Source of the DNA: an actinobacterium LLX17
GTDB taxonomy: Bacteria; Actinomycetota; Actinomycetes; Propionibacteriales; Nocardioidaceae
Assembly (NCBI GenBank): GCA_000471045.1
Contig: KI301992.1
Coordinates: forward strand, 2,240,060 to 2,304,059
Reading direction: 5' to 3'
DNA: 64,000 bases
Part shown: positions 1-64,000 of the stretch, in pieces
Layout: every line of letters starts with the position of its first letter
Numbering within the stretch: the first letter of the stretch is position 1
Translations under genes and position numbers: made by a program
The notes under the pieces: generated by a model
Told to the model about the DNA's origin: nothing
Databases searched by the model: none
Seen by the model: the letters and a program-made list of their open reading frames with translations, nothing else

Positions 1-783
1 TATGCGTTGCGCCAGTTTCAAAGTTTGCTGGCCATGGTTAGCCGTTACCTGTCGGTGGTTGCCCGCCAGGTCGCGGCCATCGCCGGGCACGCCGCCCTGC
101 ACCACGGCCACTCGAAACGTGCCCTCGGGTGAAGCGGAGTACGGCATCACCATGGTCGTGATCGAGACCGTGACGGCACCGACCATCACTACAAGATCCG
201 AGACCCCCTGTCGGGTCGATAGTCCCCCGAGGGCGAATCCGGCCGTCGCCACGACGAAACCGGTTCCCGAGATCCCCACGTACGGCAGGAGGTTCTCCCA
301 TGGTGTGTCGATCACCGTGACGCCCAACCGCCCCCAAGGCATCCCGCCGAGAGGCCAGACGCTTCTTGTCGTCTCGACGAGCACCCACACCGCGCCCGCC
401 CACACCGAACCTGCGGGAAGGCGACTGACGGCACGAACGCCCGCGACTGCGACGACGATCGCCAAAGTCTGCGTGCCGCCGAGCAGCACCCACGCCACTA
501 CGCCGATCGAGTCCACCAGCCACCACAGCAGGATCCCCATGAAGGTGAAACCAAAGCAGGCGCCTTGAAGCACGGCTGCCCACCAGGGGGCTCTCGTCAC
601 GGCAATCCAGAGCATGCCCATCGCGAGAGGTGAAAGCCAGCCGTAGCCGACTGGTTCGAAGGCAAGAGCGGCGACCACCCCACCGGTAAGAGCGATCGGC
701 ATCGTACGAAGTCCCCGCCGCACGACGCTCGGCCGGGACGGCAACATCCCGCGCTGCGAACGCGTGGCAGGTTCGACACTCAC
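1..783 (-). CDS. lnt: Apolipoprotein N-acyltransferase, N-terminal part (cut by window edge)
   Basis: Lnt adds the third acyl chain to the N-terminal cysteine of lipoproteins on the outer face of the membrane. The frame runs open from a GTG at 783 to the window edge (261 codons). It shows several hydrophobic segments, then the family signature MPWGRLG, and finally VAVVQGGVPGDG, which marks the start of the nitrilase-like catalytic domain; the catalytic Glu/Lys/Cys residues are outside the window. AGAGGGG lies about 7 bases before the GTG. It is the last visible gene of the copC/copD/ccdA operon, 82 bases after the DsbA-like gene. Since the operon and the region to its right encode several lipoproteins (TlpA-like, DUF305, F510_1955-like), a dedicated Lnt makes sense. 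Identity is firm; the link to copper lipoproteins is inference. Confidence 0.85.
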   Translation of the reverse strand, partial: MSVEPATRSQRGMLPSRPSVVRRGLRTMPIALTGGVVAALAFEPVGYGWLSPLAMGMLWIAVTRAPWWAAVLQGACFGFTFMGILLWWLVDSIGVVAWVLLGGTQTLAIVVAVAGVRAVSRLPAGSVWAGAVWVLVETTRSVWPLGGMPWGRLGVTVIDTPWENLLPYVGISGTGFVVATAGFALGGLSTRQGVSDLVVMVGAVTVSITTMVMPYSASPEGTFRVAVVQGGVPGDGRDLAGNHRQVTANHGQQTLKLAQRI

Positions 784-865
784 GGGGCGCCCCCTCTGGT
801 CGGAAATCCGCAGCGTCCCGCCGTCACGAGGAAACGCAGCTCGCCGAGCCCGCGGCGGAAGCGAC

Positions 866-1537
866 TCATCCCGCGGCGACGGCTCGCTCGAGTGCGTCCT
901 CGAAGTCGCCCATGGTGCGAGGCTGGATCACCTCACCGTCGAGGAACAAGCTCGGTGTGCCGCTGAGGCCGAGGGCCTGAGCATCCTGGAAGTCCGCCTC
1001 GACGCGAGCCGCGACGTCCTCGCTGGCGACGTCTTCGTCAAACTGAGCCATGTCGAGCCCGAGCTGCTCGGCGTAACTGCGGAACAGGGCGGACTGATCA
1101 TCCTGACTCTCACCCCAGGTCGTCTGGGTCTCGAAGAGTATGCGGTACATCGGCTCGAAGCTGCCCTGGCGGGCGGCCGCTTCGGCGGCATGGGCGGCGT
1201 TGCGTGAGTTGAGATGTCCGGGCAGAGGGAGGTAGCGGACGACGAACTCGACCTGGCCCTCGAAGTCCTGGCGCAACTGCTCGATCGCCGGGTAAAGGGC
1301 GCCGCAGGCCTCGCACTCGAAGTCGAGGAACTCAACGAGGACGGGAGAGCCGTCGGGAGCCTCCTGGAGGACGTGACTGTCGGGGCGCACGATTCGCGGA
1401 TCCTCGCTGCCGGTCGACTCCTGCACCTCAGGCTGATCGCGGACTTCTAGAGCCACGAAGACGCCAAGCACGGCGAGGATGAGCGTGACCAGGCTGGCGG
1501 TGATGACGGTGCGGCGGGTGCGGTCGCTGTTCTGCAT
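866..1537 (-). CDS. Membrane-anchored DsbA-like thioredoxin-fold oxidoreductase
   Basis: This 223-residue protein has an N-terminal transmembrane anchor (about residues 11-30), a short linker and a thioredoxin-fold domain of the DsbA/Thioredoxin_4 type. The active site is FECEACG (Cys75 and Cys78, a C-E-A-C motif) and the cis-proline loop reads SGTPSLFL near the C-terminus. The fold should face outward and exchange disulfides with secreted partners. It sits 28 bases downstream of copC and upstream of lnt on the same strand, with ccdA and a TlpA-like gene in the same operon, so an extracytoplasmic thiol-redox role connected with copper proteins is likely. The substrate is unknown. Confidence 0.85.
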   Translation of the reverse strand: MQNSDRTRRTVITASLVTLILAVLGVFVALEVRDQPEVQESTGSEDPRIVRPDSHVLQEAPDGSPVLVEFLDFECEACGALYPAIEQLRQDFEGQVEFVVRYLPLPGHLNSRNAAHAAEAAARQGSFEPMYRILFETQTTWGESQDDQSALFRSYAEQLGLDMAQFDEDVASEDVAARVEADFQDAQALGLSGTPSLFLDGEVIQPRTMGDFEDALERAVAAG

Positions 1538-1565
1538 GGGTCTCCGTCGATGGTCGGGGCGGGGG

Positions 1566-2120
1566 TCAGGCTCGGCGGCCGCGGAAGCGGCGGATCACGA
1601 CGACAGCGAGCATCACAGCGACCGCGCCGACCGCGAGCACGACGACGACCGTGTTGCTCTGACTGGATCCTTCGGAGTTGTCGGATGCCTCGGGGCTGGT
1701 CGTGGCGCGTTCCTCGGCAGGAGCTGGATCGTCGCCGCCGGGGGTCCCTTCGTGTTCGAAGGTGATGCTGCCTTCGATCGGGTGCCCGTCGGAGGAAGTG
1801 ACGCGGTAGGAGGCGGTGTAGATGCCGGGATCGGACGGTACGTAGGCCCTGGTCACGTTGTGGCCGGCGATGACGGGGTCGGCAGTGGAGACCTCGACGC
1901 CAGACGGGTCGATGACGGCGACGAATGCTGCAGTGCTAAGCACGTCGTTGTTGAAGCGGAAGGTTACGGCGTTCTCGGCGTTCGAGCTCACGGTGGAGCC
2001 GTCGGCCGGTGTCGACTCTACGAGCGCATCATGGGCAGCGGCGGGGCTTGCCGTGAACGCGGTTGCGGCGACGATTGCGGTGCCGGCAACAAGGAGCAGG
2101 GCGCTGATGGCGACTTTCAT
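1566..2120 (-). CDS. copC: CopC-domain copper-binding protein with C-terminal membrane anchor
   Basis: 184 residues: a signal peptide ending in AAA, then a CopC domain beginning HDALVESTPADG. The mature N-terminal His30, with Asp111 and His113 in SSDGHPIEG, matches the usual Cu(II) site of CopC. After an acidic Ser/Glu-rich linker a hydrophobic segment (about residues 157-176) and a basic tail (RRFRGRR) anchor it to the membrane, as in many Gram-positive CopC proteins. The start codon overlaps the stop of the upstream copD-like gene by 4 bases (ATGA), indicating translational coupling. Expected role: binding copper outside the cell and passing it to or from the CopD domain. Confidence 0.9.
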   Translation of the reverse strand: MKVAISALLLVAGTAIVAATAFTASPAAAHDALVESTPADGSTVSSNAENAVTFRFNNDVLSTAAFVAVIDPSGVEVSTADPVIAGHNVTRAYVPSDPGIYTASYRVTSSDGHPIEGSITFEHEGTPGGDDPAPAEERATTSPEASDNSEGSSQSNTVVVVLAVGAVAVMLAVVVIRRFRGRRA

Positions 2121-4048
2121 GAGGGTGTCCTTTCGTGACGTTCCCGGGGGGATCCCGGACTGGGGGTTTGGTTGCGTGGATTGCGCAGCAGGAGCAGGGT
2201 GGCGGTCATGACCAGGGGCGGAGCCGCGATGGCGAGGACGAGTGCGGCAGCCAGGGACTGGTCGGCGAGCAGGTCGGTGGCAAAGGGGCGGTCGAGTGCT
2301 CGCCAGTAGTCCTGCCCGACGGGGTTACTGGTTGCATGGAGCACCACCGCGAAGCACGCCGTGAAGACCGTCAGGGCGACGGCAGCGGTGGTACGGAGAC
2401 GAGCAGGTCGAGGGTGCACCAGCGAGGATCCGATGAAGCTCGTGAACAGCAGCAGCCCAATGCCCAAAGCGGCGAGCTCCATGCCCAGGTGTCCAAGCAG
2501 GCTGCTCATGACGCTGGTGAACAGCGGAGTGAAGTAGAGAACTGAGACGCTGGCGGCGGCGATCGCGACGGCAATGATGGGGTGCGTCAACGAGGTGATG
2601 ATTCTGGAGGCGGCGACGGCACCGAGCACGTCGCGAGGCGAGACCTCACCCTTCAGGCGTGCCGTCGGCACCACGCGGTAGGCCAAGGACCCCGGCGCGC
2701 CGAGCACGAGCAGCGGGGCAGCAACCGTGGCGAGCAGAAGCTGATTGGCCAGGTGTGCACTGAACAGGACGTGTGAGTAGGTGCCGAGGCCTCCGGTCGT
2801 GGCCCAGGCGATCACCGTCATGCCGGCGCACCAGGATGCCGTACGGGGCGCCGGCCACGGCTCGAGCCGACGACGCAGGGCCAGGACGGCGAGCACGTAA
2901 CCGATCAGTCCGATGCCGATCACTGCGAGGCCGGCGCCGCTGGGGTAGACCCCGAACAGCAAACGCGCGGCGGTGGGGGCCGGGGGCATAGGACCACCGA
3001 GGAGGTCCTCGGCCGGAGTCAGCAGGACGTCCCCCGCTGGCGGAGGTGTCCGCGACAGAGCCACGGCGACCCCCACGGCAGCGACCATCACAAACACCTC
3101 GCAGGCTGCGAGCCGCCGGAAACCCCCAGCACCGTTGATGATCTGTCGGCGCTGCCACCAGCCGAACGACCCCAGCGCGAGGTAAGCGAGGAGCTTCAAT
3201 CCGACCAGTCGCCCGTACGGCGAACTGACCAGCTGGTCCAACTCGGTGGTCCGCACCATCGCGCTTACGACTCCAGAGACACCGACGACTGCGAAGCAGA
3301 TGGCCGCAAGTCCCGAGTAGCGGCGCACCGCGGTGTCGAGCCGGCGGCTGCCGTGCGAGGCGAACCACCCCAGGGCGATCAGGCCCCCGACCCACACCGC
3401 TACTGCCGCGAGATGCAGATAGAGGCTCACGGAGGCCAGTGAGTGTGATCCGCCGGATGCGGCGTGGCCGGTGAGCGCCGATGGTGCGACCACCGCCAGA
3501 GCGAAGGCTGTCCATCCGAGGAGCGTGCGGGTACCGATCGTCCAGTGCAGCGCGAGCGCGAGCACGAGGGCTCCAGCCGCCTGCAGTGCGAGCCCTCGGC
3601 CGATCTCACTGTCACGTACGAGTGCTACGAGCAGACCGAATCGAAGTTGGCCGAGAGTCACGGCGAACACGTCGGCCGCGGTAGCCACGAACAGCACAAT
3701 CGTCGCGAGTACCCAGGTCCAGGCAGCGCGTCTGGCGATCCTGACAGCATCGACCGCGAGTCCCTGTGCGTCGGGCCCGGGCGAAGGGACCAGCAGTGCC
3801 GCCAGCGCCAGAAATCCCACAGTCGTGATGGCCGCGAGGTTCGCCGTCAAGGTCGCGGCGGGTACGAGCCAGCCCACCAGCACGCCGGGGTCGGGGATGC
3901 CCGGGACCGGCGGACGTGGCTCGGCGTCACCAAGCAGCAGCGACCCGACGAGCGCCAGAAAACCGATGGTCGAGGCAAGAGCGATACTGAGTCCGGTCGG
4001 CTGTCGCACCGGGTCCGCGGTGCGCGTGTTGATCACGTCGATCATCAC
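2117..4048 (-). CDS. copD: CopD / CtaG (caa3-type assembly) fusion membrane protein
   Basis: 643 residues with about 14-16 hydrophobic segments. The first half (to about residue 330) is CopD-like, with conserved membrane His and Trp positions such as HLAAVAVWVGGLIALG. The second half resembles caa3_CtaG (TYSHVLFSAHLANQLLLATVAAP followed by further helices with HLGMELAALG), a family used for copper insertion into cytochrome oxidase. The CopD-CtaG fusion is common in actinobacteria. Translation starts at GTG 4048, directly after the ccdA stop (4049-4051); the next codon is ATG, an alternative start. It should move or deliver copper across the membrane together with CopC, but whether this serves import, cuproenzyme loading or tolerance cannot be read from the sequence. 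Confidence 0.88.
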   Translation of the reverse strand: MMIDVINTRTADPVRQPTGLSIALASTIGFLALVGSLLLGDAEPRPPVPGIPDPGVLVGWLVPAATLTANLAAITTVGFLALAALLVPSPGPDAQGLAVDAVRIARRAAWTWVLATIVLFVATAADVFAVTLGQLRFGLLVALVRDSEIGRGLALQAAGALVLALALHWTIGTRTLLGWTAFALAVVAPSALTGHAASGGSHSLASVSLYLHLAAVAVWVGGLIALGWFASHGSRRLDTAVRRYSGLAAICFAVVGVSGVVSAMVRTTELDQLVSSPYGRLVGLKLLAYLALGSFGWWQRRQIINGAGGFRRLAACEVFVMVAAVGVAVALSRTPPPAGDVLLTPAEDLLGGPMPPAPTAARLLFGVYPSGAGLAVIGIGLIGYVLAVLALRRRLEPWPAPRTASWCAGMTVIAWATTGGLGTYSHVLFSAHLANQLLLATVAAPLLVLGAPGSLAYRVVPTARLKGEVSPRDVLGAVAASRIITSLTHPIIAVAIAAASVSVLYFTPLFTSVMSSLLGHLGMELAALGIGLLLFTSFIGSSLVHPRPARLRTTAAVALTVFTACFAVVLHATSNPVGQDYWRALDRPFATDLLADQSLAAALVLAIAAPPLVMTATLLLLRNPRNQTPSPGSPRERHERTPS

Positions 4049-4795
4049 TTAGACCGCCACCGCGTAGCCGCCGATAAGACCTTGCAGCGAGTTCACGAGG
4101 TCCTGCCAAGCACCGGTGATGAGCAGCACGCCGACGACAATCATCGACCCGCCGGCCGTCAGGGCGAGGCCCCGTTGGTGGCTTCGAGCCCACGCCGCGG
4201 CGGAGAGGGTGCGACGGTAGGCAATTGCGGCGGTGAGGAACGGGACACCGAGTCCGAGGCAGTAGAAGGCGGTCAGGAGGCTGCCGCGGGTTGCGCTGGC
4301 TTCAGTCAGAGAGAGCGAAAGGACGGCCGTGAGTGTGGGGCCGAGACACGGAGTCCAGCCCACGCCGAACAGCAGCCCCAACAGCGGAGCGCCTGCGAGC
4401 CCGACGCGCGGCGTGAAGCGGGGTGCTGCTCGTCGTTCGAGCACGGGGACCCGGCCCATGAACGCCAGCCCCATCAGGATCGTGACGACGCCCAGAACGA
4501 TGTTGACCGTGCGTTGGTGCTCGATGAGTCGGTAGCCGACAGCACCGAAAGCAAGGCCGTAGGACATGAAGGTGACGCTGAATCCGGCCACGAACAACGC
4601 CGCGCCCAGGACGACCCGCGAGCGTGATTCCCGGCCGAGGTCCTGCACGGCTTGCCCGCTGACGTAGGAGAGATAGCCGGGCAGCAGGGGCAGGATGCAG
4701 GGCGAGAAGAACGACACGAGCCCGGCGAGCAGGGCGATCGGTGCAGCGGCAATGAGCCCGCCGCTCGTCACTTGTGTGGCGAACCAGTCGCTCAT
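4049..4795 (-). CDS. ccdA: CcdA-type thiol:disulfide membrane transporter
   Basis: 248 residues, six or more transmembrane helices, with the two hallmark membrane cysteines: [19 protein letters not shown] (Cys33) and [10 protein letters not shown] (Cys150). CcdA/DsbD-beta proteins carry reducing equivalents from cytoplasmic thioredoxin to extracytoplasmic thioredoxin-like proteins such as TlpA/ResA, classically for cytochrome c maturation. Its start overlaps the stop of the TlpA-like gene by 4 bases (ATGA), pairing electron donor and acceptor in one coupled unit. No ResB/ResC genes follow; copD and copC do, so here the pair may reduce copper or cysteines of copper proteins rather than make cytochromes. 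Confidence 0.9.
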
Positions 4796-5409
4796 CGGTC
4801 GTCCCGGACGTCGAGGATGAGCTCGCGCAGGGTGCTTGGTTCGACCTGGTCCATGTACCGCACAGCCATGCGGCCCTCGGCGTCGAAGATGTAGGTCGTC
4901 GGCACCGCGACCGCAGGCAGGGACTCCGAGAAGCGGATCAGCATCTCGCCGCCGGAGTCACTCAGGCTGGGGTAGTTCATGCCGAAGTTGTTGGCGAACG
5001 CTCGCGAGGCGGTCGCGTTCTCCCGGATTGCGATGCCGAAGAACTGCACACCTTCGCCGCTGAACTCCTCGGCGAGGGCGATGAGATCCGGTGTCTCTTT
5101 GCGACACGGCGGACACCACGAGCCCCAGATGTTCACGACCAGGACTTGGCCGTCGAACTGTTCGGAGCTCAACGGTGCGCCGTCCAGGTCGAGGCCTTCC
5201 AGGACCGGCGCCGGGTCGCGCTCGCTCGAGGGCACGAACGTGATGGAGCCGTCGCCGGAGACGTATCCGCCTTCGGTCGCGTCGGTGGCGGTCGAACTCG
5301 AACAGGCGCCGAGAACTGCGATCAGGCTGAGTGCGAGGACTACGGCCAGGGATCGACGTGTGGTCGTCTGGCAGGCGGGAAGGGCAGGACAGGCTGGTGC
5401 CTGAGGCAT
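4792..5409 (-). CDS. TlpA/ResA-like thioredoxin-fold lipoprotein
   Basis: 205 residues from the ATG at 5409, which is preceded by CGGAG at 9-12 bases; a longer frame upstream lacks protein-like composition. A basic N-region, a hydrophobic core and the lipobox LGAC (Cys36) predict a lipoprotein. The thioredoxin/redoxin domain has the active site WGSWCPPC (Cys99, Cys102) and the cis-Pro motif [10 protein letters not shown]. The WCPPC site and the cap-like insert are typical of TlpA/ResA reductases outside the cell. Overlap with ccdA (ATGA) indicates that CcdA supplies its electrons. The substrate is probably a secreted or membrane copper or cytochrome protein (inference). Confidence 0.88.
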
Positions 5410-5452
5410 GAGGTCTCCGAGGGGGTGGCTGGGGCGGGTTGGAGGCCCGCCC

Positions 5453-5875
5453 TCAGCACCTCCTCGGCGCGTCGAAAGCTGTGGCAAGCAAAGGGATCGC
5501 GAACAGGGGCCACGACAGCACCTGTGCAGGCCGTGCACGAATCGCCATCGGACGAACGTCGCGGCGCGACGTTGTGAGGCAGATCGCGAGGACCAGCAGG
5601 AGGCAGGTGATCGCGAGGCAGGTGACGCCAGCGCCGTGGTCGACAGGGTCCGCGAGGCCCGCGTCGACGACCGACAGTACGTCAGTGACCGGGACCGCAG
5701 GAGTATCCGCGCCAAAAGCGGTCGCGCATCCAACGCCGACGGACAGGCCGAAGGAGAGTGCGAGAACAGCCAGTCCGCTGACCAAGCGGCGACGAAGCCG
5801 AGTCTTAGCTCGAGACCCCACGGCGGCACGTGGGGTCGTCGATGACGCCCGTTCCGTGCGATCGAGGCTCGACAT
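5453..5875 (-). CDS. Small two- to three-segment membrane protein of unknown function
   Basis: 140 residues from ATG 5875 (AGGA 8 bases upstream). Visible features are a basic N-terminus (RAKTRLRRR), two clear hydrophobic segments (VSGLAVLALSFGLSVGVGC and CLAITCLLLVLAICL), four or five cysteines in or next to them, and a final hydrophobic stretch (WPLFAIPLLATAF). It lies first in the ccdA/copC operon, 43 bases before the TlpA-like gene. I do not recognise a family. An alternative ATG at 5966 with a good GGAGAGAAG site would extend it by 30 residues across the palindrome at 5928-5946; I prefer the shorter start because the palindrome then lies in front of the gene. Confidence 0.55.
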   Translation of the reverse strand: MSSLDRTERASSTTPRAAVGSRAKTRLRRRLVSGLAVLALSFGLSVGVGCATAFGADTPAVPVTDVLSVVDAGLADPVDHGAGVTCLAITCLLLVLAICLTTSRRDVRPMAIRARPAQVLSWPLFAIPLLATAFDAPRRC

Positions 5876-6190
5876 GCGGATGATCCTAAGGGAAGTCGAT
5901 GGGCTTTCGGCCACCAGAGGCTGACCACTCCTACGATACGTAGGAGACTTCTGAAGCGTCGACATGGCTTCTTCTCTCCGAACGGTCGGCGCCACGACCG
6001 AGTTCCGCTGAAATCTGAGTTCAGTCGGCCGCTGCATGGACCAGCGTGCGCTGACTATTTGCCGCCCGCCTCAAGTGATGAACCGCTGGGGTCGTGCACT
6101 GTCGGATCCAACGCGCCCGCGCACGGACCCACGCTCGGGTCACGGGTAGCGAGGGGTGTGGGCGATGGAGCGCTGCGGCTGGCTCCGCTT
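5876..6190. other. Intergenic region between ctpG end and the copper/thiol operon
   Basis: A 315-base stretch without a convincing gene. It holds the candidate promoter and palindrome at 5928-5962. The rest (5970-6190) shows no gene, terminator hairpin or RNA that I can support. Confidence 0.5.
5928..5962 (-). promoter_or_regulatory. Candidate promoter with 19-bp perfect palindrome (operator)
   Basis: The palindrome CTCCTACGATACGTAGGAG (5928-5946) has 8-base arms around ATA. On the minus strand TATCGT (5938-5933) fits a -10 box and TCGACG (5962-5957) a weak -35 box with an 18-base spacer, so a bound dimer would block the promoter of the operon that reads leftward. The CTAC..GTAG shape resembles BlaI/CopY-type operators, but no such regulator gene lies in this window; it may sit to the left. 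Confidence 0.45.
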
Positions 6191-8089
6191 CTACCGCTTT
6201 CCGCGCGCAGCTCGCAGACCGTTGAGGATGACGACGACCTCGGCGATCTCGTGCACCAAAACCACGGCGGCGAGTCCCAGGATGCCGAAGAGAGCGAACG
6301 GCAGCAGCGCGGCGATGATCAGCAGCGAGAGGACGATGTTCTGGTTGATGATGTGCCGTGCGTGGCGGACGTGGTCGAACGCGCGCGGGATGAGACGCAG
6401 GTCGTGGCCGGTGAAGGCGACGTCCGCGGACTCGATCGCGGCGTCGGAGCCCGTCGCTCCCATGGCGATCCCGATGTCCGCGGCCGCCAGCGCCGGGGCG
6501 TCGTTGATCCCGTCGCCGATCATCGCCACCGATCCCACCTCGGACAGTTCGGCGATGGCGGTCGCCTTGTCCTCTGGGCGCAGTTCGGCGCGCACGTCCT
6601 CGATCCCGGCTTGCCCGGCCAGCGCCCTGGCGGTGCGGGCGTTGTCGCCGGTGAGCATGGTTACTCCGACGCCCTGGGCGGCGAGGGTGCGGACGACCTC
6701 GGGGACCTCGGGGCGCAGCTCGTCGCGGACGCCGATTGCGGCGACCGGCGCGCCGTCGCGGTGCACGATCACTACGGTCATGCCCTGCTCCTCCAGGTCC
6801 GAGACCTGGTCCGCGAGCGTCCCGGCGTCGAGCCAGCGAGGGCTTCCGACGGTGATCTTCCTGCCGTCGAGGTGGCCCTCGATGCCGCGACCTGCCTGCT
6901 CGGTCACCTCCTGGGCGGCGGGTGCGGTCGGTGCTGTGGCGGTGATTGCGGCAGCCAGCGGGTGGGTGCTGTGCTGTTCCAGCGCCGCTGCCCAGTGAAG
7001 CGCCTGCGCTTGGGTCACGCCGTCCGCGGTGAGGACCGCGGTTACCGCAGGCTCGTTGCGGGTCAGGGTGCCGGTCTTGTCCATGGCGACGTGACGGATG
7101 GTGCCGAACCTTTCGAAGGCCGCCCCGGACTTGATGATCACGCCGAACCGGCTGGCTGAGCCGATCGCGGCCACGACGGTGAGCGGCACGGAGATCGCCA
7201 GCGCGCACGGCGACGCCGCGACGAGCACGACGAGGGCGCGGGTCAACCACAGCTCCGGATCGCCGAGCAGCGAGCCGATCAGGGCGACCAGTGCGGCCAG
7301 GACGAGCACGCCGGGCACGAGCGGGCGGGCGATCCGGTCGGCGAGGCGGGCCCGGTCGCCCTTCTCCGCTTGCGCCTGCTCCACGAGCTCCACGATCGTG
7401 GTCAGCGAGTTGTCGGTGCCCGCTGCGGTCGTCTCGATCTCCAGGGCTCCGGCGGCGTTGATTGCCCCGGCGGACACCTCGTCGCCGGGCGCGACCTCGA
7501 CCGGGATCGATTCGCCGGTGATCGCCGAGGTGTCCAGGCTGGAGCGCCCGGACCGGACGATCCCGTCGGTCGCGATCCGCTCGCCGGGGCGCACGAGCAT
7601 GAGGTGCCCGACAGCGAGGTCCTTCGCGGGAATTTCGACCGAGGCACCATCGCTACGGACGGTCGCGGTCTCCGGGACGAGCTTGAGTAGCGCCCGCAGA
7701 CCGCCGCGGGCGCGGTCCATCGCCTTGTCCTCTAACGCCTCGGCGATCGAGTACAGGAACGCCAGCGCGGCGGCCTCCTCGACGTAGCCGAGGACCACCG
7801 CGCCGACCGCGCTGATCGTCATCAGCAAGCCGATGCCGAGCTTGCCCTTGAACAGCTTGCGGACTGCGTCGGGGGTGAACGTCGACGCGCCCAGCAGCAG
7901 GCCAATCCAGAACAGCGCCAGGGCGGGGGTCTCCAGCCCTGACCACTCAAGGACCAGGCCTGTGCCGAAGGCGACGCCCGAGAAGACCGGGATCATGATC
8001 CCGCGATCCCTCCACCACGGCCGCTCGCGCTCCTCATCGGCGTCTTCGGCCACCGTGGTCTCGTGCTCGCAGCCGCACGCCGCGCTCAC
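6191..8089 (-). CDS. ctpG: P1B-type heavy-metal ATPase, CtpG/CadA-like (Cd/Pb/Zn export)
   Basis: 632 residues from GTG 8089, whose GTGA overlaps the cmtR stop; a start further upstream would only read through cmtR. There is no N-terminal HMA domain, only a short Cys/His segment (CGCEHE). The core shows TGES, the membrane metal motif SPC (Ser293-Pro-Cys295), the phosphorylation site DKTGT (Asp337), the HP motif and GDGIND. SPC rather than CPC at this place is seen in a subgroup of P1B pumps; CtpG of mycobacteria is also linked to cmtR. Expected role is ATP-driven export of Cd(II)/Pb(II) and perhaps Zn(II). Regulated by the CmtR product of the same transcript. Confidence 0.88.
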   Translation of the reverse strand: MSAACGCEHETTVAEDADEERERPWWRDRGIMIPVFSGVAFGTGLVLEWSGLETPALALFWIGLLLGASTFTPDAVRKLFKGKLGIGLLMTISAVGAVVLGYVEEAAALAFLYSIAEALEDKAMDRARGGLRALLKLVPETATVRSDGASVEIPAKDLAVGHLMLVRPGERIATDGIVRSGRSSLDTSAITGESIPVEVAPGDEVSAGAINAAGALEIETTAAGTDNSLTTIVELVEQAQAEKGDRARLADRIARPLVPGVLVLAALVALIGSLLGDPELWLTRALVVLVAASPCALAISVPLTVVAAIGSASRFGVIIKSGAAFERFGTIRHVAMDKTGTLTRNEPAVTAVLTADGVTQAQALHWAAALEQHSTHPLAAAITATAPTAPAAQEVTEQAGRGIEGHLDGRKITVGSPRWLDAGTLADQVSDLEEQGMTVVIVHRDGAPVAAIGVRDELRPEVPEVVRTLAAQGVGVTMLTGDNARTARALAGQAGIEDVRAELRPEDKATAIAELSEVGSVAMIGDGINDAPALAAADIGIAMGATGSDAAIESADVAFTGHDLRLIPRAFDHVRHARHIINQNIVLSLLIIAALLPFALFGILGLAAVVLVHEIAEVVVILNGLRAARGKR

Positions 8090-8445
8090 GTGCGCGCCCC
8101 CGTCCCCCAGCATCCCGGCACGGTGCAGGCCGAGTCCATGCACGGGGCGCTCTCGTCGACCGCTAGCGTCACGTCGATGAGGGCCGTCAGCGCCGCGGTC
8201 AGGTGAGGATCGGCGATCTCGTAGCGGGTCTGCCTGCCCTCGGGCTCGGCGACGACGATCCCGCAGTCGCGCAGGCAGGTCAGGTGGTTCGACACGTTCG
8301 AGCGCGTCAGCACCAGCTCGCGCGAAATCACCGCTGGGTAGCTCGGCCCGTCGAGCAGGGCCATCAGGATCCGGGAGCGCGTCGGGTCGGCCATGGCCCG
8401 GCCGAGCCGGTTCATGGCGTCGAGACGTGAAGCAATGGTCAGCAT
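8086..8445 (-). CDS. cmtR: CmtR-type ArsR/SmtB Cd(II)/Pb(II) sensor
   Basis: 119 residues. The sequence follows mycobacterial CmtR closely: RLGRAMADPTRSRILMALLDG, the recognition helix LTRSNVSNHL, and all three metal ligands at the same numbers as in the characterised protein, Cys57 and Cys61 (NHLTCLRDCG) and Cys102 (SAPC). Three further Cys/His-type positions follow in the tail (Cys107, Cys112). This family represses the operon and lets go when Cd or Pb binds. The start has no Shine-Dalgarno sequence; a -10 box CATAGT ends 7 bases before the ATG, so the mRNA is probably leaderless. It is translationally coupled to the ATPase gene by a GTGA overlap. Confidence 0.92.
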   Translation of the reverse strand: MLTIASRLDAMNRLGRAMADPTRSRILMALLDGPSYPAVISRELVLTRSNVSNHLTCLRDCGIVVAEPEGRQTRYEIADPHLTAALTALIDVTLAVDESAPCMDSACTVPGCWGTGART

Positions 8446-8451
8446 GGAATG

Positions 8452-8477
8452 AACTATGCAGCGATTGCTGACTAGTT
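8452..8477 (-). promoter_or_regulatory. CmtR operator overlapping the cmtR promoter
   Basis: A two-level inverted repeat: AACTA (8452-8456) pairs with TAGTT (8473-8477), and CAGC (8459-8462) with GCTG (8467-8470) around GATT. The -10 box CATAGT (8458-8453, minus strand) lies inside it, ending 7 bases before the cmtR start codon. Autorepression by CmtR is the natural reading. Confidence 0.65.
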
Positions 8478-8487
8478 GTCGAGTTCG

Positions 8488-8622
8488 TCAGGCCGCCGCA
8501 CGCACTCCGCGCTTGCCCTCGGGATTGCTGGCAGGGGTCAGCTCGACGAGCCCATGGCGGGCGCAGAGCGCCGAGCGTAGGTCTGGCACGTCTGTCTGGT
8601 GGTAGACGGGGGCGTTGCGGGT
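8488..8622 (-). other. Possible tail of a lost gene in the cmtR upstream region
   Basis: Between the cmtR operator and the gene at 8666 one minus-strand frame is open from a stop at 8623-8625 to a TGA at 8488-8490 and ends LTPASNPEGKRGVRAA. It has protein-like composition but no good start codon and no family I recognise. It may be the 3' end of a gene lost when the island was assembled. Confidence 0.2.
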
Positions 8623-8665
8623 CTAGGAGTTAATCGAGCGCCGACCGCCGTGCCGGCTCCGTATA

Positions 8666-9103
8666 GTGAGTGACGTGAGATGGCGACGCGACTCAGCGAA
8701 GGGTCCAGTTGCGCGCTCGGCCATTCTGGCTTTGCTTTGCGGGGCGATCGTCGTCGGCATTCTTGGGATGCACAGCCTTGGGGTGGCTGCGCAGGCGGCG
8801 ACGTCGCACCACTCGAACGTCAGTTCCTTCGACGGCGAAGGTCAACATTCGGTGTCTGGGCATGGACAGGATGCGGGCGAGGGTGGCGAGGGTGACTCCT
8901 CCTTCCTGTCCGCTTGCGGCGGGGTCATGCTCGCCTGCCTGACCCTGTTGATGGCTTTCGGCGCCTACTTGGTGCTTCGAAAGGCAGGACGGCGGCGGAT
9001 CCTGTGGACCCGTCTGCGGCCGTTCCTGTTCCGGCTTGGACACCCTCAGTGTGCTTTTCAGGTGATTACACCGCTACAACGCTCCTGCGTTATCCGCTGC
9101 TGA
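8666..9103 (+). CDS. Small histidine-containing membrane protein (DUF6153-like)
   Basis: 145 residues from GTG 8666 (an in-frame GTG at 8675 is the alternative). Two hydrophobic segments (SAILALLCGAIVVGILGMHSLG and GVMLACLTLLMAFGAYLVL) flank an outward-facing, His/Gly/Asp-rich loop that could bind metal. The first segment with GILGMHSLG resembles the small actinobacterial DUF6153 proteins often found beside DUF305 genes in copper loci. It is followed by the DUF305 lipoprotein after 64 bases on the same strand. Function unknown; family assignment is tentative. Confidence 0.6.
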   Translation: MSDVRWRRDSAKGPVARSAILALLCGAIVVGILGMHSLGVAAQAATSHHSNVSSFDGEGQHSVSGHGQDAGEGGEGDSSFLSACGGVMLACLTLLMAFGAYLVLRKAGRRRILWTRLRPFLFRLGHPQCAFQVITPLQRSCVIRC

Positions 9104-9167
9104 GAGGCGACGGGCACGTCGACGTTGCGTGCACCTGCCCCCTTTCATCAGCCTTCAGGAGACACAC

Positions 9168-9740
9168 ATGCGTTCCAGCAAGAAGATCTTGGCGACCCTC
9201 GTCGCCCTCGCGGCAGCCGCGACTCTTTCCGCCTGTTCCGACTCAGACTCACCCTCCGGGGACAGCAAGAACTTCAACGAAGCAGACGTGAAGTTCGCCC
9301 AAGACATGATCCCGCATCATCGCCAAGCGACTGAAATGGCGGCGCTCGCGCAGGACCGATCAGTGAACGTTCAGATCTTGGAGCTCGCCGAGAGCATCGA
9401 GTCTGCCCAGGAGCCGGAGATCGAGACGATGACTGGCTGGCTCGAGGCGTGGGGTGAGGACGTGCCGCAGGAGATGTCCGGGGAGATGGACCACTCCAGT
9501 CACGCGGGCATGCCGGGAATGATGAGCGCCGAGGACATGGCGGCACTTGAGGGCGCAACCGGCCCCGAGTTCGACCAGATGTTTCTGACCATGATGATTC
9601 AGCACCACATGGGGGCGATCGAGATGGCCCAGGCGGAGGTCAGCGACGGCAAGTACGACGATGCGGTCAAGCTCGCTACTTCCATCGAGCAGGAACAGGC
9701 GGATGAAATCACCCTGATGGAGCAGCTGCTCAACCGCTGA
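9168..9740 (+). CDS. DUF305 lipoprotein (ferritin-like, copper-associated)
   Basis: 190 residues from ATG 9168 behind AGGAGACACAC; an ATG at 9129 would add 13 residues ahead of the signal peptide. The signal peptide ends in the lipobox LSAC (Cys23). Two repeats carry the DUF305 signature: FAQDMIPHHRQATEMA and FLTMMIQHHMGAIEMA, each with the His-His pair and conserved Met. A Met/His-rich loop (MSGEMDHSSHAGMPGMM) separates them. DUF305 proteins form four-helix bundles and are abundant in copper-resistance loci; extracytoplasmic copper binding is expected but not proven for the family. A strong hairpin follows the stop codon. Confidence 0.9.
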   Translation: MRSSKKILATLVALAAAATLSACSDSDSPSGDSKNFNEADVKFAQDMIPHHRQATEMAALAQDRSVNVQILELAESIESAQEPEIETMTGWLEAWGEDVPQEMSGEMDHSSHAGMPGMMSAEDMAALEGATGPEFDQMFLTMMIQHHMGAIEMAQAEVSDGKYDDAVKLATSIEQEQADEITLMEQLLNR

Positions 9741-9747
9741 GCCACGC

Positions 9748-9786
9748 AGTTCCCCGGCTCGACCGAGAGGGTCGAGCCGGGGAACT
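9748..9786 (+). terminator. Strong stem-loop between DUF305 and F510_1955-like genes
   Basis: A perfect 17-bp stem (9748-9764 with 9770-9786) and a 5-base GAGAG loop, starting 7 bases after the DUF305 stop. There is no T-run, and the next gene starts only 19 bases later on the same strand, so it may act as a partial terminator or as a stabiliser of the upstream mRNA. Confidence 0.7.
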
Positions 9787-9805
9787 CTCCTACCGGAAGG
9801 CAGTC

Positions 9806-10630
9806 ATGTTCCATCGCAAACTGTCGGCGTCCCTCGTGGCCATCACGCTTCTCGGATCCTGCGGCACGTCCCCCAACACCGTTGAGCCCGCGCTACAACC
9901 CTTCGGCCACGTCCACGGCCTCGGGACCAACCCTGCCGACGACCAGCTCTACGTCGCCACCCATAACGGGGTGTACGTGGTCGAGGACGGCGCTCCCCTA
10001 TCGGTCGGTGCCAACCGGCAGGACACGATGGGTTTTGAGGTGATCGGACCCGACCAGTTCGTCGCCAGCGGACACCCCGCCGAGCTGGATCAACCGAACC
10101 CCCTCGGCCTGATCTCGTCAAGCGATGCTGGGCAGAACTGGACCGGGCTCAGTCTCGTCGGCGAGGCCGACCTGCACGCGATCGACGTCGCGGGCGACGG
10201 ATCCCTCGTGGCTTTCGACGCCGGCCGCGAGCAACTCATCCGCTCTTCGGATCAGGGCAGAACCTGGACTCTCATCGCCACGCAGTCCGGCGTGATCGAC
10301 ATCGTCGCCCTGCCCATTTCACCCTTCGCTCTGCTCGTCACGACGGCGGACGGACAGACGCTGAACGTCGCCGCCGACGGGGTCTCGTCAGCGGCCCCAG
10401 CCCCGCCGGGACTCACCTATCTCGACGCCACCGCCGAGGGAACCGTTGTCGGCGTCGATGCCAACGGTGACGTGTGGCGAACCAATGCAGACGATTGGGA
10501 GAAGCTCGGGACCCTTGAAGGTGCTGCCTCCGCGATCTCAACAGCAGTAGAGACTTGGTACGTCGCGGTGGGTGACGACATCCTGGGCAGCAGCGACATG
10601 GGATTGACCTGGAAACCGATACTCCAGTGA
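9806..10630 (+). CDS. F510_1955-type Asp-box (BNR) beta-propeller lipoprotein
   Basis: 274 residues from ATG 9806, with a GGAAGG site upstream. Lipobox LLGSC (Cys19) predicts a lipoprotein. HVHGLG followed by DDQLYVATHNGVYVV is typical of the F510_1955 glycosylhydrolase-like family. Three Asp-box motifs are visible: SSDAGQNW, SSDQGRTW and SSDMGLTW, each expected on one blade of a sialidase-like propeller. No sialidase catalytic set is evident, so enzyme activity is doubtful. Members of this family recur in actinobacterial copper loci beside DUF305 genes. The stop overlaps the start of the next gene (GTGA). Confidence 0.8.
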   Translation: MFHRKLSASLVAITLLGSCGTSPNTVEPALQPFGHVHGLGTNPADDQLYVATHNGVYVVEDGAPLSVGANRQDTMGFEVIGPDQFVASGHPAELDQPNPLGLISSSDAGQNWTGLSLVGEADLHAIDVAGDGSLVAFDAGREQLIRSSDQGRTWTLIATQSGVIDIVALPISPFALLVTTADGQTLNVAADGVSSAAPAPPGLTYLDATAEGTVVGVDANGDVWRTNADDWEKLGTLEGAASAISTAVETWYVAVGDDILGSSDMGLTWKPILQ

Positions 10631-11421
10631 CAGAACAAGGGCGCCACCGTGCGTCGAGCTCACGTGGTCGGTCGTCGCGACACAGGCATCGGGCGCCGAA
10701 ACGTCACCACCTGCGTCGAGTCGTAGTTGTCACTGTCGCCCTAGTAGGCGGCACAGTTGTCCTCGCCGGGGTCCAGGCGCTCGAGCAGCAGGCCGGACCG
10801 AACGGCGACGCCGTGGGCACCGTCCCGCCGACCCCTGCGGCAACGGACCCCCTCGCGACCGAGGCGCTGACGCCCGTCCCTCCACCACCACCGCCGCCCG
10901 CTCCGGTGGTACCGCCAGCGGGTCCCGGAACATTCACTGTCGCCAGCGGCGAGACCGCACCCACCGGAACGGGCGGCCCGATCGTCACCTACCGCGTCGA
11001 GGTCGAGGACGGCCTCCCGTACGCTCCTCTCGAGTTCGCGAGCGCCGTCGACGCCACGCTCTCCAGCGGACAGGGATGGGCCACCAAGGGGTACAGCTTC
11101 GCCCGACAGGCCGCCGCCCCGCTGAGGATCGTGCTGGCATCACCGGCGACCACTGACACGCTTTGTGCGCCTCTACGCACCCGCGGCGAGGTGTCCTGTC
11201 GCAACGGCGACGTGGTGGCCATCAACGCTAAACGCTGGACCGAAGGTGCTGAAGCCTACGGTGGCGATCTGGACTCGTACCGCATCTACGTCATCAATCA
11301 CGAGGTCGGACACGCGCTCGGCCGACCACATGAGCAGTGCCCTCATCCAGGGGCCTTGGCTCCCGTCATGCTTCAGCAGACGCTAGGACTGGAAGGCTGT
11401 CGCGCGAACCCCTGGCCATGA
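10627..11421 (+). CDS. DUF3152 protein: membrane-anchored zinc-metallopeptidase-like
   Basis: 264 residues; GTG 10627 overlaps the previous stop by 4 bases. Order of parts: a basic His/Arg-rich cytoplasmic tail (residues 1-34), one transmembrane segment, a Pro-rich linker (PVPPPPPPPAPVVPP), then a DUF3152 domain. The domain contains HEVGHALGRPHEQCP (first His at residue 225), a full HExxHxxGxxH metzincin-type zinc site, and cysteines that could form disulfides (LCAPL, VSCRNG, EQCP, EGC). It should act outside the cell on an unknown substrate. Coupling to the F510_1955-like lipoprotein gene suggests a joint function. Confidence 0.85.
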   Translation: MTEQGRHRASSSRGRSSRHRHRAPKRHHLRRVVVVTVALVGGTVVLAGVQALEQQAGPNGDAVGTVPPTPAATDPLATEALTPVPPPPPPPAPVVPPAGPGTFTVASGETAPTGTGGPIVTYRVEVEDGLPYAPLEFASAVDATLSSGQGWATKGYSFARQAAAPLRIVLASPATTDTLCAPLRTRGEVSCRNGDVVAINAKRWTEGAEAYGGDLDSYRIYVINHEVGHALGRPHEQCPHPGALAPVMLQQTLGLEGCRANPWP

Positions 11422-11527
11422 TCGCGAGCGCGCCCGGACCACTAATAGATGCCTGAGGGGGTATAGCGCATTCAAGTGGTGCACCACATCGAGTGCGTCC
11501 ATCGAGCGAGAAATTGGAGGTTGAGCA

Positions 11528-12244
11528 GTGACTGACTCACCAAGCCACGAGACTCACGACGAGGCCGCCCCATACACTCCCGAGCAAGCGTCCCACGAGC
11601 ACTCTCACGATGGGGGGCATCATGGCGGCGGAAGCCTGAACGCCATGGCCGCCAGCGCCACGCTCCACTGCCTGACCGGTTGTGCGATCGGCGAGATCAC
11701 GGGGTTGATCATCGGCACGGCCGTCGGACTGTCGACCGGGTGGACCATCGTCCTCGCGGTCAGCCTGGCATTCTTCTTCGGCTACCTGCTCTCCACCGTT
11801 CCGCTGGTGAAGACCGGGCTCGGGTTCTTCGCCGCCCTGGGAATCGTGTTCGCCGCCGACACTCTCTCGATCGCCACGATGGAGGTCGTCGACAACCTCG
11901 TCATGGCCGTCATCCCCGGTGCCATGGAGGCCGGCTTGGTGAACGTGCTCTTCTGGGTCGGCATGATGATCGCCCTCACGGCCGCCTTCCTGGCCGCCTA
12001 CCCGGTCAACCGCTACCTGCTGCAGCGCGGCAAGGGCCACGCACTGACCCACGAGTACCACGGCAGCCCCGCCGTCACGACTGGTTTCCGCCGCTACCTC
12101 CCGTCCTTCAGCACCGGCGCCCTCGTCGCCGTCATCGCCGCGTTCCTCCTGGGCGGACTCGTCGTCTCCGCCGCCGACGAGCTCGGAAATGGCAGCGACG
12201 ACAACTCCCACGCAGCTGCGCCCTCATCGGCCGTTCGGCGCTGA
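11528..12244 (+). CDS. DUF4396 integral membrane protein with His-rich N-terminus
   Basis: 238 residues from GTG 11528, with GGAGG 7 bases before it. The N-terminal 36 residues are rich in His, Ser and Glu (HEHSHDGGHHGGG), a likely metal-binding tail. Five to six transmembrane helices follow, with the DUF4396 signature TLHCLTGCAIGE (two Cys in the membrane region). DUF4396 proteins are often encoded in metal loci; the function is not established, and transport or storage of copper is only a guess. A half-site GGGGGTAT about 60 bases upstream resembles one arm of the CsoR-like operator near 14,660. Confidence 0.82.
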   Translation: MTDSPSHETHDEAAPYTPEQASHEHSHDGGHHGGGSLNAMAASATLHCLTGCAIGEITGLIIGTAVGLSTGWTIVLAVSLAFFFGYLLSTVPLVKTGLGFFAALGIVFAADTLSIATMEVVDNLVMAVIPGAMEAGLVNVLFWVGMMIALTAAFLAAYPVNRYLLQRGKGHALTHEYHGSPAVTTGFRRYLPSFSTGALVAVIAAFLLGGLVVSAADELGNGSDDNSHAAAPSSAVRR

Positions 12245-12256
12245 ACTCACCGGCCT

Positions 12257-12285
12257 TGGGTGCGGGACGCCGAGTCCCGCACCCA
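12257..12285. terminator. Bidirectional stem-loop between convergent genes
   Basis: TGGGTGCGGGAC (12257-12268) pairs perfectly with 12274-12285 around a 5-base GCCGA loop. It lies between the converging DUF4396 and DUF305 genes and can serve both. Confidence 0.75.
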
Positions 12286-12309
12286 GGGCAAGCGGCTTGA
12301 CAGCCGGAC

Positions 12310-13008
12310 CTACCGCGGCGACGCGAGCACCGGCCCCTCGCCGCGATCCCGTGGGGTCGCCCCGAGCAGGTTGAGAGCCGTGGTGAAGACCGTGGAGGAT
12401 GTGCCCGCCCCAGCCGCTTGGCCCTCGAAGTCGGGCACCGGACGCTGCTGTGCCTCCTCCTCAGTGGTCGCCGCCCCGTTCTCCTCGATGTCGGAGATCA
12501 GCCAGTCCATCTCCTTGATCTCCTTGCGCTGCGCCGCGATGATCTCGTCGGCGAGCTTGCGCACCCGTACGTCGTCGATGTCGGCCCGCTCGCTGGTCAA
12601 GATGGCGATGGAGTGATGGGGGATCATCGCCTTCATGTAGGACTGGTCCTCGACCAGCACCTGGGAGCGGGAGAGGTACAGGGCGGTGCCGCCGAGGACC
12701 ACGGCCATGGCCACGACGACCAGGTTGAGCGCCCGGTTCTTGTACATCATGCTGCGCATGAACGCGAGCATCACCAAGGCCATCGCCGCGCCCATCAGCA
12801 GCGCCATGTAGAAGCGCTCTTCACTCCACCGCACGTGATCGACGGCGAAGGCGTTGGTGTAGGTCAGGACGAACATCACTGCCGTCGAGGTCGCGATCAT
12901 GAGCCCGAACCGCAGATACATCCGTCGCTCGTGGCTGTTCTCGCCCTTGTTTGGCTCGTCCGGTTTCGTTGTTCCGGACTGAGCCTGCTCAGGTTCACGG
13001 GTGGGCAT
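12310..13008 (-). CDS. Membrane DUF305 protein with three N-terminal helices
   Basis: 232 residues from ATG 13008 (GGAAGGAC upstream). A hydrophilic start is followed by three hydrophobic segments (about residues 31-48, 66-84 and 92-110) and a single DUF305-type helical repeat, SYMKAMIPHHSIAILTSERA, with the His-His pair. Only one repeat is present, against two in the lipoprotein at 9168. The C-terminal 50 residues are hydrophilic and Gly/Ala-rich. It lies 42 bases downstream of the copper-storage gene on the same strand, so the two are probably co-transcribed. Confidence 0.82.
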   Translation of the reverse strand: MPTREPEQAQSGTTKPDEPNKGENSHERRMYLRFGLMIATSTAVMFVLTYTNAFAVDHVRWSEERFYMALLMGAAMALVMLAFMRSMMYKNRALNLVVVAMAVVLGGTALYLSRSQVLVEDQSYMKAMIPHHSIAILTSERADIDDVRVRKLADEIIAAQRKEIKEMDWLISDIEENGAATTEEEAQQRPVPDFEGQAAGAGTSSTVFTTALNLLGATPRDRGEGPVLASPR

Positions 13009-13050
13009 GGGATCGTCCTTCCTGGTCGATGCGACCGCCAGAGGATTGCG

Positions 13051-13452
13051 TCAGAGAGTGGCGATCAGGGCGCGGCAGGCTTCCTCACAACGACGGCAGG
13101 ACTCGGCGCAGATCTTGCAGTGCTCGTGCATCTCTGCGTGCTGGGCGCACTCATCGCCGCACGCCTTGCACGCCTCCGCGCAGGCTTCCAGGAACACCCG
13201 CGTCACGTTCGTGCCGTAACCGGACAGTCGCGACAAAGCCTTGCCGGTCGCGACGCAGATGTCGGCACAGTCCAGATTGGTACGGATGCAGTCGGTGAGC
13301 TCGGCGACCATGTCCTCGCTCAAGCAGGCGTCAGCGCACGCCGTGCAGACCTGCGCGCACTCGAAACACGCGGCGATGCACTCGGCCAGCTTGTCTCGAT
13401 CAACGCCACTCAGGTCGTTCGGGTGCGCCTCGAGCATCTTCGCTTGCGTCAT
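13051..13452 (-). CDS. csp: Cytosolic copper-storage protein (Csp3-like four-helix bundle)
   Basis: 133 residues with 18 cysteines arranged as CxxxC pairs along predicted helices (CIAACFECAQVCTACADAC, TDCIRTNLDCADIC, EACAEACKACGDEC, HCKICAESCRRCEEAC). This is the pattern of the Csp family (DUF326), in which a four-helix bundle fills with Cu(I) bound by cysteine thiolates and assembles as a tetramer. There is no signal peptide, which points to the cytosolic Csp3 type. GAGGAGGAAAG precedes the ATG. It is divergent from the ArsR gene at 13582, so that regulator may control it. The expected role is buffering or storing excess Cu(I). Confidence 0.9.
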   Translation of the reverse strand: MTQAKMLEAHPNDLSGVDRDKLAECIAACFECAQVCTACADACLSEDMVAELTDCIRTNLDCADICVATGKALSRLSGYGTNVTRVFLEACAEACKACGDECAQHAEMHEHCKICAESCRRCEEACRALIATL

Positions 13453-13581
13453 CTTTCCTCCTCAACCACAGCGGGGTCGCCGGGTGGCGACCGAGAGCCG
13501 CTGTCGTCATGACGGGGCCGTACCCGATACCCGTGCGGTCACACGGATGTGTGGGAACTCAATGCGGGAGATGATGAGGAC

Positions 13582-13977
13582 ATGACAGACGGAGCCGAAT
13601 CAGCCGATCACGAGCATCCGGTCGACCCCGAACGCGTCGCCAGAGCACGCGAGAGACTGCCAACGGCCGAGGAGGGCGACCGGCTCGCCAGCGTCCTCTC
13701 GATCATGGCGGACCCGACGCGGGCGCGATTGCTGTACGCCCTCGACGTTGTCGAGGAGCTCTGCGTGGGCGACCTGGCGCTGGCCCTCCTGATCAGCGAA
13801 GATGCAGCCTCATACGGATTGCGGGTGCTGCGCACGGCTGGGCTCGTCACGCGACGCAAAGTAGGGCGGGTCGTGTACTACCGCCTCTCCGACGGCTTCC
13901 CCGAACCACTTCGACAGCACTGCTTACGACAACTCATCGACATGTCGCGGTCCTCGGTCGACGACGACGATTCTTAA
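13582..13977 (+). CDS. ArsR/SmtB-family metal-sensing repressor
   Basis: 131 residues from ATG 13582 (GAGATGATGAGGAC upstream); a GTG at 13549 would add 11 residues. The winged helix runs from LSIMADPTRARLLYALDVV through ELCVGDLALALLISEDAASYGLRVLRTAGLV to the wing RKVGRVVYYRLSDG. The ELCVGD helix is close to the ELCVCD metal-site helix of CadC but keeps only one Cys. A His/Cys pair lies in the last helix (RQHCLRQL). The acidic, His-containing N-terminus (DHEHPVD) could contribute. It faces the copper-storage gene; a small inverted repeat CACAC-GGAT-GTGTG at 13540-13553 lies between them. The metal is not determinable. Confidence 0.85.
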   Translation: MTDGAESADHEHPVDPERVARARERLPTAEEGDRLASVLSIMADPTRARLLYALDVVEELCVGDLALALLISEDAASYGLRVLRTAGLVTRRKVGRVVYYRLSDGFPEPLRQHCLRQLIDMSRSSVDDDDS

Positions 13978-14639
13978 GCCGTCTGCTCAGTCGGAGGAGC
14001 AATACGATGGCTCGGGAAGTCTCGCAGTCCAGGCAATGAAGCGAACCAAGACTCAACATTGATTGACATCGGATACGTTATCGGCGGTATTCACGGCCGT
14101 CGCCGATCTGCTGGGCCCCACCTTGAGGTTGTTTCCGGCAGAACGCGACCCGGTCGGATCGATTCAGTCCCGTTGGGACTCGTTGCCTGGCAGACGACCG
14201 CGCCCCGAACAGGTGGGCCGTCGACTGGTCAAGGCCACACCTACCCGGCCCTGTGGTCAAGGCCCGGCGCAACAATTGTGGAGAGGCGCGGTGCTGCTGA
14301 CCCTTTTCCACGGCGAGCGGAAGAGTTCATCGGGTCCGCCCTCGTTCCCTGCGTGATGTCGATCGGGACGATCATCCGACTTCCGGCGACACTCTGAGAG
14401 AGCTGCACGAAGGCCCCGAGGCTGGGCTCGACCTGGCCAGTCGTTCGTCTCGACCTTGGTCTCGTCGGGCTTCGAGGCGCTGTCGAGCGCCTGTCCTCAG
14501 AGCTGCAGCAAGACCCCGCCGCAGACCCGACTTGGACAGGAAGCGGACAGGGCAGCGGCGCACGCTCAGTTCCGACGCCGAGACGACCCGCCCCCATGGA
14601 GGGAACGACACCTGGGAATACCCACCGCAGGCATTTCGG
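13978..14639. other. Gene-free, probably decayed stretch
   Basis: About 660 bases with only short, poorly coding frames. On the plus strand from 14063 the peptide TSDTLSAVFTAVADLLGPTLR recalls the start of ArsR-family repressors, then loses likeness, so this may be a decayed regulator. On the minus strand a short piece (QLSQSVAGSRMIVPIDITQG) looks protein-like but is unrecognised. No RNA gene seen. Confidence 0.35.
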
Positions 14640-14670
14640 TTGACCTGCATATACCCCCTAGGGGTATCTT
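14640..14670 (+). promoter_or_regulatory. Promoter of the cop efflux operon with CsoR-like operator
   Basis: ATACCCCCTAGGGGTAT (14651-14667) is a 17-base palindrome with 7-base arms, matching the TACCC-N-GGGTA core of CsoR copper-repressor sites. TTGACC (14640-14645) and TATCTT (14665-14670) fit -35 and -10 boxes with a 19-base spacer, and the palindrome fills that spacer. A 19-base spacer is also typical of MerR/CueR-activated promoters, so the regulator class is not settled; neither gene is in the window. Confidence 0.65.
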
Positions 14671-14713
14671 CAATTGCTAGTCAGTACCACCACCTTCTAG
14701 TCAGGAGAAAGCG

Positions 14714-14926
14714 ATGAACACCACCGAGTACCAGGTCACCGGCATGACGTGCGGGCACTGCGAGATGTCGGTCCGCGAGGAGGTCAGCACCGTTCCCGGC
14801 GTTCAGGGCATCGAGGTCAGCGCCCAGACCGGCAAGTTGGTCGTCACCTCCGCCACCCCCGTCGACGACGACGCCGTCCTCGCCGCGGTCGACGATGCCG
14901 GTTACACGGCGGTGCGCGCCTCGTGA
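14714..14926 (+). CDS. copZ: CopZ-type copper chaperone (HMA domain)
   Basis: 70 residues forming one HMA ferredoxin-like domain. The Cu(I) site is GMTCGHC in the first loop; the end reads [11 protein letters not shown]. CopZ carries Cu(I) in the cytosol and hands it to the CopA pump or to the regulator. AGGAGAAAGCG lies before the ATG. It is the first gene behind the CsoR-like operator and its stop overlaps the next start (GTGA), so the four-gene set copZ - secreted protein - copA - YHS protein is most likely one operon. Confidence 0.92.
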   Translation: MNTTEYQVTGMTCGHCEMSVREEVSTVPGVQGIEVSAQTGKLVVTSATPVDDDAVLAAVDDAGYTAVRAS

Positions 14927-15891
14927 ACACCGCAACCCGACTGGGCGCGTACGGCGCAGGACTGGCCCTCGTCTTCGGCGGCGCATTCGTCGCCGCCGAC
15001 GCCGGCGTCCCGCAGAGCACTGTCAGCAACTGGACCAAAGAAGCCGAAGGACACGACATGAACAACACCACCGGTGGCCACGGCGGCCACAGCGCCAGCG
15101 CCTCCACCCAGGCCAGCGCCGCTGTCCCCGGGGTCACCAGCGCCGTCGGAGGCTACCTGCTCACCCCCGTCTCCGCTCCCGCCCAGGCGGGCCGGACCGG
15201 GGACCTGTCGTTCCGCATCCTCGACGCAGAAGGCCAAGCCCTGACGAGCTTCGCCACCTCGCACGAGAAGGACCTCCACCTCATCGTCGTGCGCACCGAC
15301 GGCACCGGGTTCCGCCACGTGCACCCCACCATGGACGCCGACGGCACCTGGTCGCTGTCCTGGGAATGGGCCGCAGCGGGTACCTACCGGGTCTACACCG
15401 ACTTCGTCCCCGACGTCGACGGGGCAGCCGAGCCCATCACCTTGACCCGCACCGTCGAGGTTGGCGGCCAGGTCAGCCCGGCTACCCCCAAGGCCACCAA
15501 CACCGCGACCGTGGACGGGTACACCGTGGACCTGACCGGCGACGCGGTTGCCGGTTCCAGCTCCGAGTTGACCTTCAGGGTGTCGAAGAACGGAAAGCCG
15601 GTCACCAACCTGGAGCCCTACCTTGGCGCGTTCGCGCACTTGGTCGCGCTGCGCGACGGTGACCTGGCTTTCTTGCACGTCCATCCCGAAGGCGATGAGC
15701 CCACCGCTGGCGACACCGCCGGGCCGGATGTCGGGTTCGTCGCCGAGATGCCCACGCCGGGGCGGTACCTCCTGTACCTGGACTTCCAGATCGACGGCAA
15801 GGTCCACAGCGCCCCGTTCGTCGTCGACACGTCTGAAACCGACACCGATCCGGACTCCGGCACCGAGTCCGGTGACAACCACAGCCACTGA
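14923..15891 (+). CDS. Secreted or membrane-anchored copper-binding-like protein of the cop operon
   Basis: 322 residues from GTG 14923 (GTGA overlap with copZ). One N-terminal hydrophobic segment (about residues 6-25) can be an uncleaved signal anchor. A Met/His/Gly-rich stretch follows ([14 protein letters not shown]), then two Ig-like beta domains with repeated FRHVHP and FLHVHPEGD motifs and aromatic residues ([29 protein letters not shown]). The C-terminus is acidic with HSH. The His/Met clusters suggest extracytoplasmic copper binding. Related proteins lie between copZ and copA genes in other actinobacteria, but I know no proven function. It may receive copper from CopA. Confidence 0.75.
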
Positions 15892-15928
15892 TCCGCTTCA
15901 TCCGCTTCACACACCGAAGGAGGAACCC

Positions 15929-18250
15929 ATGACTGCATCATCGGCCCCCGCTCTGGGCCCCAGCATCGAGCTCGAGATCGGAGGGATGACCTGCGCCTCC
16001 TGCGCGATGCGGATCGAGAAGAAGCTCAACAAGCTCGACGGCGTCACGGCCACGGTCAACTACGCCACCGAGAAGGCGCAGGTCCGAGCGCCCGAGGGGG
16101 TCGACACCGAGGCGCTGATCGCCGAGGTGGCCAAGGCGGGCTACACCGCCTCACTGCCTCGCAGCAAGGACGCCACCCCTTCCGGGGAGGCGTCCGAGGA
16201 GGACCAGCCCGACACCGAGCTCATCGTCCTACGACAACGACTCCTCGGCTCAGTCGCCCTCGCCGTGCCCATCATCGTCATGTCAATGTTTCCCGCGTTC
16301 CAGTTCGACTACTGGCAGTGGGCGTCCCTCACCTTGGCAGCACCGGTCGTGCTCTGGGCGGCCTGGCCGTTCCACCGGGCCGCGTGGACCAACCTGCGTC
16401 ACGGCGCCGCGACCATGGACACCCTCGTCTCGCTTGGCACGCTCTCGGCGCTGCTGTGGTCGCTATACGCACTGTTCCTGGGCACGGCCGGCATCCCCGG
16501 CATGACCCACCCCTTCGAGTTGACCGTCAGGCCCACCGACGGCGCCGCGAACATCTACCTCGAGGTCGCTGCCGGCGTCACCATGTTCCTGCTCGCCGGC
16601 CGCTACTTCGAGAAGCGGTCCAAGCGACAGGCCGGTGCCGCGTTGCGGGCCCTGCTCGAACTCGGTGCCAAGGACGTCGCCGTGATGCGTGACGGCGTTG
16701 AGGTCCGTATCCCCACCTCCGAGCTCTCCGAGGACGACGAGTTCGTGGTCCGTCCCGGAGAGAAGATCGCCACCGACGGTGTCATCGTTTCCGGCAGCTC
16801 CGCGGTCGACGCGTCCATGCTCACCGGCGAATCGGTTCCGGTGGAGGTCGGCGAGGGTGATCCTGTCACCGGCGCCACTGTGAACGTCGGAGGCCGGATC
16901 GTAGTGCGCGCGACCCGAGTCGGGTCCGACACCCAGCTGGCTCAGATGGCCAAGCTGGTCGAGGACGCCCAATCGGGCAAGGCGCAGGTCCAGCGTCTCG
17001 CTGACCAGGTCTCAGGCATCTTCGTCCCGATCGTCATCGCCATCGCTGTCGCGACCCTGGCCGCCTGGCTCGGTGCAGGGTTTCCGGTCAGCGCCGCCTT
17101 CACCGCAGCGGTCGCGGTCCTCATCATCGCCTGCCCGTGCGCCTTGGGCCTGGCCACACCGACGGCGCTGCTCGTTGGTACCGGCCGCGGCGCCCAGATG
17201 GGTGTCCTCATCAAGGGCCCCGAGGTGCTGGAGTCGACCCGCAAGGTCGACACGATCGTGCTGGACAAGACCGGCACTGTCACCACCGGCAAGATGACCC
17301 TGGTCGATGTGCTCGTCGCCGACGGCGTCTCCCGTGAGGAGCTGCTCCGCCTGGCCGGTGCCCTCGAGGACGCCTCCGAGCACCCGATTGCCCAGGCGAT
17401 CGCCAAGGGTGCGGTCCAGGAGGTCGGCCAGTTGCCCACCCCAGAGGACTTCGCCAACGTCGAGGGCCAGGGCGTCCAGGGCATTGTGGACGGCCACGCG
17501 GTCCTGGTTGGCCGCGAGACGCTGCTGGCCGACTGGTCACAGCACCTCGACGTCGAGCTCGCACGCGCGAAGGCGAATGCGGAGGCACAGGGCAAGACCG
17601 CCGTCGCCGTCGGCTGGGACGGCCAGGCCCGCGGCGTCCTCGTCGTGGCCGACCAGGTCAAGGCGACTAGCTACGAGGCGATCGCACAGCTGCGGTCCCT
17701 GGGCCTGACCCCGATCCTGCTCACCGGTGACAACCGCGCCGTCGCCGAACAGATCGCCGCCGAAGTCGGCATCGAGGACGTGATCGCAGAAGTCATGCCT
17801 CAGGACAAGGTCGACGTCATCACCGAGCTACAAGCCCAAGGCAAGGTCGTCGCCATGGTCGGCGACGGTGTCAACGACGCCGCCGCTCTGGCCAAGGCCG
17901 ACCTTGGCCTTGCCATGGGCACCGGCACCGACGTGGCCATTGAGGCCGCCGACATCACTCTGGTGCGCGGGGACCTGCGCAGCGCCGCCGACGCGATCCG
18001 GCTGTCCCGCAGGACCCTGGGAACGATCAAGACGAACCTGTTCTGGGCCTTTGGATACAACGTGGCAGCGATCCCTCTGGCCGCCCTCGGCCTTTTGAAC
18101 CCGATGCTCGCCGGTGCGGCGATGGCGTTCTCCAGCGTCTTCGTCGTCGGCAACAGCCTGCGGCTTCGCTCCTTCAAGAGCCGAGCCACCGAGGCCCCGG
18201 CCGCCCTAGCCAAGACGCAAGCTCCGGTCGCCCAACCGGTCGGCTCCTGA
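15929..18250 (+). CDS. copA: CopA-type Cu(I)-exporting P1B-1 ATPase
   Basis: 773 residues from ATG 15929, behind AAGGAGGAACCC; a longer frame upstream reads through the previous gene. One N-terminal HMA domain with GMTCASC (residues 19-25), then eight predicted transmembrane helices, the actuator motif TGES, the membrane copper motif CPC (Cys402, Cys404), DKTGT with the phosphorylated Asp446, the HP motif and GDGVND (from residue 645). These define a Cu(I) exporter that uses ATP to move copper out of the cytosol. It follows copZ and the secreted protein in one operon under the CsoR-like operator. Confidence 0.95.
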
Positions 18251-18281
18251 CCAGCACACTCCATCGAAAGGACGGTTTCAC

Positions 18282-18581
18282 ATGTACAAGAACCATCAGC
18301 AGGACCCCGGCACGGCCAAGGCCGAGGCCCCCACGCTCCAGCCGCTGGTACCGGCCACTGCCGCGGGCAGCTGTTGCGGCGGGAGCGTTGACGCCACTGC
18401 GGCCGCGGAGGAGCCGGACGACGTCGTCGAGTGCCCGGTGATGACGGGCACCCCGGTCAACAGGGCTCAAGCCGAAGCCGCCGGGCTCTACCGCGACCAC
18501 AACGGGCAGCGGTACTGGTTCTGCTGTGCCGCCTGCGGACCCACTTTTGACGCTGACCCGGACGAGTACGCCGCAGCCTGA
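18282..18581 (+). CDS. Small cysteine-rich YHS-domain protein
   Basis: 99 residues from ATG 18282, with GAAAGGACGG upstream. The first half is Ala/Pro-rich with a GSCCGGS motif. The second half is a YHS domain: ECPVMTGTPVNRAQAEAAGLYRDHNGQRYWFCCAACGPTF in pieces, with the CPV..., YWFCCAAC and Phe-rich end typical of the family. YHS domains are short metal-binding modules seen alone or fused to CopA. Last visible member of the cop operon, 31 bases after copA. It is likely a cytosolic copper-binding accessory. Confidence 0.82.
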   Translation: MYKNHQQDPGTAKAEAPTLQPLVPATAAGSCCGGSVDATAAAEEPDDVVECPVMTGTPVNRAQAEAAGLYRDHNGQRYWFCCAACGPTFDADPDEYAAA

Positions 18582-18717
18582 CCCACACCAGCCCCGTGGC
18601 CGCTCAGCACCCCCCTGGCCAGCGGGCCCGTCTGATGCGCTCCTAGTTGCCGTCACAACCAGCACACAACACCCACGTCAGCCTGAGCAGCTGCTCCTCG
18701 CCGAGAAGGGACACCTC

Positions 18718-20037
18718 ATGAGCGTGTTCGCGATTCCCGCCTACCGCCAGCTCTTCAGCGCCCAGATCGTCGCCCTGTTCGGCACGGGACTGGCCACCGT
18801 CGCACTCGGGCTGCTTGCATATGACCTCGCCGGCACCAACGCGGGCGCGGTCCTCGCCACGGCGCTGACGATCAAGATGGTGATGTATGTCGTCATCGCA
18901 CCACTAGCTGCCGCCTACGTGGACCGGCTACCCCGACGGATGTTCCTTGCGACGCTCGACGCGGTACGCGCGGCGGTGGTACTGGCACTGCCATTCATCA
19001 CCGAGGTGTGGCACATCTACGTTCTGATAGCGGTGCTTCAATCGGCATCAGCCGCCTTCACCCCCACCTTCCAGGCAGTAATCCCCGACATCGTCACAGA
19101 TGAGTCCGACTACACCCGGGCGCTTTCGGCATCTCAGGTGGCCTACACCATGGAAAGCTTGCTTAGCCCGGTGCTGGCAGCGGTCGCACTGACGCTCATG
19201 TCGTTCAACTGGCTGTTCGTCGGGACCTCAGTTGGATTCGTCGTGTCCGCGTACCTGGTGCTCTCAACGCAGATCCCCAACGCGCGCCCCAGCGCCCACG
19301 CGAACGCGTGGGACAGGGTGGCTTCAGGCATCAAGCTGTTCGCGAGCACCCCCCGGTTGCGCGGCATCTTGGCGTTCAACCTAGTCATCGCGTCAGCTGG
19401 CGCGATCGTGGTCGTCAACACCGTCAACTACGTACGTGACACCCTCAACGGCAGCCAAGCCGACGTCGCCTGGATGCTCGCTGCCTCCGGCGGGGGCACC
19501 CTCGTGGTCGCGCTCCTACTCCCCCGAGTCCTTGACAGGGTCGCCGACCGCACGGTCATGGCGACCGGCGCAGCTGCGCTCGTAGTCGGCCTCGCCTTGG
19601 CAGTGACCCTCAGCGCCGCAGACATCACATCTTCAATCGTCACGGGTGCCGTCTGGGTCCTGATCGGCGGCGGTATGGCGCTGACCGTCACTCCCATCGG
19701 ACGAGTGCTCCGTCACTCTGTCGAGCCTGACGCCCTGCCCGAGGTCTTTGCTGCCCAGTTCTCCTTGTCACACATGGCTTGGCTGATCACTTACCCCATT
19801 GCTGGGTGGCTGGGCACAAGCGCAGGATTCACCTTGACCTGGTCCGTTCTCCTGGCCGTCGCAACTGTCAGCTCGGCGGCAGCGATGACGCTGTGGCCGC
19901 GAGAGACGGACGCTGAGACCCAACGATGCAAGGTCTTTGCCACGGCGTCATTCGGCGACACCTTGGTTGGCAACGAGACACAAAGCGCTGCGGGAACCCT
20001 CGCCGCGTGCCAATGCACCTGCGTACGACCCGTCTAA
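18718..20037 (+). CDS. MFS transporter (MFS_3/enterobactin-exporter-like)
   Basis: 439 residues from ATG 18718 (CGAGAAGGGACACCTC upstream). Twelve hydrophobic segments are visible; the loop between helices 2 and 3 reads AAAYVDRLPRRMF and the mid-protein domain resembles the MFS_3 group of drug or siderophore exporters. The final 35 residues (from about ETDAETQRC) are hydrophilic, contain four Cys and do not look like a transporter tail, so the natural stop may have been lost by a mutation. It lies 137 bases after the YHS gene; substrate unknown. Confidence 0.75.
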   Translation: MSVFAIPAYRQLFSAQIVALFGTGLATVALGLLAYDLAGTNAGAVLATALTIKMVMYVVIAPLAAAYVDRLPRRMFLATLDAVRAAVVLALPFITEVWHIYVLIAVLQSASAAFTPTFQAVIPDIVTDESDYTRALSASQVAYTMESLLSPVLAAVALTLMSFNWLFVGTSVGFVVSAYLVLSTQIPNARPSAHANAWDRVASGIKLFASTPRLRGILAFNLVIASAGAIVVVNTVNYVRDTLNGSQADVAWMLAASGGGTLVVALLLPRVLDRVADRTVMATGAAALVVGLALAVTLSAADITSSIVTGAVWVLIGGGMALTVTPIGRVLRHSVEPDALPEVFAAQFSLSHMAWLITYPIAGWLGTSAGFTLTWSVLLAVATVSSAAAMTLWPRETDAETQRCKVFATASFGDTLVGNETQSAAGTLAACQCTCVRPV

Positions 20038-20070
20038 CCGGATCTACGTACCACCCGAGAGGTAGGTCAA

Positions 20071-20754
20071 GTGCGCGCGAAGTTTCAGCACCTGGGCGGC
20101 GATCAACAATGGTTGACCGTTCAGCGCCACCCGCGCCCATGGGGCGTGATGACGCCACTAGTCCGCGCCGCGAAGCGGGTGCTGCGCGAGACGGCCGGTT
20201 GGCTGATGTTGCTCGGAGGATTGGCAGCGATCCCGCTCCCCGGGCCAGGGTTGCTCATCACGTTCGCCGGGCTGCTCCTGCTCTCACGCCAGTACGCCTG
20301 GGCCGAGCGCCGCGTCGATTGGGTCCGGTCGCGCGCCCTCGAGGGCGCCGCCGACAGTGTTGCCACCTGGCCGCGCCCCACTATGTCCATCGGGGGAGCA
20401 GTCCTGATCCTCATGGTAGGCATCATGTGGATCGCGTCGCCTCCGGCACCCGTGTGGTGGCCCCTTGAAGAGGCCTGGTGGCTGCCGGGGGGCGTGGTCG
20501 TCGGTATGACACAGCTGGCCTCGGCGGTCATTGGGCTTGCCCTGCTGGGCTACAGCTACTGGTGGTTTCGCGGGGCACCTGAAGCGTTGACCGCGGTCGC
20601 AGACGACTTCGGTCGCGTTGGTCAGCCAGCGCGTGCGGCAGGTTCCGCTGCCTACGGCGCCGTTGTCCATCCGTCCAAACATGGGAGAAGGACGTGGAGT
20701 GCTATGTGCATACCCCTGCACCACGGCCGCCTGAAGCCGGCGGTCGAGAGGTGA
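20071..20754 (+). CDS. PGPGW-family membrane protein with extended C-terminus
   Basis: 227 residues from GTG 20071 (GAGAGGTAGG upstream); ATG 20149 is a shorter option. The PGPGW domain shows ETAGWLMLLGGLAAIPLPGPGLLITFAGLLLLS, the double Gly-Pro motif in a membrane hairpin, then AERRVDWVRSR. Two further hydrophobic segments follow (SIGGAVLILMVGIMWIA and QLASAVIGLALLGYSYWWF). Typical members are about 130-150 residues long, so the C-terminal 60-80 residues are extra. Function of the family is unknown. Confidence 0.7.
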   Translation: MRAKFQHLGGDQQWLTVQRHPRPWGVMTPLVRAAKRVLRETAGWLMLLGGLAAIPLPGPGLLITFAGLLLLSRQYAWAERRVDWVRSRALEGAADSVATWPRPTMSIGGAVLILMVGIMWIASPPAPVWWPLEEAWWLPGGVVVGMTQLASAVIGLALLGYSYWWFRGAPEALTAVADDFGRVGQPARAAGSAAYGAVVHPSKHGRRTWSAMCIPLHHGRLKPAVER

Positions 20755-20853
20755 TTGCCTGGGCAGTGTCATGTCTGGCGAGGTGTGCGCTCACCGCCCT
20801 CGTCGAGCGCCGTGCCAGTCCACCCGCAAGAGTGACCATGCGAAGGAGGCGCC

Positions 20854-21336
20854 ATGAGTGAGGAACGGGCGACGGCGGCGCTCGACGAAACTGGTATCGA
20901 CTACACGATTGTTCGTCACGGCCCGGTCACGTCCCTCGCTGAGGCTGCGGAGGCTCGCGGTGTGGAACCTCGTCAGATCGCAAAGACGCTGGTGGTGCGT
21001 AGAGGCAAGGACGACTACCTCTTCGTCCTGGTTCCCGGCGAACGTCAGATCTCCTGGCCAAAGCTGCGCGCCCTTCTCGGGGTTACCCGCCTGTCGATGC
21101 CCAACGCCGAAACCGCCCGAGACGTGACCGGGTACGTGCGAGGCACGATCACACCGTTTGGATCGTTGCACGTATGGCCCGTCATCGCCGACGCCCGCGT
21201 CGAGGGGACGATCTCCATCGGGGCGGGGGCGCACGGTGTGAGCGCACAAGTCAGCGCCGTCGATGTCATTCGGGCATTGTCCGCGACCGTCGCCGACGTC
21301 ACGTCGTCGCAAGCAACCGAGGCGACCCAAAGTTGA
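20854..21336 (+). CDS. ybaK: YbaK/EbsC-type aminoacyl-tRNA deacylase
   Basis: 160 residues from ATG 20854, preceded by GAAGGAGGCGCC. It covers the YbaK/ProX editing domain: an N-terminal helix with ERATAALDETGIDYTIVRH, then IAKTLVVRRGKDDYLFVLVPGERQISWPKL and the Gly-rich end VRGTITPFG...GTISIGAGAHGVSAQVS. These proteins hydrolyse mischarged tRNA, such as Cys-tRNA(Pro); the exact substrate here is unknown. Its role in a metal island is unclear; it may be a passenger. A decayed copy of the same C-terminal region follows immediately. Confidence 0.85.
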   Translation: MSEERATAALDETGIDYTIVRHGPVTSLAEAAEARGVEPRQIAKTLVVRRGKDDYLFVLVPGERQISWPKLRALLGVTRLSMPNAETARDVTGYVRGTITPFGSLHVWPVIADARVEGTISIGAGAHGVSAQVSAVDVIRALSATVADVTSSQATEATQS

Positions 21337-21339
21337 GGC

Positions 21340-21470
21340 ATGTCGTCGCCGATTCTCGGATCCAAGGAACGATCTCCTTCGGCGCCGAAGAACGCGGGGT
21401 GGGCGCTATGGCCCACGCGACGATGTCATCGAGGCGTCGTCCGCCACCGTCGCCGATGCCACCGCCCCGC
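21340..21470 (+). pseudogene. Decayed YbaK-like C-terminal fragment
   Basis: Just after ybaK the translation HVVADSRIQGTISFGAEERGV aligns with HVWPVIADARVEGTISIGAGAHGV of the intact gene; after a frameshift near 21,420 the peptide DVIEASSATVADATA matches DVIRALSATVADVTSS. The fragment covers only the last third of the family and is clearly diverged, so it is a remnant of a second YbaK-type gene or the product of recombination between two paralogues. The rest of the gap to 21,604 holds nothing I recognise. Confidence 0.6.
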
Positions 21471-21604
21471 GACAACGCGCCGACGGCCGACCTGCCCTCG
21501 CCCGACCGCAGCCATCTTCGGGAGGGGTCGCCCCGGGTGCAAACTGTGGGACAGAGTTCTCAACTAGTGACGCCAGGACGAGTTCCGCTACCACCCTAGA
21601 AGCG

Positions 21605-24600
21605 TCACATGTTCGGGACCGGGACCGTCGCTAGTTCGACGGTGGCCGCGAGGTCCCGCTGTTCGTGCGGCGGCGCCGGCCGCGACGAGGTGGTGCGCAA
21701 CTGGGTAGCCTCAGCAAGCAGGCTTGACGCGAGCGCGCGGTCTCCGCTCCCGGCGGCCAGCCGGCACAGTCCCTCCAGCGCGGTGCTGGTGAGTCCTGGC
21801 TCCCCGATCCGGCGGCTGAGGATCAGTAGCTCGTCGTACCGCTGGTGAGCGGGGGGCACGTCTCCCGCCGCTTCGTCGCATCGGGCCAGCCCGGCTAGCG
21901 CAAGTCCCTGGGGCACCGGGGTGCCGAGCGCCACGAACCCGGCGTACGCCTCGTCGTAGCGGTCCCGGGCCACGTCCCACTTCCGCCCGACCTGGGCCAG
22001 CAACCCCTGGCCATAGCAGGCGAGAACTGCGCCGGCGCCATCGCCGACATGCTCCGAAGCGGCGGCCGCCCGGTCGAACAGACCCCGGGCAGCGTCTTCG
22101 TCGCCGAGATGCAGCTGGGCGATTCCCAGGTCGGCCAGCGCCCACTGCACGGTGTTGTACAGACCGGCACCGCTCGCGACGTCGATCGCCTCCTCGAGCA
22201 CCCGCGACCCTTCCTGATATCGGCCGAACTGTCGCAACCCCCAACCGAGGTGGTAGAGGATCGCCGACAGGCCCCACGGATCGTCGAGTTGCCGGAACGT
22301 CGCGGCGGTCGCGCGCCCGATCGGGACCGCGGCGGTCTCGTCGCCGTTCTTGAGGGCGGTCTCCATACGTACGAAGCCGACGACACCATCACCCCAGGCG
22401 TCGCCATCGGCCGCGAACTGTGCCTCGGCGCCGCGCAGCAACTCCTCAGCCTGGTCAAGGTCCTGACCGGCGACCCCCTCGACGGCCAGCAGGACGCGCG
22501 ACAGAGCGGCGCGTGAGTCGTCCCCGAGGTCCTCGAAGATCGCTAGGCTTTCCCGCGCGGTCTCGGCGCACCGCGGACTGGGATGCACCAGGCAGGCACG
22601 CGGACGCTCCACCAAGGAGACCGCTTGAAGGGCGCGAGCCCGCGCGGACGGGCTACCAGCGCCCGAGGCGAGAAGTCGCGACAACAGCTCGCGGCCCTCC
22701 AAGTGGCGCCCCAGGTGCCAGAAGAGCCCCAGCGCCCCAGCCGTTTCGAGCGCCGAGTCTAGATCCCCGCCAGGCCCACCCAGCCATGCGAGCGCGGCCC
22801 TGATGTTGGGTTGCTCGTCGCGCAGCTGGTGGAACACCTCGCGCTGGCCGTGGCCACGCAGATGCGGTTCGGCGTCGCGGACGACGTCACGGAAGTACTG
22901 CGCATGTCGTTGTGCCATGACCTCGTGCTCACCGGTGGCAAGCAGCTGCTCCGCGGCGTACTGGCGAAGTGTGTCGAGCATTCGATAGCGCGTTGCTGCC
23001 CCTCGCTCAACCCCTATCATGGACCGCTCGACCAGACGGCCGATCGTGTCGAGGACCTCCCCGGCATCGAGGCTTGCATCGCTCAGGACGGCCTCGGCGG
23101 CGGTGAGACTCCATCCTCCTTGGAAGACGGCGAGCCTGTTGAAGGCGCGCTGCTCGCGTTCGGTCAGCAGGTCGTAGCTCCAGTCGACCGTCGCACGCAG
23201 CGTCTGCTGACGCGCTTCGGCAGTGCGCGCTCCGGCCGTGAGCAATGCGAACCGCTGGTCCAGGCGTCCACCGATCTCGACGGGTGCCATCGTCGCGACC
23301 CGGACGCCGGCAAGCTCGAGGGCGAGTGGGATGCCGTCGAGAGCGCGGCTGATCCGACCGATGGCGGCGAGGTCGTCGTCGGCAAAGACTGTCCCGGGAC
23401 GGACCGCCCGGGCTCGTTCGACGAACAGCTGCGCCGCCGGGTACTCCAGCACGCGCCCGGCGGGTGTCCCCTCGGGTGGGGTGTCCAGCGGCCCCACGGT
23501 CACCTGCACTTCGTCGGGGACCGCGAGTGCTTCCCGGCTGGTCGCCAGGATCGTCACGTCCGGGCATCGACCCAGAATCTCGTCGATCAGGCCAGCGGCG
23601 GCGTCGATGACGTGTTCGCAGTTGTCGACCAGCAGCAGGAGCTGGCGCCTGACCAAGTAGGCGACCACCCGCTCCCGTACGTCGCTTACCGCGGCCGCTC
23701 CGTCCAGTGGCACCCCGAGGGCGTCGGCAACAGCCAATGGCACCTGGTCGGGGGTGTCGACGGAGGCGAGACGGACCCCGAAGGCGCCGTCGGGGAAGGC
23801 GTTGGAGGTCTGCACCACGGCGGCGAGGGCCAGGGAGGTCTTGCCGGCGCCGCCGGGGCCGATCAGCGACAGCAGGCGGGCACCGTGGACCAGTTCGACC
23901 AAGGAGTCGAGCTGGGCGTCGCGGCCGATCAGCGGGCGCACCACCGTTGGCAGGTTCGTAGGCGACGTGGCTTTCTTGTCGGCTCGACGCGTACCGGACA
24001 CCGCCACTGACGTCCCGCCGATTTCGGGTTGTGAGCCGAGCGTCTCGTCTTGACGCAGCACGCGTTCGTGCAGCGACCGCAACGTCAGAGAAGGCTCCAG
24101 GCCGAGCGACTCGTCCAGTACTTGACGGGTGCGGCGGTATGCCTCGAGCGCTTCTGCTTGTCGTCCACTGCGGTACAAGGCCACCATGAGCAGACCGGTC
24201 AGCGACTCAAGGGTCGGGTCGTGTGTGACCAGAGGTCCCAGGTCACCAATGACCTCGGCTTCACGACCGAGGGCCAACGCGATCTGTGCCCGCTCCGTGA
24301 GGGCGGTCAGCTTGAGCTTGGAGAAGCGCGCGGCCTCCACGCTGGCCCACTGCTCGGTCGCGAAGTCACTAAGTGCATCGCCGCGCCACAAGTCCAACGC
24401 CTCGTCGTACGCGTTCAGCGATGCCGCGTCTGCTGGTCCTGCGCCCGCCTCGGAGCGTGACCTCGCCTCGCGCACCCGGGCAACGAAGTCGACGGCGTCG
24501 ACTGACGCGGGGTCGACGTTGGCGCGGTAGCCCACGCCTTCTCGGGTGACCACCTCAGACACGCCGATGGCCCTCAGGCTGCGCCGCAGCTTAGACACTC

Positions 24601-24802
24601 GGATCTGCAAGGCGTTCATCGGATCGACCGGGAGTGAGGACTCCGACCAGAGCCGGTCCACCAGCATGGTCGCCGGGATCGTCCGGCCTGGGGAAAGCAG
24701 AAGCTGGACCAAGACAGCGCGCTCCGCAGCGCCTGGCATCGCGACGGGGCACCCGTCGACAAGAATTTCCATCGGACCCAACAGCCGGAAACGCACGTCC
24801 AC
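21605..24802 (-). CDS. SARP/AfsR-type regulator with BTAD, AAA and TPR domains
   Basis: 1065 residues from GTG 24802 (AAGGAGAGGGTC upstream). Residues 1-95 form an OmpR-type winged helix (FRLLGPMEILVDG, ALQIRVSKLRRSLR); 100-250 the bacterial transcriptional activation domain; about 290-560 an NB-ARC/AAA ATPase with Walker A GPGGAGKTS (315-323) and Walker B LLLLVDNCEHV; the rest consists of TPR-like helices (LGDEDAARGLFDRAAAASEHVG and others). Such proteins activate nearby genes, usually after ATP binding. It is alone on its strand; possible targets are the FAD oxidoreductase and HMA genes upstream. The signal is unknown. Confidence 0.85.
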   Translation of the reverse strand: MDVRFRLLGPMEILVDGCPVAMPGAAERAVLVQLLLSPGRTIPATMLVDRLWSESSLPVDPMNALQIRVSKLRRSLRAIGVSEVVTREGVGYRANVDPASVDAVDFVARVREARSRSEAGAGPADAASLNAYDEALDLWRGDALSDFATEQWASVEAARFSKLKLTALTERAQIALALGREAEVIGDLGPLVTHDPTLESLTGLLMVALYRSGRQAEALEAYRRTRQVLDESLGLEPSLTLRSLHERVLRQDETLGSQPEIGGTSVAVSGTRRADKKATSPTNLPTVVRPLIGRDAQLDSLVELVHGARLLSLIGPGGAGKTSLALAAVVQTSNAFPDGAFGVRLASVDTPDQVPLAVADALGVPLDGAAAVSDVRERVVAYLVRRQLLLLVDNCEHVIDAAAGLIDEILGRCPDVTILATSREALAVPDEVQVTVGPLDTPPEGTPAGRVLEYPAAQLFVERARAVRPGTVFADDDLAAIGRISRALDGIPLALELAGVRVATMAPVEIGGRLDQRFALLTAGARTAEARQQTLRATVDWSYDLLTEREQRAFNRLAVFQGGWSLTAAEAVLSDASLDAGEVLDTIGRLVERSMIGVERGAATRYRMLDTLRQYAAEQLLATGEHEVMAQRHAQYFRDVVRDAEPHLRGHGQREVFHQLRDEQPNIRAALAWLGGPGGDLDSALETAGALGLFWHLGRHLEGRELLSRLLASGAGSPSARARALQAVSLVERPRACLVHPSPRCAETARESLAIFEDLGDDSRAALSRVLLAVEGVAGQDLDQAEELLRGAEAQFAADGDAWGDGVVGFVRMETALKNGDETAAVPIGRATAATFRQLDDPWGLSAILYHLGWGLRQFGRYQEGSRVLEEAIDVASGAGLYNTVQWALADLGIAQLHLGDEDAARGLFDRAAAASEHVGDGAGAVLACYGQGLLAQVGRKWDVARDRYDEAYAGFVALGTPVPQGLALAGLARCDEAAGDVPPAHQRYDELLILSRRIGEPGLTSTALEGLCRLAAGSGDRALASSLLAEATQLRTTSSRPAPPHEQRDLAATVELATVPVPNM

Positions 24803-25010
24803 GACCCTCTCCTTGCTCCCCTCGGATCTTCGCGTCGTAGCGCGGGGCTAAGACAGGGCCCGGTGGCCCCTCGACTCTACGCCCGCTGGTGCCCCGGGCG
24901 GAGGGATTGGCTCCGCCCAGCACCTGGTGAGGGCCTCCGTCATCGGTTGACGTCACGAACCTCCTGATAGCGCCTGTCCGCCCGCTGTCTCGCGCCTATT
25001 GGTGTAGGGA

Positions 25011-25196
25011 TTACGTCTTGCTGACATCGTGGCTCTCATCGAGAAGCTGGACTGGGCAGCCGAGTCCGAACCGCGGCAGGACCTCGTCCACGCTCAACGA
25101 CCCGGACAGACGGCCCGTGGACACCCGGCACGTCGCGCAGGCGCAAGGTGACCTCTCGGACGAGGTGGCAGCGCGTGATGCTGGGCTGAAGCTCAT
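25011..25196 (-). pseudogene. Decayed HMA (heavy-metal-associated) protein
   Basis: Two minus-strand frames together resemble the HMA protein at 28806. One reads RCHLVREVTLRLRDVPGVHG, like RCRRCVRRATALVRDVDGVHA; the other reads GSLSVDEVLPRFGLGCPVQLLDE, like GTMSDIDIVRSLRNTNFTARLIDE, and ends at 25011. The first metal Cys pair is broken and a shift plus a small deletion separate the halves. It lies between the SARP gene and the FAD oxidoreductase. The remaining bases from 24,803 to 25,010 and 25,197 to 25,217 show no feature. Confidence 0.45.
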
Positions 25197-25217
25197 GAAC
25201 GAATGTCGTACCAGGTA

Positions 25218-26480
25218 CTACTTGGCTGCAGTCGTCGGCGGGGTGAGGGTTGCAGTCACCACCTCCGCGGCTTCGTTGAGGTCCGCAGCGGCGGCAACCA
25301 ATGGGCGTAGCCGGTTGGCCAACTTCGCCGACCCGAGCGTCACCGCAGCACTCAACCGACTTTCCGCGTCGGTGTAGACGGTGACGTGTGCCTCGTGCCC
25401 GAGCGGTGCCAAAGCAATCTCCCGGCCTCGATAGGGGTGTGGGGAACCAAAGACGTTGATGGACTTGCCGTAAAGCCGCGTCGAGTAGGACCCGCTGGAC
25501 TGGAAAGGGCCAGGGTCCTCAGCGCGTAGCAGGTCGTGACTGATGGTGCGTGCCGCGTGAGCACCCTGCGCCAAGGCGTACCCCCAGTGCTCGACGCGCG
25601 TAGAACCGTCGATGCGAGCCAGGTCCCCTGCCGCGTAAACGCCCTCGACGTTCAAGGTGCGAAGGCGATCGTCGACGAGTACGCCGTCGTCGATCGTCAG
25701 CGCAGAGTCGCTCAGCCAGCCCACCTCAGGGTCGACCCCGACGGCTTCCACGACGAGGTCCACCGTCAATTCGGTGCCGTCGCTCAGGACGAGAACGACG
25801 TCATCGCAGCGTGTGAACATGGAGTCAACACGGGCGTTGGCGACGCCGGCGAGGTGCTCGGCATGTCGCGCCTGCACCCACGTCGCGATGGTGGTGCCCA
25901 ATTGGCGCGCCATGGGGTTGGTCGGCGCGCCGATCAGGAACACTTCGTGCCCCATGTCCGTCAAAACGTTGGCTGTCTCGGAGCCGAGCAGGCTCGCACC
26001 AACGATGCCAACCCGGGCGGGTCGGCAGAGTTTGGCGCCGACCCTGGCAAGGACCCTCCGGATGCGTTCGGCGTCGTCGTACGTACGCAGGGGCGTGACG
26101 CGGTCGCTGAGCTCCGCAACCCCGTCGTTCAGTTCGCGTCGCGGCAGCGGACGAGGCCGCGCGCCAGTGGCGATCAGCACGGCGTCGTAGGACAAGTGGT
26201 TGCCCTGGTGGAGGACGACAGTGCGGCGTTGTGTGTCCAGTCGTTCGGCGCGACCGGCGAGCAGTGTGATGCGTGGATCGTCCGGCAGGGCGATGCGTAC
26301 CGAGTCGAGGGTGGAGTCCGGGTGCAACAGCGTCTTGTTCACCGTGGTCCGGTTGTACGGCACCTGTGCCTCGGCGTTCACCAGCGTCAGGTCGCCGGTG
26401 AACCCGAGGCCTCTCAGGTGGGTTGCGGCGGCTGTGCCGGCTGCGCCGGTGCCCACGATGACAACCGATGCGGTGCTCAC
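25218..26480 (-). CDS. FAD/NAD(P)-dependent pyridine nucleotide-disulfide-type oxidoreductase
   Basis: 420 residues from GTG 26480 (VSTASVVIVGTGAAGTAAA), chosen because the FAD Rossmann motif GxGxxG follows directly; the frame upstream is not protein-like. It has the ferredoxin-reductase pattern: first dinucleotide fold at residues 6-35, TGARPRPLP, a second fold at VGIVGASLLGSETANVL for NAD(P)H, and the FAD-binding VYAAGDLARI. The C-terminal part resembles that of rubredoxin/ferredoxin reductases. No ferredoxin gene is adjacent; the neighbours encode HMA copper chaperones, so a role in reducing Cu(II) or a metal-stress protein is conceivable but unproven. Confidence 0.8.
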   Translation of the reverse strand: MSTASVVIVGTGAAGTAAATHLRGLGFTGDLTLVNAEAQVPYNRTTVNKTLLHPDSTLDSVRIALPDDPRITLLAGRAERLDTQRRTVVLHQGNHLSYDAVLIATGARPRPLPRRELNDGVAELSDRVTPLRTYDDAERIRRVLARVGAKLCRPARVGIVGASLLGSETANVLTDMGHEVFLIGAPTNPMARQLGTTIATWVQARHAEHLAGVANARVDSMFTRCDDVVLVLSDGTELTVDLVVEAVGVDPEVGWLSDSALTIDDGVLVDDRLRTLNVEGVYAAGDLARIDGSTRVEHWGYALAQGAHAARTISHDLLRAEDPGPFQSSGSYSTRLYGKSINVFGSPHPYRGREIALAPLGHEAHVTVYTDAESRLSAAVTLGSAKLANRLRPLVAAAADLNEAAEVVTATLTPPTTAAK

Positions 26481-26647
26481 GAGACGACTCGCTCGCAGTT
26501 GACAGGAGGGAGCGCATGCCTTCTGACGCGCGACACAACGGATCCTGAGCGGGGCGGGGGTGCATGGTTCATCGAAAGTCCTTGAGTGGGTGCCGGGTGG
26601 GGGCGGTCCGTCGCTGTGTCGGTGGCGGTGAGGCCGGTCTGGACCTC

Positions 26648-26857
26648 TCAGTTGGCGGTGAGCCGATAACCGGCCTCCTCGACGGCGACCTTGATCAGCG
26701 CCGGGTCGAGATTGGAGTCCGAGGTGACGGTGAGGCGGCCCGTCGCGAGCTCGACGGCGACGTCCTGGACACCAGCGACCTGAGTGACTTCCTCGGTCAC
26801 CGTCATCGCGCAGCTGTTGCACGTCATGCCGACTACGGTGAAGTTGCTGTTGGTCAT
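26648..26857 (-). CDS. HMA-domain copper chaperone (second CopZ)
   Basis: 69 residues from ATG 26857, with GAGGAAG about 8 bases before it; an ATG at 26878 would add seven mostly acidic residues. A single HMA domain, VVGMTCNSCAMTVTEEV with the metal motif GMTCNSC, ending in VEEAGYRLTAN. It differs from the copZ at 14714 (GMTCGHC), which suggests a different partner or metal. It is upstream of the FAD oxidoreductase gene on the same strand with a 167-base gap that shows no gene. Confidence 0.88.
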   Translation of the reverse strand: MTNSNFTVVGMTCNSCAMTVTEEVTQVAGVQDVAVELATGRLTVTSDSNLDPALIKVAVEEAGYRLTAN

Positions 26858-27276
26858 GGGGGGTTCTTCCTCTTCCATTGCGAGATGGTTGGGTTGCAGG
26901 AGGTTCGGACCTCCCGTCGTGCCGGCCGCCGCGGCGGACGCGCTACTGACCAGGACCTACGGGCTCCGATCAGGACGCCTTGCCCAGTCAACGACGGCTT
27001 CAAGGACGACCATGCGGTCGTCTACTGTCCTGGCGCTGTCCGCCTCCTGCCGCGTTGCACCTTCCGGGATCTTTGGGAGGAGGATCGGAAGGGCGGACCG
27101 CCTCCAAGATGAACGCGATGACGGCAGAGCTGCGCACTGGTGCGACGGCACGCCGACCGCGGGGTGAGCCTGCTGCGGGACGACAGGGATGGGACAGAGG
27201 GCGGACAGGCGCTCGGTGCAGCCTTCGGGCATCGGCAGCATCACCGCGCCGCTCATCACTGAAAGAGAGGAAACCC
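26858..27276. other. Divergent intergenic region
   Basis: About 420 bases between the second CopZ gene and the MFS exporter. Frames here are short and not protein-like. It must contain the promoters of both genes, but I cannot pick a convincing -10/-35 pair or operator. Confidence 0.4.
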
Positions 27277-28728
27277 ATGTCTTCCACCGCACCCGCCGCG
27301 GACAGGACCGGCGACCGGCGCTGGCTGGCGCTGGGGCTCATCGCCGCGGCTCAGTTCATGGTCATTATGGACACGTCCATCATCGGGGTGGCGCTGCCCG
27401 AGATGCAGCAGGACCTCGGCTTCGACCCGCAGAACCTCAGCTGGGTCTTCAATGCCTACGTCGTCGCGTTCGGCGGTCTCCTGCTCCTCGGCGGCCGACT
27501 GTCCGACCTGCTCGGGGCTCGCCGCATTTTCAACACCGGCTGGGTGATCCTCGCCGCCGGCTCACTCGTCGCCGGCCTGGCTGACACCGCGACCGTCGAG
27601 ATCGTTGGCCGCGCCGTGCAGGGCGCGGGCGCAGCGCTGATCGCACCCTCGGCCCTGACACTGCTGTTCACGATTTTCGGTGCTAACCCCAAGGAGCTCA
27701 CCAAGGCGTTGGCACTCTACGGCGCAGCCGCGCCCGCCGGCGGCACAGCCGGCGTCTTCCTCGGCGGCGTCCTCACCGAGTACGCCAGCTGGCCGTGGGT
27801 GTTCTTCATCAACGTGCCGCTGGCGATCGCCGTCCTGGCCATGTCCTCAGCCGTCATGCCGGCCGGCACTAAGGCCCGAGGCAGCATCGACTTCGTCGGC
27901 GCTGCCACGGTGACTGCCGGAATCGCTGCCTTGGTCTACGCCGTCGTGCAGGCGCCCGAGGCAGGCTGGACGGCCTCGTCCACCCTGGTTCCTGCCATTG
28001 CCGGGGTCGTGCTGCTGGGCGTGTTCGTTGCCTTGCAGGCCCGCCTGCGCCAGCCCCTCATGCGATTGGGCATCTTCCGTGCCCCTAACCTCGCCGCCGC
28101 CAACATGGCTCAGCTCCTGCTCGGTGCTGCCTGGATCCCGATGTTTTTCTTCATCAACCTGTACCTGCAGCAGGTGTTGGGTCTCGGCGCCTTCGCCAGC
28201 GGCGCGGCGCTACTGCCTCTCACGCTGACGATTATGGTCGGCATGATCGCGGTCGCTCCGCGACTCATCGCCCGCTACGGCACCAAGGCGATGACGGTAG
28301 CCGGACTCGCCACCCTGGCTGCCGGTCTGGTGTGGCTGTCCTTCATCAGCCCAGATGGCTCGTTCTCGGTCGACGTGCTGCCGGCGACCCTGGTCACGGC
28401 CGCCGGCATGGCTATGGCATTCATCCCCTCACTGGGCACCGCGCTCTCAGCGGCCGCACCTGAGGAAGGTGGATTGGCCGCCGGGATCGTCAACACCAGC
28501 TACCAGATCGGGTCCGCGCTCGGACTTGCCGCCATGACGGCGGTCGCCGCCGCGTACGGCGCCGACCAGATTGGCAACCCCGATGCTCTGACCGACGGCT
28601 TCTCGGCCGGCCTCTGGGGCGCTGCTGCCATCGCCGGTGTCGGCGCGTTGATCGCGGCGGTCACCCTCCGGTCCGCCGCATCCCCGACGGCTTCTGCGTC
28701 CGAGGAAGTGAGCGCGGGAGCCAACTAG
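27277..28728 (+). CDS. DHA2-family (14-TM) MFS exporter
   Basis: 483 residues from ATG 27277, directly behind AGAGAGGAAACCC. Fourteen hydrophobic segments; helix 1 carries FMVIMDTSIIGVALPEMQ, the D-x-x-I-v-N/G-V-A-L-P motif of the EmrB/QacA group, followed by GGRLSDLLGARR (motif A) and GRAVQGAGAALIAPSALTLL (motif C of antiporters). These features predict a proton-driven exporter of organic compounds. No TetR or MarR regulator is beside it. A strong terminator follows after 8 bases, so it is a single-gene transcript or the end of one. Confidence 0.88.
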   Translation: MSSTAPAADRTGDRRWLALGLIAAAQFMVIMDTSIIGVALPEMQQDLGFDPQNLSWVFNAYVVAFGGLLLLGGRLSDLLGARRIFNTGWVILAAGSLVAGLADTATVEIVGRAVQGAGAALIAPSALTLLFTIFGANPKELTKALALYGAAAPAGGTAGVFLGGVLTEYASWPWVFFINVPLAIAVLAMSSAVMPAGTKARGSIDFVGAATVTAGIAALVYAVVQAPEAGWTASSTLVPAIAGVVLLGVFVALQARLRQPLMRLGIFRAPNLAAANMAQLLLGAAWIPMFFFINLYLQQVLGLGAFASGAALLPLTLTIMVGMIAVAPRLIARYGTKAMTVAGLATLAAGLVWLSFISPDGSFSVDVLPATLVTAAGMAMAFIPSLGTALSAAAPEEGGLAAGIVNTSYQIGSALGLAAMTAVAAAYGADQIGNPDALTDGFSAGLWGAAAIAGVGALIAAVTLRSAASPTASASEEVSAGAN

Positions 28729-28736
28729 CCCCCGTC

Positions 28737-28767
28737 AGCCCCGTCCGCCCCAACGGCGGACGGGGCT
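28737..28767 (+). terminator. Intrinsic terminator-like hairpin after the MFS exporter
   Basis: AGCCCCGTCCGCC (28737-28749) pairs perfectly over 13 bases with 28755-28767 around a CCAAC loop. No U-run, as is common in high-GC actinobacteria. Confidence 0.78.
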
Positions 28768-28805
28768 GTGGCCTGCCGCCCACCCCTCGTCCCTGGAGGA
28801 ACCCC

Positions 28806-29039
28806 ATGCGCACTTTGACCTTTTCCGTTGATGGCATGCGCTGCCGTCGGTGCGTGCGGCGCGCCACCGCACTGGTCCGCGACGTCGATGGCGTCCACGC
28901 CGTCACCGCCGACGCCGGATCGGGGTTACTCACGGTCCGCGGCACGATGAGCGACATCGACATAGTGAGGTCGCTGCGCAACACGAACTTCACCGCCCGC
29001 CTCATCGACGAGGAGCCAAAGCCGGAGCTCGGAACCTAG
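28806..29039 (+). CDS. Small HMA-domain protein with GMRCRRC motif
   Basis: 77 residues from ATG 28806 with CTGGAGGAACCCC upstream. One HMA fold: FSVDGMRCRRCVRRATALVRDVDGVHAV, then LLTVRGTMSDIDIVRSLRNTNFTARLIDEEP. The CxxC pair is kept, but the Thr and small residues usual in copper chaperones are replaced by Arg (R-C-R-R-C), so the metal or partner may differ. It sits alone after the terminator of the MFS exporter. The decayed gene at 25011 looks like its relative. Confidence 0.85.
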   Translation: MRTLTFSVDGMRCRRCVRRATALVRDVDGVHAVTADAGSGLLTVRGTMSDIDIVRSLRNTNFTARLIDEEPKPELGT

Positions 29040-29482
29040 AAACCGACCTGGCACAGGACCTGGACGACCAGTTCATGCCTGATCGGGACACATCGCAGTG
29101 CGAGGTCGTTCCTACTTCCACTACAGCGCCTTGGCCGCGGCGGATGCGACCAGCCCGAGCCTGACCGCCGCGAGGTCGGCAGGCAGGACAGCCGCCGGAC
29201 AGGCGACGGCAAGCCAAGATGCTCAGAGTCGGGACATGACCCGCACCTGCACCTGAGCACCACCGGTGCCGGGTGGGAGACGCGGCGAACTCCCAGACGC
29301 AACGCGTTCCGACTACTGGCCGAGCCGGCGCCGATCCTCGCCTTAGCGGTCACCCCGCCACCCAACTCCGCACGACAAGGACCCCCCGAGCCCGTCGTGC
29401 GGAACGGCCCGGGGTCACTGACCCCCGCAGGACCCCGGAACCCAGAACCCCCGGCCAACATCTCTAGTAGAGGGAGGACGTC
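29040..29482. other. Gene-free stretch with two palindromic structures
   Basis: 443 bases without a convincing gene. It holds a hairpin with 10-bp perfect arms (TCCGCACGAC at 29367-29376, partner at 29394-29403) and a 15-base palindrome GGGGTCACTGACCCC (29411-29425), the latter 57 bases before the DUF4386 start. The first could end transcription; the second could be an operator. Confidence 0.45.
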
Positions 29483-30295
29483 ATGAGCGTCCGAAGCAGC
29501 GTCTTTTCTGAACAACCCGCCGGCGTTCCTCCCACGGACCTCAAGCGCCTCGCTCGTGTTGCGGGTCTCCTCTACCTCGCGGTCGCTATCACTGGCGGGT
29601 TCTCAGAGGGCTACTTAGTGCCCTCCCTCTACGTCCCAGGAGATGCAGGAGCCTCCGCAGGGAACCTGGCAGCCAACCCTGGATTGGTCCGTCTGGGGGC
29701 GGTCGCTCACCTCGCGGACGCGGTCTTCTTCATCCTGACCGCCGTCACGCTCTACGTGCTGCTCAAGCACGTAGGCAAACACGCCGCGCGCCTCATGGTG
29801 CTCCCAGTGTTGATCGCGGCCGGCATCAAGGCCATGAGCACCGTCTTCATGTTCGTTGCCCTGCAAGTCGCAACCACCGACACGTACGTGCAGGCGTTCG
29901 GAGACGCCGAGAGAGATGCACTCGCGCTGCTCCTGCTGGAGATTGAGCACTACGGTATCCGCGCTGCCCAGGTCTTCTTCGCCTTGTGGCTGACGCCCCT
30001 TGGTTACCTCGCCTACCGATCCCGGCTGTTCCCCAAGCCTCTCGGCATCTTCCTCGTCGCGGCGACGGTCAGCTACCTGGCAGACGTCGTCGTCGCGTTC
30101 CTCTTCCCCGACCTCGCCGGACAAATTCACGTCTTCTTCACGATCGTTCCAGCCATCGCGGAAATCTGGATGCTCTTCTACCTGCTGACCGTCGGCACCC
30201 GCACCCCCCGGACCGCACTGCGCCCAGGAACGGCGCAGAACGACGATCGCCAACCGCCGACCCAACACACCGCATCGCTTCGGCCACTGAACTAG
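29483..30295 (+). CDS. DUF4386 integral membrane protein
   Basis: 270 residues from ATG 29483, behind AGAGGGAGGACGTC. Six hydrophobic segments; LARVAGLLYLAVAITGGFSEGYLVP at the start and HYGIRAAQVFFALWLTPLGYLAYRSRLFPKPLGIFL later are typical of DUF4386. The family has no established function; members are common in actinobacteria and Firmicutes. Last intact gene of the island before the mobile-element remnants. Confidence 0.8.
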   Translation: MSVRSSVFSEQPAGVPPTDLKRLARVAGLLYLAVAITGGFSEGYLVPSLYVPGDAGASAGNLAANPGLVRLGAVAHLADAVFFILTAVTLYVLLKHVGKHAARLMVLPVLIAAGIKAMSTVFMFVALQVATTDTYVQAFGDAERDALALLLLEIEHYGIRAAQVFFALWLTPLGYLAYRSRLFPKPLGIFLVAATVSYLADVVVAFLFPDLAGQIHVFFTIVPAIAEIWMLFYLLTVGTRTPRTALRPGTAQNDDRQPPTQHTASLRPLN

Positions 30296-30308
30296 CCGAA
30301 GTATCCGC

Positions 30309-30446
30309 ATGAGCTGCAGGAGCCCGGTCAGGATGGTGATCGAGTCCCGGACTGAGTGCGAGTCGGAGTATGCGGCGATAAAGTCGATCTCGACGAAGCT
30401 CGGGATCACGTCTCCAAAGTCGCTGCGCAAGTGGTTGCGCGGCGCT
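30309..30446 (+). mobile_element. Remnant of an IS3-family transposase orfA
   Basis: The translated piece VRMVIESRTECESEYAAI continuing KSISTKLGITSPKSLRKWLR matches the N-terminal helix-turn-helix of IS3-type OrfA proteins (typically ...ESEYAAIKSIAxKLGIGSPETLRKWVR). Only about 40 residues remain; no orfB, no terminal inverted repeats and no target duplication could be seen. The sequence after 30446 no longer resembles a transposase. It marks past IS activity at the island end. Confidence 0.6.
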
Positions 30447-30549
30447 AGGTCAACGATGGTGTTCGGCCGGGCAAGACAACCGAGGAACTCCCGGCGCGAG
30501 CTGAAGGCAACCTGGGCGGTCACCTCTGGCTCCGCTCGAACGATGGACC

Positions 30550-30744
30550 TCAGGTTCGCGTGCGCCGCCTGTCCCGAAGCCAGTCCTCGACGTCCGTAAC
30601 GAAATAGCGCACACGGGCCCCGACTTTCACGAACGCCGGCCCAGTACCGAGGTACCGCATCTGAGCAAGTTGACCTGGGCTGATGCCGAGAGAATCCGCA
30701 AGGTCCTCTGGTGAGAGCATCGGGTCGATCATCTGTCCTGTCAT
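30550..30744 (-). CDS. xis: Excisionase-like small HTH protein
   Basis: 64 residues from ATG 30744 with GGGAGACC before it. The helix-turn-helix of the HTH_17/excisionase type reads MLSPEDLADSLGISPGQLAQMRYLGTGPAFVKVGARVRYFVTDVEDWL, given here in its known order, with the usual basic tail RRRTRT. Such proteins help an integrase excise an element or act as AlpA-like regulators. It lies about 240 bases from the tRNA-like att segment, as expected for an integrative element. No integrase gene is present in this window; it could lie at the other end of the island. Confidence 0.75.
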   Translation of the reverse strand: MTGQMIDPMLSPEDLADSLGISPGQLAQMRYLGTGPAFVKVGARVRYFVTDVEDWLRDRRRTRT

Positions 30745-30860
30745 GGCTGGTCTCCCATCACGTCCGTTGGTGTCCCTCAGGGCCGATCATCGGGTTCTGG
30801 GCGGACGTAGATGCCTGCACGGATATCGAGCCTTTTCGGATGCGACCGATCAACTGGCGG

Positions 30861-30879
30861 TGGGCACATTCTGGGCACA
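30861..30879 (+). repeat. Two 8-bp direct repeats, one helical turn apart
   Basis: TGGGCACA occurs at 30861-30868 and again at 30872-30879, an 11-base period, 106 bases from the att segment. Spacing and place fit arm-type integrase or excisionase binding sites. Confidence 0.4.
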
Positions 30880-30984
30880 CTTCGCCGCGACCTGACCTGA
30901 TGCGTCGAGGATTGTGTGATGCCAGAATGCTGGAATTGCAGAACAAGGCGCGAAGTTCGCTGAGATCGTTCGACGCTGGCTAGA

Positions 30985-31007
30985 GTTCGAGTCCCACGGG
31001 GCCTACC
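30985..31007 (+). other. tRNA 3'-end-like segment: candidate att site (right end of island)
   Basis: The 23 bases start GTTCGAGTCCCAC, a T-loop with the 3' half of the T-stem, and continue GGGGCCTACC, which reads as a 3' acceptor strand plus discriminator A and CC. The bases before it cannot pair to complete a T-stem, and there is no anticodon or D-arm, so it is only the 3' part of a tRNA gene. Islands that integrate into tRNA 3' ends leave exactly such a short repeat at the far end. The intact tRNA would be left of the window, on the plus strand. Isotype cannot be assigned. Confidence 0.6.
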
Positions 31008-31034
31008 TCGGACGATCCGACCCGGAGCTGAAGC

Positions 31035-32207
31035 ATGACCTCGCCCGACCTCATCGCCGTGACCGACCTCGCCGGGCTGCTGCGTGGGGCGCTCGACGTC
31101 GAGACGACCGCCGACGGCCTGGTCCCCCACCGGCTTCCGGCCACGGTCCGGCTCCGGCTGCCCGACGACCAGTTCCGCATGGCCGAGTCGCAGCCCTCGG
31201 GCGTCCGCCTGGCGTTCCGCACCGCCGCCACCGTCCTCGAGCTCGAGGCGCGGCGCACCAAGGTCGTCTACGTGGGCGCACCCGAGCGGCCCGATGGCGT
31301 GTACGACCTGCGGGTCGACGGCCGGCTGGTCGACCAGCAGAGCATCGGCGGCGGTCACCGCCGCGTCATCGACATGATGGCCGGCACCACCGTCGTCGAG
31401 CCCGGCCACACGGGCACGTGCCGCTTCGCCGACCTCCCCGCGGGCACGAAGGACGTCGAGATCTGGCTCCCGCACACCGAGGCCACCGAGCTCGTGGCCC
31501 TCCGCGGCGACGCGCCGATCGAGCCCGTGCCGCAGACGGGCCGGCGCACCTGGCTGCACCACGGCAGCTCCATCAGCCACGGATCGAACGCCGCCAGCCC
31601 GTCCACCACCTGGGCGGCGCTGGCCGCGGCGGCCGGAGACGTCGAGCTGGTCAACCTCGGGTTCGGTGGCAGCGCCCTGCTCGACCCGTTCGTCGCCCGG
31701 ACGATGCGCGACACGCCAGCCGACCTGATCAGCGTCAAGATCGGCATCAACCTCGTGAACCTCGACCTGATGCGGCTCCGCGCCTTCGGCCCCGCCGTGC
31801 ACGGCTTCCTCGACACGATCCGCGACGGTCACCCCGACACCCCGCTGCTGGTCGTGTCGCCGATCCTGTGCCCGATCCACGAGGACACGCCGGGGCCGGG
31901 CGCGCCCGACCTTGACGGCGAGACCGTGCGCTTCATCGCGCTGGGCGACCCGGCCGAGCGCGCCCAGGGCAAGCTGACCCTCACCGTCATCCGCGAGGAG
32001 CTGGCGCGCATCGTCGAGCAGCGCGCCGCCGACGACCCGCACCTCACCTACCTCGACGGACGCGAGCTCTACGGCGAGGCCGATCACGCCGAGCTGCCGC
32101 TGCCCGATGCTCTGCATCCGGACGCCGCGACGCACCGTCTCATCGGCCGTCGCTTCGCCGAGACGGCGTTCGAACCCGACGGTCCGTTCGCGCCCGACCG
32201 GGACTGA
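31035..32207 (+). CDS. Two-domain SGNH/GDSL hydrolase (SsfX3-like)
   Basis: 390 residues from ATG 31035 (GGAGCTGAAGC upstream). The N-terminal half (about 1-165) is a beta-rich accessory domain; the C-terminal half is an SGNH hydrolase with the nucleophile Ser in WLHHGSSISHGS (block I), NLGFGGSALLD (Gly block), KIGINLVNLD (Asn block) and DALHPDAATH with the catalytic Asp and His. No signal peptide is visible, so it should act in the cytosol as an esterase or acyltransferase on an unknown ester. First chromosomal gene after the att segment. Confidence 0.85.
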   Translation: MTSPDLIAVTDLAGLLRGALDVETTADGLVPHRLPATVRLRLPDDQFRMAESQPSGVRLAFRTAATVLELEARRTKVVYVGAPERPDGVYDLRVDGRLVDQQSIGGGHRRVIDMMAGTTVVEPGHTGTCRFADLPAGTKDVEIWLPHTEATELVALRGDAPIEPVPQTGRRTWLHHGSSISHGSNAASPSTTWAALAAAAGDVELVNLGFGGSALLDPFVARTMRDTPADLISVKIGINLVNLDLMRLRAFGPAVHGFLDTIRDGHPDTPLLVVSPILCPIHEDTPGPGAPDLDGETVRFIALGDPAERAQGKLTLTVIREELARIVEQRAADDPHLTYLDGRELYGEADHAELPLPDALHPDAATHRLIGRRFAETAFEPDGPFAPDRD

Positions 32208-32230
32208 CCGGACGACCGGGACTGACCGGA
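32195..32230 (+). repeat. 18-bp perfect tandem duplication at the end of the SGNH gene
   Basis: CGACCGGGACTGACCGGA occurs twice in tandem (32195-32212 and 32213-32230). The first copy holds the last codons and stop of the SGNH gene; the second is intergenic. Confidence 0.8.
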
Positions 32231-32238
32231 CGGGGACG

Positions 32239-32433
32239 TCAGTCCGCGGCGAGCCCGGGACGCAGCGACGCGTCGTCGGCCACCACCCGACCACGCGCCG
32301 GGCGCGGCTCACGCACCCGCGAGCGCCGGAGCTTGCGGGCGTCCCAGAGGGTCCCGACCACCGTGCCGATCAGTGGCGGCAGGACGGGACCGGCGAAGCA
32401 GAGGAACACGATGACGAATCCGATGGGGCTCAT
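32239..32433 (-). CDS. Small single-span membrane protein of unknown function
   Basis: 64 residues from ATG 32433, preceded by AGGAGATGCTGC and overlapping the stop of the upstream oxidoreductase gene (ATGA). An N-terminal hydrophobic segment (IGFVIVFLCFAGPVLPPLIGT) is followed by a basic cytoplasmic tail (DARKLRRSRVREPR). I recognise no family. The overlap makes it the third gene of a coupled unit with the oxidoreductase and the DUF3556 protein, so it may assist them in the membrane. Confidence 0.6.
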   Translation of the reverse strand: MSPIGFVIVFLCFAGPVLPPLIGTVVGTLWDARKLRRSRVREPRPARGRVVADDASLRPGLAAD

Positions 32434-33893
32434 GCAGCATCTCCTGGGTCGGACGGGACGGGCTCGCGAGGGACGAGACCGGGATCGAGGCGGGCCAGGG
32501 CGGCCCGGGCGGCGTTGAACCCGCACATCCCGTGGGCGCCGGCGCCCGGCGGCGTCGCGGCCGAGCACAGGTACACCCCGTCGACGCCGGTGTCGTAGGG
32601 ACGCAGGGTGGCGCGCGGCCGGAACACCAGCTGCCGGGCGTCGTTCGCCCCGCCGACGATGTCGCCGCCCACATAGTTGGCGTTGCCGCGGGCGAACTCG
32701 GCGGTGCTGGTGACGTGCACGGCCAGGACCCGGTCGCGAAAGCCGGGGGCGAACCGCTCGATCTGTCGGGTCACCGCGTCGGTCGCGTCGCCGGTGAACC
32801 CGCTCGGCACGTGCGCGTAGGCGTAGAGCGGGTGCACGTCGCCGTGCGAGCGTCCCGGGTCGGCGAGGTGCTGCTGGCCGACGAGCACGAACGGACGGTC
32901 GGGCATGCGTCCCGCGGCGACCGCCCGCTCAGTGGACGCCACCTCGGCGTAGCCGCCTCCCACGTGGACGGTGCCGGCCCGACGGGAGGGCTCGTGCGTC
33001 CAGGGCACTCCGCCCTCCACCGCGTAGTCGACCTTGAACGCACCGGGCCCGTGGCGGTACCGCCGGTAGGCCGACGCGACCCGGGCCGGCAGCCGGTCGC
33101 CCAGGATGCGAAGGGCGCCGCTGGGCGAGGTGTCGAGCATGACAACGTCGGCATCGGCGAGCTGGGCCCACGACTCGACCCGCACCCCGGCCTCGTACCG
33201 CACGCCCAGCCGGCGACCCGCTGCCACCATCGCGTCGCTGATGGCGGCGGTCCCACCCTCGGCGACGGGCCAGCCGTACCGGTGGGCCGCGGTGCCCAGC
33301 GCGACGCCGATCGACGACGACAGCAACCCGCCGAAGGGCCGGAAGGCGTGGGCGGCCACGCCCGCGAACAGCGCTCGGGCCTCCGCGGAGCGGAACCGGC
33401 GGGCGAGCAGCGCCGCGGGCAGTCCGGCGCGCAGGCCGAACCGAGCCAGCTGCAGCGGGTGGTCCGGCACGTGCAGCACCGGCTGGGTCACCTCGCCGGC
33501 GATCCCGTCGAAGCGCTCGACCAGCGGGCCGAAGACCTGCCGCCACGACGTGCCGCCCGAACCCAGCGACCCCGCGGTCTTCTCGACCGACCGCCACGCG
33601 GCGGCGCCTCGCCCACCGTCGAGCGGGTGCGAGAACTGCACCTCCGGCCACCGCCAGACGAGCCCGTGCGCAGCGAGGTCGACCGACCGCGAGAACGGGG
33701 TGTCGAGCGAGAGCGGGTGGAAGCCCGAGCACTCGTCGTGCAGCACCCCCGGGAGGGTCAGCTCGCTCGAGCGCGTCCCCCCGCCGAGCCGGTCCTCGGC
33801 CTCCAACACCGTCACCTCCACCCCCGCAAGGGCGAGGGTCACGGCGGCGGCGAGACCGTTCGGGCCGCTGCCGACGACGATGGCGGTCGTCAC
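32430..33893 (-). CDS. Phytoene-desaturase-like FAD-dependent oxidoreductase
   Basis: 487 residues from GTG 33893, whose GTGA overlaps the DUF3556 stop. The dinucleotide fold is VVGSGPNGLAAAVTLALAGVEVTVLEAEDRLGG, split here by its position at residues 5-38. LTLPGVLHDECSGFHPL and the C-terminal GVYLCSAATPPGAGAHGMCGFNAA are typical of the CrtI-like/NAD(P)-FAD superfamily group found widely in actinobacteria. No carotenoid genes are nearby, so a carotenoid substrate should not be assumed; a lipid or quinone-type substrate handled with the membrane neighbour DUF3556 is equally possible. Confidence 0.85.
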   Translation of the reverse strand: MTTAIVVGSGPNGLAAAVTLALAGVEVTVLEAEDRLGGGTRSSELTLPGVLHDECSGFHPLSLDTPFSRSVDLAAHGLVWRWPEVQFSHPLDGGRGAAAWRSVEKTAGSLGSGGTSWRQVFGPLVERFDGIAGEVTQPVLHVPDHPLQLARFGLRAGLPAALLARRFRSAEARALFAGVAAHAFRPFGGLLSSSIGVALGTAAHRYGWPVAEGGTAAISDAMVAAGRRLGVRYEAGVRVESWAQLADADVVMLDTSPSGALRILGDRLPARVASAYRRYRHGPGAFKVDYAVEGGVPWTHEPSRRAGTVHVGGGYAEVASTERAVAAGRMPDRPFVLVGQQHLADPGRSHGDVHPLYAYAHVPSGFTGDATDAVTRQIERFAPGFRDRVLAVHVTSTAEFARGNANYVGGDIVGGANDARQLVFRPRATLRPYDTGVDGVYLCSAATPPGAGAHGMCGFNAARAALARLDPGLVPREPVPSDPGDAA

Positions 33894-35647
33894 GACGCCT
33901 CGGTCGCGAGCTTCCGGCGTCCGGGGCCGCCGACGGGGTGCACCGGGTACTCCTCGCCGGCGGTCGGCCACGGCTGGCGCTCCAGCATGTCGCTCACCAG
34001 CACGTGCCCCTCCTCGACCACGCCCGTGGCGGCGTCGAGGATCCGGTACGCCTGGCGCTGGCGGTGGATGGGCTGCGACTCCAGCACCACGACCCGCAGC
34101 TCGCCGGGCGCGAAGCCGCACCGCTGCTGCACGGCGGCGAGCAGCTGGTGGTTGTGCAGGTGCCCCTCGCCGAAGTTCCAGCCGAGCGCGGCACCGGCGA
34201 CGAACTCACCGTCGCGCACGGTGTACGCGGACTCGTCGTCGACCGCACGGGCGATCAGTCCGTTCAGCGCCCGGCCCTGGGCGTGCATCGAGCGCCACGC
34301 CTGGCCCTTCTGCATCATCAGGTCGGCGACCTCCGCGTCGTAGATCGTCGTCAGCTGGTTGACCGGCATGCGGCTCGTCGTGGTGAGGCCGTCCTCGAGG
34401 CGCTGCTCGACCCCGTCGGCCATGAGCCAGGCGCTCGTGGCCCAGTTGCCCGCGTAGTACCGCATCGACGGCAGGAACGAGACCAGGTGCGGCTTGAGGT
34501 TGCCGAGCGCCGGCAGCAGCACCAGGGCGGGCACGACCAGGAGGAGCAACGCGGGCGACTGCAGGTCGTACACGGTGATCTCCGAGTGCGCACCGAACAA
34601 CCAGAACAGCGAGAAGACGAAGAAGATGTTCCACTCCAGCGGCACCCCCATCGGGATGGTCGACATGATGTGGACGTGGAAGACCGCCATGAAGATCAGG
34701 GCGGCCCAGGTGACCGGTCCCCCGTCGCCCAGGAAGACCAGCACGAACGGCACGCCGAACTCCACCGCCGTGCCACCGTGCGCCAGCATCCGCGGGATCC
34801 AGGACGGCCGCAGGTCGTGCTCGGGGTCGCGATACATCAGGCGCTTGAGCCGGCGTGAGCGCACGAACGGGCTGTTGCTCATCATGACCGCCACCACGTA
34901 CGGGAAGTGGTGGTTGAGCTTGGACGTCGCCGCGCCCCACCAGAGAGCCAGCATGACCAGCTGGAACCCGATCATCATGTCGGTGTAGGGGAAGAAGAAG
35001 ATCAGCAGCGTCAGCCAGTACTGCTCGCCGCGGGCGGCCAGGAAGATCGTCTTGTCCCGCAGCCCCAGCGCACCGAGCAGCAGCACGAGCGGGACGACCG
35101 CCACGGGGTCGAGCAGCCCGAGGTCGGACCCTCCCACCGGGACTCCGTCGGCCGGGCGGCTCAGCAGCCAGCCGGCCGAGCCCAGCACGCCGGCGTACAG
35201 CAGGACGTCGACGGCGGTGCGCGTGTCGCCGTCGGTCAGGGGGACACGGCCGGGCCACGGCGCCAGACGGATGGTGCCCGGGCGCAGCCAGAACAGGAAC
35301 CCACCCACCGGCGGCAGGAACCGCAGGGTCAGCGGCCCGGACCCACAGCCGAGGCCGAGGACCTCGAACAGGAGGGTGTAGACCACGAGCTTCTGGTAGA
35401 CGATCGGCTCGGTCCACCAGTCGGCGACGTCACCGACCCCGCCGATGCCGGGGGTCAGGGAGATGACGAAGGCCGCTCCCAGCACGTACAGGGCGCACTT
35501 CAGCGCGTAGAGCAGGTAGACGCCACCGGGGGTGCCGAAGCCGTGCTCGACCCAGTGCCGGGTCAGCGTCTGCAACCGCTCGCCACGTGGGCGCCGGCGC
35601 CACTCGGGGTAGTCGAGATCCGGCAGGTCGGGCGAGATGAGTCCCAT
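33890..35647 (-). CDS. DUF3556 multi-span membrane protein
   Basis: 585 residues from ATG 35647. About nine to ten hydrophobic segments occupy residues 45-400, with conserved-looking motifs ATSKLNHHFPYVVAVMMSNSP and HGGTAVEFGVPFVLVF; the last 170 residues form a hydrophilic, probably cytosolic domain (GWNFGEGHLHNHQLL, RVVVLESQPIHRQRQAYRILD). This layout fits the DUF3556 family, common in mycolata and related actinobacteria and distantly like HTTM/VKG-carboxylase proteins. Function unknown. It heads the coupled three-gene unit reading leftward. Confidence 0.8.
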   Translation of the reverse strand: MGLISPDLPDLDYPEWRRRPRGERLQTLTRHWVEHGFGTPGGVYLLYALKCALYVLGAAFVISLTPGIGGVGDVADWWTEPIVYQKLVVYTLLFEVLGLGCGSGPLTLRFLPPVGGFLFWLRPGTIRLAPWPGRVPLTDGDTRTAVDVLLYAGVLGSAGWLLSRPADGVPVGGSDLGLLDPVAVVPLVLLLGALGLRDKTIFLAARGEQYWLTLLIFFFPYTDMMIGFQLVMLALWWGAATSKLNHHFPYVVAVMMSNSPFVRSRRLKRLMYRDPEHDLRPSWIPRMLAHGGTAVEFGVPFVLVFLGDGGPVTWAALIFMAVFHVHIMSTIPMGVPLEWNIFFVFSLFWLFGAHSEITVYDLQSPALLLLVVPALVLLPALGNLKPHLVSFLPSMRYYAGNWATSAWLMADGVEQRLEDGLTTTSRMPVNQLTTIYDAEVADLMMQKGQAWRSMHAQGRALNGLIARAVDDESAYTVRDGEFVAGAALGWNFGEGHLHNHQLLAAVQQRCGFAPGELRVVVLESQPIHRQRQAYRILDAATGVVEEGHVLVSDMLERQPWPTAGEEYPVHPVGGPGRRKLATEAS

Positions 35648-35846
35648 GCGATGCGTCCTGGTTCGTCGAGATCCACGCGGGGCCTTGGTCGCTCCGCACG
35701 ACGGGGCATCCCCGCCGGACGGGTCGAACGTCGGTGATCCGCCTGCCGTCCCAGCAGGCTATGGCGGTGAATGTGACCCACGCCATATGGCAGACCCACG
35801 AAGCTCGATCTCACGGTTGTGCTCTGAGCACAACCGCGCCGGCGGC

Positions 35847-37137
35847 TCAGCCGGGCAGGACGGCCCGGCCGCACCACCGAGCCGCGGCGAGCGCCGACTG
35901 CAGCTCGAGGTCGGCGCCCGGGCGGTCCAGGTCCTGGCTGGCACAGGTCGAGCGCCTGCTGCACGCGGTACTGCACCGAGTTGCGGTGCAGCACCAGCAC
36001 CTCGGCCGCGGCCGCCTGGCTGCGATGCCGGTCCAGGAAGACCCGCAACGTCTCGCGCAGGGTGGCGCACCGCTCGTCGTCGCCGGCCAGCGCCCCGAGC
36101 GTGCGCGCCACGAAGGCCCGCAGGGCCGGCAGGTCGCCGGCCATGAGGGCCACCGGCGCGACGTCCCTGTAGGTGACGACGCGGGGCAGGCCGGCCGCTC
36201 CGAGCGACGTGATCGCCTTGACCTGCCCGGCCTGACGCGCCGTGGCACGGAACCCGGCGACTCCCCGCTCCGGCTCGCCGGCCGCGAGATGGACCGCGAG
36301 CCCGGCGTCGGCCAGCGCCGCCGCCACCTGCGGGGCTTCCACCGGGTCGACCCGGCCCCGTCCCGACTGGCCGAGCGCGAACCACATGCGCGCCTCCCGC
36401 TCGTCGACCGGCACCACCAACGGATCGGCATCCACTCGCAGCACGGCCGCGACCACGCGTCGCACCTCGTCGAACAGCTGCACCACGTCGAAGACCGGCA
36501 CGTCGACGGCCGGCCAGACCTCCATCGCCACGTGCACCCGGTCGAAGGCGTAGCCGAGGGTCGTCTCGGCTCGCGCGAGGTCGACCGTGGCGCCCTCCAG
36601 CACCTCGTTGACCACCTGCTGGCGCAGCCCCCCGCGGCTGCCCACCCACCGGTCGCGCTCGGTCTCGTAGGCGCGGCCGACGAGCTCGCACACGGTGTCG
36701 ATGTAGGCGGCCGACCGCTGCACGAGCCGCAGCACCGCCGCCATCTGGTCGTCGACGTCGGCGGAGTCCAGCAGCATCAGGGCGACGTCGAGGAAGCGGG
36801 AGTGCCCGAACCGGTAGGCGCGGATGAGCGCTGACAGCGGAACGTCGCGCTGGGCGAGCGTGCGCGCGTAGGTGAGGGCGGCGGTGGGGGCCTCGAGGTC
36901 CTCGACGTCGGTGCCGTGCTGCAGGAAGTGCACCGCCGCCACGATGTTCTCGGTGATGCTCGCCTCGAGCAGGGCGCGGATCCGCGGCTCCTCGTCGAGC
37001 ACCCGGATCTCGGCCCGGGTCATCGCGAACAGCTGGCCGACGAAGTCGTCGCGCTGAGCGAGGACCTGCCCCGCCACCGCGGCCACGTGTGCCTGCGCAG
37101 CATCGGCCTCGGGGCGGCTCGTCGCGGGGTCCGTCAC
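35847..37137 (-). pseudogene. PucR-family transcriptional regulator with a 4-bp frameshift near its end
   Basis: From GTG 37137 the frame gives a PucR/CdaR-type protein: an N-terminal sensor region, a GGDEF-like middle (TLGYAFDRVHVAMEVWP) and the C-terminal HTH_30 helix TLRVFLDRHRSQAAAAEVLVLHRNSVQYRVQQALDLC in order. Just after it the frame breaks; the expected ending (DLDRPGADLELQSALAAARWCG, stop at 35847) is in another frame. The break falls on a tandem CTGG-CTGG at 35934-35941. Removing one 4-base unit gives a full 428-residue protein. As it stands the protein would read about 100 wrong residues. The GTG has CATACT six bases upstream (leaderless). Divergent from an MFS gene. Confidence 0.8.
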
Positions 37138-37211
37138 GCGGTCAGTATGGCCCGCCGCGGGCACCGCGGGTGGGCGAAGCACAATGGACCCGTACTGATC
37201 GGGAGGCTGCC

Positions 37212-38390
37212 GTGGGACGCGTCGCACTGACGGCCTTGCTGGTGCAGTCGGCGTTGGTGCAGGCCATCACCTTCCTGCTGCGCCCGGCCAGCACCTATCA
37301 GGCCATCTCGCTCGACGTGCCGCCCGCGGCGCTGGGAGCCATCGGTGCGACCTTCGCGATCGTGCCGCTCGCGCTGGCCGTGCCGGTGGGCGGGCTGGTC
37401 GACCGCGTCGGCGAGAAGCGAGTCACCCTCGCGGGCACGGTCCTGCTGGTCGGCTCCTCGGCCACCTTCCTGTGGGGCTCGGACTCCGTGGCCGGACTCG
37501 TGATCGCGAACGCGCTGCTCGGCGCCGGGCACCTGGGGTGCGTCATCGGCCAGCAGGCGCTGGTCGCGAATATCGCCGGACCCGGGCGTGACGATTCCGC
37601 CGGGGTCGGGCGGCTCGATGCGTGGTTCGGGTACTACACGTTCGTGGCCTCGGCGGGCCAGGCCGTGGGGCCGTCGCTGCTCGGCCTCGTCGGCGGGACC
37701 TCGGTGCAGCCCGACACGCGCGCGATCTTCACGGTCGCGCTCGGGATGTGCGCCGCGCAGCTCGCCCTGTCGTTCCTGCTTCCCCGGCACACGGCCGCCT
37801 CCGGGGCGGACGGGCGGCAGCCCGGTGGATTCGTGACGCTCCTGCGCACCTCGGGCCTCGCCCGCGCCCTCACCACCAGCGCGATCATCCTGGCGGCCGT
37901 CGACCTGACCCTCGTCTACCTGCCGGCCCTCGGCGCCGATCGTGACCTCGGGGCGGGCGTCGTGGGCGCGCTGCTGACGGTGCGCGCCGTGTTCTCGATG
38001 GCCTCCCGCCTGACCCTGGGATGGATGGCGCGGCGCCTCGGGCGCACTCGGCTGATGGCGCTGAGCATCGTCATCTCGGGCCTGTCGTTGGGAGCGTGTG
38101 CGCTGCCGGTGCCGGTGTGGGCGCTGCTCGTGGCCGTCGCGGCGATGGGGCTCGGGCTCGGCGTGGGCCAGCCCCTCACGATGTCGTGGCTGACCGAGCA
38201 AGCGCCCCCGGGCCGACGCGGTCAGGCGTTGTCATTGCGGCTCGCCGGCAACCGGCTCGGCCAGGTGCTGGTGCCCGCCGGGATCGGACTCGTGGCCGGA
38301 GGGAGCGGCGCCGCGGTCGTGCTCGCCGCGACCGGCGCGGTCGTCGGGTCGAGCCTGCTGCTCCTCCGTGGCTTCAGCCTCGACGAGTAA
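37212..38390 (+). CDS. MFS transporter (12-TM)
   Basis: 392 residues from GTG 37212, with GGGAGG 7 bases before it. Twelve hydrophobic segments; helix 2-3 loop GGLVDRVGEKRVTLAG and the second-half copy GWMARRLGRTRLMALSI are MFS motif A. The C-terminal half has GLGVGQPLTMSWLTEQAPPGRRGQALSLRLAGNRLGQ, as in CynX/NarK-like members. It diverges from the frameshifted PucR gene over 74 bases, so that regulator probably controlled it. Substrate unknown. Confidence 0.85.
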   Translation: MGRVALTALLVQSALVQAITFLLRPASTYQAISLDVPPAALGAIGATFAIVPLALAVPVGGLVDRVGEKRVTLAGTVLLVGSSATFLWGSDSVAGLVIANALLGAGHLGCVIGQQALVANIAGPGRDDSAGVGRLDAWFGYYTFVASAGQAVGPSLLGLVGGTSVQPDTRAIFTVALGMCAAQLALSFLLPRHTAASGADGRQPGGFVTLLRTSGLARALTTSAIILAAVDLTLVYLPALGADRDLGAGVVGALLTVRAVFSMASRLTLGWMARRLGRTRLMALSIVISGLSLGACALPVPVWALLVAVAAMGLGLGVGQPLTMSWLTEQAPPGRRGQALSLRLAGNRLGQVLVPAGIGLVAGGSGAAVVLAATGAVVGSSLLLLRGFSLDE

Positions 38391-38409
38391 CGCCAGCCCC
38401 GGACGGACG

Positions 38410-38457
38410 GACGATGATGCAAAGAGGTAGCCAGGGCTACTCGAATGCATCATCGTC
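38410..38457 (+). repeat. Palindromic hairpin repeat, copy 1
   Basis: Outer stem GACGATGATGCA (38410-38421) pairs perfectly with 38446-38457; inner stem GTAGC-CAGG-GCTAC. Two further copies with the same design lie at 55424-55468 and 55488-55533. It is located 20 bases after the MFS stop. Confidence 0.85.
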
Positions 38458-38540
38458 GGTCCCCCGGAGGGCGGGCGGGGTTCACAGGAGCTCCACGGGG
38501 TACGAGGCGGACGGAACACCCCCGTCTTCGAGGAGCGTCC

Positions 38541-38705
38541 ATGACCGTCACACCCGATCCCACGATCGTGCCGCCCGAGCCGAGCGACGACCCCGTCGTC
38601 GACCCGGACGGGCCCATCACGGACCCCGACCCGGAGGGCCCGCCGGACGGTGCGCCCGAACCGCAGACAGCGCCGTCGGGCCCCGGCTCCCCCACGGCAC
38701 CGTGA
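38541..38705 (+). CDS. Small Pro/Asp/Glu-rich protein
   Basis: 54 residues from ATG 38541, with GAGGAGCG before it. The sequence is almost entirely Pro, Asp, Glu, Gly and Thr (TPDPTIVPPEPSDDP, DPDPEGPPDG) and is surely disordered. It is supported by a good ribosome site and by a GTGA overlap with the next gene. No family recognised; low complexity makes the call uncertain. Confidence 0.45.
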   Translation: MTVTPDPTIVPPEPSDDPVVDPDGPITDPDPEGPPDGAPEPQTAPSGPGSPTAP

Positions 38706-38929
38706 ACGACCGCAAGCCCGGAGCGCCGCCCATCCCGATGATGGGCCTGTCGCTGCTGCTCGCCATCGTCGGAATCGTCATGGTCGGCCTCTGGCAGTTC
38801 GCCGACGTGCCGGCCGCGATCGGCTACGTGGGCCTCATGCTCGGGCTGATCGGCGCCGCCAGCGCCATCTTCCAGGCCATGCTGCGCGCGCGGGCCGAGT
38901 CCGAGGTCGACGACGACTTCGACCGCTGA
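38702..38929 (+). CDS. Small two-span membrane protein
   Basis: 75 residues from GTG 38702, which overlaps the previous stop by 4 bases. Two hydrophobic segments (MMGLSLLLAIVGIVMVGLW and AIGYVGLMLGLIGAASAIF) and an acidic tail (ESEVDDDFDR). No family recognised. It is convergent with the thiamine operon, whose end lies 3 bases after this stop. Confidence 0.55.
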   Translation: MNDRKPGAPPIPMMGLSLLLAIVGIVMVGLWQFADVPAAIGYVGLMLGLIGAASAIFQAMLRARAESEVDDDFDR

Positions 38930-38932
38930 CGC

Positions 38933-40399
38933 TCAGCTCTCGGTCGGCGCGCGGAAGAACTCCAGCTCCAGCTCGGCCGATCGGACGAAGGCCCGTGCCA
39001 TCTCGGCGCGGGTCTTCGCGTCGCTCGCCCGCGCGACGCGATCGGTGACGTCACGAGCCTGCTCGGCGGCCTCCGCGAAGACCGGGTCGCCGTACGTGCG
39101 CAACCAGTCCCCGTACGGGTGCGCGTCGGGCACGTCGCGCGAGAGCCGCGAGCCGATGTCGGCGTACATCCAGTAGCACGGCAGCACGGCCGCCACCCCC
39201 ACGTCGTACCCCCGCTCGACCGACGCAGAGAGGTGCTGGAGGTAGGCCTCGGTCGTGGGCGACGGCGTGGCGCGATCCGCACCCGCCAGCCAGTCCCGGT
39301 GCATCGCGGCCTCCTCCTCGATGCACTCCTCGGCGCCCTTCGCCCAGAAGGCTCGCTCCTCAGGATCGGACGCGAGCTCGGCCAGGCGGTTCAGCACGGC
39401 GGCGTACGCGTCGAGGTACAGGGCGTCCTGCGCGAGATACCAGGTGAAGTCGTCCGACGAGACCGTGCCGTCGGCGAGCCCCTGCACGAAGTCACACGCG
39501 TCGACGGCGTCGCGCACCTCGGCGATCTCGAGCCACCAGTCCTCCGTGACTCGGTGAACGGTGTCGAGCCCGCCGCGTGCCCAGAGGCCGGCGAAGTGAC
39601 TGATGGGCCCGTGGCCCGACCCCACCTCGAGCGACTCCCCGTGGCGCAGGCTCTCGGTGAGCCAGCGCTTGGACCGGTCGACCGCCTCGAACCAGTCGTC
39701 GACGACGGGCTGCCAGGTGGCGACCGCCGACGACAACGAGCACCCCGTGCCGTGCGTCGACGTGGTGTCGATGCGCGCCGCGGACACGACGCGCACCGGT
39801 TCATCAGCCGTCTCGTCGACCACGGCGTCCCGCGCCACAAGTCCGGGCAGGTGCCCACCCTTCGCGAGCACCCGCGCGCCCGACGACGCCGAGAGCGACC
39901 GGGCCTGGGCGATCAGCTCGTCCAGGTCGGTGGCCTGAGGACCGCCTGCCAGCACCGCGAGCTCGGCGAGGTTCGGCGTGATCAGACCCGCCACGGGCAG
40001 CAGGGCACGCAGGGCGTCCTCGGCCGCGTCGTCCAGCAGCCGGTCGCCACTCGTCGCCACGATGACCGGGTCCAGCACCACCACGGGCGGCCGCACCCGG
40101 TCGAGCCACTCGGTGACGACCTCGATGATCGCGGCATCGGCCAGCATGCCGATCTTGACCGCGTCGATCGCGACGTCGTCGCTGACCGCGTCGAGCTGTT
40201 CCCGCAGGAAGGCGACGGGCGGCACGTGCACCGAGCGCACCCCCTGGGTGTTCTGCGCGACGAGGGCCGTCACCACCGCCATTCCGTAGCCGCCGTTGGC
40301 CGCGATGCTCTTGAGGTCGGCCTGGATGCCGGCGCCGCCCGTGGGGTCGGTGCCTGCGATCGACAGCACCCGGGGCACGCTGCGCTCGCGCTCGTTCAT
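38933..40399 (-). CDS. thiD-tenA: Bifunctional HMP(-P) kinase / TenA fusion
   Basis: 488 residues from ATG 40399 (ATGA overlap with thiE). Residues 1-270 are ThiD: VLSIAGTDPTGGAGIQADLKS, the GGHLPG loop and STHGTGCSLSSAVAT, the anion-hole Gly/Cys motif of the ribokinase family; it phosphorylates hydroxymethylpyrimidine and its phosphate. Residues from about 285 form a TenA domain (FAGLWARGGLDTVHRV, DDFTWYLAQDALYLDAYAAVL, VLPCYWMYADIGSRL), which salvages amino-pyrimidine breakdown products. The fusion joins pyrimidine salvage and activation in one polypeptide. Last gene of the riboswitch-controlled thi operon. Confidence 0.92.
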   Translation of the reverse strand: MNERERSVPRVLSIAGTDPTGGAGIQADLKSIAANGGYGMAVVTALVAQNTQGVRSVHVPPVAFLREQLDAVSDDVAIDAVKIGMLADAAIIEVVTEWLDRVRPPVVVLDPVIVATSGDRLLDDAAEDALRALLPVAGLITPNLAELAVLAGGPQATDLDELIAQARSLSASSGARVLAKGGHLPGLVARDAVVDETADEPVRVVSAARIDTTSTHGTGCSLSSAVATWQPVVDDWFEAVDRSKRWLTESLRHGESLEVGSGHGPISHFAGLWARGGLDTVHRVTEDWWLEIAEVRDAVDACDFVQGLADGTVSSDDFTWYLAQDALYLDAYAAVLNRLAELASDPEERAFWAKGAEECIEEEAAMHRDWLAGADRATPSPTTEAYLQHLSASVERGYDVGVAAVLPCYWMYADIGSRLSRDVPDAHPYGDWLRTYGDPVFAEAAEQARDVTDRVARASDAKTRAEMARAFVRSAELELEFFRAPTES

Positions 40400-41064
40400 G
40401 CCGCACCCCACGCTGTCGCGTAGGCCTCGGCTGCGGCAGCGGGATCGGGTGCGCCGCAGATGCCGGACACGACGGCCACCCCCGCCAGCGCCGAGCCCCG
40501 CAGCGCCTCGGCGTCCTCGACCTTGACCCCGCCGATCGCCACGGCCGGCACGGCGGACTCCGCGGCGAGCGCGAGCATCCGGTCGACACCGAGCGGCTCC
40601 GGCGCGTCCGGCTTGGTGGGGGTGCCGTGCAGTGCGCCGATGCCGACGTAGTCGACGCGCGCCGGACTGTCCGCCGCGGCGCGCAGCTGCTCGGCGGTCG
40701 AGGCGCTGAGCCCCAGCAGGGCGTCGTCACCGATGAGGTGCCGCACCTGCTCGACCGGGAGGTCGTCCTGGCCGACGTGCACGCCGTCGACCTGCCAGCC
40801 GAGGTCGCGAGCGGCCAGGAAGACGTCGACCCGGTCGTTGACCATCAACGTCACGTGCGCGGGCAGCGCCGCCGCGACCTCGCCCACGAGCGCGAGGAAG
40901 TCGGCGGCCGGGGCGTCCTTCGCCCGCACCTGCACCGTGGTCACCCCTCCGGCCCCGGCCGCAGCCACGACGCCCGGCACGGTGTGCCCGGCCGCCTCTG
41001 CGATGGCCGTGTCGGTGACCAGGTACAGCGAGAGATCGGGCGCGCTCATGCGAGGCCGACTCAT
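40396..41064 (-). CDS. thiE: Thiamine-phosphate synthase
   Basis: 222 residues from ATG 41064, whose ATGA overlaps the thiM stop; ATG 41049 is an internal alternative. Family motifs: LYLVTD at the start, [11 protein letters not shown] (phosphate/pyrimidine site), [48 protein letters not shown] and AVAIGGV. It couples the pyrimidine diphosphate with the thiazole phosphate to give thiamine phosphate. Middle gene of the operon between thiM and thiD-tenA. Confidence 0.93.
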
Positions 41065-41876
41065 GACAGGGCCGCCCGCTGCCGCAGGTCGTCGGCCCCG
41101 ACCGACGAGAGCGCGTCGAGGAAGGCGACGGCGAACGACCCGGGGCCCGAGGCCTGCTCGGCCGCGATCTCGGCCGCGACGGTGTAGACCGCCACCGCCG
41201 CGGCGGTCGTGGCCAGCCGGTCGTCGCCGGTCGCGGCGAAGGCCGCCATGACGGCGCCCAGTGCGCACCCGCCACCGGTCATTTTCGTCAGCAGGGGGTC
41301 TCCGTTGGCCACCCGCACGACCCGCGTGCCGTCGGTGATCAGGTCGACCGGGCCCGAGACCGCGACGATCCCCCCGGTGGAGCCGGCGAGCTCGGCGGCG
41401 ACCTGGGCCGCGGCGTCGACGTCGTCGAGCGCGTCGACACCCCGGCCACCCGCACCCGCCCCGGCCAGGGCCAGGACCTCCGAGGCGTTGCCCCGCACGA
41501 TCGTCGGACCGATCTCGCGCAGGCGACCGGCCAGCTCGGTCCGGATGGGCAGCGCGCCGATCGCCACGGGGTCGAGCACCCAGGGGGTCCCGGCCTCCGC
41601 GGCCGACCGTGCTGCCTCCTCGATCGCCTCGCGCTGCTCGCCGTGCGGTGTGCCGAGGTTGACGAGCAGACCACCGGCGATGCCGGCGAACATCCCGGCC
41701 TCACCCGGCACGTCGACCATCGCCGGGGCAGCCCCGACGGCCAGCAACGCGTTGGCCGTGAAGTTCACGACGACGTCGTTGGTGATGCAGTGGACGAGCG
41801 GACCGGTCTCACGGACCGCCGCCAGCGCGTCGACCGTGGCGTCGAGGAGCTGGGCGGAGTCGGACGGAAACGTCAC
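41061..41876 (-). CDS. thiM: Hydroxyethylthiazole kinase
   Basis: 271 residues from GTG 41876. Motifs: [62 protein letters not shown] and [19 protein letters not shown], with the Cys of the kinase anion hole. It phosphorylates salvaged thiazole alcohol. The ribosome site AAGGGATG is the 3' end of the TPP riboswitch itself, so ligand binding should hide it. First gene of the thiM-thiE-thiD/tenA salvage operon. Confidence 0.93.
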
Positions 41877-41882
41877 GAGCGG

Positions 41883-41958
41883 ACATCCCTTCGCTAGTGC
41901 GAGCTAGAGCAGGTTCGCGGGTGTGATCTCAGCCCCCGGTGAGGGGCACCCCGTGTCG
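41883..41958 (-). promoter_or_regulatory. TPP riboswitch (THI element)
   Basis: The minus strand shows the conserved blocks in order: ACGGGGTGCCCC, GGGGGCTGAGATCACACCC, GAACCTGCTCTAGCTCG and CACTAGCGAAGGGATGT. They match the pyrimidine-binding CUGAGA, the ACCUGA-like and the GCGNAGGGA segments of TPP riboswitches. A -10 box TAGCCT at 41970-41965 places the RNA start at about 41958. The last segment doubles as the thiM ribosome site, so control at translation initiation is likely. Confidence 0.93.
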
Positions 41959-42014
41959 TCAGACAGGCTAACCGAGGCGCGCCCGGCGCCGTTCCCCACC
42001 GCTAGGATCGAGCC

Positions 42015-42497
42015 GTGAATCCGTCCGACGTCGAGCCCGCGGTCATGACGGCCGCCGTCGTGCTGACGGGTCTGGTGGCCGGCCTCTTCGCCGCGTTCGA
42101 CTACTGCGTCATGCCCGGCCTGCGCCGGGTCGCCGACGACGCCTTCGTCGCGACGATGCGGGGCATCAACGTGGCCATCATCAACCCGGTGTTCGGCGTC
42201 GTCTTCGGTGGCGCGCTGGTGGCAGCGGGTGCGGCCGTGGCGGTCAGCTGGTCCGAGCCGACGGCGCGGTGGTGGGCCACGGCGGGGTTCGTCCTGTACG
42301 TCGGCACGCTCGCCATCACCGGCCTGCGCAACGTGCCGCTCAACGAGGCGCTCGAGGACGGCCCCCTGTCGAGCACAGCGGATGCGTCGGCCCTGCGCGC
42401 GGAGTTCGAGCGGTCCTGGACCCGCTGGAACCTGACCCGCACCGCCACCTCGTGCGGCGCGTTCTTCGCGCTCGTCGTGGCCGCCGTCCAGCTCTGA
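42015..42497 (+). CDS. DUF1772 membrane protein
   Basis: 160 residues from GTG 42015. Four hydrophobic segments; LTGLVAGLFAAFDYCVMPGL, MRGINVAIINPVFGVVF and the NVPLNEAL loop are typical of DUF1772. Function unknown. TAGGAT ends exactly six bases before the GTG and there is no ribosome site, so the mRNA is probably leaderless. Divergent from the TPP-controlled thiM operon. Confidence 0.85.
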   Translation: MNPSDVEPAVMTAAVVLTGLVAGLFAAFDYCVMPGLRRVADDAFVATMRGINVAIINPVFGVVFGGALVAAGAAVAVSWSEPTARWWATAGFVLYVGTLAITGLRNVPLNEALEDGPLSSTADASALRAEFERSWTRWNLTRTATSCGAFFALVVAAVQL

Positions 42498-42548
42498 TCC
42501 CGGTCCGCACGCCTCCCTCTTCCCTTGCGGGAACATCTCGACTCCGGT

Positions 42549-42578
42549 TATAGTTGAAATGTGAACTAGTTGGTTCAC
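42549..42578 (+). promoter_or_regulatory. Pirin gene promoter with inverted repeat
   Basis: TATAGT (42549-42554) is a good -10 box; TTGCGG (42523-42528) could be a -35 box with a long 20-base spacer. Directly downstream GTGAAC (42561-42566) and GTTCAC (42573-42578) form an inverted repeat around TAGTTG, a fair operator for an unknown dimeric repressor. Confidence 0.4.
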
Positions 42579-42595
42579 CGACCGAGGAGGCCCTC

Positions 42596-43579
42596 ATGCC
42601 CGCCGTCACCGCACCCGACTGGACCGTCCTGCCCCGGACGGTCGCCCCCCGCCCCGGCACCGAGGACCGCGGCGTCGTCAGCGTGACGACCGCACCGCAG
42701 GGCTACGAGGGCGAGGGCTTCCCCGTCCGCCGCGCCTTCGCCGGCGTCGATCCCCGTCTGCTGGACCCGTTCATCCACCTGGACCAGATGGGCGAGGTCG
42801 AGTACGCACCCGGCGAGCCGAAGGGCACGCCCTGGCACCCGCACCGCGGGTTCGAGACCGTCACCTACATGATCGACGGCGTCATGGACCACCAGGACAC
42901 CCACGGTGGCGGTGGCTCCATCACCGACGGCGACACGCAGTGGATGACCGCCGGCAGCGGTCTGCTGCACATCGAGACGCCGCCAGAGTGGCTCGTCTCC
43001 AGCGGCGGCCTGTTCCACGGACTGCAGCTGTGGGTCAACCTGCCCAAGGCCGACAAGTGGCTGCCGCCGCACTACCAGGACCTGCGCGCCAGCGAGGTCG
43101 GCCTGGGCACGTCACCGGACGCCGGTGCGCTGATCCGCGTCATCGCCGGCGACGTCGACGGGATCACCGGACCCGGCTCGACCCGCACCCCGATGACCAT
43201 GGTGCACGCGACCGTCAGCCCGGGCGCCGAGGTCGTGCTGCCGTGGCGCACCGACTTCAACGCCCTCGTCTACGTGATGAGCGGTGACGGCTACGCCGGG
43301 CACGAGCGCCGCCCGATCCGCACCGGTCAGCTGGCGGTGCTCGGCCACGGGGAGACCGTGACGGTCGGTGCCGACTCCCGCCAGGAGGCCCGCCACTCCG
43401 CCCTGGAGGTCGTGGTGCTCGGCGGCCTGCCGATCCGTGAGCCGATCGCCTGGGCCGGACCGTTCGTCATGAACACCAAGGCCGAAGTCATGCAGGCGTT
43501 CGAGGACTTCCAGAAGGGTCGCCTCGGCACCATCCCGACCGTCCCGCACGCCGACGTGCACGGCAGCCTCGAGCCCTGA
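42596..43579 (+). CDS. Pirin family protein
   Basis: 327 residues from ATG 42596 with GAGGAGGCCCTC upstream. Bicupin: the N-terminal cupin has PFIHLDQMGEVEYAPGE and TPWHPHRGFETVTYMIDGVMDHQDTHGG with the metal-binding His residues, followed by QWMTAGSGLLHIETP; the C-terminal cupin has a degenerate site. Pirins may act as quercetinase-like dioxygenases or redox sensors; the activity here cannot be told. It has its own promoter with an inverted repeat (42561-42578). Confidence 0.9.
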   Translation: MPAVTAPDWTVLPRTVAPRPGTEDRGVVSVTTAPQGYEGEGFPVRRAFAGVDPRLLDPFIHLDQMGEVEYAPGEPKGTPWHPHRGFETVTYMIDGVMDHQDTHGGGGSITDGDTQWMTAGSGLLHIETPPEWLVSSGGLFHGLQLWVNLPKADKWLPPHYQDLRASEVGLGTSPDAGALIRVIAGDVDGITGPGSTRTPMTMVHATVSPGAEVVLPWRTDFNALVYVMSGDGYAGHERRPIRTGQLAVLGHGETVTVGADSRQEARHSALEVVVLGGLPIREPIAWAGPFVMNTKAEVMQAFEDFQKGRLGTIPTVPHADVHGSLEP

Positions 43580-43608
43580 GGCCCGGACCCGACGCCTAGG
43601 GTGGCCGG

Positions 43609-44247
43609 GTGAGGATTCCGTGGCTGCCTTTGTTCGCCGTGGTCGCGATCGTGCACCTGGTGCTGCTCGGGCTCGAGGTCAGTCCGGCCGACAGCATCAC
43701 CAAGTGCCTGGCCGCCCCGATGCTGATCGGCTGGGTCCTGTCGACGGGGGCGCCGCGCATCCTGGCCGTGGCCCTGGCCTTCTGCCTCGGCGGTGACTTC
43801 TTCCTCGAGCTCGACGACCTGTTCGTGGTCGGGATGGCCTCGTTCGCCCTCGGGCACGTCGCGTTCATCACCTGGTTCGTCTCGTGCGGCGCCCTCGAGA
43901 GGCTTCGGGCGCGGCCCTGGGTCCCGGTGGCCCTGGCGGTCGCGGCGGTGGCGCTGGTCGTCGTGGTCTGGGGCGGGATCGACGACCCGGTCGTCCGCGC
44001 GGCCATCCCGTTCTACGCGCTGCTGCTGAGCGGCACCGCGGCCACCGCCCTCGCGGTCGACGCTCGCGCCGGGCTCGGCGGCCTGTGCTTCCTGGTCTCC
44101 GACGCCGTCATCGCCCTGACCGTCGCGGACCGCCTCAGCGCCGGGGTGGTCGCCGACCTCGTCATCATGGTGCTCTACCTGACCGCGATCGCCCTGCTCA
44201 CGACCGGCGCCGCCCGCCTCTCCCCACGCACGCCCCTCGCCGCATGA
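43609..44247 (+). CDS. YhhN/TMEM86-family membrane protein (lysoplasmalogenase-like)
   Basis: 212 residues from GTG 43609. Seven to eight hydrophobic segments with the family motifs CLAAPMLIGWVL, FCLGGDFFLEL, FALGHVAFITWF and GGLCFLVSDAVIAL. Characterised members (TMEM86) hydrolyse the vinyl-ether bond of lysoplasmalogens; bacterial substrate unknown. TAGGGT ends six bases before the GTG without a ribosome site, so it is probably leaderless. The stop overlaps the start of the acyltransferase gene (ATGA), linking it to phospholipid metabolism. Confidence 0.85.
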   Translation: MRIPWLPLFAVVAIVHLVLLGLEVSPADSITKCLAAPMLIGWVLSTGAPRILAVALAFCLGGDFFLELDDLFVVGMASFALGHVAFITWFVSCGALERLRARPWVPVALAVAAVALVVVVWGGIDDPVVRAAIPFYALLLSGTAATALAVDARAGLGGLCFLVSDAVIALTVADRLSAGVVADLVIMVLYLTAIALLTTGAARLSPRTPLAA

Positions 44248-45002
44248 AGGGCGACCTGGTCTACCGCTCGGTCGTGCGAGCCTGCGGCGCCCTGTTCTGC
44301 CTGCAGGGCTACCGCTTCGACGTCCGCGGCGTCGAGCACCTGCCGGCCGCCGGATCCGCCGTCCTGGCCAGCAACCACCAGAGCCTCATCGACTTCACCC
44401 TCGTCGGACGGGCCACCCGTGAACGCGGACGCCTGGTGCGGTTCATGGCCAAGCGTTCGCTGTTCGGTCGGAACCTCCTGGGCTGGCTGATGCGCCGCAT
44501 GGGCCACCTGCCCGTCGAGCGCGGCCACGGAGCGGTCGCCTACCGCCGGGCGCTGCGGCTCGTCGAGGCGGGCGAGGTCGTGGGCCTCTTCCCCGAGGCC
44601 ACCATCAGCCGGTCATGGCTGATCAAGCCGTTGCGCCCCGGAGCCGCAGCCATCGCCCTGCGCTGCGACGCTCCCCTGATCCCCGTGGTCACGTGGGGCG
44701 GGCACCGCATCCTGACGGTCGACGGTCGCCGGTCGCTGCGCCGCCGCATCGCCGTCACGGTCCTGGTCGGTCCCCCGATCGAGCGCCGCGACGACGACAC
44801 CATCGCCACCCTCACCGAACGACTGCGGGCGGCCCTCACCGAGCTGCTCGACACCGCGATCGAGACCTACCCCGACGTCCCGCGCAACGACGATGACCGG
44901 TGGTGGCTGCCGCACGACCGGGGCGGCACCGCGCCCGACCCGGAGACCGCGCACGAGCTCGACCTCGCCGGGGTGCTGCGCGTCGGCGACGTCCTGGAGT
45001 GA
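44244..45002 (+). CDS. PlsC-type 1-acylglycerol-3-phosphate acyltransferase
   Basis: 252 residues from ATG 44244 (overlap with YhhN stop). Motif I is NHQSLIDF (NHx4D), motif II around MAKRSLFGRNLLGWLMRRMGHLPVERG, motif III LFPEATISRS (a FPEGTRS variant in which Gly is Ala) and motif IV APLIPVVTWG. These define the LPLAT/PlsC fold that acylates lysophosphatidic acid or a similar lipid. The C-terminal 40 residues are acidic. The Ala for Gly in motif III is unusual but seen in actinobacterial members. Confidence 0.88.
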   Translation: MKGDLVYRSVVRACGALFCLQGYRFDVRGVEHLPAAGSAVLASNHQSLIDFTLVGRATRERGRLVRFMAKRSLFGRNLLGWLMRRMGHLPVERGHGAVAYRRALRLVEAGEVVGLFPEATISRSWLIKPLRPGAAAIALRCDAPLIPVVTWGGHRILTVDGRRSLRRRIAVTVLVGPPIERRDDDTIATLTERLRAALTELLDTAIETYPDVPRNDDDRWWLPHDRGGTAPDPETAHELDLAGVLRVGDVLE

Positions 45003-45063
45003 CGCTCGAGGCGGTGAATTGGTACGATCGCACCACATCGCCAATCAGCCCGTGGAGGCTCCT

Positions 45064-45897
45064 GTGCGCAAGACCTCGTTCGACGGTGCGGTCACCGTCA
45101 TCACCGGAGCCGGCAGCGGCATCGGACGCTCGGCCGCCCACGCCGCCGTGCAGCGCGGCGCCCGCGTCGTCCTCACCGACGTGCAGGCCGACGGACTGGC
45201 CCAGACCGTCGACCAGCTCGGCGACGCGGTGCTGCACCACGACGCCCTCGACGTCACCGACGCCGACGCCGTGCAGGACTTCGCCGACCGGGTGCACAAG
45301 GAGGTCGACGCCGTCGACGTCGTGCTGAACGTCGCCGGCATCTCGACGTGGGGCCGCATCGAGGACCTCGAGCTGCGGCACTGGCGGCGCACCGTCGAGA
45401 TCGACCTGATGGGCCCCATCCACGTCATGCACGCCTTCGTCCCCCCGATGGTGCGAGCCGGCCAGGGCGGACACGTCGCCAACGTCAGCTCGGCCGCAGG
45501 ACTCTTCGGCCTGCCCATCCACGCCCCCTACAGCGCCGCCAAGTTCGGCCTGCGGGGCGTCAGCGAGGTGCTGCGCTTCGACCTCGCCGCCCACGACATC
45601 GGGGTCACCCTCGTGTGCCCCGGCGCCGTCGCCACTCCGCTCGTCGGCACCGTCGACATCGTGGGGGTCGATCGTGACGACCCGAAGATGCAGAAGGCCA
45701 TCAACGGCTTCGTCAAGCACGCCGTCACCCCCGACCAGGCGGCCGAGTCGATGCTCCGCGCGGTCGAGAAGGGCCGCTACATGGCGTTCACCTCCCGCGA
45801 CGTCCGACTCGGCTGGTACGCGCAGCGCTACGTGCCGTTCGGCTACGACGCGGCGATGCGCCTCATGAACCGCAGGGTGCGCAGCCTCCTGCGGTGA
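45064..45897 (+). CDS. Short-chain dehydrogenase/reductase
   Basis: 277 residues from GTG 45064, with GGAGGCTCCT upstream. Classical SDR: TGAGSGIGRSAAHAAV (cofactor loop, residues 13 onward), NVAGIS, the catalytic Ser in NVSSAAG and YSAAK with Tyr and Lys, then PGAVATPL. The Asp in VVLTDVQ after strand 2 favours NAD(H). The substrate is unknown. It follows the PlsC gene by 61 bases and may belong to the same lipid-related group. Confidence 0.88.
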   Translation: MRKTSFDGAVTVITGAGSGIGRSAAHAAVQRGARVVLTDVQADGLAQTVDQLGDAVLHHDALDVTDADAVQDFADRVHKEVDAVDVVLNVAGISTWGRIEDLELRHWRRTVEIDLMGPIHVMHAFVPPMVRAGQGGHVANVSSAAGLFGLPIHAPYSAAKFGLRGVSEVLRFDLAAHDIGVTLVCPGAVATPLVGTVDIVGVDRDDPKMQKAINGFVKHAVTPDQAAESMLRAVEKGRYMAFTSRDVRLGWYAQRYVPFGYDAAMRLMNRRVRSLLR

Positions 45898-45933
45898 GCG
45901 GGTCACCAGCGATCCGATAAACTCCTCGGACGC

Positions 45934-48783
45934 ATGACCTACCTGATCGCTGCGCACTTTCTTGCCGCAGCGTGGTCCCCTGCCCTCGTGCGGATGCTGG
46001 GTCGCCGAGCCTTCCTGGTGCTGGCCCTCGTCCCCGCCATCTCCTTCGCCTGGTTGCTCCCTCGGGTCCTGACGGCCTCGGAGGGTGAGCCCGCCAGCGA
46101 GTCCTACGGGTGGGCCGGGAGCGTCGGGCTCGACATCGACCTCGTGCTGGGCCCCGTCGGCGGTCCGATCGCCCTGCTCGTGACGGGCATCGGCGCCCTG
46201 GTGCTCCTGTACTGCACCTGGTACTTCAAGCCCGACGACACCGAGATGTGGCGCTTCACCGCGGTGTTCACGGCCTTCGCCGGGTCGATGCTGGGGCTGG
46301 TGCTGAGCGACAACATCTACCTGCTCTACGTCTTCTGGGAGCTCACGACCGTCCTGTCGTTCCTGCTCGTCGGCCACAACCCCGAGCGCCGAGCCAACCG
46401 GCGGGCCGCCATGAACGCGCTGCTGGTCACGACGTTCGGGGGCCTGGCCATGCTGGTGGGCCTGGTGCTGCTGAACGTGGCCACCAGCTCGACCCGCCTC
46501 AGCGAGATCGTGGCCGACCCGCCGGACGCCTCGCTCACGGTGCACGTGGCCGTCGCGCTCGTCCTGCTGGGGGCGGTCTCGAAGTCGGCGCTCGTGCCGT
46601 TCCACTTCTGGCTGCCCGGCGCCATGGCGGCACCCACCCCGGTCAGCGCCTACCTCCACGCCGCGGCGATGGTCAAGGCCGGCGTCTTCCTCGTCGCCGT
46701 CCTGGCGCCCGCGTTCTCCGACCTCGTCTGGTGGCGGCCGACCCTCGTGGTGCTGGGTCTCACGACGATGATGATCGGCGGGCTGCGCGCGCTGCGCCAG
46801 TACGACATCAAGCTTCTGCTGGCCTACGGGACCGTCAGCCAGCTCGGCTTCCTGATGCTCGTGGCCGGGTTGGGCACGCGATCCGCCACCGTCGCTGGCC
46901 TCGCCATGCTCGTCGCACACGCCCTCTTCAAGTCGACGCTGTTCCTCGTGGTGGGTGTCATCGACCGCAGCACCGGCACCCGTGACCTGCGCGAGCTGTC
47001 GGGCCTGGCCCGGGAGCTCCCGGTGATGCTCGCTGCCGCCGTCGTCGCGGGAGCCTCGATGGCCGGACTCCCTCCGACCATCGGCTTCCTGGGCAAGGAG
47101 GCCGTGCTGGCCTCGATCGAGGATCTGGGCACCGACACCGGCGACGTGGTGTGGGGGGCGGTGGCCCTCGTGGGCGTCGTCGCCGGCTCGGTCCTGACCG
47201 TCGCCTACACCGCCCGCTTCCTGTGGGGCACCTTCTCGACGAAGCCCGGGGTCGAGCCGTCCGCCATCTCCCGCAAGTCACAGTGGTTCGGCCTGGCTCC
47301 CGCCCTGCTGGCGACGCTCAGTCTGGTGCTCGGGTTCGCGGGCCACGGGCTCACCGAGATCCTGATGGGCGCCGGCGCGGCCTACCCAGCGGGCGCGCAC
47401 GAGCCGGAGCTGACGCTCTGGCACGGTGTCAGCCTGCCGCTCCTGCTGTCGATCGTCACCGTCGTGCTGGGTCTGGCCCTGTTCGTGGGCCGGCGCGCCG
47501 TCGCCGCCGGCCAGCACCTCGTGACCGACCACGTCTGGCTGCCCGACGCCGAGCGCGCCTACCACCGGGTCATCCGTGGGGTCGACCGCCTCGCCATCGA
47601 GCTGACGGGTCGGACCCAGCGCGGCTCGCTGCCGTTCTACGTGGCCACCATCCTGCTCGTCGTGGCGATCGTGCCCGGCTCGATGCTGGTGCGCGCCCTG
47701 CTCTCCGACAGCACCGACATCTCGGTCAAGCTCGCCGACCGTCCCCTGCAGGTCGTCGTGGCGCTCCTCGTGGCGGGGGCGTCCATCGCCGCGGTCCGGT
47801 CCCGGCGGCGGCTGCGGGCCGTGCTGCTGGTCGGACTCAGCGGGTACGGCACGGCCCTGCTGTTCGTCGCCCACGGCGCTCCGGACCTCGCTCTGACGCA
47901 GGTGCTCGTCGAGACCTTCCTGCTGGTGACCTTCGTGCTGGTGCTGCGTCGCCTCCCGCCGTTCTTCTCCACCCGGCCCTTCACGGCCAGCCGCTGGGTG
48001 CGGGTCGCCATCGGCACCCTGACCGGCACCGTCGTCGCGGTCATGGCCCTGGTCATGGCCTCGGCTCGCAGGGCCGATCCTGTGGGCGACGACTTCGCGG
48101 GTCCGGCGCTCGACTACGGCGGCGGCAAGAACATCGTCAACGTCACGCTGGTCGACATCCGCGCCTGGGACACCCTGGGTGAGCTCTCGGTCCTGGTCGT
48201 GGCCGCCACCGGTGTCGCCAGCCTCATTCACCTGTTGACCGACCGTGCCGCCCGGATCGACCGCTCACCGGCGGGCGACGGCGGGCAGCGCTGGCTGGGC
48301 AGGTCGTCGAGCGTGCAGCCCGAGCGCCGTGCCGTCGTCTTCGAGGTCGTCACGCGACTCGTCTTCCACGCGGTGATCGTGTTCTCCCTCTACCTCGTCC
48401 TGGTCGGGCACAACTCCCCCGGTGGAGGATTTGCCGGAGGACTCGTCGCCGGGCTGGCGCTGATGGTGCGCTACCTCGTCGGCGGCCGCAAGGAGCTCGA
48501 CGCGGCCGCGCCGGTGGACGCCGGACTCGTGCTGGGACTGGGTCTCGCCACTGCGTCGCTGGCGGGGCTGCTGCCCACGCTGCTGGGTGGCGGAGTGCTG
48601 CAGAGCGCCATCATCGACGTGCCGCTCGGTCCGCTCGGCGAGCTGCACCTCGTCACGTCGGTGTTCTTCGACGTCGGCGTCTACCTCGTGGTGGTCGGCC
48701 TGGCCCTCGACGTCCTGCGCAGCCTGGGCGGCGGCATCGACAAGCACGAGACCGAAGAGCTGACCGAGGGGAGTCCGGCATGA
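45934..48783 (+). CDS. mrpA: Mrp-type Na+/H+ antiporter subunit A fused to subunit B domain
   Basis: 949 residues from ATG 45934. The first 500 residues form an NuoL-like proton-translocating unit (VFWELTTVLSFLLVGHN, ALVPFHFWLPGAMAAPTPVSAYLHAAAMVKAGVFL, KLLLAYGTVSQLGFL); then the MrpA-specific C-terminal extension; the last 140 residues are an MnhB domain (LVFHAVIVFSLYLVLVGHNSPGGGFAGGLVAGL). That explains why no separate mrpB gene follows. Mrp complexes exchange cytosolic Na+ for protons and serve pH and salt tolerance. TAAACT lies ten bases before the ATG and there is no ribosome site. Overlaps mrpC by 4 bases. Confidence 0.93.
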   Translation: MTYLIAAHFLAAAWSPALVRMLGRRAFLVLALVPAISFAWLLPRVLTASEGEPASESYGWAGSVGLDIDLVLGPVGGPIALLVTGIGALVLLYCTWYFKPDDTEMWRFTAVFTAFAGSMLGLVLSDNIYLLYVFWELTTVLSFLLVGHNPERRANRRAAMNALLVTTFGGLAMLVGLVLLNVATSSTRLSEIVADPPDASLTVHVAVALVLLGAVSKSALVPFHFWLPGAMAAPTPVSAYLHAAAMVKAGVFLVAVLAPAFSDLVWWRPTLVVLGLTTMMIGGLRALRQYDIKLLLAYGTVSQLGFLMLVAGLGTRSATVAGLAMLVAHALFKSTLFLVVGVIDRSTGTRDLRELSGLARELPVMLAAAVVAGASMAGLPPTIGFLGKEAVLASIEDLGTDTGDVVWGAVALVGVVAGSVLTVAYTARFLWGTFSTKPGVEPSAISRKSQWFGLAPALLATLSLVLGFAGHGLTEILMGAGAAYPAGAHEPELTLWHGVSLPLLLSIVTVVLGLALFVGRRAVAAGQHLVTDHVWLPDAERAYHRVIRGVDRLAIELTGRTQRGSLPFYVATILLVVAIVPGSMLVRALLSDSTDISVKLADRPLQVVVALLVAGASIAAVRSRRRLRAVLLVGLSGYGTALLFVAHGAPDLALTQVLVETFLLVTFVLVLRRLPPFFSTRPFTASRWVRVAIGTLTGTVVAVMALVMASARRADPVGDDFAGPALDYGGGKNIVNVTLVDIRAWDTLGELSVLVVAATGVASLIHLLTDRAARIDRSPAGDGGQRWLGRSSSVQPERRAVVFEVVTRLVFHAVIVFSLYLVLVGHNSPGGGFAGGLVAGLALMVRYLVGGRKELDAAAPVDAGLVLGLGLATASLAGLLPTLLGGGVLQSAIIDVPLGPLGELHLVTSVFFDVGVYLVVVGLALDVLRSLGGGIDKHETEELTEGSPA

Positions 48784-49268
48784 CCGTCGATCTCGCCCTC
48801 GTCGTCGCCATCGGCGTGCTGGTGGCCTGTGGCGTCACCCTGATCCTGGAGCGCAGCCTGACCCGCATCCTGCTGGGGTTCGTAATCCTCAGCAACGGCA
48901 TCAACCTGCTGTTCCTCCTGGCCTCGGGCGCCCCCGGCCGGGCGCCGATCATCGGCTCGTCCGACGAGCGCATGTCCGATCCCCTCCCCCAGGCCATGGC
49001 CCTGACGGCCATCGTCATCACCCTCGGCGTCACGGCCTTCGGGCTCGCGCTGGCCTACCGTGCCTGGCAGCTCGAGGGCCATGACGACGTGCAGGACGAC
49101 GTGGAGGACGCGCTCGTCATGCGCCGGGCCCACGACGACCAGACCTCGACGAGCTTCGACGACGTCAACGCCGGGATGCCGGACGAGGAAGGCGTCGATC
49201 CCGTCGACACCACCGGCGGCGATCAGGCCAGCACCGAGCCCGTCACCGACGAGGTGAAGGACTCATGA
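48780..49268 (+). CDS. mrpC: Mrp antiporter subunit C (NuoK-like)
   Basis: 162 residues from ATG 48780 (ATGA overlap with mrpA). Three helices with GVTLILERSLTRILLGFVILSNGINLLFLL and DPLPQAMALTAIVITLGVTAFGLAL, as in NuoK/MnhC. The C-terminal 55 residues are long, acidic and hydrophilic (DDVQDDVEDALVMRRAHDD), longer than in most MnhC proteins. Confidence 0.93.
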   Translation: MTVDLALVVAIGVLVACGVTLILERSLTRILLGFVILSNGINLLFLLASGAPGRAPIIGSSDERMSDPLPQAMALTAIVITLGVTAFGLALAYRAWQLEGHDDVQDDVEDALVMRRAHDDQTSTSFDDVNAGMPDEEGVDPVDTTGGDQASTEPVTDEVKDS

Positions 49269-49278
49269 GGTGGAACCC

Positions 49279-50841
49279 ATGACCCAGCTGGTCCTGCTGC
49301 CGGTGATCCTGCCCCTGCTGGGCGCCGGCCTCTGCCTCGCGTTCGGCCGGTCCGCGCGGGCGCAGCGCATCATCAGCATCGCCGTGCTGGTGGCGGTCGT
49401 GGCCGTCGCGGCGGTGCTGCTCTGGCGCGCCGACACCCAGGGACCGCAGGCCGTCAACGTCGGCGGCTGGCCGGTCGAGATCGGGATCAGCCTCGTGGCC
49501 GACCGCCTGTCGGCCCTCCTGCTGCTGGTCTCGACCCTGGTGACGCTGACGGTGCTGCTGTACTCGTTCGGGCAGGGGATCGTGGAGTTCGGGCGCGACA
49601 CCCCGCTCTCGGTGTTCTACCCGACGTTCCTGGTGCTGAGCGCCGGCGTCTCCTCGGCCTTCCTGTCGGCCGACCTGTTCAACCTGTTCGTGGCCTTCGA
49701 GGTGCTGCTCGTGGCCAGCTACGTGCTGATCACCCTCGGTGGCACCGAGGCCCGTGTCCGGGCCGGCACGATCTACGTCATCGTCGGCCTGATCTCCTCG
49801 GCGCTGTTCCTCATCACCATCGCCTGCGTCTACGCCGCGGCGGGCACGGTCAACCTCGCCGAGCTGCCGGAACGGCTCGCCGACCTGCCCGAGCCGACCC
49901 GCCTGGTCCTCCAGCTCATGCTGCTGGTCACCTTTGCGATCAAGGCGGCCATCTTCCCGTTGTCGGCCTGGCTCCCGGACTCCTACCCCACGGCTCCCGC
50001 ACCCGTCACCGCCGTCTTCGCCGGCCTGCTGACGAAGGTCGGCGTCTACGCCATCATCCGCACGCAGACGCTCGTCTTCGACGGCGACGCCCTGCGGACC
50101 CTTCTTCTGGTCGCCGCCGTCCTGACCATGGTCGTCGGCATCCTGGGTGCCGTCGCGCAGTCCGACATCAAGCGCATGCTCTCGTTCACGCTCGTCAGCC
50201 ACATCGGCTACATGCTGTTCGGGGTCGCCCTCGGCACCGAGGCGGGCTACTCCGGCGCCATCTTCTACGTCGTGCACCACATCACTGCGCAGACCGCCCT
50301 GTTCCTGGTGGCGGGCCTGATCGAGTACCGCACCGGCACCACCCAGCTCGACCGGCTCGGCGGTCTGGCACGTGGCACGCCCGTGCTGGCGGTCCTGTTC
50401 CTGGTGCCGGCGCTCAACCTCGCGGGCATCCCGCCCTTCTCGGGGTTCCTGGGCAAGCTGGCGCTCATCCAGGCCGGCTCGATGCCGGGTGACGCGCTGG
50501 CCTACGTGGCGGTGGGTGCCGCGGTCGCCAGCAGCCTGCTGACCCTGTACGCGGTGGCGAAGGCGTGGAACCGGGCCTTCTGGCAGCCGGCCGAGGACGA
50601 GGCACCCGAGGGGCACGACCGGCGCCCCGGGTCGATGCACGAGGGACAGACGTCCAGCTCACCGGAGATCAGCTCCCTGCGGCTTCCCCGCGGCATGGCA
50701 CTGCCGACGTTGGCCCTGGTGGGACTGTCCGTCGGCATCACGTTCGTGGCAGGTCCTCTGCTGGGCATCACCGATCGTGCCGCCACGGACCTCCTGGAGC
50801 GCACCCCGTACATCGAGGCCGTGCTGGGGGAGGACCGATGA
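49279..50841 (+). CDS. mrpD: Mrp antiporter subunit D (NuoN/NuoM-like)
   Basis: 520 residues from ATG 49279, with TGAGGTGG before it; GTG 49270 would add three residues. Fourteen helices with FVAFEVLLVASYVLITLGG (Glu in helix 5), FAIKAAIFPLSAWLPDSYPTAPAPVTAVFAGLLTKVGVYAI in sequence and SDIKRMLSFTLVSHIGYMLFG: the proton-path residues of the NuoN/MrpD family. About 60 hydrophilic residues are inserted near 440-480. Confidence 0.93.
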   Translation: MTQLVLLPVILPLLGAGLCLAFGRSARAQRIISIAVLVAVVAVAAVLLWRADTQGPQAVNVGGWPVEIGISLVADRLSALLLLVSTLVTLTVLLYSFGQGIVEFGRDTPLSVFYPTFLVLSAGVSSAFLSADLFNLFVAFEVLLVASYVLITLGGTEARVRAGTIYVIVGLISSALFLITIACVYAAAGTVNLAELPERLADLPEPTRLVLQLMLLVTFAIKAAIFPLSAWLPDSYPTAPAPVTAVFAGLLTKVGVYAIIRTQTLVFDGDALRTLLLVAAVLTMVVGILGAVAQSDIKRMLSFTLVSHIGYMLFGVALGTEAGYSGAIFYVVHHITAQTALFLVAGLIEYRTGTTQLDRLGGLARGTPVLAVLFLVPALNLAGIPPFSGFLGKLALIQAGSMPGDALAYVAVGAAVASSLLTLYAVAKAWNRAFWQPAEDEAPEGHDRRPGSMHEGQTSSSPEISSLRLPRGMALPTLALVGLSVGITFVAGPLLGITDRAATDLLERTPYIEAVLGEDR

Positions 50842-51362
50842 TCCGCTGGACGGCGCTGCCCGGGCTGACCGTGCTCTGGCTGCTGCTGTGGGGCGACGTG
50901 ACGCCGCTGCTCGTGGTGGGGGGCCTGCTCGTCTCGTTGCTCGCGGTGGCGGCGTTCCCCTTCCCCCAGGGGCGTTGGGACGGCCGGTTCCGGCCCTGGT
51001 CCTTCGTCGTGCTGATCGCCTGCTTCGCCGTCGACCTCGTCGTCTCCAGCGTGCAGGTGTCGTGGATCGCCGTGCGCCCGAAGCCGTTGGGACGCAGCGC
51101 GGTGGTACGGGTACAGCTCCGCACCGAGTCGGAGCTGGTGATGGCGCTGACCGGTGAGCTCGTCTCGCTCGTGCCGGGCTCGCTGCTGCTCGAGCTCGAC
51201 GCCGCGACGTCGACGGTGTGGTTGCACGAGCTCGACGGCGAGCGGGACCTGTCGCGAGTCGTCGATCGGGTCCTGGCGCAGGAGCGCCGAGTCATCGCGG
51301 CGATCGGCACCCGCGAGGAGTACGAGGCCCACGTGGTCGGCGTCAAGGAGGCGAGGTCCTGA
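50838..51362 (+). CDS. mrpE: Mrp antiporter subunit E
   Basis: 174 residues from ATG 50838 (ATGA overlap with mrpD). Two to three N-terminal helices, then the MnhE signature VVSSVQVSWIAVRPKPLGRSAVVRVQL and LTGELVSLVPGSLLLELDAATSTVWLHELD given in order. Structural subunit of the Mrp complex. Confidence 0.92.
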   Translation: MIRWTALPGLTVLWLLLWGDVTPLLVVGGLLVSLLAVAAFPFPQGRWDGRFRPWSFVVLIACFAVDLVVSSVQVSWIAVRPKPLGRSAVVRVQLRTESELVMALTGELVSLVPGSLLLELDAATSTVWLHELDGERDLSRVVDRVLAQERRVIAAIGTREEYEAHVVGVKEARS

Positions 51363-51387
51363 TGTGTACCGGAGCGGAGGCGACCCC

Positions 51388-51735
51388 ATGAGCACCGTGG
51401 GGCTGGTGTGCCTCGGCCTGCTGGCCGTGACGGGCGCGCTGTGCATCGTGCGCGTGGTCCGTGGACCGACGACGCTCGACCGCACCGTCGCGGCCGACGT
51501 CTTCGTCGCTGCCACCGCCGGCGCCGTCGCCATCGAGGCTGCCGTGGAACGGCACGACGTGACCCTGCCGATCCTCGTCACCCTCGCGTTGGTCGGGTTC
51601 CTCGGCTCGGTCAGCGTCGCGCGGTTCGCCGCCCGCGACGCCACTGCGGGCGACACCACCCCCGACCACACGGATGACGGCACGGGTGACCCTCCGTCGT
51701 CCCCCGACCGCTCGACGCAGGAGGGCACCCCATGA
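51388..51735 (+). CDS. mrpF: Mrp antiporter subunit F
   Basis: 115 residues from ATG 51388 (GGAGGCGACCCC upstream). Three helices with CIVRVVRGPTTLDRTVAADVF, the MnhF signature, and VTLALVGFLGSVSVARF. The last 30 residues are hydrophilic (Asp/Thr/Pro). Overlaps mrpG by 4 bases. Confidence 0.92.
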   Translation: MSTVGLVCLGLLAVTGALCIVRVVRGPTTLDRTVAADVFVAATAGAVAIEAAVERHDVTLPILVTLALVGFLGSVSVARFAARDATAGDTTPDHTDDGTGDPPSSPDRSTQEGTP

Positions 51736-52091
51736 TCGACGTCCTCGCCGGGTTCTTCCTGGTTGCCGGCGCGACCCTCGCGCTCGTGGCCGCGATCGGC
51801 CTGGTGCGCTTCCCCGACGTGTTCAGCCGGATGCACGCCGCCACCAAGCCCCAGACCCTCGGCATCATCTGCATCCTCATCGGCCTGGCGCTGCGCCTGC
51901 AGACCGTCACGGCGGTCACCACGATCATCGTGATCATCGCGTTCCAGCTGTTGACCGCACCCGTGGCGTCGCACATGGTCGGCCGAGCTGCGTACCGGGT
52001 CGGGCTGATGGATCCGGCGCGCCTCACCCACGACGACCTGAAGGGCGAGGCCGAGGCGGGCGACGACCCCGGCGCCGCATCGACGTCGTGA
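51732..52091 (+). CDS. mrpG: Mrp antiporter subunit G
   Basis: 119 residues from ATG 51732. Three helices with AAIGLVRFPDVFSRMHAATKPQTLGI, the hallmark of MnhG/PhaG, and VIIAFQLLTAPVASHMVGRAAYR. Last gene of the mrpA-C-D-E-F-G operon; convergent with the glycosylase gene 33 bases on. Confidence 0.93.
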   Translation: MIDVLAGFFLVAGATLALVAAIGLVRFPDVFSRMHAATKPQTLGIICILIGLALRLQTVTAVTTIIVIIAFQLLTAPVASHMVGRAAYRVGLMDPARLTHDDLKGEAEAGDDPGAASTS

Positions 52092-52124
52092 CGCACGACG
52101 TCCCCGCCGGCGAGGACGGGACCA

Positions 52125-52985
52125 CTACTTGAGGAACTTGCTCGTCGAACGATCCTTGAGCAGGGTGCCGCCGGTCTGGCAGGTCGGGCAGTACTGCAGC
52201 GAGGAGTCGCTGAAGGTGACCTCGGCGACGGTGTCTCCGCACACCGGACACGCCTCGCCGGTGCGTCCGTGCACGCGCATCCGGGTGCGCTTGTCGTCCT
52301 TGAGGTCGGCCGGCGGCTTGCCGTGCGCCTCGGCCAGCGCCTCGGTGAGGACGTCGTGGATGGACGCCGAGAGCCGCGCCACCTGGTCGTCGTCGAGGGT
52401 CTCGGCGATCGCGAACGGCGACAGCTTCGCCGCGTGCAGGATCTCGTCGCTGTAGGCGTTGCCGATGCCGGCGAGGATCTTCTGGTCACGCAGCAGCCGC
52501 TTGACCTGCATGCGCCGGGCCAGCAGCGGCGCGAGCTCGAACCCCTCGGCGAGCGGGTCGGGACCCAGGGCGGCGATGCCCGCAACCTCCTGCGGGTCGC
52601 GCACGAGGTAGACCGCCAGGCCCTTGCGGGTGCCGGCCTCGGTGAGGTCGAAGCCCGCGTGGGGGCCGTCGCCGAGGTCGAGCCGCACGCGCAGGGCGAG
52701 CGGGCCGTTGCCGACCTTGACCCGCTTGTCGGCCAGCTGGTCGGACCAGCGGAGCCACCCCGCCTTGGCCAGGTGGATGACGAGGTGCAGGCCGTCGACG
52801 TCGATGTCGATGAACTTGCCGTGGCGGTGCAGACCCGTGACGGTGAGTCCGCGCAGGGCGTCGAGCGGAGGGTCGTACGTCTTCAGCACCGCGAACGAGG
52901 CGGGCTCCACGTCGGCGACGACCGCCCCCACCATGCGGGCGCGGAGGTCCGCGATCAGCGCGTCGACCTCGGGCATCTCAGGCAC
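52125..52985 (-). CDS. Fpg/Nei-family DNA glycosylase
   Basis: 286 residues from GTG 52985. This start gives M-P-E-M-P-E-V, with the catalytic N-terminal Pro and Glu; an ATG at 52976 would also begin M-P-E-V but would lose the family's MPExPEV pattern. HHHR-like helix-two-turn-helix in DQKILAGIGNAYSDEILHAAKLSP, and a zinc finger CPVC...YCPTCQ at the C-terminus with Lys/Arg nearby. It removes oxidised bases and cuts the abasic site. Fpg and Nei2-type enzymes cannot be told apart safely here. Confidence 0.88.
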   Translation of the reverse strand: MPEMPEVDALIADLRARMVGAVVADVEPASFAVLKTYDPPLDALRGLTVTGLHRHGKFIDIDVDGLHLVIHLAKAGWLRWSDQLADKRVKVGNGPLALRVRLDLGDGPHAGFDLTEAGTRKGLAVYLVRDPQEVAGIAALGPDPLAEGFELAPLLARRMQVKRLLRDQKILAGIGNAYSDEILHAAKLSPFAIAETLDDDQVARLSASIHDVLTEALAEAHGKPPADLKDDKRTRMRVHGRTGEACPVCGDTVAEVTFSDSSLQYCPTCQTGGTLLKDRSTSKFLK

Positions 52986-53038
52986 GGGTCCATCATGACC
53001 CGTCCCGCCGAGCTGCGTGCCCAGATGGGGGCGGTGAT

Positions 53039-54103
53039 TCAGTCGTGGGCGGCGAAGAAGCCGTCCATGCCCGGCCAGGTGGTGCGGACGGCAGCCCGGC
53101 CGGTCAGCACGCCGAGGTGGCCCCCGGGGGCCTGCAGCAGCTGCGTGTCCGGCGCGCCCGTGACGAGGTCGATCAGGTGGCTCACGGCGGCGAGCGGAGC
53201 CAACGTGTCGTTCAGCCCCGCCACCACCAGCACCGGCACGTCGATGTCGGCCAGGTGCACCGGCCGGCCGCCGAGCTTCATCGTGCCCGTCGCGAACTCG
53301 TTCGAGCGCATCACGACGTGGTACAGCTGGCCGAACGTGCGGCCCGGGTAGGCGTACATGCTGCTCATGAACCGGTCGACGGCCTCGAGCTGGGCGAGGA
53401 AGTCGCGGTCGTCGGCGTGCGTGAGCATCGAGATCGGCTTGGTCAGGTACTTGTCGGCGGCCGACATCTGGAAGCCGAAGCGGGTCAGCGACGCGGGCAC
53501 GCCACCCAGCGAGCGGTAGACGGGCCCGACGAGTCCCCCGATCACCCGGTCGACGGGACGCGCCAGCGCGAGCAGCGGCACCGCGCGCAGGTCGAACGGG
53601 CTCGCCACCGCGGTGACCGAGGCGATCGGCAGGTCCTGGCGGGCCGCTGCGGTGAACATCGTGAAGATGCCGCCGAGGCTCCACCCCACCATGTGCAGGT
53701 CCTCGTACCCCGCGTGCGCCGAGGCCCGCTCCAACGCGTCCGGCAGCACCGTGTCGACCCAGTGCTCGATGCCCAGCGAACGATGGCCGAAGTTCACCGG
53801 CCCGTAGTCGACGAGGTAGACCGTGCGGCCGCGGTTCACGAAGTACTCGACGACGCTGCACCCGCGACGTAGGTCGAACGCCAGGGCGGGCGCTGCCAGT
53901 GGCGGGACCAGGAAGATCGGCCGGCCGCGGCTGGGCACGCCGGGCGCGGCGTCGTACTTGTACAGCTCGTAGCCCTCGCGCTTGGTGATGCGCTCGCGCG
54001 GCATGGGCGTCAGGTCCGCGAGCGGACGACGTCGCACCTTGTCGGTGAGGTTCGTTCGCGCTGCCCCGAGGTCGCGGGGGACGCGGAGTGCGAGAAGGGC
54101 CAC
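53039..54103 (-). CDS. PhaC-like alpha/beta hydrolase
   Basis: 354 residues from GTG 54103 (GGAAGATCC upstream); longer starts lack support. The frame RPIFLVPPLAAPALAFDLRRGCSVVEYFVNRGRTVYLVDYGP is that of class III PHA synthase-like proteins, but the nucleophile motif is VGWSLGG with Ser instead of the synthase Cys. VPVLVVAGLNDTLAPL carries the catalytic Asp and GGHLGVL the His. No PhaE, phasin or phaA/B gene is near, so it is more likely an esterase or depolymerase-like enzyme than a PHA synthase. Confidence 0.82.
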   Translation of the reverse strand: MALLALRVPRDLGAARTNLTDKVRRRPLADLTPMPRERITKREGYELYKYDAAPGVPSRGRPIFLVPPLAAPALAFDLRRGCSVVEYFVNRGRTVYLVDYGPVNFGHRSLGIEHWVDTVLPDALERASAHAGYEDLHMVGWSLGGIFTMFTAAARQDLPIASVTAVASPFDLRAVPLLALARPVDRVIGGLVGPVYRSLGGVPASLTRFGFQMSAADKYLTKPISMLTHADDRDFLAQLEAVDRFMSSMYAYPGRTFGQLYHVVMRSNEFATGTMKLGGRPVHLADIDVPVLVVAGLNDTLAPLAAVSHLIDLVTGAPDTQLLQAPGGHLGVLTGRAAVRTTWPGMDGFFAAHD

Positions 54104-54131
54104 GGGCGGATCTTCCCACAGCCGCTGCGGG

Positions 54132-55349
54132 TCAGCCGGTGAACGTGAGCCAGAGCAGTGAGACGTTGAGCGCAATGACGATCGTCGCGACGACGCAGGC
54201 GGCCGCGGTCACGGCTCGTCGATTGACGTGCTCGCCCATCACGCTGCTGCTCGCGGTCAGCACGACCAGCGGGATCAGGGCGAAGGGGATGCCGAGCGAG
54301 AGCACGACCTGCGAGACGATCAGCGCTCGGCTCGGCTCCACGCCGATGGCGATCACGATGACCGCCGGGATCGCCGTGATGAGCCGGCGCAGGAGTCGCG
54401 GCAGGCGCATGCCCAGCAGCCCCTGCATGACCTCGGCGCCCGCCGCGCTGCCGACCGACGTCGACGCCAGGCCCGAGCCGAGCAGCGCCACGGCGAACAG
54501 CAGCGCCACGCCGGCGCCGAGCTCCGACGTCACCACCTCGTGCACCCCCGTGAGCGTCTCGGTGCCCTCGAGGCCGTAGAGCGCCGAGGCCGCCAGCACC
54601 AGCAGCGACAGGTTCAGCAGGCCGGCGAGCACCAGTGCGGCGACGACGTCGACGCGGGTGGCGCGCAGCAGCGTCGGCAGCGAGAGGCCGTGACCGCGGC
54701 TGCCGAGCCGGCTGGTGGTCAGGCTGGAGTGCAGGTAGATGACGTGGGGCATGACGGTGGCGCCGATGATGCCCGAGGCGAGCAGCACGCTCTCCGCGCC
54801 GTCGAACCGCGGCACCAGGCCGCCGGCGAGGGCACCGGCCTCCGGCGGGGCGACGAACAGGCCGGCGACGAATCCGACCGCGATCAGCGCGAGGAAACCC
54901 ATGATCACGCGCTCGAGGGCACTCTGTCCGCGCCAGTCACCGATCATCAGGATCAGCACGGAGACCACCACGGTGACGAGCGCGCCGGCCACGAGCGGCA
55001 GGTCGAACAGCAGGTACAGCGCGATCGCACCGCCGACGACCTCGGCGAGGTCGGTCGCGATCGCGATGGCCTCGGCCTGCAGCCAGTAGGCGATGCGGGT
55101 GCGGGTCGGCAACCGTTCACCGAGGTGGGTCGACAGGGACCGTCCGGTGATCAGCCCCAGCTTGGCCGAGAGGTACTGCACCAGCACGGCCATGACGTTC
55201 GCCAGCACCACGACCCACACGAGGGTGTAGCCGAACGAGGCGCCGGCCGTGACGTTGGTGGCGACGTTGCCGGGGTCGACGTACGCGACTGCGGCGATGA
55301 AGGCCGGCCCGAGGAGCGCCACGCGGCGCAAGCGGTCACGGACGAGCAT
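54132..55349 (-). CDS. mntH: Nramp-family divalent metal/proton symporter
   Basis: 405 residues from ATG 55349 (TAGGCGG before it); ATG 55361 would add four residues. Eleven helices; GPAFIAAVAYVDPGNVATNVTAGASFGYTL contains the metal-binding DPGN in helix 1, and GIIGATVMPHVIYLHSSL has the Met-Pro-His of helix 6. These residues select Mn(II), Fe(II) and similar ions. No MntR gene or obvious MntR box was seen upstream; two hairpin repeats fill that space. Confidence 0.92.
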   Translation of the reverse strand: MLVRDRLRRVALLGPAFIAAVAYVDPGNVATNVTAGASFGYTLVWVVVLANVMAVLVQYLSAKLGLITGRSLSTHLGERLPTRTRIAYWLQAEAIAIATDLAEVVGGAIALYLLFDLPLVAGALVTVVVSVLILMIGDWRGQSALERVIMGFLALIAVGFVAGLFVAPPEAGALAGGLVPRFDGAESVLLASGIIGATVMPHVIYLHSSLTTSRLGSRGHGLSLPTLLRATRVDVVAALVLAGLLNLSLLVLAASALYGLEGTETLTGVHEVVTSELGAGVALLFAVALLGSGLASTSVGSAAGAEVMQGLLGMRLPRLLRRLITAIPAVIVIAIGVEPSRALIVSQVVLSLGIPFALIPLVVLTASSSVMGEHVNRRAVTAAACVVATIVIALNVSLLWLTFTG

Positions 55350-55423
55350 GCCGCCTAGCATCTCGCACCCCTGGACTGACCCAGGATTGGGTGGTCAGGT
55401 GCGACCTTGCCCGCGGGGGACGC

Positions 55424-55468
55424 ACGATGATGCATTGCGGTAGCCCCAGCGACCCGGATGCATCATTC
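55424..55468 (+). repeat. Palindromic hairpin repeat, copy 2
   Basis: ATGATGCAT (55427-55435) pairs with ATGCATCAT (55458-55466); inner stem GGTAGC-CCCA-GCGACC with one A-G mismatch. Same design as the copy at 38410, with changes that keep the pairing. Confidence 0.8.
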
Positions 55469-55487
55469 TTCGAGCCTGCAGGGGCGC

Positions 55488-55533
55488 ACGATGATGCTTT
55501 GCGGTAGCCCCGACTACCCGGATGCATCATCGT
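55488..55533 (+). repeat. Palindromic hairpin repeat, copy 3
   Basis: ACGATGATGC (55488-55497) pairs perfectly with GCATCATCGT (55524-55533); inner stem GGTAG-CCCCGA-CTACC. Direct neighbour of copy 2 in the same orientation, 64 bases start to start. Both lie between the mntH start and the helicase terminator. Confidence 0.83.
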
Positions 55534-55568
55534 CCGTCCCCGCTAGGGCGTCGGCTGGGCCACGCGGA

Positions 55569-55607
55569 ACCGCCCCGGACCCGTCGGTGAGACGGGTGCG
55601 GGGCGGT
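55569..55607 (-). terminator. Terminator hairpin of the helicase gene
   Basis: ACCGCCCC (55569-55576) pairs with 55600-55607, and ACCCGTC (55579-55585) with GACGGGT (55591-55597), around a GGTGA loop with one mismatch between the stems. It begins 13 bases after the helicase stop. Confidence 0.75.
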
Positions 55608-55619
55608 GTCCGGACTGGG

Positions 55620-57095
55620 TCAGCGGCTGGCGCTGCGGCCGCCGCCGGCGCCACGCGAGGTGGGCTGACCGGACGGCTGGCCCGAGCGGTTGCGACCGGC
55701 GCCGTTGCGGTTGCGGCTGTTGCCGCCACCGGAACGACCGCGGGGTCCGCCGCCACCGTTGCCACCGTTGGAGCCGCCGCGGCCACGGCCGCCACCGTTG
55801 CCGCCACCGGCGCTGCGGTGACCGCGACCGTCGGTGATGGGCGAGTCGTCGCCGGGACGACCCGTCGTGGCGAGCGAGTCGACCGTCAGCGGCGACGCGA
55901 GCTCGCGCGCCTTGTGCTGGCGGGCGCTGACGCCGGCCTTGCGCTGCAGGGCGACGACGTCGCGCAGGTCCTCGGGCGCCGTCATGGTGACGACGGTGCC
56001 GGACTCACCGGCGCGAGCCGTGCGGCCCGAGCGGTGGGTGTAGGCCTTGTGCTCGGCCGGGGCGTCGAAGTGCAGCACGAGCGGCACGTCGTCGACGTGG
56101 ATGCCGCGAGCCGCGATGTCGGTGGCCACGATGACCTGCGCGTCGCCGGAGGAGAAGCGAGCCAGGTTGCGGTCGCGCTTGCGCTGGTCGAGATCGCCGT
56201 GGAGGTCGACGGCCTCGATGCCGCCCTGCGTCAGCTGGCGGGCCACGCGGGCGGCGCCGCGACGGGTGCGGGCGAAGACGATGGTGCGGGGCGTGTTGAG
56301 CAGCAGGTCGCGGACGACCGTCATGCGCTCGGTGCGATCAGCCACGACGACGTGGTGCGACATCGTGCCGACCTCGCCCTGCGGGGTCTCGATCTCGTGC
56401 AGCACGTGCTCGGGCAGGTGACGCTTCACCAGACGGTCGACGTCACCGTCGAGCGTCGCCGAGAGCAGCAGGCGCTGGGCCGAGCGGGGGGTGGCGGCCA
56501 GCAGGGCGTCGATCGGCTTGAAGAAGCCGAGGTCGCACAGGTGGTCGGCCTCGTCGAGCACGATGATCTCGAGCCCGTCAAGGGTCACGGCGCGACGGTC
56601 GATCAGGTCGCTGAGGCGGCCCGGCGTGGCGACGACGAGGTCGACGCCGTCGCGCAGACGGGCGGCCTGGCGACCGATCGGCATGCCGCCGAGGACCGTC
56701 ATGACGCGCAGCTGCAGCGCGTCGGCCAGCGGCGTGAGCACCCGCTCGATCTGGGTGGCGAGCTCGCGGGTCGGCACGAGGATCAGGCCGCGCGGCATGC
56801 GGGCCTGGCGACGGCCGCCGGCCAGCATGTCGAGCACGGGGACGCCGAAGGCCAGGGTCTTGCCCGAACCGGTGCGGGCACGGCCCAGCACGTTCTTGCC
56901 GGCGAGCGCCGACGGAAGGACCGCCTGCTGCACCGGGGTGGGCTCAGTGATGCCCTCACGGGCGAGGGCCCGCACCAGCGGCTTCGGCAGGCCGAGGTTC
57001 GAGAACCCGGTCTCTCCCGCGGCAGCGGGGGCGGTGGGCTTCGGGGTGGTGGCGGGCTCGGTGGACAGGGGAACAGAAACAGACGTGGGACTCAC
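55620..57095 (-). CDS. DEAD-box RNA helicase with RGG-rich tail
   Basis: 491 residues from GTG 57095. Full motif set: GFSNLGLPKPLVRAL and Q motif (EPTPVQQAVLP), motif I ARTGSGKT, Ia PTRELATQ, Ib TPGR, motif II DEAD, III SAT, IV-V (VFARTRRGA, VATDIAARGIHV) and VI HRSGRTARAG. The last 75 residues are Gly, Arg, Asn and Ser-rich (GGGNGGGRGRGG), a typical RNA-binding tail of RhlE/CsdA-type actinobacterial helicases. Role: RNA unwinding, probably in cold growth or RNA decay. Single gene with its own terminator. Confidence 0.93.
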   Translation of the reverse strand: MSPTSVSVPLSTEPATTPKPTAPAAAGETGFSNLGLPKPLVRALAREGITEPTPVQQAVLPSALAGKNVLGRARTGSGKTLAFGVPVLDMLAGGRRQARMPRGLILVPTRELATQIERVLTPLADALQLRVMTVLGGMPIGRQAARLRDGVDLVVATPGRLSDLIDRRAVTLDGLEIIVLDEADHLCDLGFFKPIDALLAATPRSAQRLLLSATLDGDVDRLVKRHLPEHVLHEIETPQGEVGTMSHHVVVADRTERMTVVRDLLLNTPRTIVFARTRRGAARVARQLTQGGIEAVDLHGDLDQRKRDRNLARFSSGDAQVIVATDIAARGIHVDDVPLVLHFDAPAEHKAYTHRSGRTARAGESGTVVTMTAPEDLRDVVALQRKAGVSARQHKARELASPLTVDSLATTGRPGDDSPITDGRGHRSAGGGNGGGRGRGGSNGGNGGGGPRGRSGGGNSRNRNGAGRNRSGQPSGQPTSRGAGGGRSASR

Positions 57096-57253
57096 GGGAC
57101 TCTCAGACGATCAGGGGCCCGCGGTGCGCGCATGAAGGCTGCGAAATCCTGGGCACGGAAGGGCCCCGATTCCCGGGGCCGAACCACCAGTCTAGCGGCT
57201 CGGACGCCTCAGCCCCGAATCCTGCGGCCCGAGCGTGGCCGAAGACACGTCGG

Positions 57254-57544
57254 TCAGGCGACGAGGTCGCCGTACTCGGGGTGCTTCTCGATGAACTTCC
57301 GCACGTACGAGCACTCGGGCACGATCTTCTCGCCCCGGCTGCGGATGTCGTCGAGCGCACCGCCGACGAGCTTGCCGCCGAGGCCCTGGCCGGAGTACGC
57401 ATCGTCGACGACGGTGTGCGGCATGACGAGCGCGCCGTCACCGGACTGGATCTCGGTGTGGCCGGCGACGGCGCCGTCGACCACGATCTCGTAGCGGTGC
57501 TCGTCGTCGTTGCGGACGACCTCGATCGTGGGGTTCTCGCTCAT
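57254..57544 (-). CDS. Small GNAT N-acetyltransferase (YjdJ/GNAT_acetyltransf_2 type)
   Basis: 96 residues from ATG 57544 (ATGA overlap with purQ). Short GNAT fold: [67 protein letters not shown] in order, with QGLGGKL as the acetyl-CoA loop and the ending CSYVRxFIxxHPEY of the PF14542 group. Substrate unknown. Downstream member of the purS-purQ unit. Confidence 0.88.
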
Positions 57545-58212
57545 GCTCCGACCATAGTGCGGATCGCGGAGGTGAACAGTCCGAGACCGTCGGTGCCGGG
57601 ACCGCAGAGGTCCTCGACCGCGTGCTCGGGGTGCGGCATGAGGCCCACGACGTTGCCGCGCTCGTTGGAGATGCCGGCGATCGCGCGCAGCGACCCGTTC
57701 GGGTCTGTGCCCACGTACCGGAAGACCACGCGACCCTCGCCCTCGAGCCGGTCGAGCGTCTCGGCGTCGGCCACGAAACCACCCTCGCCGTTCTTGAGCG
57801 GGATGGTGATCTGCTGGCCCTCGGCGAAGTCGCGGGTCCAGGCGGTGTCGGCGTTCTCGACGCTGAGCACCTGGTCGCGGCACACGAAGGTGCGGTGGTT
57901 GTTGCGGATGAGCGCGCCCGGCAGCAGGTGCGACTCGCACAGGATCTGGAAGCCGTTGCAGATGCCCAGCACCGGCATGCCGCGCTCGGCGGCAGCGACG
58001 ACCTCGGTCATGATCGGCGCGAAGCGGGCGATGGCGCCGCAGCGCAGGTAGTCGCCGTACGAGAAGCCGCCCGGCAGGACGATCGCCTCGACGTCGCCGA
58101 GGTCGTGGTCGCCGTGCCAGAGCGCGACCGGCTCGGCACCGGCGAGGCGCACCGCGCGGCGCGCGTCGACGTCGTCGAGCGAGCCCGGGAAGGTGACGAC
58201 GCCGATCTTCAT
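57541..58212 (-). CDS. purQ: Phosphoribosylformylglycinamidine synthase, glutaminase subunit
   Basis: 223 residues from ATG 58212 (4-base overlap with purS). Class I glutamine amidotransferase: [33 protein letters not shown], the nucleophile Cys in GICNGFQIL and the His/Glu in [11 protein letters not shown]. It supplies ammonia to PurL for FGAM synthesis in the purine pathway. purL is not in the window. Confidence 0.95.
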
Positions 58213-58451
58213 GACTCCACCCGGACCGTGTAGTCCTCGATGACCGGGTTGGAGAGCAGGGTGGCGGCGATCTTCTCGATCTCGGCCAGGGTGCCCGGCT
58301 CGGTGTCGGCGACCTCGAGCTCGAAGCGCTTGCCTTGGCGGACGTCGCTGACCCCGGAGAAGCCGAGCCGCGGCAGTGCGCCGTGGACCGCCTTGCCCTG
58401 GGGATCGAGGATCTCGGGCTTGGGCATGACGTCAACGACCACGCGAGGCAT
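58209..58451 (-). CDS. purS: Phosphoribosylformylglycinamidine synthase, PurS subunit
   Basis: 80 residues from ATG 58451. PurS fold: [39 protein letters not shown] and NPVIEDYTV. It bridges PurL and PurQ. The start codon lies inside a 17-bp hairpin; TAGACT in the hairpin loop ends six bases before the ATG, so a leaderless mRNA starting at the ATG is likely. Overlaps purQ. Confidence 0.95.
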
Positions 58452-58480
58452 GCGCCGAGTCTATCGGCGCATGCCTCGCG
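58442..58480 (-). promoter_or_regulatory. 17-bp hairpin containing the purS start codon and a -10 box
   Basis: 58442-58458 pairs perfectly with 58464-58480 around the loop GTCTA. It follows the AIM24 stop, so it can end that transcript; the purS ATG (58451-58449) is in its far arm, and TAGACT (58463-58458) fits a -10 box for purS. Read-through RNA would hide the start codon, while RNA starting at the ATG would not contain the hairpin. Confidence 0.7.
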
Positions 58481-58508
58481 GTCGGAAACGCGTCCCGGGT
58501 CGGCTGGG

Positions 58509-59366
58509 TCAGCCGGCCTGCGTGGGGACCTGCGGCCCCTCGGAGGGCTGCACGATGACGAACCCGGCACCGGAGAACGCGACCTGGAAGGCCTCGCCCG
58601 AGCCGCGGCCGATCAACGAGCCCGCCGTGAAGCTGGACTTGATCGAGGTCTGCAGACCGACCGACCAGGCGACCAGTGCGTTGGCGTCGGCGAAGGTCGG
58701 CGCCTCGGCCGGGTTGAGCACCACCGGGTTGCCGTCGGTGGTGACGGCCACCCACCCGGAGCCGCGCAGCGTGGTGTTGAACAGGCCGCCGGCGGCCATG
58801 CTTCCGCCCCGGACCCGCTCGACGTTCCAGTCGAGCGACGACGAGAACGCCAGCACCGCAGCACCGTTGACCGAGATGCCGCTGTTCGCGAGCCGCAGGA
58901 TGTGCACGTGCTTGGCGGTGTCGGCCAGGAAGACGTCGCCGGCACCGCTGACCTGCATGAGCGACAAGCCCTCGCCGGTCATGGCCTTCTTGAGGAACTT
59001 CGCCGCGCCGCCGCCCTGGTAGGCGAAGTCGACGTTGCCCTGGTAGGCCACCATCGCGCCCTGCTTGGCCATGAACGGCTGGTCGATGCGGACCCGCAGC
59101 AGGCGCTCGTTCTGCTTCTGCGGACCCACGCCCTCGACCTCCGTGAAGGTGCCGTCGACCAGGTCACCGGAGAGCCCCGCGAACGGGTCACCCCCCTGCT
59201 GAGCCTGTGGTGGCGGTCCCGCCTGGCCGCCCTGGGGAGGCGGTCCGGCGACGTACGGGTCGGTCGAGGCGACGCCACCGTTGCTGACGTGCTCGGTCCA
59301 GCCGTTGCCGTCGTGGTAGCGGTACTCGTGCTTGCCGTTCGGGTCCGGCTGCCAACCTGCGCTCAT
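58509..59366 (-). CDS. AIM24-family protein with N-terminal DUF2510 domain
   Basis: 285 residues from ATG 59366 (CAGGAGTCACC upstream). Residues 1-28 are a DUF2510 module (GWQPDPNGKHEYRYHDGNGWTEHV). A Pro/Gln/Gly-rich linker leads to an AIM24-like beta-sandwich (VRIDQPFMAKQGAMVAYQGNVDFAYQGGG, GLSLMQVSGAGDVFLADTAKHVHILRL, GSMAAGGLFNTTLRGSGWVAVTT, in order). The family is often called TIGR00266/AIM24 and has no clear function in bacteria. Ends just before the purS hairpin. Confidence 0.85.
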   Translation of the reverse strand: MSAGWQPDPNGKHEYRYHDGNGWTEHVSNGGVASTDPYVAGPPPQGGQAGPPPQAQQGGDPFAGLSGDLVDGTFTEVEGVGPQKQNERLLRVRIDQPFMAKQGAMVAYQGNVDFAYQGGGAAKFLKKAMTGEGLSLMQVSGAGDVFLADTAKHVHILRLANSGISVNGAAVLAFSSSLDWNVERVRGGSMAAGGLFNTTLRGSGWVAVTTDGNPVVLNPAEAPTFADANALVAWSVGLQTSIKSSFTAGSLIGRGSGEAFQVAFSGAGFVIVQPSEGPQVPTQAG

Positions 59367-59405
59367 GGTGACTCCTGTCGAGGTGAGGGTCGAGGGCGAA
59401 CGGGC

Positions 59406-60974
59406 TCAGCTGAGCTCGCGCTTGAGGATCTTGCCGGTCGAGGTCATCGGCAGCTCGTCGCGGAACTCCACGATGCGCGGGTACTTGTACGCCGCGAACT
59501 GCTCCTTGCCCCAGGCGACCAGCTCGTCCTCGGTGATCTCGGCGCCGGGCTCGCGCACGACGACGGCCTTGATCTCCTCGCCGTGCGAGTCGTGGGGGAC
59601 GCCGATGACCGCGACCAGCGAGACCGCGGGATGGCTCATCAGCACCTCCTCGAGCTCGCGCGGGTACACGTTGTAGCCCCCGCGGATGATCATGTCCTTG
59701 GAGCGGTCGACGATGTAGTAGAAGCCGTCGGCGTCCTTGCGGCCGAGGTCGCCGGAGCGGAACCAGCCGTCCTGGATCGCGTCGGCCGTCGCCTCCGGAC
59801 GGTTGTAGTAGCCCTTCATGACGTTGTGGCCCTTGATCGCGATCTCACCGATCGCGCTCTTGCCGTCGTCCTGCGGCTCGTCGGAGACGTCGTTCCACTC
59901 GGCGTCGATCAGCTTCATCTCGACGCCCGGGATCGGCACGCCGATCGAACCGACGCGCGGCTCCTCGCCCCAGACACTGAACGAGGCGACCGGCGAGGTC
60001 TCGGACAGGCCGTAGCCCTCGAGGATCGTGACGCCGAAGCGGTCCTTGAACTGCTTGTGCACCTCGACCGGCAGCGCCGAGCCACCGGCAGCGGCCACGC
60101 GCAGGTTCGCCGCGAGGGTCTCGACCGGCACGTCGTCGCTCAACGCACCCAGCAGGCCCCAGTACATCGTGGGCACCCCCGCGAAGAAGGTGACCTTCTC
60201 GCGCAGCATCAGGCCGATGGCCGGCTCCGCCTCGAACCGCGGCAGCATCACGACGGTGCCGCCGAACGCGAAACCACCGTTCTGGATGACGGTCTGGCCG
60301 AAGGAGTGGAACAACGGCAGCACGCACAGGTACGTGTCGGGGTTCTCCGGATCGGCGCCGAAGAGGTCCTTGCCGCTCAGCGCGTTGTCGCGCATGTTGC
60401 GGTGGCGCAGCTCGGCGCCCTTGGGCTGACCGGTGGTGCCGGAGGTGTAGAGGATGACGGCGGTGTCGTCGTCGTCGCGCTCGACGGTCTCGAACGTCGG
60501 GGGCTGCTGGCCCACCAGCGGGGCGTAGTACTCGGGGCCCTCCAGCGGCGCCGGGGCGGCCGAGTCGAGCTTGATCAGGAAGAACTCGGTGCACGACTCG
60601 GTGGCCTCGAAGCCCTCGAGCGCGGCCTCGCCGATCGGCAGGTCGGCGGTGCCCTCGAACGCGAAGAACGCCTTCGCCTCGGAGTCGGCCAGGTGGTAGG
60701 CGACCTCGCGGCCCTTCAGCAGCACGTTGAGCGGGACCACGGTCGCGCCGGCCTTGAGGATGCCGTAGTAGATGATCGAGAAGTACGGCAGGTTCGGGCA
60801 CGACAGCGCAACCTTGTCACCGGGCTGGATGCCGCGCGAGACCAGCAGGTTCGCCACCTGGTTCGCGGCACCGTTCACCTGCGCATAGGCCAGCTTCGTG
60901 TCGCCGAAGACGATCGCTGTGCGCTCGGCGTACTTCTGCGCGGAGTTCTCCAACAGGGCGGCAAGATTGGCCAC
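59406..60974 (-). CDS. Long-chain acyl-CoA synthetase (AMP-forming)
   Basis: 522 residues from GTG or adjacent start at 60974 (AAGGAGCC upstream). ANL superfamily: P-loop-like YTSGTTGQPKGAELRHRNM, GYGLSETSP, the hinge region DGWFRSGDLGRKDADGFYYIVDRSKDMIIRGGYNVYPRELE (in order) and the catalytic Lys in TSTGKILKREL. It makes acyl-CoA from a fatty acid, ATP and CoA. Exact chain length is not readable. Divergent from the antiporter gene at 61055. Confidence 0.9.
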   Translation of the reverse strand: MANLAALLENSAQKYAERTAIVFGDTKLAYAQVNGAANQVANLLVSRGIQPGDKVALSCPNLPYFSIIYYGILKAGATVVPLNVLLKGREVAYHLADSEAKAFFAFEGTADLPIGEAALEGFEATESCTEFFLIKLDSAAPAPLEGPEYYAPLVGQQPPTFETVERDDDDTAVILYTSGTTGQPKGAELRHRNMRDNALSGKDLFGADPENPDTYLCVLPLFHSFGQTVIQNGGFAFGGTVVMLPRFEAEPAIGLMLREKVTFFAGVPTMYWGLLGALSDDVPVETLAANLRVAAAGGSALPVEVHKQFKDRFGVTILEGYGLSETSPVASFSVWGEEPRVGSIGVPIPGVEMKLIDAEWNDVSDEPQDDGKSAIGEIAIKGHNVMKGYYNRPEATADAIQDGWFRSGDLGRKDADGFYYIVDRSKDMIIRGGYNVYPRELEEVLMSHPAVSLVAVIGVPHDSHGEEIKAVVVREPGAEITEDELVAWGKEQFAAYKYPRIVEFRDELPMTSTGKILKRELS

Positions 60975-61054
60975 GACGGCTCCTTCAAGATGCGGGGGGA
61001 TTACGTCTCAGACTACTCACGGTTCGCCCGGTCGACCGGGGGTACGGCCCGGAC

Positions 61055-62311
61055 ATGAGCACCGTCGCCGTCATCCTCGTGATCGTCGCCGTGCTGGGCC
61101 TCGGGATCGCCACCCTCTCGACCCGGCTGCGCGACCTTCCGCTCTCGGAGCCGCTCCTGGCGCTGGCCGCCGGAGCGCTCGTCGGTCCGGCCGTCCTCGG
61201 CGTGGCGGACCTGCCGCCCGTCACCGAGCGGTCGCACGAGATGCACGAGCTGTCCCGCGTGCTCCTGGCCGTCTCGGTCATGGCCGTCGCCCTGCGCTAC
61301 CCGGCACGTGAGGCCTGGCGGCTGCGCGGGCCGGTCGCCCTGATGCTCGTCGTGGTGATGCCACTCATGGCGGCCGCCGGAGCGTTGGTCTCGTGGCCTC
61401 TCGGCCTCGGGCTCGCGGCGGCCATCGCGCTCGGCTGCGCGATGTGTCCCACCGACCCGGTGCTCGCCTCCAGCGTCGTGACCGGCCAGCAGGCCGAGCG
61501 GGACCTCCCGGAGCGCACGCGTCGACTGCTGTCCCTGGAGTCGGGGGCGAACGACGGCCTGGCGCTGCCGCTCGTGCTGCTGGCCCTCCTGCCGCTCGGC
61601 GCGGTGACCGGGTCCCACGTCGGCGTCGAGATCGTCAGAGAGGTGCTCGGCGCCCTCGTGCTCGGTGCCGTCGCAGGCTGGGTGGCCGGCCGGGCGATCC
61701 GTGCCGGCGAGGATCACGGTGCCACCGACCCCGCGCCCGTCCTCGTGTTCACGCTCGTGCTGGCCCTCGGCGTGCTGGGCGCTGCCGAGCTGCTGCAGGT
61801 CGGCGGCGTGCTGGCCGTCTTCGTGGCCGGGCTGGCACTCAACCTCTCCAGCCCCGGTGACGACCGTGCGGAGGCCGTGGTGCTCGACGAGGCAATGAAC
61901 CGCTTCGTGCTGCTCCCGGGGTTCGTGCTGCTCGGGATCGTGCTCCCGTGGGCGGCGTGGGACGACCAGGGTTGGGGTCTGCTGCTCGTGGTGCTGGGGG
62001 TGCTCGTGCTGCGACGCCTGCCCTGGCTCCTGCTGCTGCACCGGCCCCTCCGGCTGCCGTGGGCTGACGCCCTGTTCCTCGGCTGGTTCGGCCCGATCGG
62101 GGTGTCGGCCATGTTCTACCTGACCCTGCTGGTCGAGCGGATGCCGCACACCGAGGCAGTGCCGGTGCTGGCGATCGGCACGGCGGTCGTGGCGGCGAGC
62201 ACCGTGGTGCACGGCGCCACGAGCGCACCCCTGCGACGGCTGTACGCCCGGCGCACGTCGGCGAGCGGCGAGTCCGGGGGTCAGAAGCGTTCGCCGGTGA
62301 GCCGCTCGTAG
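61055..62311 (+). CDS. CPA1-type sodium/proton antiporter
   Basis: 418 residues from ATG 61055. Twelve or so helices with AAGALVGPAVLGVADL, AIALGCAMCPTDPVLASSVVTG (the TDP motif of the CPA1 ion site) and LLSLESGANDGLALPLVLLAL (ESGxNDG). These residues define NhaP-like Na+(K+)/H+ antiporters. Its last 31 bases overlap the end of purC, which runs the other way; the final residues (GGQKRSPVSRS) are therefore encoded by the purC 3' end. Confidence 0.87.
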   Translation: MSTVAVILVIVAVLGLGIATLSTRLRDLPLSEPLLALAAGALVGPAVLGVADLPPVTERSHEMHELSRVLLAVSVMAVALRYPAREAWRLRGPVALMLVVVMPLMAAAGALVSWPLGLGLAAAIALGCAMCPTDPVLASSVVTGQQAERDLPERTRRLLSLESGANDGLALPLVLLALLPLGAVTGSHVGVEIVREVLGALVLGAVAGWVAGRAIRAGEDHGATDPAPVLVFTLVLALGVLGAAELLQVGGVLAVFVAGLALNLSSPGDDRAEAVVLDEAMNRFVLLPGFVLLGIVLPWAAWDDQGWGLLLVVLGVLVLRRLPWLLLLHRPLRLPWADALFLGWFGPIGVSAMFYLTLLVERMPHTEAVPVLAIGTAVVAASTVVHGATSAPLRRLYARRTSASGESGGQKRSPVSRS

Positions 62312-63144
62312 GCCTCGATGTACCGGGCGCGGGTGCGCTCGACGACCTCGGCCGGCAGGGTCGGCGGCGGGGTGTCGGAGGCTCGGTCCCAGCCGGACTC
62401 CGGCGACAGCAGCCAGTTGCGCACGATCTGCTTGTCGTACGAAGGCTGGGGACCTCCGGGACGGAGGTCGTCGGCGGGCCAGAAGCGCGAGGAGTCGGGC
62501 GTCAGCACCTCGTCGGCCAGCACGATCGTGCCGTCGGGCCGGGCGCCGAACTCCAGCTTGGTGTCGGCCAGCACGATGCCGCGCTCGCGGGCGATGCCCT
62601 CGGCGCGCTCGTAGACCGCCAGCGTCAGCTCGCGGAGCCGGTCGGCGGTCTCGGCGCCCACGGTCTCGACCACGGCCTCGAAGGTGACGTTCTCGTCGTG
62701 CTCCCCCAGGTCGGCCTTCGTCGCCGGGGTGAAGATCGGGGTGGGGAGCCGCGAGCCGTCGTCGAGCCCGTCGGGCAGCGGCACGCCGCACACCTCGCCG
62801 GTGGCGCGGTAGTCGATCAGGCCAGACCCGGTCAGGTAGCCGCGAGCCACGCACTCGACGGGGTACATCGCCAGGTTCTCGCACACCACGGCGCGACCGG
62901 CGACCATGTCGGGCACGTCGGTGGAGAGGACGTGGTTCGGCACGATGTCCTCGAGCTGGGCGAACCACCACGACGACATGCGGGTGAGGATCTCGCCCTT
63001 GTCGGGGATGCCCGGGCTCAGCACGTGGTCGAAGGCGCTGATGCGGTCGGAGGCGACCATCAGCAGGTCGCCGCTCGCCAGCTCGTACAGGTCGCGGACC
63101 TTGCCCGAGTGCAGGTGGGTGGCTCCGGGAATCTCAGGCATCAC
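62281..63144 (-). CDS. purC: SAICAR synthetase
   Basis: 287 residues from GTG 63144. Motifs: HSGKVRDLYEL, LLMVASDRISAFDHVLSPGIPDKG, VECVARGYLTGSGLIDY, LADTKLEFG and DEVLTPDSSRFWP, typical of the PurC ATP-grasp-like fold. It joins aspartate to CAIR in purine synthesis. TAGCCT ends six bases before the GTG with no ribosome site, so leaderless initiation at the GTG, not at the ATG in the next codon, is likely. Confidence 0.95.
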   Translation of the reverse strand: MMPEIPGATHLHSGKVRDLYELASGDLLMVASDRISAFDHVLSPGIPDKGEILTRMSSWWFAQLEDIVPNHVLSTDVPDMVAGRAVVCENLAMYPVECVARGYLTGSGLIDYRATGEVCGVPLPDGLDDGSRLPTPIFTPATKADLGEHDENVTFEAVVETVGAETADRLRELTLAVYERAEGIARERGIVLADTKLEFGARPDGTIVLADEVLTPDSSRFWPADDLRPGGPQPSYDKQIVRNWLLSPESGWDRASDTPPPTLPAEVVERTRARYIEAYERLTGERF

Positions 63145-63190
63145 GGGATCAGGCTAGTGGTGGGGGCGCCGGAGCGGGCACGATGGCGTC
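63145..63190. promoter_or_regulatory. Divergent leaderless promoters of purC and the next gene
   Basis: On the minus strand TAGCCT (63156-63151) lies six bases from the purC GTG; on the plus strand CACGAT (63179-63184) lies six bases from ATG 63191. Both genes lack ribosome sites. Confidence 0.55.
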
Positions 63191-63736
63191 ATGGGCGTCG
63201 TTCATCCCGGGGCCGAGATGGTCCCCACCAAGCACGAGCTCCTCACCACCTGGCTGCCGACCCAGCCGTGGTGGCCGCCCGGGGCGGAGGTGCCGCAGCT
63301 CGAGGCGAGCTTCCGGCTCGACGACCCGGCGGGCGAGGTCGGCATCGAGACCTTCCTGTTACGCGTGGGCGGTGGCGTCGTGCAGGTGCCCATGACCTAT
63401 CGCAGCGCTCCGCTCGAGGGCGGCGAGCTGATCGGCGAGACGCAGCACTCCGCGCTCGGTCCCCGCTGGGTCTACCTGGGCACGAGCGACCCGGTCTACG
63501 TCACCGAGACGACGGCGGTCATCCGTGAGGGCCGCGGCGAGGTGCAGCTGCTGCGGCCCGACGGCACCCCGATCCCACCGCGTCCCACCGCCGCGCGGGT
63601 GCAGGGCTCGGGCACCGGCAGCGGGCGGCTGACCGTGGTGATCTCCGAGAACGACGCGCCCACGGAGGCTTCGGGCACGCTCACCGCCACCTGGGCCGAG
63701 CAGCCCGACCCGGTCGTCCTCGCCTGGTTGTCCTGA
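63191..63736 (+). CDS. Maltokinase N-terminal-cap-like protein
   Basis: 181 residues from ATG 63191. KHELLTTWLPTQPWWPPGA and VYVTETTAVIREGRGEVQLLRPDG with the closing GTLTATWAEQPDPVVLAWL resemble the cap domain that precedes actinobacterial maltokinase-like kinases and its stand-alone relatives (CG0192 type). No kinase domain follows here. Function unknown. It converges with purB, whose stop lies 3 bases after this one. Confidence 0.7.
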   Translation: MGVVHPGAEMVPTKHELLTTWLPTQPWWPPGAEVPQLEASFRLDDPAGEVGIETFLLRVGGGVVQVPMTYRSAPLEGGELIGETQHSALGPRWVYLGTSDPVYVTETTAVIREGRGEVQLLRPDGTPIPPRPTAARVQGSGTGSGRLTVVISENDAPTEASGTLTATWAEQPDPVVLAWLS

Positions 63737-63739
63737 CCC

Positions 63740-64000
63740 TCAGACGATGGCACTGGGAGCGTAGGCCGCGGCCTCGGGGTCGCCGGCCAGCACCTGCTCG
63801 ATGCGGGCGACCACGGCACCGACCTGTGAGACGGCCGCGCCGGTGAACTCGATGGGATCGGCGACGAGCGACGCGAGGTCGGCCTCGGTGAGACCGAGCC
63901 GCGGGTCGGCGGCCAGCCGGGCGAAGAGATCGTTCTGCGCCGAGCCCTGCTCACGCATCTCGAGGGCGACCTTCACGGCGTGCTCCTTGACGGCCTCGTG
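63740..64000 (-). CDS. purB: Adenylosuccinate lyase, C-terminal end (cut by window edge)
   Basis: 86 codons to the window edge, plus stop. The visible part HEAVKEHAVKVALEMREQGSA continues QNDLFARLAADPRLGLTEADL and matches the C-terminal helical domain of actinobacterial PurB. The catalytic part lies outside. It belongs with purC, purS and purQ to the purine genes of this region. Confidence 0.9.
   Translation of the reverse strand, partial: HEAVKEHAVKVALEMREQGSAQNDLFARLAADPRLGLTEADLASLVADPIEFTGAAVSQVGAVVARIEQVLAGDPEAAAYAPSAIV

Follow-up and report, generated by a model that had tools for sequence, protein, structure and literature searches.

Several parts of the gene set analyzed here are already known in connection with metals. 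The Scs system (suppressor of copper sensitivity) ties CcdA/DsbD-like, DsbA-like and TlpA-like proteins to copper, and its ScsB is a DsbD-like protein with one or more periplasmic domains besides the transmembrane domain. In Escherichia coli, CutE is the apolipoprotein N-acyltransferase Lnt, a historic link between this enzyme and copper tolerance, although there it is a housekeeping gene located off any metal island. TlpA and CcdA also belong to the System II cytochrome c operon (TlpA/ResA-CcdA-ResB-CcsA). In Corynebacterium glutamicum, the copper-induced cop region (cg3281-cg3289), which its authors believe to have been gained by horizontal transfer, has a TlpA-like protein beside copper genes; in excess copper this tlpA rose 236-fold, and the chromosomal ccs genes rose too, with the hemL-to-ccsB gene group up 3.6- to 4.6-fold (PMC3140484). 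In Mesorhizobium, ccdA lies downstream of cadA, a Cd/Zn P-type ATPase gene, and increased >4-fold with zinc and cadmium; thioredoxins were also induced, as was signal peptidase II (>3-fold with zinc) (PMC3668242). Finally, the pbr lead resistance system bundles a lipoprotein-processing enzyme, the signal peptidase PbrC, with the Zn/Pb-type pump PbrA (PMC4531530). For the bundle described below, a full-text search of the open-licence literature, judged by title and the start of the abstract, found no description, which is weak evidence of absence.

The window, i.e., the whole stretch of 64,000 nucleotides of actinobacterium LLX17 that was analyzed, contains the following features, the operon genes having been read from the sequence and tested with Pfam and NCBIfam:

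1..783, minus strand: apolipoprotein N-acyltransferase Lnt, N-terminal half (TIGR00546), the rest lying outside the window
866..1537, minus strand: DsbA-like thioredoxin with a CEAC active site and an N-terminal hydrophobic segment (Thioredoxin_4/DSBA)
1566..2120, minus strand: CopC copper-binding protein (PF04234), no cysteine
2117..4048, minus strand: CopD-CtaG fusion (PF05425, PF09678)
4049..4795, minus strand: CcdA membrane electron conduit (DsbD_TM; Cys33, Cys150)
4792..5409, minus strand: TlpA/ResA-like thioredoxin lipoprotein (lipobox LGAC, C36; WCPPC; Redoxin/AhpC-TSA)
5453..5875 (or 5453-5965), minus strand: small membrane protein ending in PRRC, an ORF call of no known family
5929..5945, no strand: perfect palindrome before the small ORF, 7-bp arms and 3-bp spacer, candidate operator
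6191..8143, minus strand: Zn/Cd/Pb-family P-type ATPase directly upstream of the operon (TIGR01512)
8086..8445, minus strand: CmtR-type ArsR repressor (NF047906, 176.9 bits against a cut-off of 150)
9168..9740, plus strand: DUF305 lipoprotein, its sole cysteine that of the lipobox
9806..10630, plus strand: lipoprotein with a weak BNR-repeat match (F510-like), its sole cysteine that of the lipobox
10627..11421, plus strand: DUF3152 protein with HExxH and four cysteines, possibly a client of DsbA
30985..31003, plus strand: attR, a 19-bp direct repeat of the tRNA-Lys 3' end (left copy at L003:4802-4820)

The operon is real and runs on the minus strand in the order TlpA lipoprotein, CcdA, CopD-CtaG, CopC, CEAC-type DsbA and Lnt, together with a small orphan ORF. 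All six named parts of the original prediction were upheld on one strand by the Pfam and NCBIfam profiles. It had counted seven genes at 1-5975; the one-strand operon stands, but Lnt is present there only as its N-terminal half, the window edge truncating a gene that in full spans L003:17260-18843, and the seventh gene is the orphan membrane ORF. Lnt scores 232.1 bits with TIGR00546 (cut-off, 132.9) and has the catalytic E, K and C. CopC and CopD form a CopC-CopD copper system, both above the cut-offs of PF04234 and PF05425 and with genes overlapping by 4 bp. The gaps between genes from TlpA through Lnt are -4, 0, -4, 28 and 82 bp, so that a single transcript covering them is plausible. The small ORF (5453-5875) had no Pfam or NCBIfam match at an E value of 0.01, tblastn against 72,556 plasmid records likewise gave nothing at this threshold, and its only relatives in the fetched loci were copies of itself.

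The operon sits behind the CmtR and Cd-type ATPase pair on an integrative genomic island of ~44 kb at tRNA-Lys, which has a tyrosine integrase (PF00589) and 19-bp repeats 44.26 kb apart; the original prediction had overlooked this setting. Past the window edge, the run of genes goes on with a second DsbA, a second CopC, an ArsR and two CDF transporters; neither of the island CopC proteins contains cysteine. Copper had originally been proposed as the metal of the system, but with CmtR, the Cd-type ATPase and the CDFs the setting is one of mixed metals, copper being only one of them. A Pfam scan of 30 further proteins, a subset of the island ORFs that included several without any match, turned up no conjugation family. 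The window contains no tRNA, and Rfam gave nothing at the gathering score on positions 1-40000. Among the matches listed from 31 genomes of the genus, no relative spans both flanks as one match. In two relatives, tRNA-Lys lies beside the same PhoU-like left gene and the base after the core is as at the right end of the island, while the right-hand gene went undetected; an empty insertion site in these relatives is therefore supported, short of being demonstrated.

The chromosome holds separate copies of tlpA and ccdA (inside a full System II ccs operon at 157 kb), lnt and the CopD-CtaG gene, and the island TlpA, CcdA, Lnt and CopD-CtaG are therefore accessory duplicates. TlpA and CcdA are 46% and 55% identical to the ccs proteins of the same genome, and CopD-CtaG is 57% identical to its chromosomal paralogue. 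DsbA is not a plain duplicate, its sole other match in the genome being remote (40.7 bits).

The systems mentioned above differ from this island, where our own profiles (E value, 1e-3) detected no ResB, CcsB, LspA or VKOR. Unlike System II, operon and island lack ResB and CcsA in this profile search, and the full operon is elsewhere on the chromosome. The island has a pump, as in pbr, and Lnt but no LspA by profile. The table for the C. glutamicum cop region names a multicopper oxidase and CopRS and no CcdA, DsbA, CopC/CopD-CtaG or Lnt, some of its genes being of unknown function (PMC3140484). Mesorhizobium is a proteobacterium, and the relevant part of its report mentions neither Lnt nor CopD-CtaG (PMC3668242). 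The resemblance to ScsB, ScsC and ScsD in kinds of genes raises the possibility of a repair relay, in which CcdA, via TlpA or directly, would keep the DsbA-like protein reduced as an isomerase or reductase acting on proteins mis-oxidised by copper. The DsbA profile does match two solved proteins named for copper, one for suppression of copper sensitivity (4gxz, 3e-7) and the other as a copper resistance protein (6nen, 5e-8), and the ScsC of Proteus, an isomerase, allows swarming when copper is present (PMC5524982). However, 4pwo, a DsbA entry, matches far better (1e-19), the island DsbA being nearer to DsbA-type entries; CcdA has 248 aa, with DsbD_TM as its single Pfam domain and no counterpart of the ScsB periplasmic domain; and the island adds CopC, CopD-CtaG, Lnt and a Cd-type pump. 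In addition, 23 of 68 related loci (from the best 80 of 527) have VKOR no more than 400 bp after DsbA, which points to DsbA as an oxidase. In Salmonella, however, ScsC is itself an oxidase (PMC5524982), and there is thus overlap between the two functions. All in all, we regard such a relay as improbable.

Ranked by similarity of their DsbA, the related loci comprise the best 80 of 527; several are near-copies, and 68 are at least 15 kb long. Among these 68 (from the best 80 of 527), TlpA was found in 48, CcdA in 44, Lnt in 41, CopC in 40 and LspA, the pbr-like component, in 32; ArsR was found in 48, CDF in 38 and a P-type ATPase in 35; and ResB occurred in 37, CcsB in 24, DUF305 in 12, SURF1 in four and CtaD in two. 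In six, all five of the scored gene groups are missing. A Cop gene occurs together with CcdA and Lnt in 27/68, bearing out the predicted co-occurrence of CcdA and Lnt with copper genes. The further proposal that this happens apart from cytochrome genes is not supported: the separation seen on our island, where the profiles detected no ResB or CcsB, is local, because ResB is present in 37/68 and, of the 27 loci with all three, 4 are without ResB/CcsB (best 80 of 527). CcdA was present in 35 of 44 kit (i.e., gene-set) Lnt loci of at least 12 kb, against 1 of 47 control Lnt regions. A less biased sample comprised 10 loci in 9 of the 10 genomes that, among 148, have a kit-type DsbA; here metal genes were near seven loci, CcdA near five and CopC/CopD-CtaG near four, with Lnt nearby in none of the 10. 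Linkage of the set is recurrent but incomplete.

The frequent ResB and CcsB of these relatives, together with their rarer SURF1 and CtaD, would fit a module for cuproenzyme assembly. CcdA and TlpA would keep apocytochrome c in the reduced state, along with the cysteines that serve as copper ligands in CuA of oxidase subunit II and in Sco-type chaperones, CopC and CopD-CtaG would feed copper, and Lnt would mature oxidase or chaperone lipoproteins, so that respiration survives metal stress. The CtaG domain within the operon is in line with this, as are the CtaD annotations next to the gene set on three Rhodococcus plasmids (one also with SURF1) and the copper-induced ccs genes of C. glutamicum (PMC3140484). 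Still, Sco, oxidase subunits, ResB and CcsB were absent from 30 further island proteins searched with Pfam or our own profiles, and LspA, DsbA/VKOR and the Cd-type regulator and pump are left unexplained; we consider this reading rather unlikely.

The palindrome (core CTACG-N3-CGTAG at 5931-5943) occurs in its 15-bp form at a single place in the whole genome. Across the 80 loci (best 80 of 527), 9 of 13 related palindromes are upstream of kit genes, zones that make up 21% of the sequence (p, 3e-4, inflated by kinship of the loci). By spacer length the counts were 13 for N5, 2 for N4 and 1 for N6, but 12 for N3, kinship again inflating them. The total of 13 is about that expected from base composition by our own estimate; a candidate operator role is spoken for by position and spacing only and not by the total count.

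Kit lnt genes are scattered over several clades, most of them in Microbacteriaceae (27 rows), with 12 in Nocardioidaceae and 4 on Rhodococcus/Gordonia plasmids. The Lnt tree, made by a quick method that carried a warning of joined long branches, has 8 label changes, at least 4 of them forced, or 5 after four metal-linked second copies (L134, L135, L139 and L141) were moved from "hk" to "kit"; the result held. Kit ccdA requires 4 changes, of which at least 3 are forced; with one row (L226) relabelled "kit," these figures become 5 and 4, and again the result held. These changes may be losses as well as gains, but the distribution suggests that lnt and ccdA entered such metal loci several times. 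The island lnt falls within a kit clade, while the island CcdA and four other Aeromicrobium kit copies group with the ccs CcdA of their own genus (98/85), so the operon is a mosaic. It could be argued that these are ordinary envelope genes, passive cargo of mobile elements selected for their pumps: the host is an integrative element, gene order varies among loci and sets are incomplete. Against this, kits drew the same functions from several branches of both trees, and the catalytic E, K and C are retained in 49/49 kit Lnt proteins, the island copy included. Repeated recruitment of the same functions is the simplest reading and argues for selection; passive carriage is even less credible to us than the repair relay.

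We give roughly even chances to the reading that the operon serves a mobile, mixed-metal resistance island as an accessory module for envelope maintenance. Copper, cadmium, zinc or lead reaching the membrane's outer face would attack thiols, and the module, which we infer to be metal-induced, would provide additional, metal-linked capacity for extracytoplasmic steps that depend on thiols. Disulfides would be made by DsbA with the chromosomal VKOR; electrons would pass from CcdA to the lipoprotein TlpA, re-reducing thiols that are wrongly oxidised or blocked by metal; Lnt would finish lipoprotein N-acylation; and CopC with CopD-CtaG would bind and move copper. While the export pumps (Cd-type and HMA-type ATPases and CDFs) would lower cytoplasmic metal, the benefit of the module would be to keep the exposed envelope working. 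Copper is reported to impair lipoprotein acylation (PMC6538781, PMC6593411), as well as thiol:disulfide oxidoreductases and cytochrome c biogenesis (PMC7558416). The profile-based absence of LspA, ResB, CcsB and VKOR from the island counts against the maintenance module, as do the remote DsbA match, the six related loci with none of the scored groups (best 80 of 527) and the less biased sample in which Lnt was near none of the 10 loci. As to clients, the four-cysteine DUF3152 protein is a possible one for DsbA, and no obvious client of the reducing branch (CcdA/TlpA) was seen on the island. The DUF305 and F510-like lipoproteins, proposed earlier as partners of a dedicated thiol system away from cytochrome genes, are encoded nearby, and DUF305 recurs in the 12/68 relatives mentioned above (best 80 of 527), but apart from that of the lipobox they contain no cysteine and, therefore, cannot be thiol clients. 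With ResB so common in the relatives, that version is very improbable, although Lnt could acylate both lipoproteins.

The usual account of metal resistance consists of pumps, binders and oxidases. More tentatively, and leaning somewhat against it ourselves, we propose that mobile elements, drawing on local housekeeping genes, have time and again put together a spare set of the envelope enzymes poisoned by soft metals, beside metal regulators and pumps, resistance then being envelope biogenesis kept running plus metal removal. The functions backed up would be the making and reducing of disulfides, the assembly of cytochrome c and oxidase, and lipoprotein maturation. This suggests that backing up the parts poisoned by metals may itself be a resistance strategy. 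If so, there would be a reason for the puzzling second lnt, lspA, ccdA, resB and VKOR genes on actinobacterial islands and plasmids, and the back-up thiol-, heme- and lipid-handling enzymes of these islands would name the vulnerable steps of the actinobacterial envelope, testable gene by gene.

The TlpA-CcdA-CopD/CtaG-CopC-DsbA-Lnt operon described in the original prediction was confirmed by gene reading and profile matches. The genome is a single contig of 3.0 Mb, of which the window covers bases 2240060-2304059. It lies on the minus strand behind two metal genes; transcription runs through CmtR (above the NF047906 cut-off) and a P-type ATPase of the Cd family, followed by a small orphan ORF, a TlpA lipoprotein, CcdA, CopD-CtaG, CopC, a DsbA-like protein (CEAC) and Lnt, which extends beyond the window start into the adjoining stretch, L003. 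From TlpA through Lnt, the intergenic gaps are -4, 0, -4, 28, and 82 bp. Past the window, this strand continues with an orphan and a DUF3152 protein, second copies of DsbA and CopC (65% and 32% identical to the first ones, respectively), ArsR, a pair of CDF transporters, and a PEMT/ICMT-like methyltransferase. Elsewhere, the products of the island include two DUF305 proteins, DUF4396, a DUF326 protein, an F510-like lipoprotein matching BNR weakly, HMA proteins, a YHS protein, another P-type ATPase that has an HMA domain, and MFS transporters. Among the matches listed, the closest relatives of DsbA (83 to 85% identical) belong to an actinomycete and Aeromicrobium sp. Leaf350. Further details of some island products are as follows:

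Window 5453-5875: small membrane protein ending in RC, without relatives found
Window 8666-9103: small membrane protein ending in RC; DUF6153 match under the cut-off; relatives in loci L054 and L196
Window 10627-11421: DUF3152 protein, HExxH motif, four cysteines
Window 13051-13452: cysteine-rich protein of the DUF326 family (Pfam), reminiscent of copper-storage proteins
Window 14923-15891: 322-aa ORF flanked by genes for an HMA protein and a P-type ATPase, no Pfam match
L003:15849-16592, minus strand: DUF3152 protein, also with HExxH and four cysteines; encoded between Lnt and the second DsbA

This operon lies on a mobile element. The 3' end of a tRNA-Lys gene (L003:4750-4823) is repeated over 19 bp at window 30985-31003, 44.26 kb away, and a tyrosine integrase (PF00589) and an rve-type transposase are located inside the left end of the island. 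In another genome of the genus (G160), a related integrase (L214:3239-4489, 41% identical over 328 aa) adjoins the same tRNA-Lys, which therefore looks like an integration hot spot; two further relatives in the genus have the tRNA-Lys beside the same PhoU-like gene. No match among those listed from 31 genomes spanned both flanks, as an empty site would. Most operon parts (TlpA, CcdA, Lnt, and CopD-CtaG) are duplicates of chromosomal genes. A separate hemL-gpm-tlpA-ccdA-resB-ccsA locus is present on the chromosome, so the objection raised in the original prediction, that other ccdA and tlpA copies might be lacking, does not hold. The chromosome also carries its own lnt (198.9 bits), a CopD-CtaG 57% identical to the island copy, and one VKOR. 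For DsbA, a single distant match (40.7 bits) was found off the island, at 431 kb.

Scanning genome contigs with 12 DsbA proteins of the set recovered at least 527 relatives. The best 80 of these were taken as loci (L052-L131) and annotated with profiles for which annotated plasmid loci were the main source; the gene and pair counts that follow refer to the 68 loci of at least 15 kb among those 80. TlpA (48), ArsR (48), CcdA (44), Lnt (41), CopC (40), CDF (38), ResB (37), P-ATPase (35), LspA (32), CtaG2 (32), CopD-CtaG (29), VKOR (27), M23 (26), and CcsB (24) all recurred; six loci had none of the five scored groups. The commonest same-strand neighbors within 400 bp were TlpA-CcdA (31), CcdA-ResB (25), ArsR-ATPase (24), and DsbA-VKOR (23). 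CcdA, Lnt, and a Cop gene occurred jointly in 27/68 loci, so that the recurrence of the set stood, but its proposed separation from cytochrome genes did not, given the frequency of ResB; only four of the 27 lacked both ResB and CcsB within the available stretch, like the operon studied here. In thirteen annotated plasmid regions, picked from matches, smaller or larger portions of the set were found in Rhodococcus, Gordonia, Streptomyces, Kitasatospora, Citricoccus, Arthrobacter, Paenarthrobacter, and Cnuibacter, and Lgt adjoined Lnt in one of them. CtaD, subunit I of cytochrome oxidase, lies beside the set on Rhodococcus and Gordonia plasmids (L042:1-1464, L043:23335-25113, L047:16274-18025, and L048:1445-3235), with no second oxidase subunit annotated within the stretches shown.

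As a control, we used 60 Lnt neighborhoods from a 148-genome sample of the class (20 mostly from multi-Lnt genomes and 40 others). A further family of the set was near Lnt in only 6/60 (clearly in L134, L135, L139, and L141; one weak match each in L144 and L174). With regions of at least 12 kb, CcdA was near Lnt in 35/44 loci of the set versus 1/47 controls; as these rows are related to one another, the p-value of this comparison serves as a rough guide. DsbA of the type found in the set (>270 bits; next value, 144) was present in 10/148 genomes. In this less biased sample, ten regions from nine genomes had metal genes (7), CcdA (5), Cop genes (4), and Lnt (0) nearby, versus no CcdA and one weak P-ATPase match in ten regions around other DsbA-like genes. 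The linkage is therefore real but loose, and in the loci examined Lnt is a frequent member in some lineages only, above all Microbacteriaceae, Nocardioidaceae, and the Rhodococcus/Gordonia plasmids.

In a tree built by a quick method from 49 Lnt of the set and 60 others, the former were spread over several clades, mainly Microbacteriaceae (27 rows, 100), Nocardioidaceae including the window's copy (12, 93), Rhodococcus/Gordonia plasmids (4, 100), and smaller groups. There were eight label changes, at least four of them forced (at least five once four metal-linked rows are counted with the set), and the catalytic E, K, and C were present in 49/49 copies. The CcdA tree (61 of the set and 30 others) had four changes, at least three forced (five and four after one row was moved). 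Here the window's copy and four other Aeromicrobium copies of the set joined the ccs CcdA of their own genus (98/85), away from the Nocardioides clade of the set; judging by these trees, lnt and ccdA of the operon have different histories. A contig labelled Planococcus (Bacillota; L100) also carries the set, but its Lnt and CcdA were nested inside Microbacterium in the two trees, so that it is probably contamination or a mislabelled record. The label changes can be gains or losses, and their simplest reading is that the same functions were assembled repeatedly; it is here that the case for selection of the set is strongest.

The DUF305 and F510-like proteins, originally predicted as redox partners, were rejected, having no usable cysteine. 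The two DUF3152 proteins of the island (53% identical to each other, with four cysteines at like positions and HExxH; the family is present in 13/68 relatives) appear to be better candidate clients of DsbA. For the reducing branch, no client was recognized among the island proteins, and the likely ones would be apocytochromes or copper chaperones encoded on the chromosome. The island DsbA-like protein is more likely an oxidase than an isomerase, since VKOR adjoins DsbA in 23/68 relatives and the DsbA profile matches the DsbA entry 4pwo (1e-19) better than copper-named proteins (5e-8 to 3e-7). A CTAC-N5-GTAG palindrome, found at window 5929-5945, L003:15829-15841, and in the 80 loci, where 9/13 were in zones upstream of genes of the set, may be an operator, and we take it to resemble those of BlaI/CopY. 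M56 was present in 18/68 loci, and the BlaI family had one match in the window's genome, at 1442.7 kb.

Parts of the set are already known in connection with metals. Published studies describe impairment of E. coli lipoprotein acylation by copper (PMC6538781, PMC6593411) and name cytochrome c biogenesis, together with thiol:disulfide oxidoreductases, as copper targets (PMC7558416). Two others report that, in Corynebacterium glutamicum under excess copper, the cop-region tlpA rose 236-fold and the hemL-to-ccsB group 3.6- to 4.6-fold (PMC3140484), and that, in Mesorhizobium, ccdA downstream of cadA rose >4-fold with Zn and Cd (PMC3668242). Within the reach of our literature searches, neither the bundle nor its repeated assembly has been described. 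The original observation is confirmed and its context substantially extended, with its interpretation partly supported. Because published work ties acylation, thiol redox, and cytochrome c biogenesis to soft metals, we read the operon as one that would serve envelope maintenance under metal stress.
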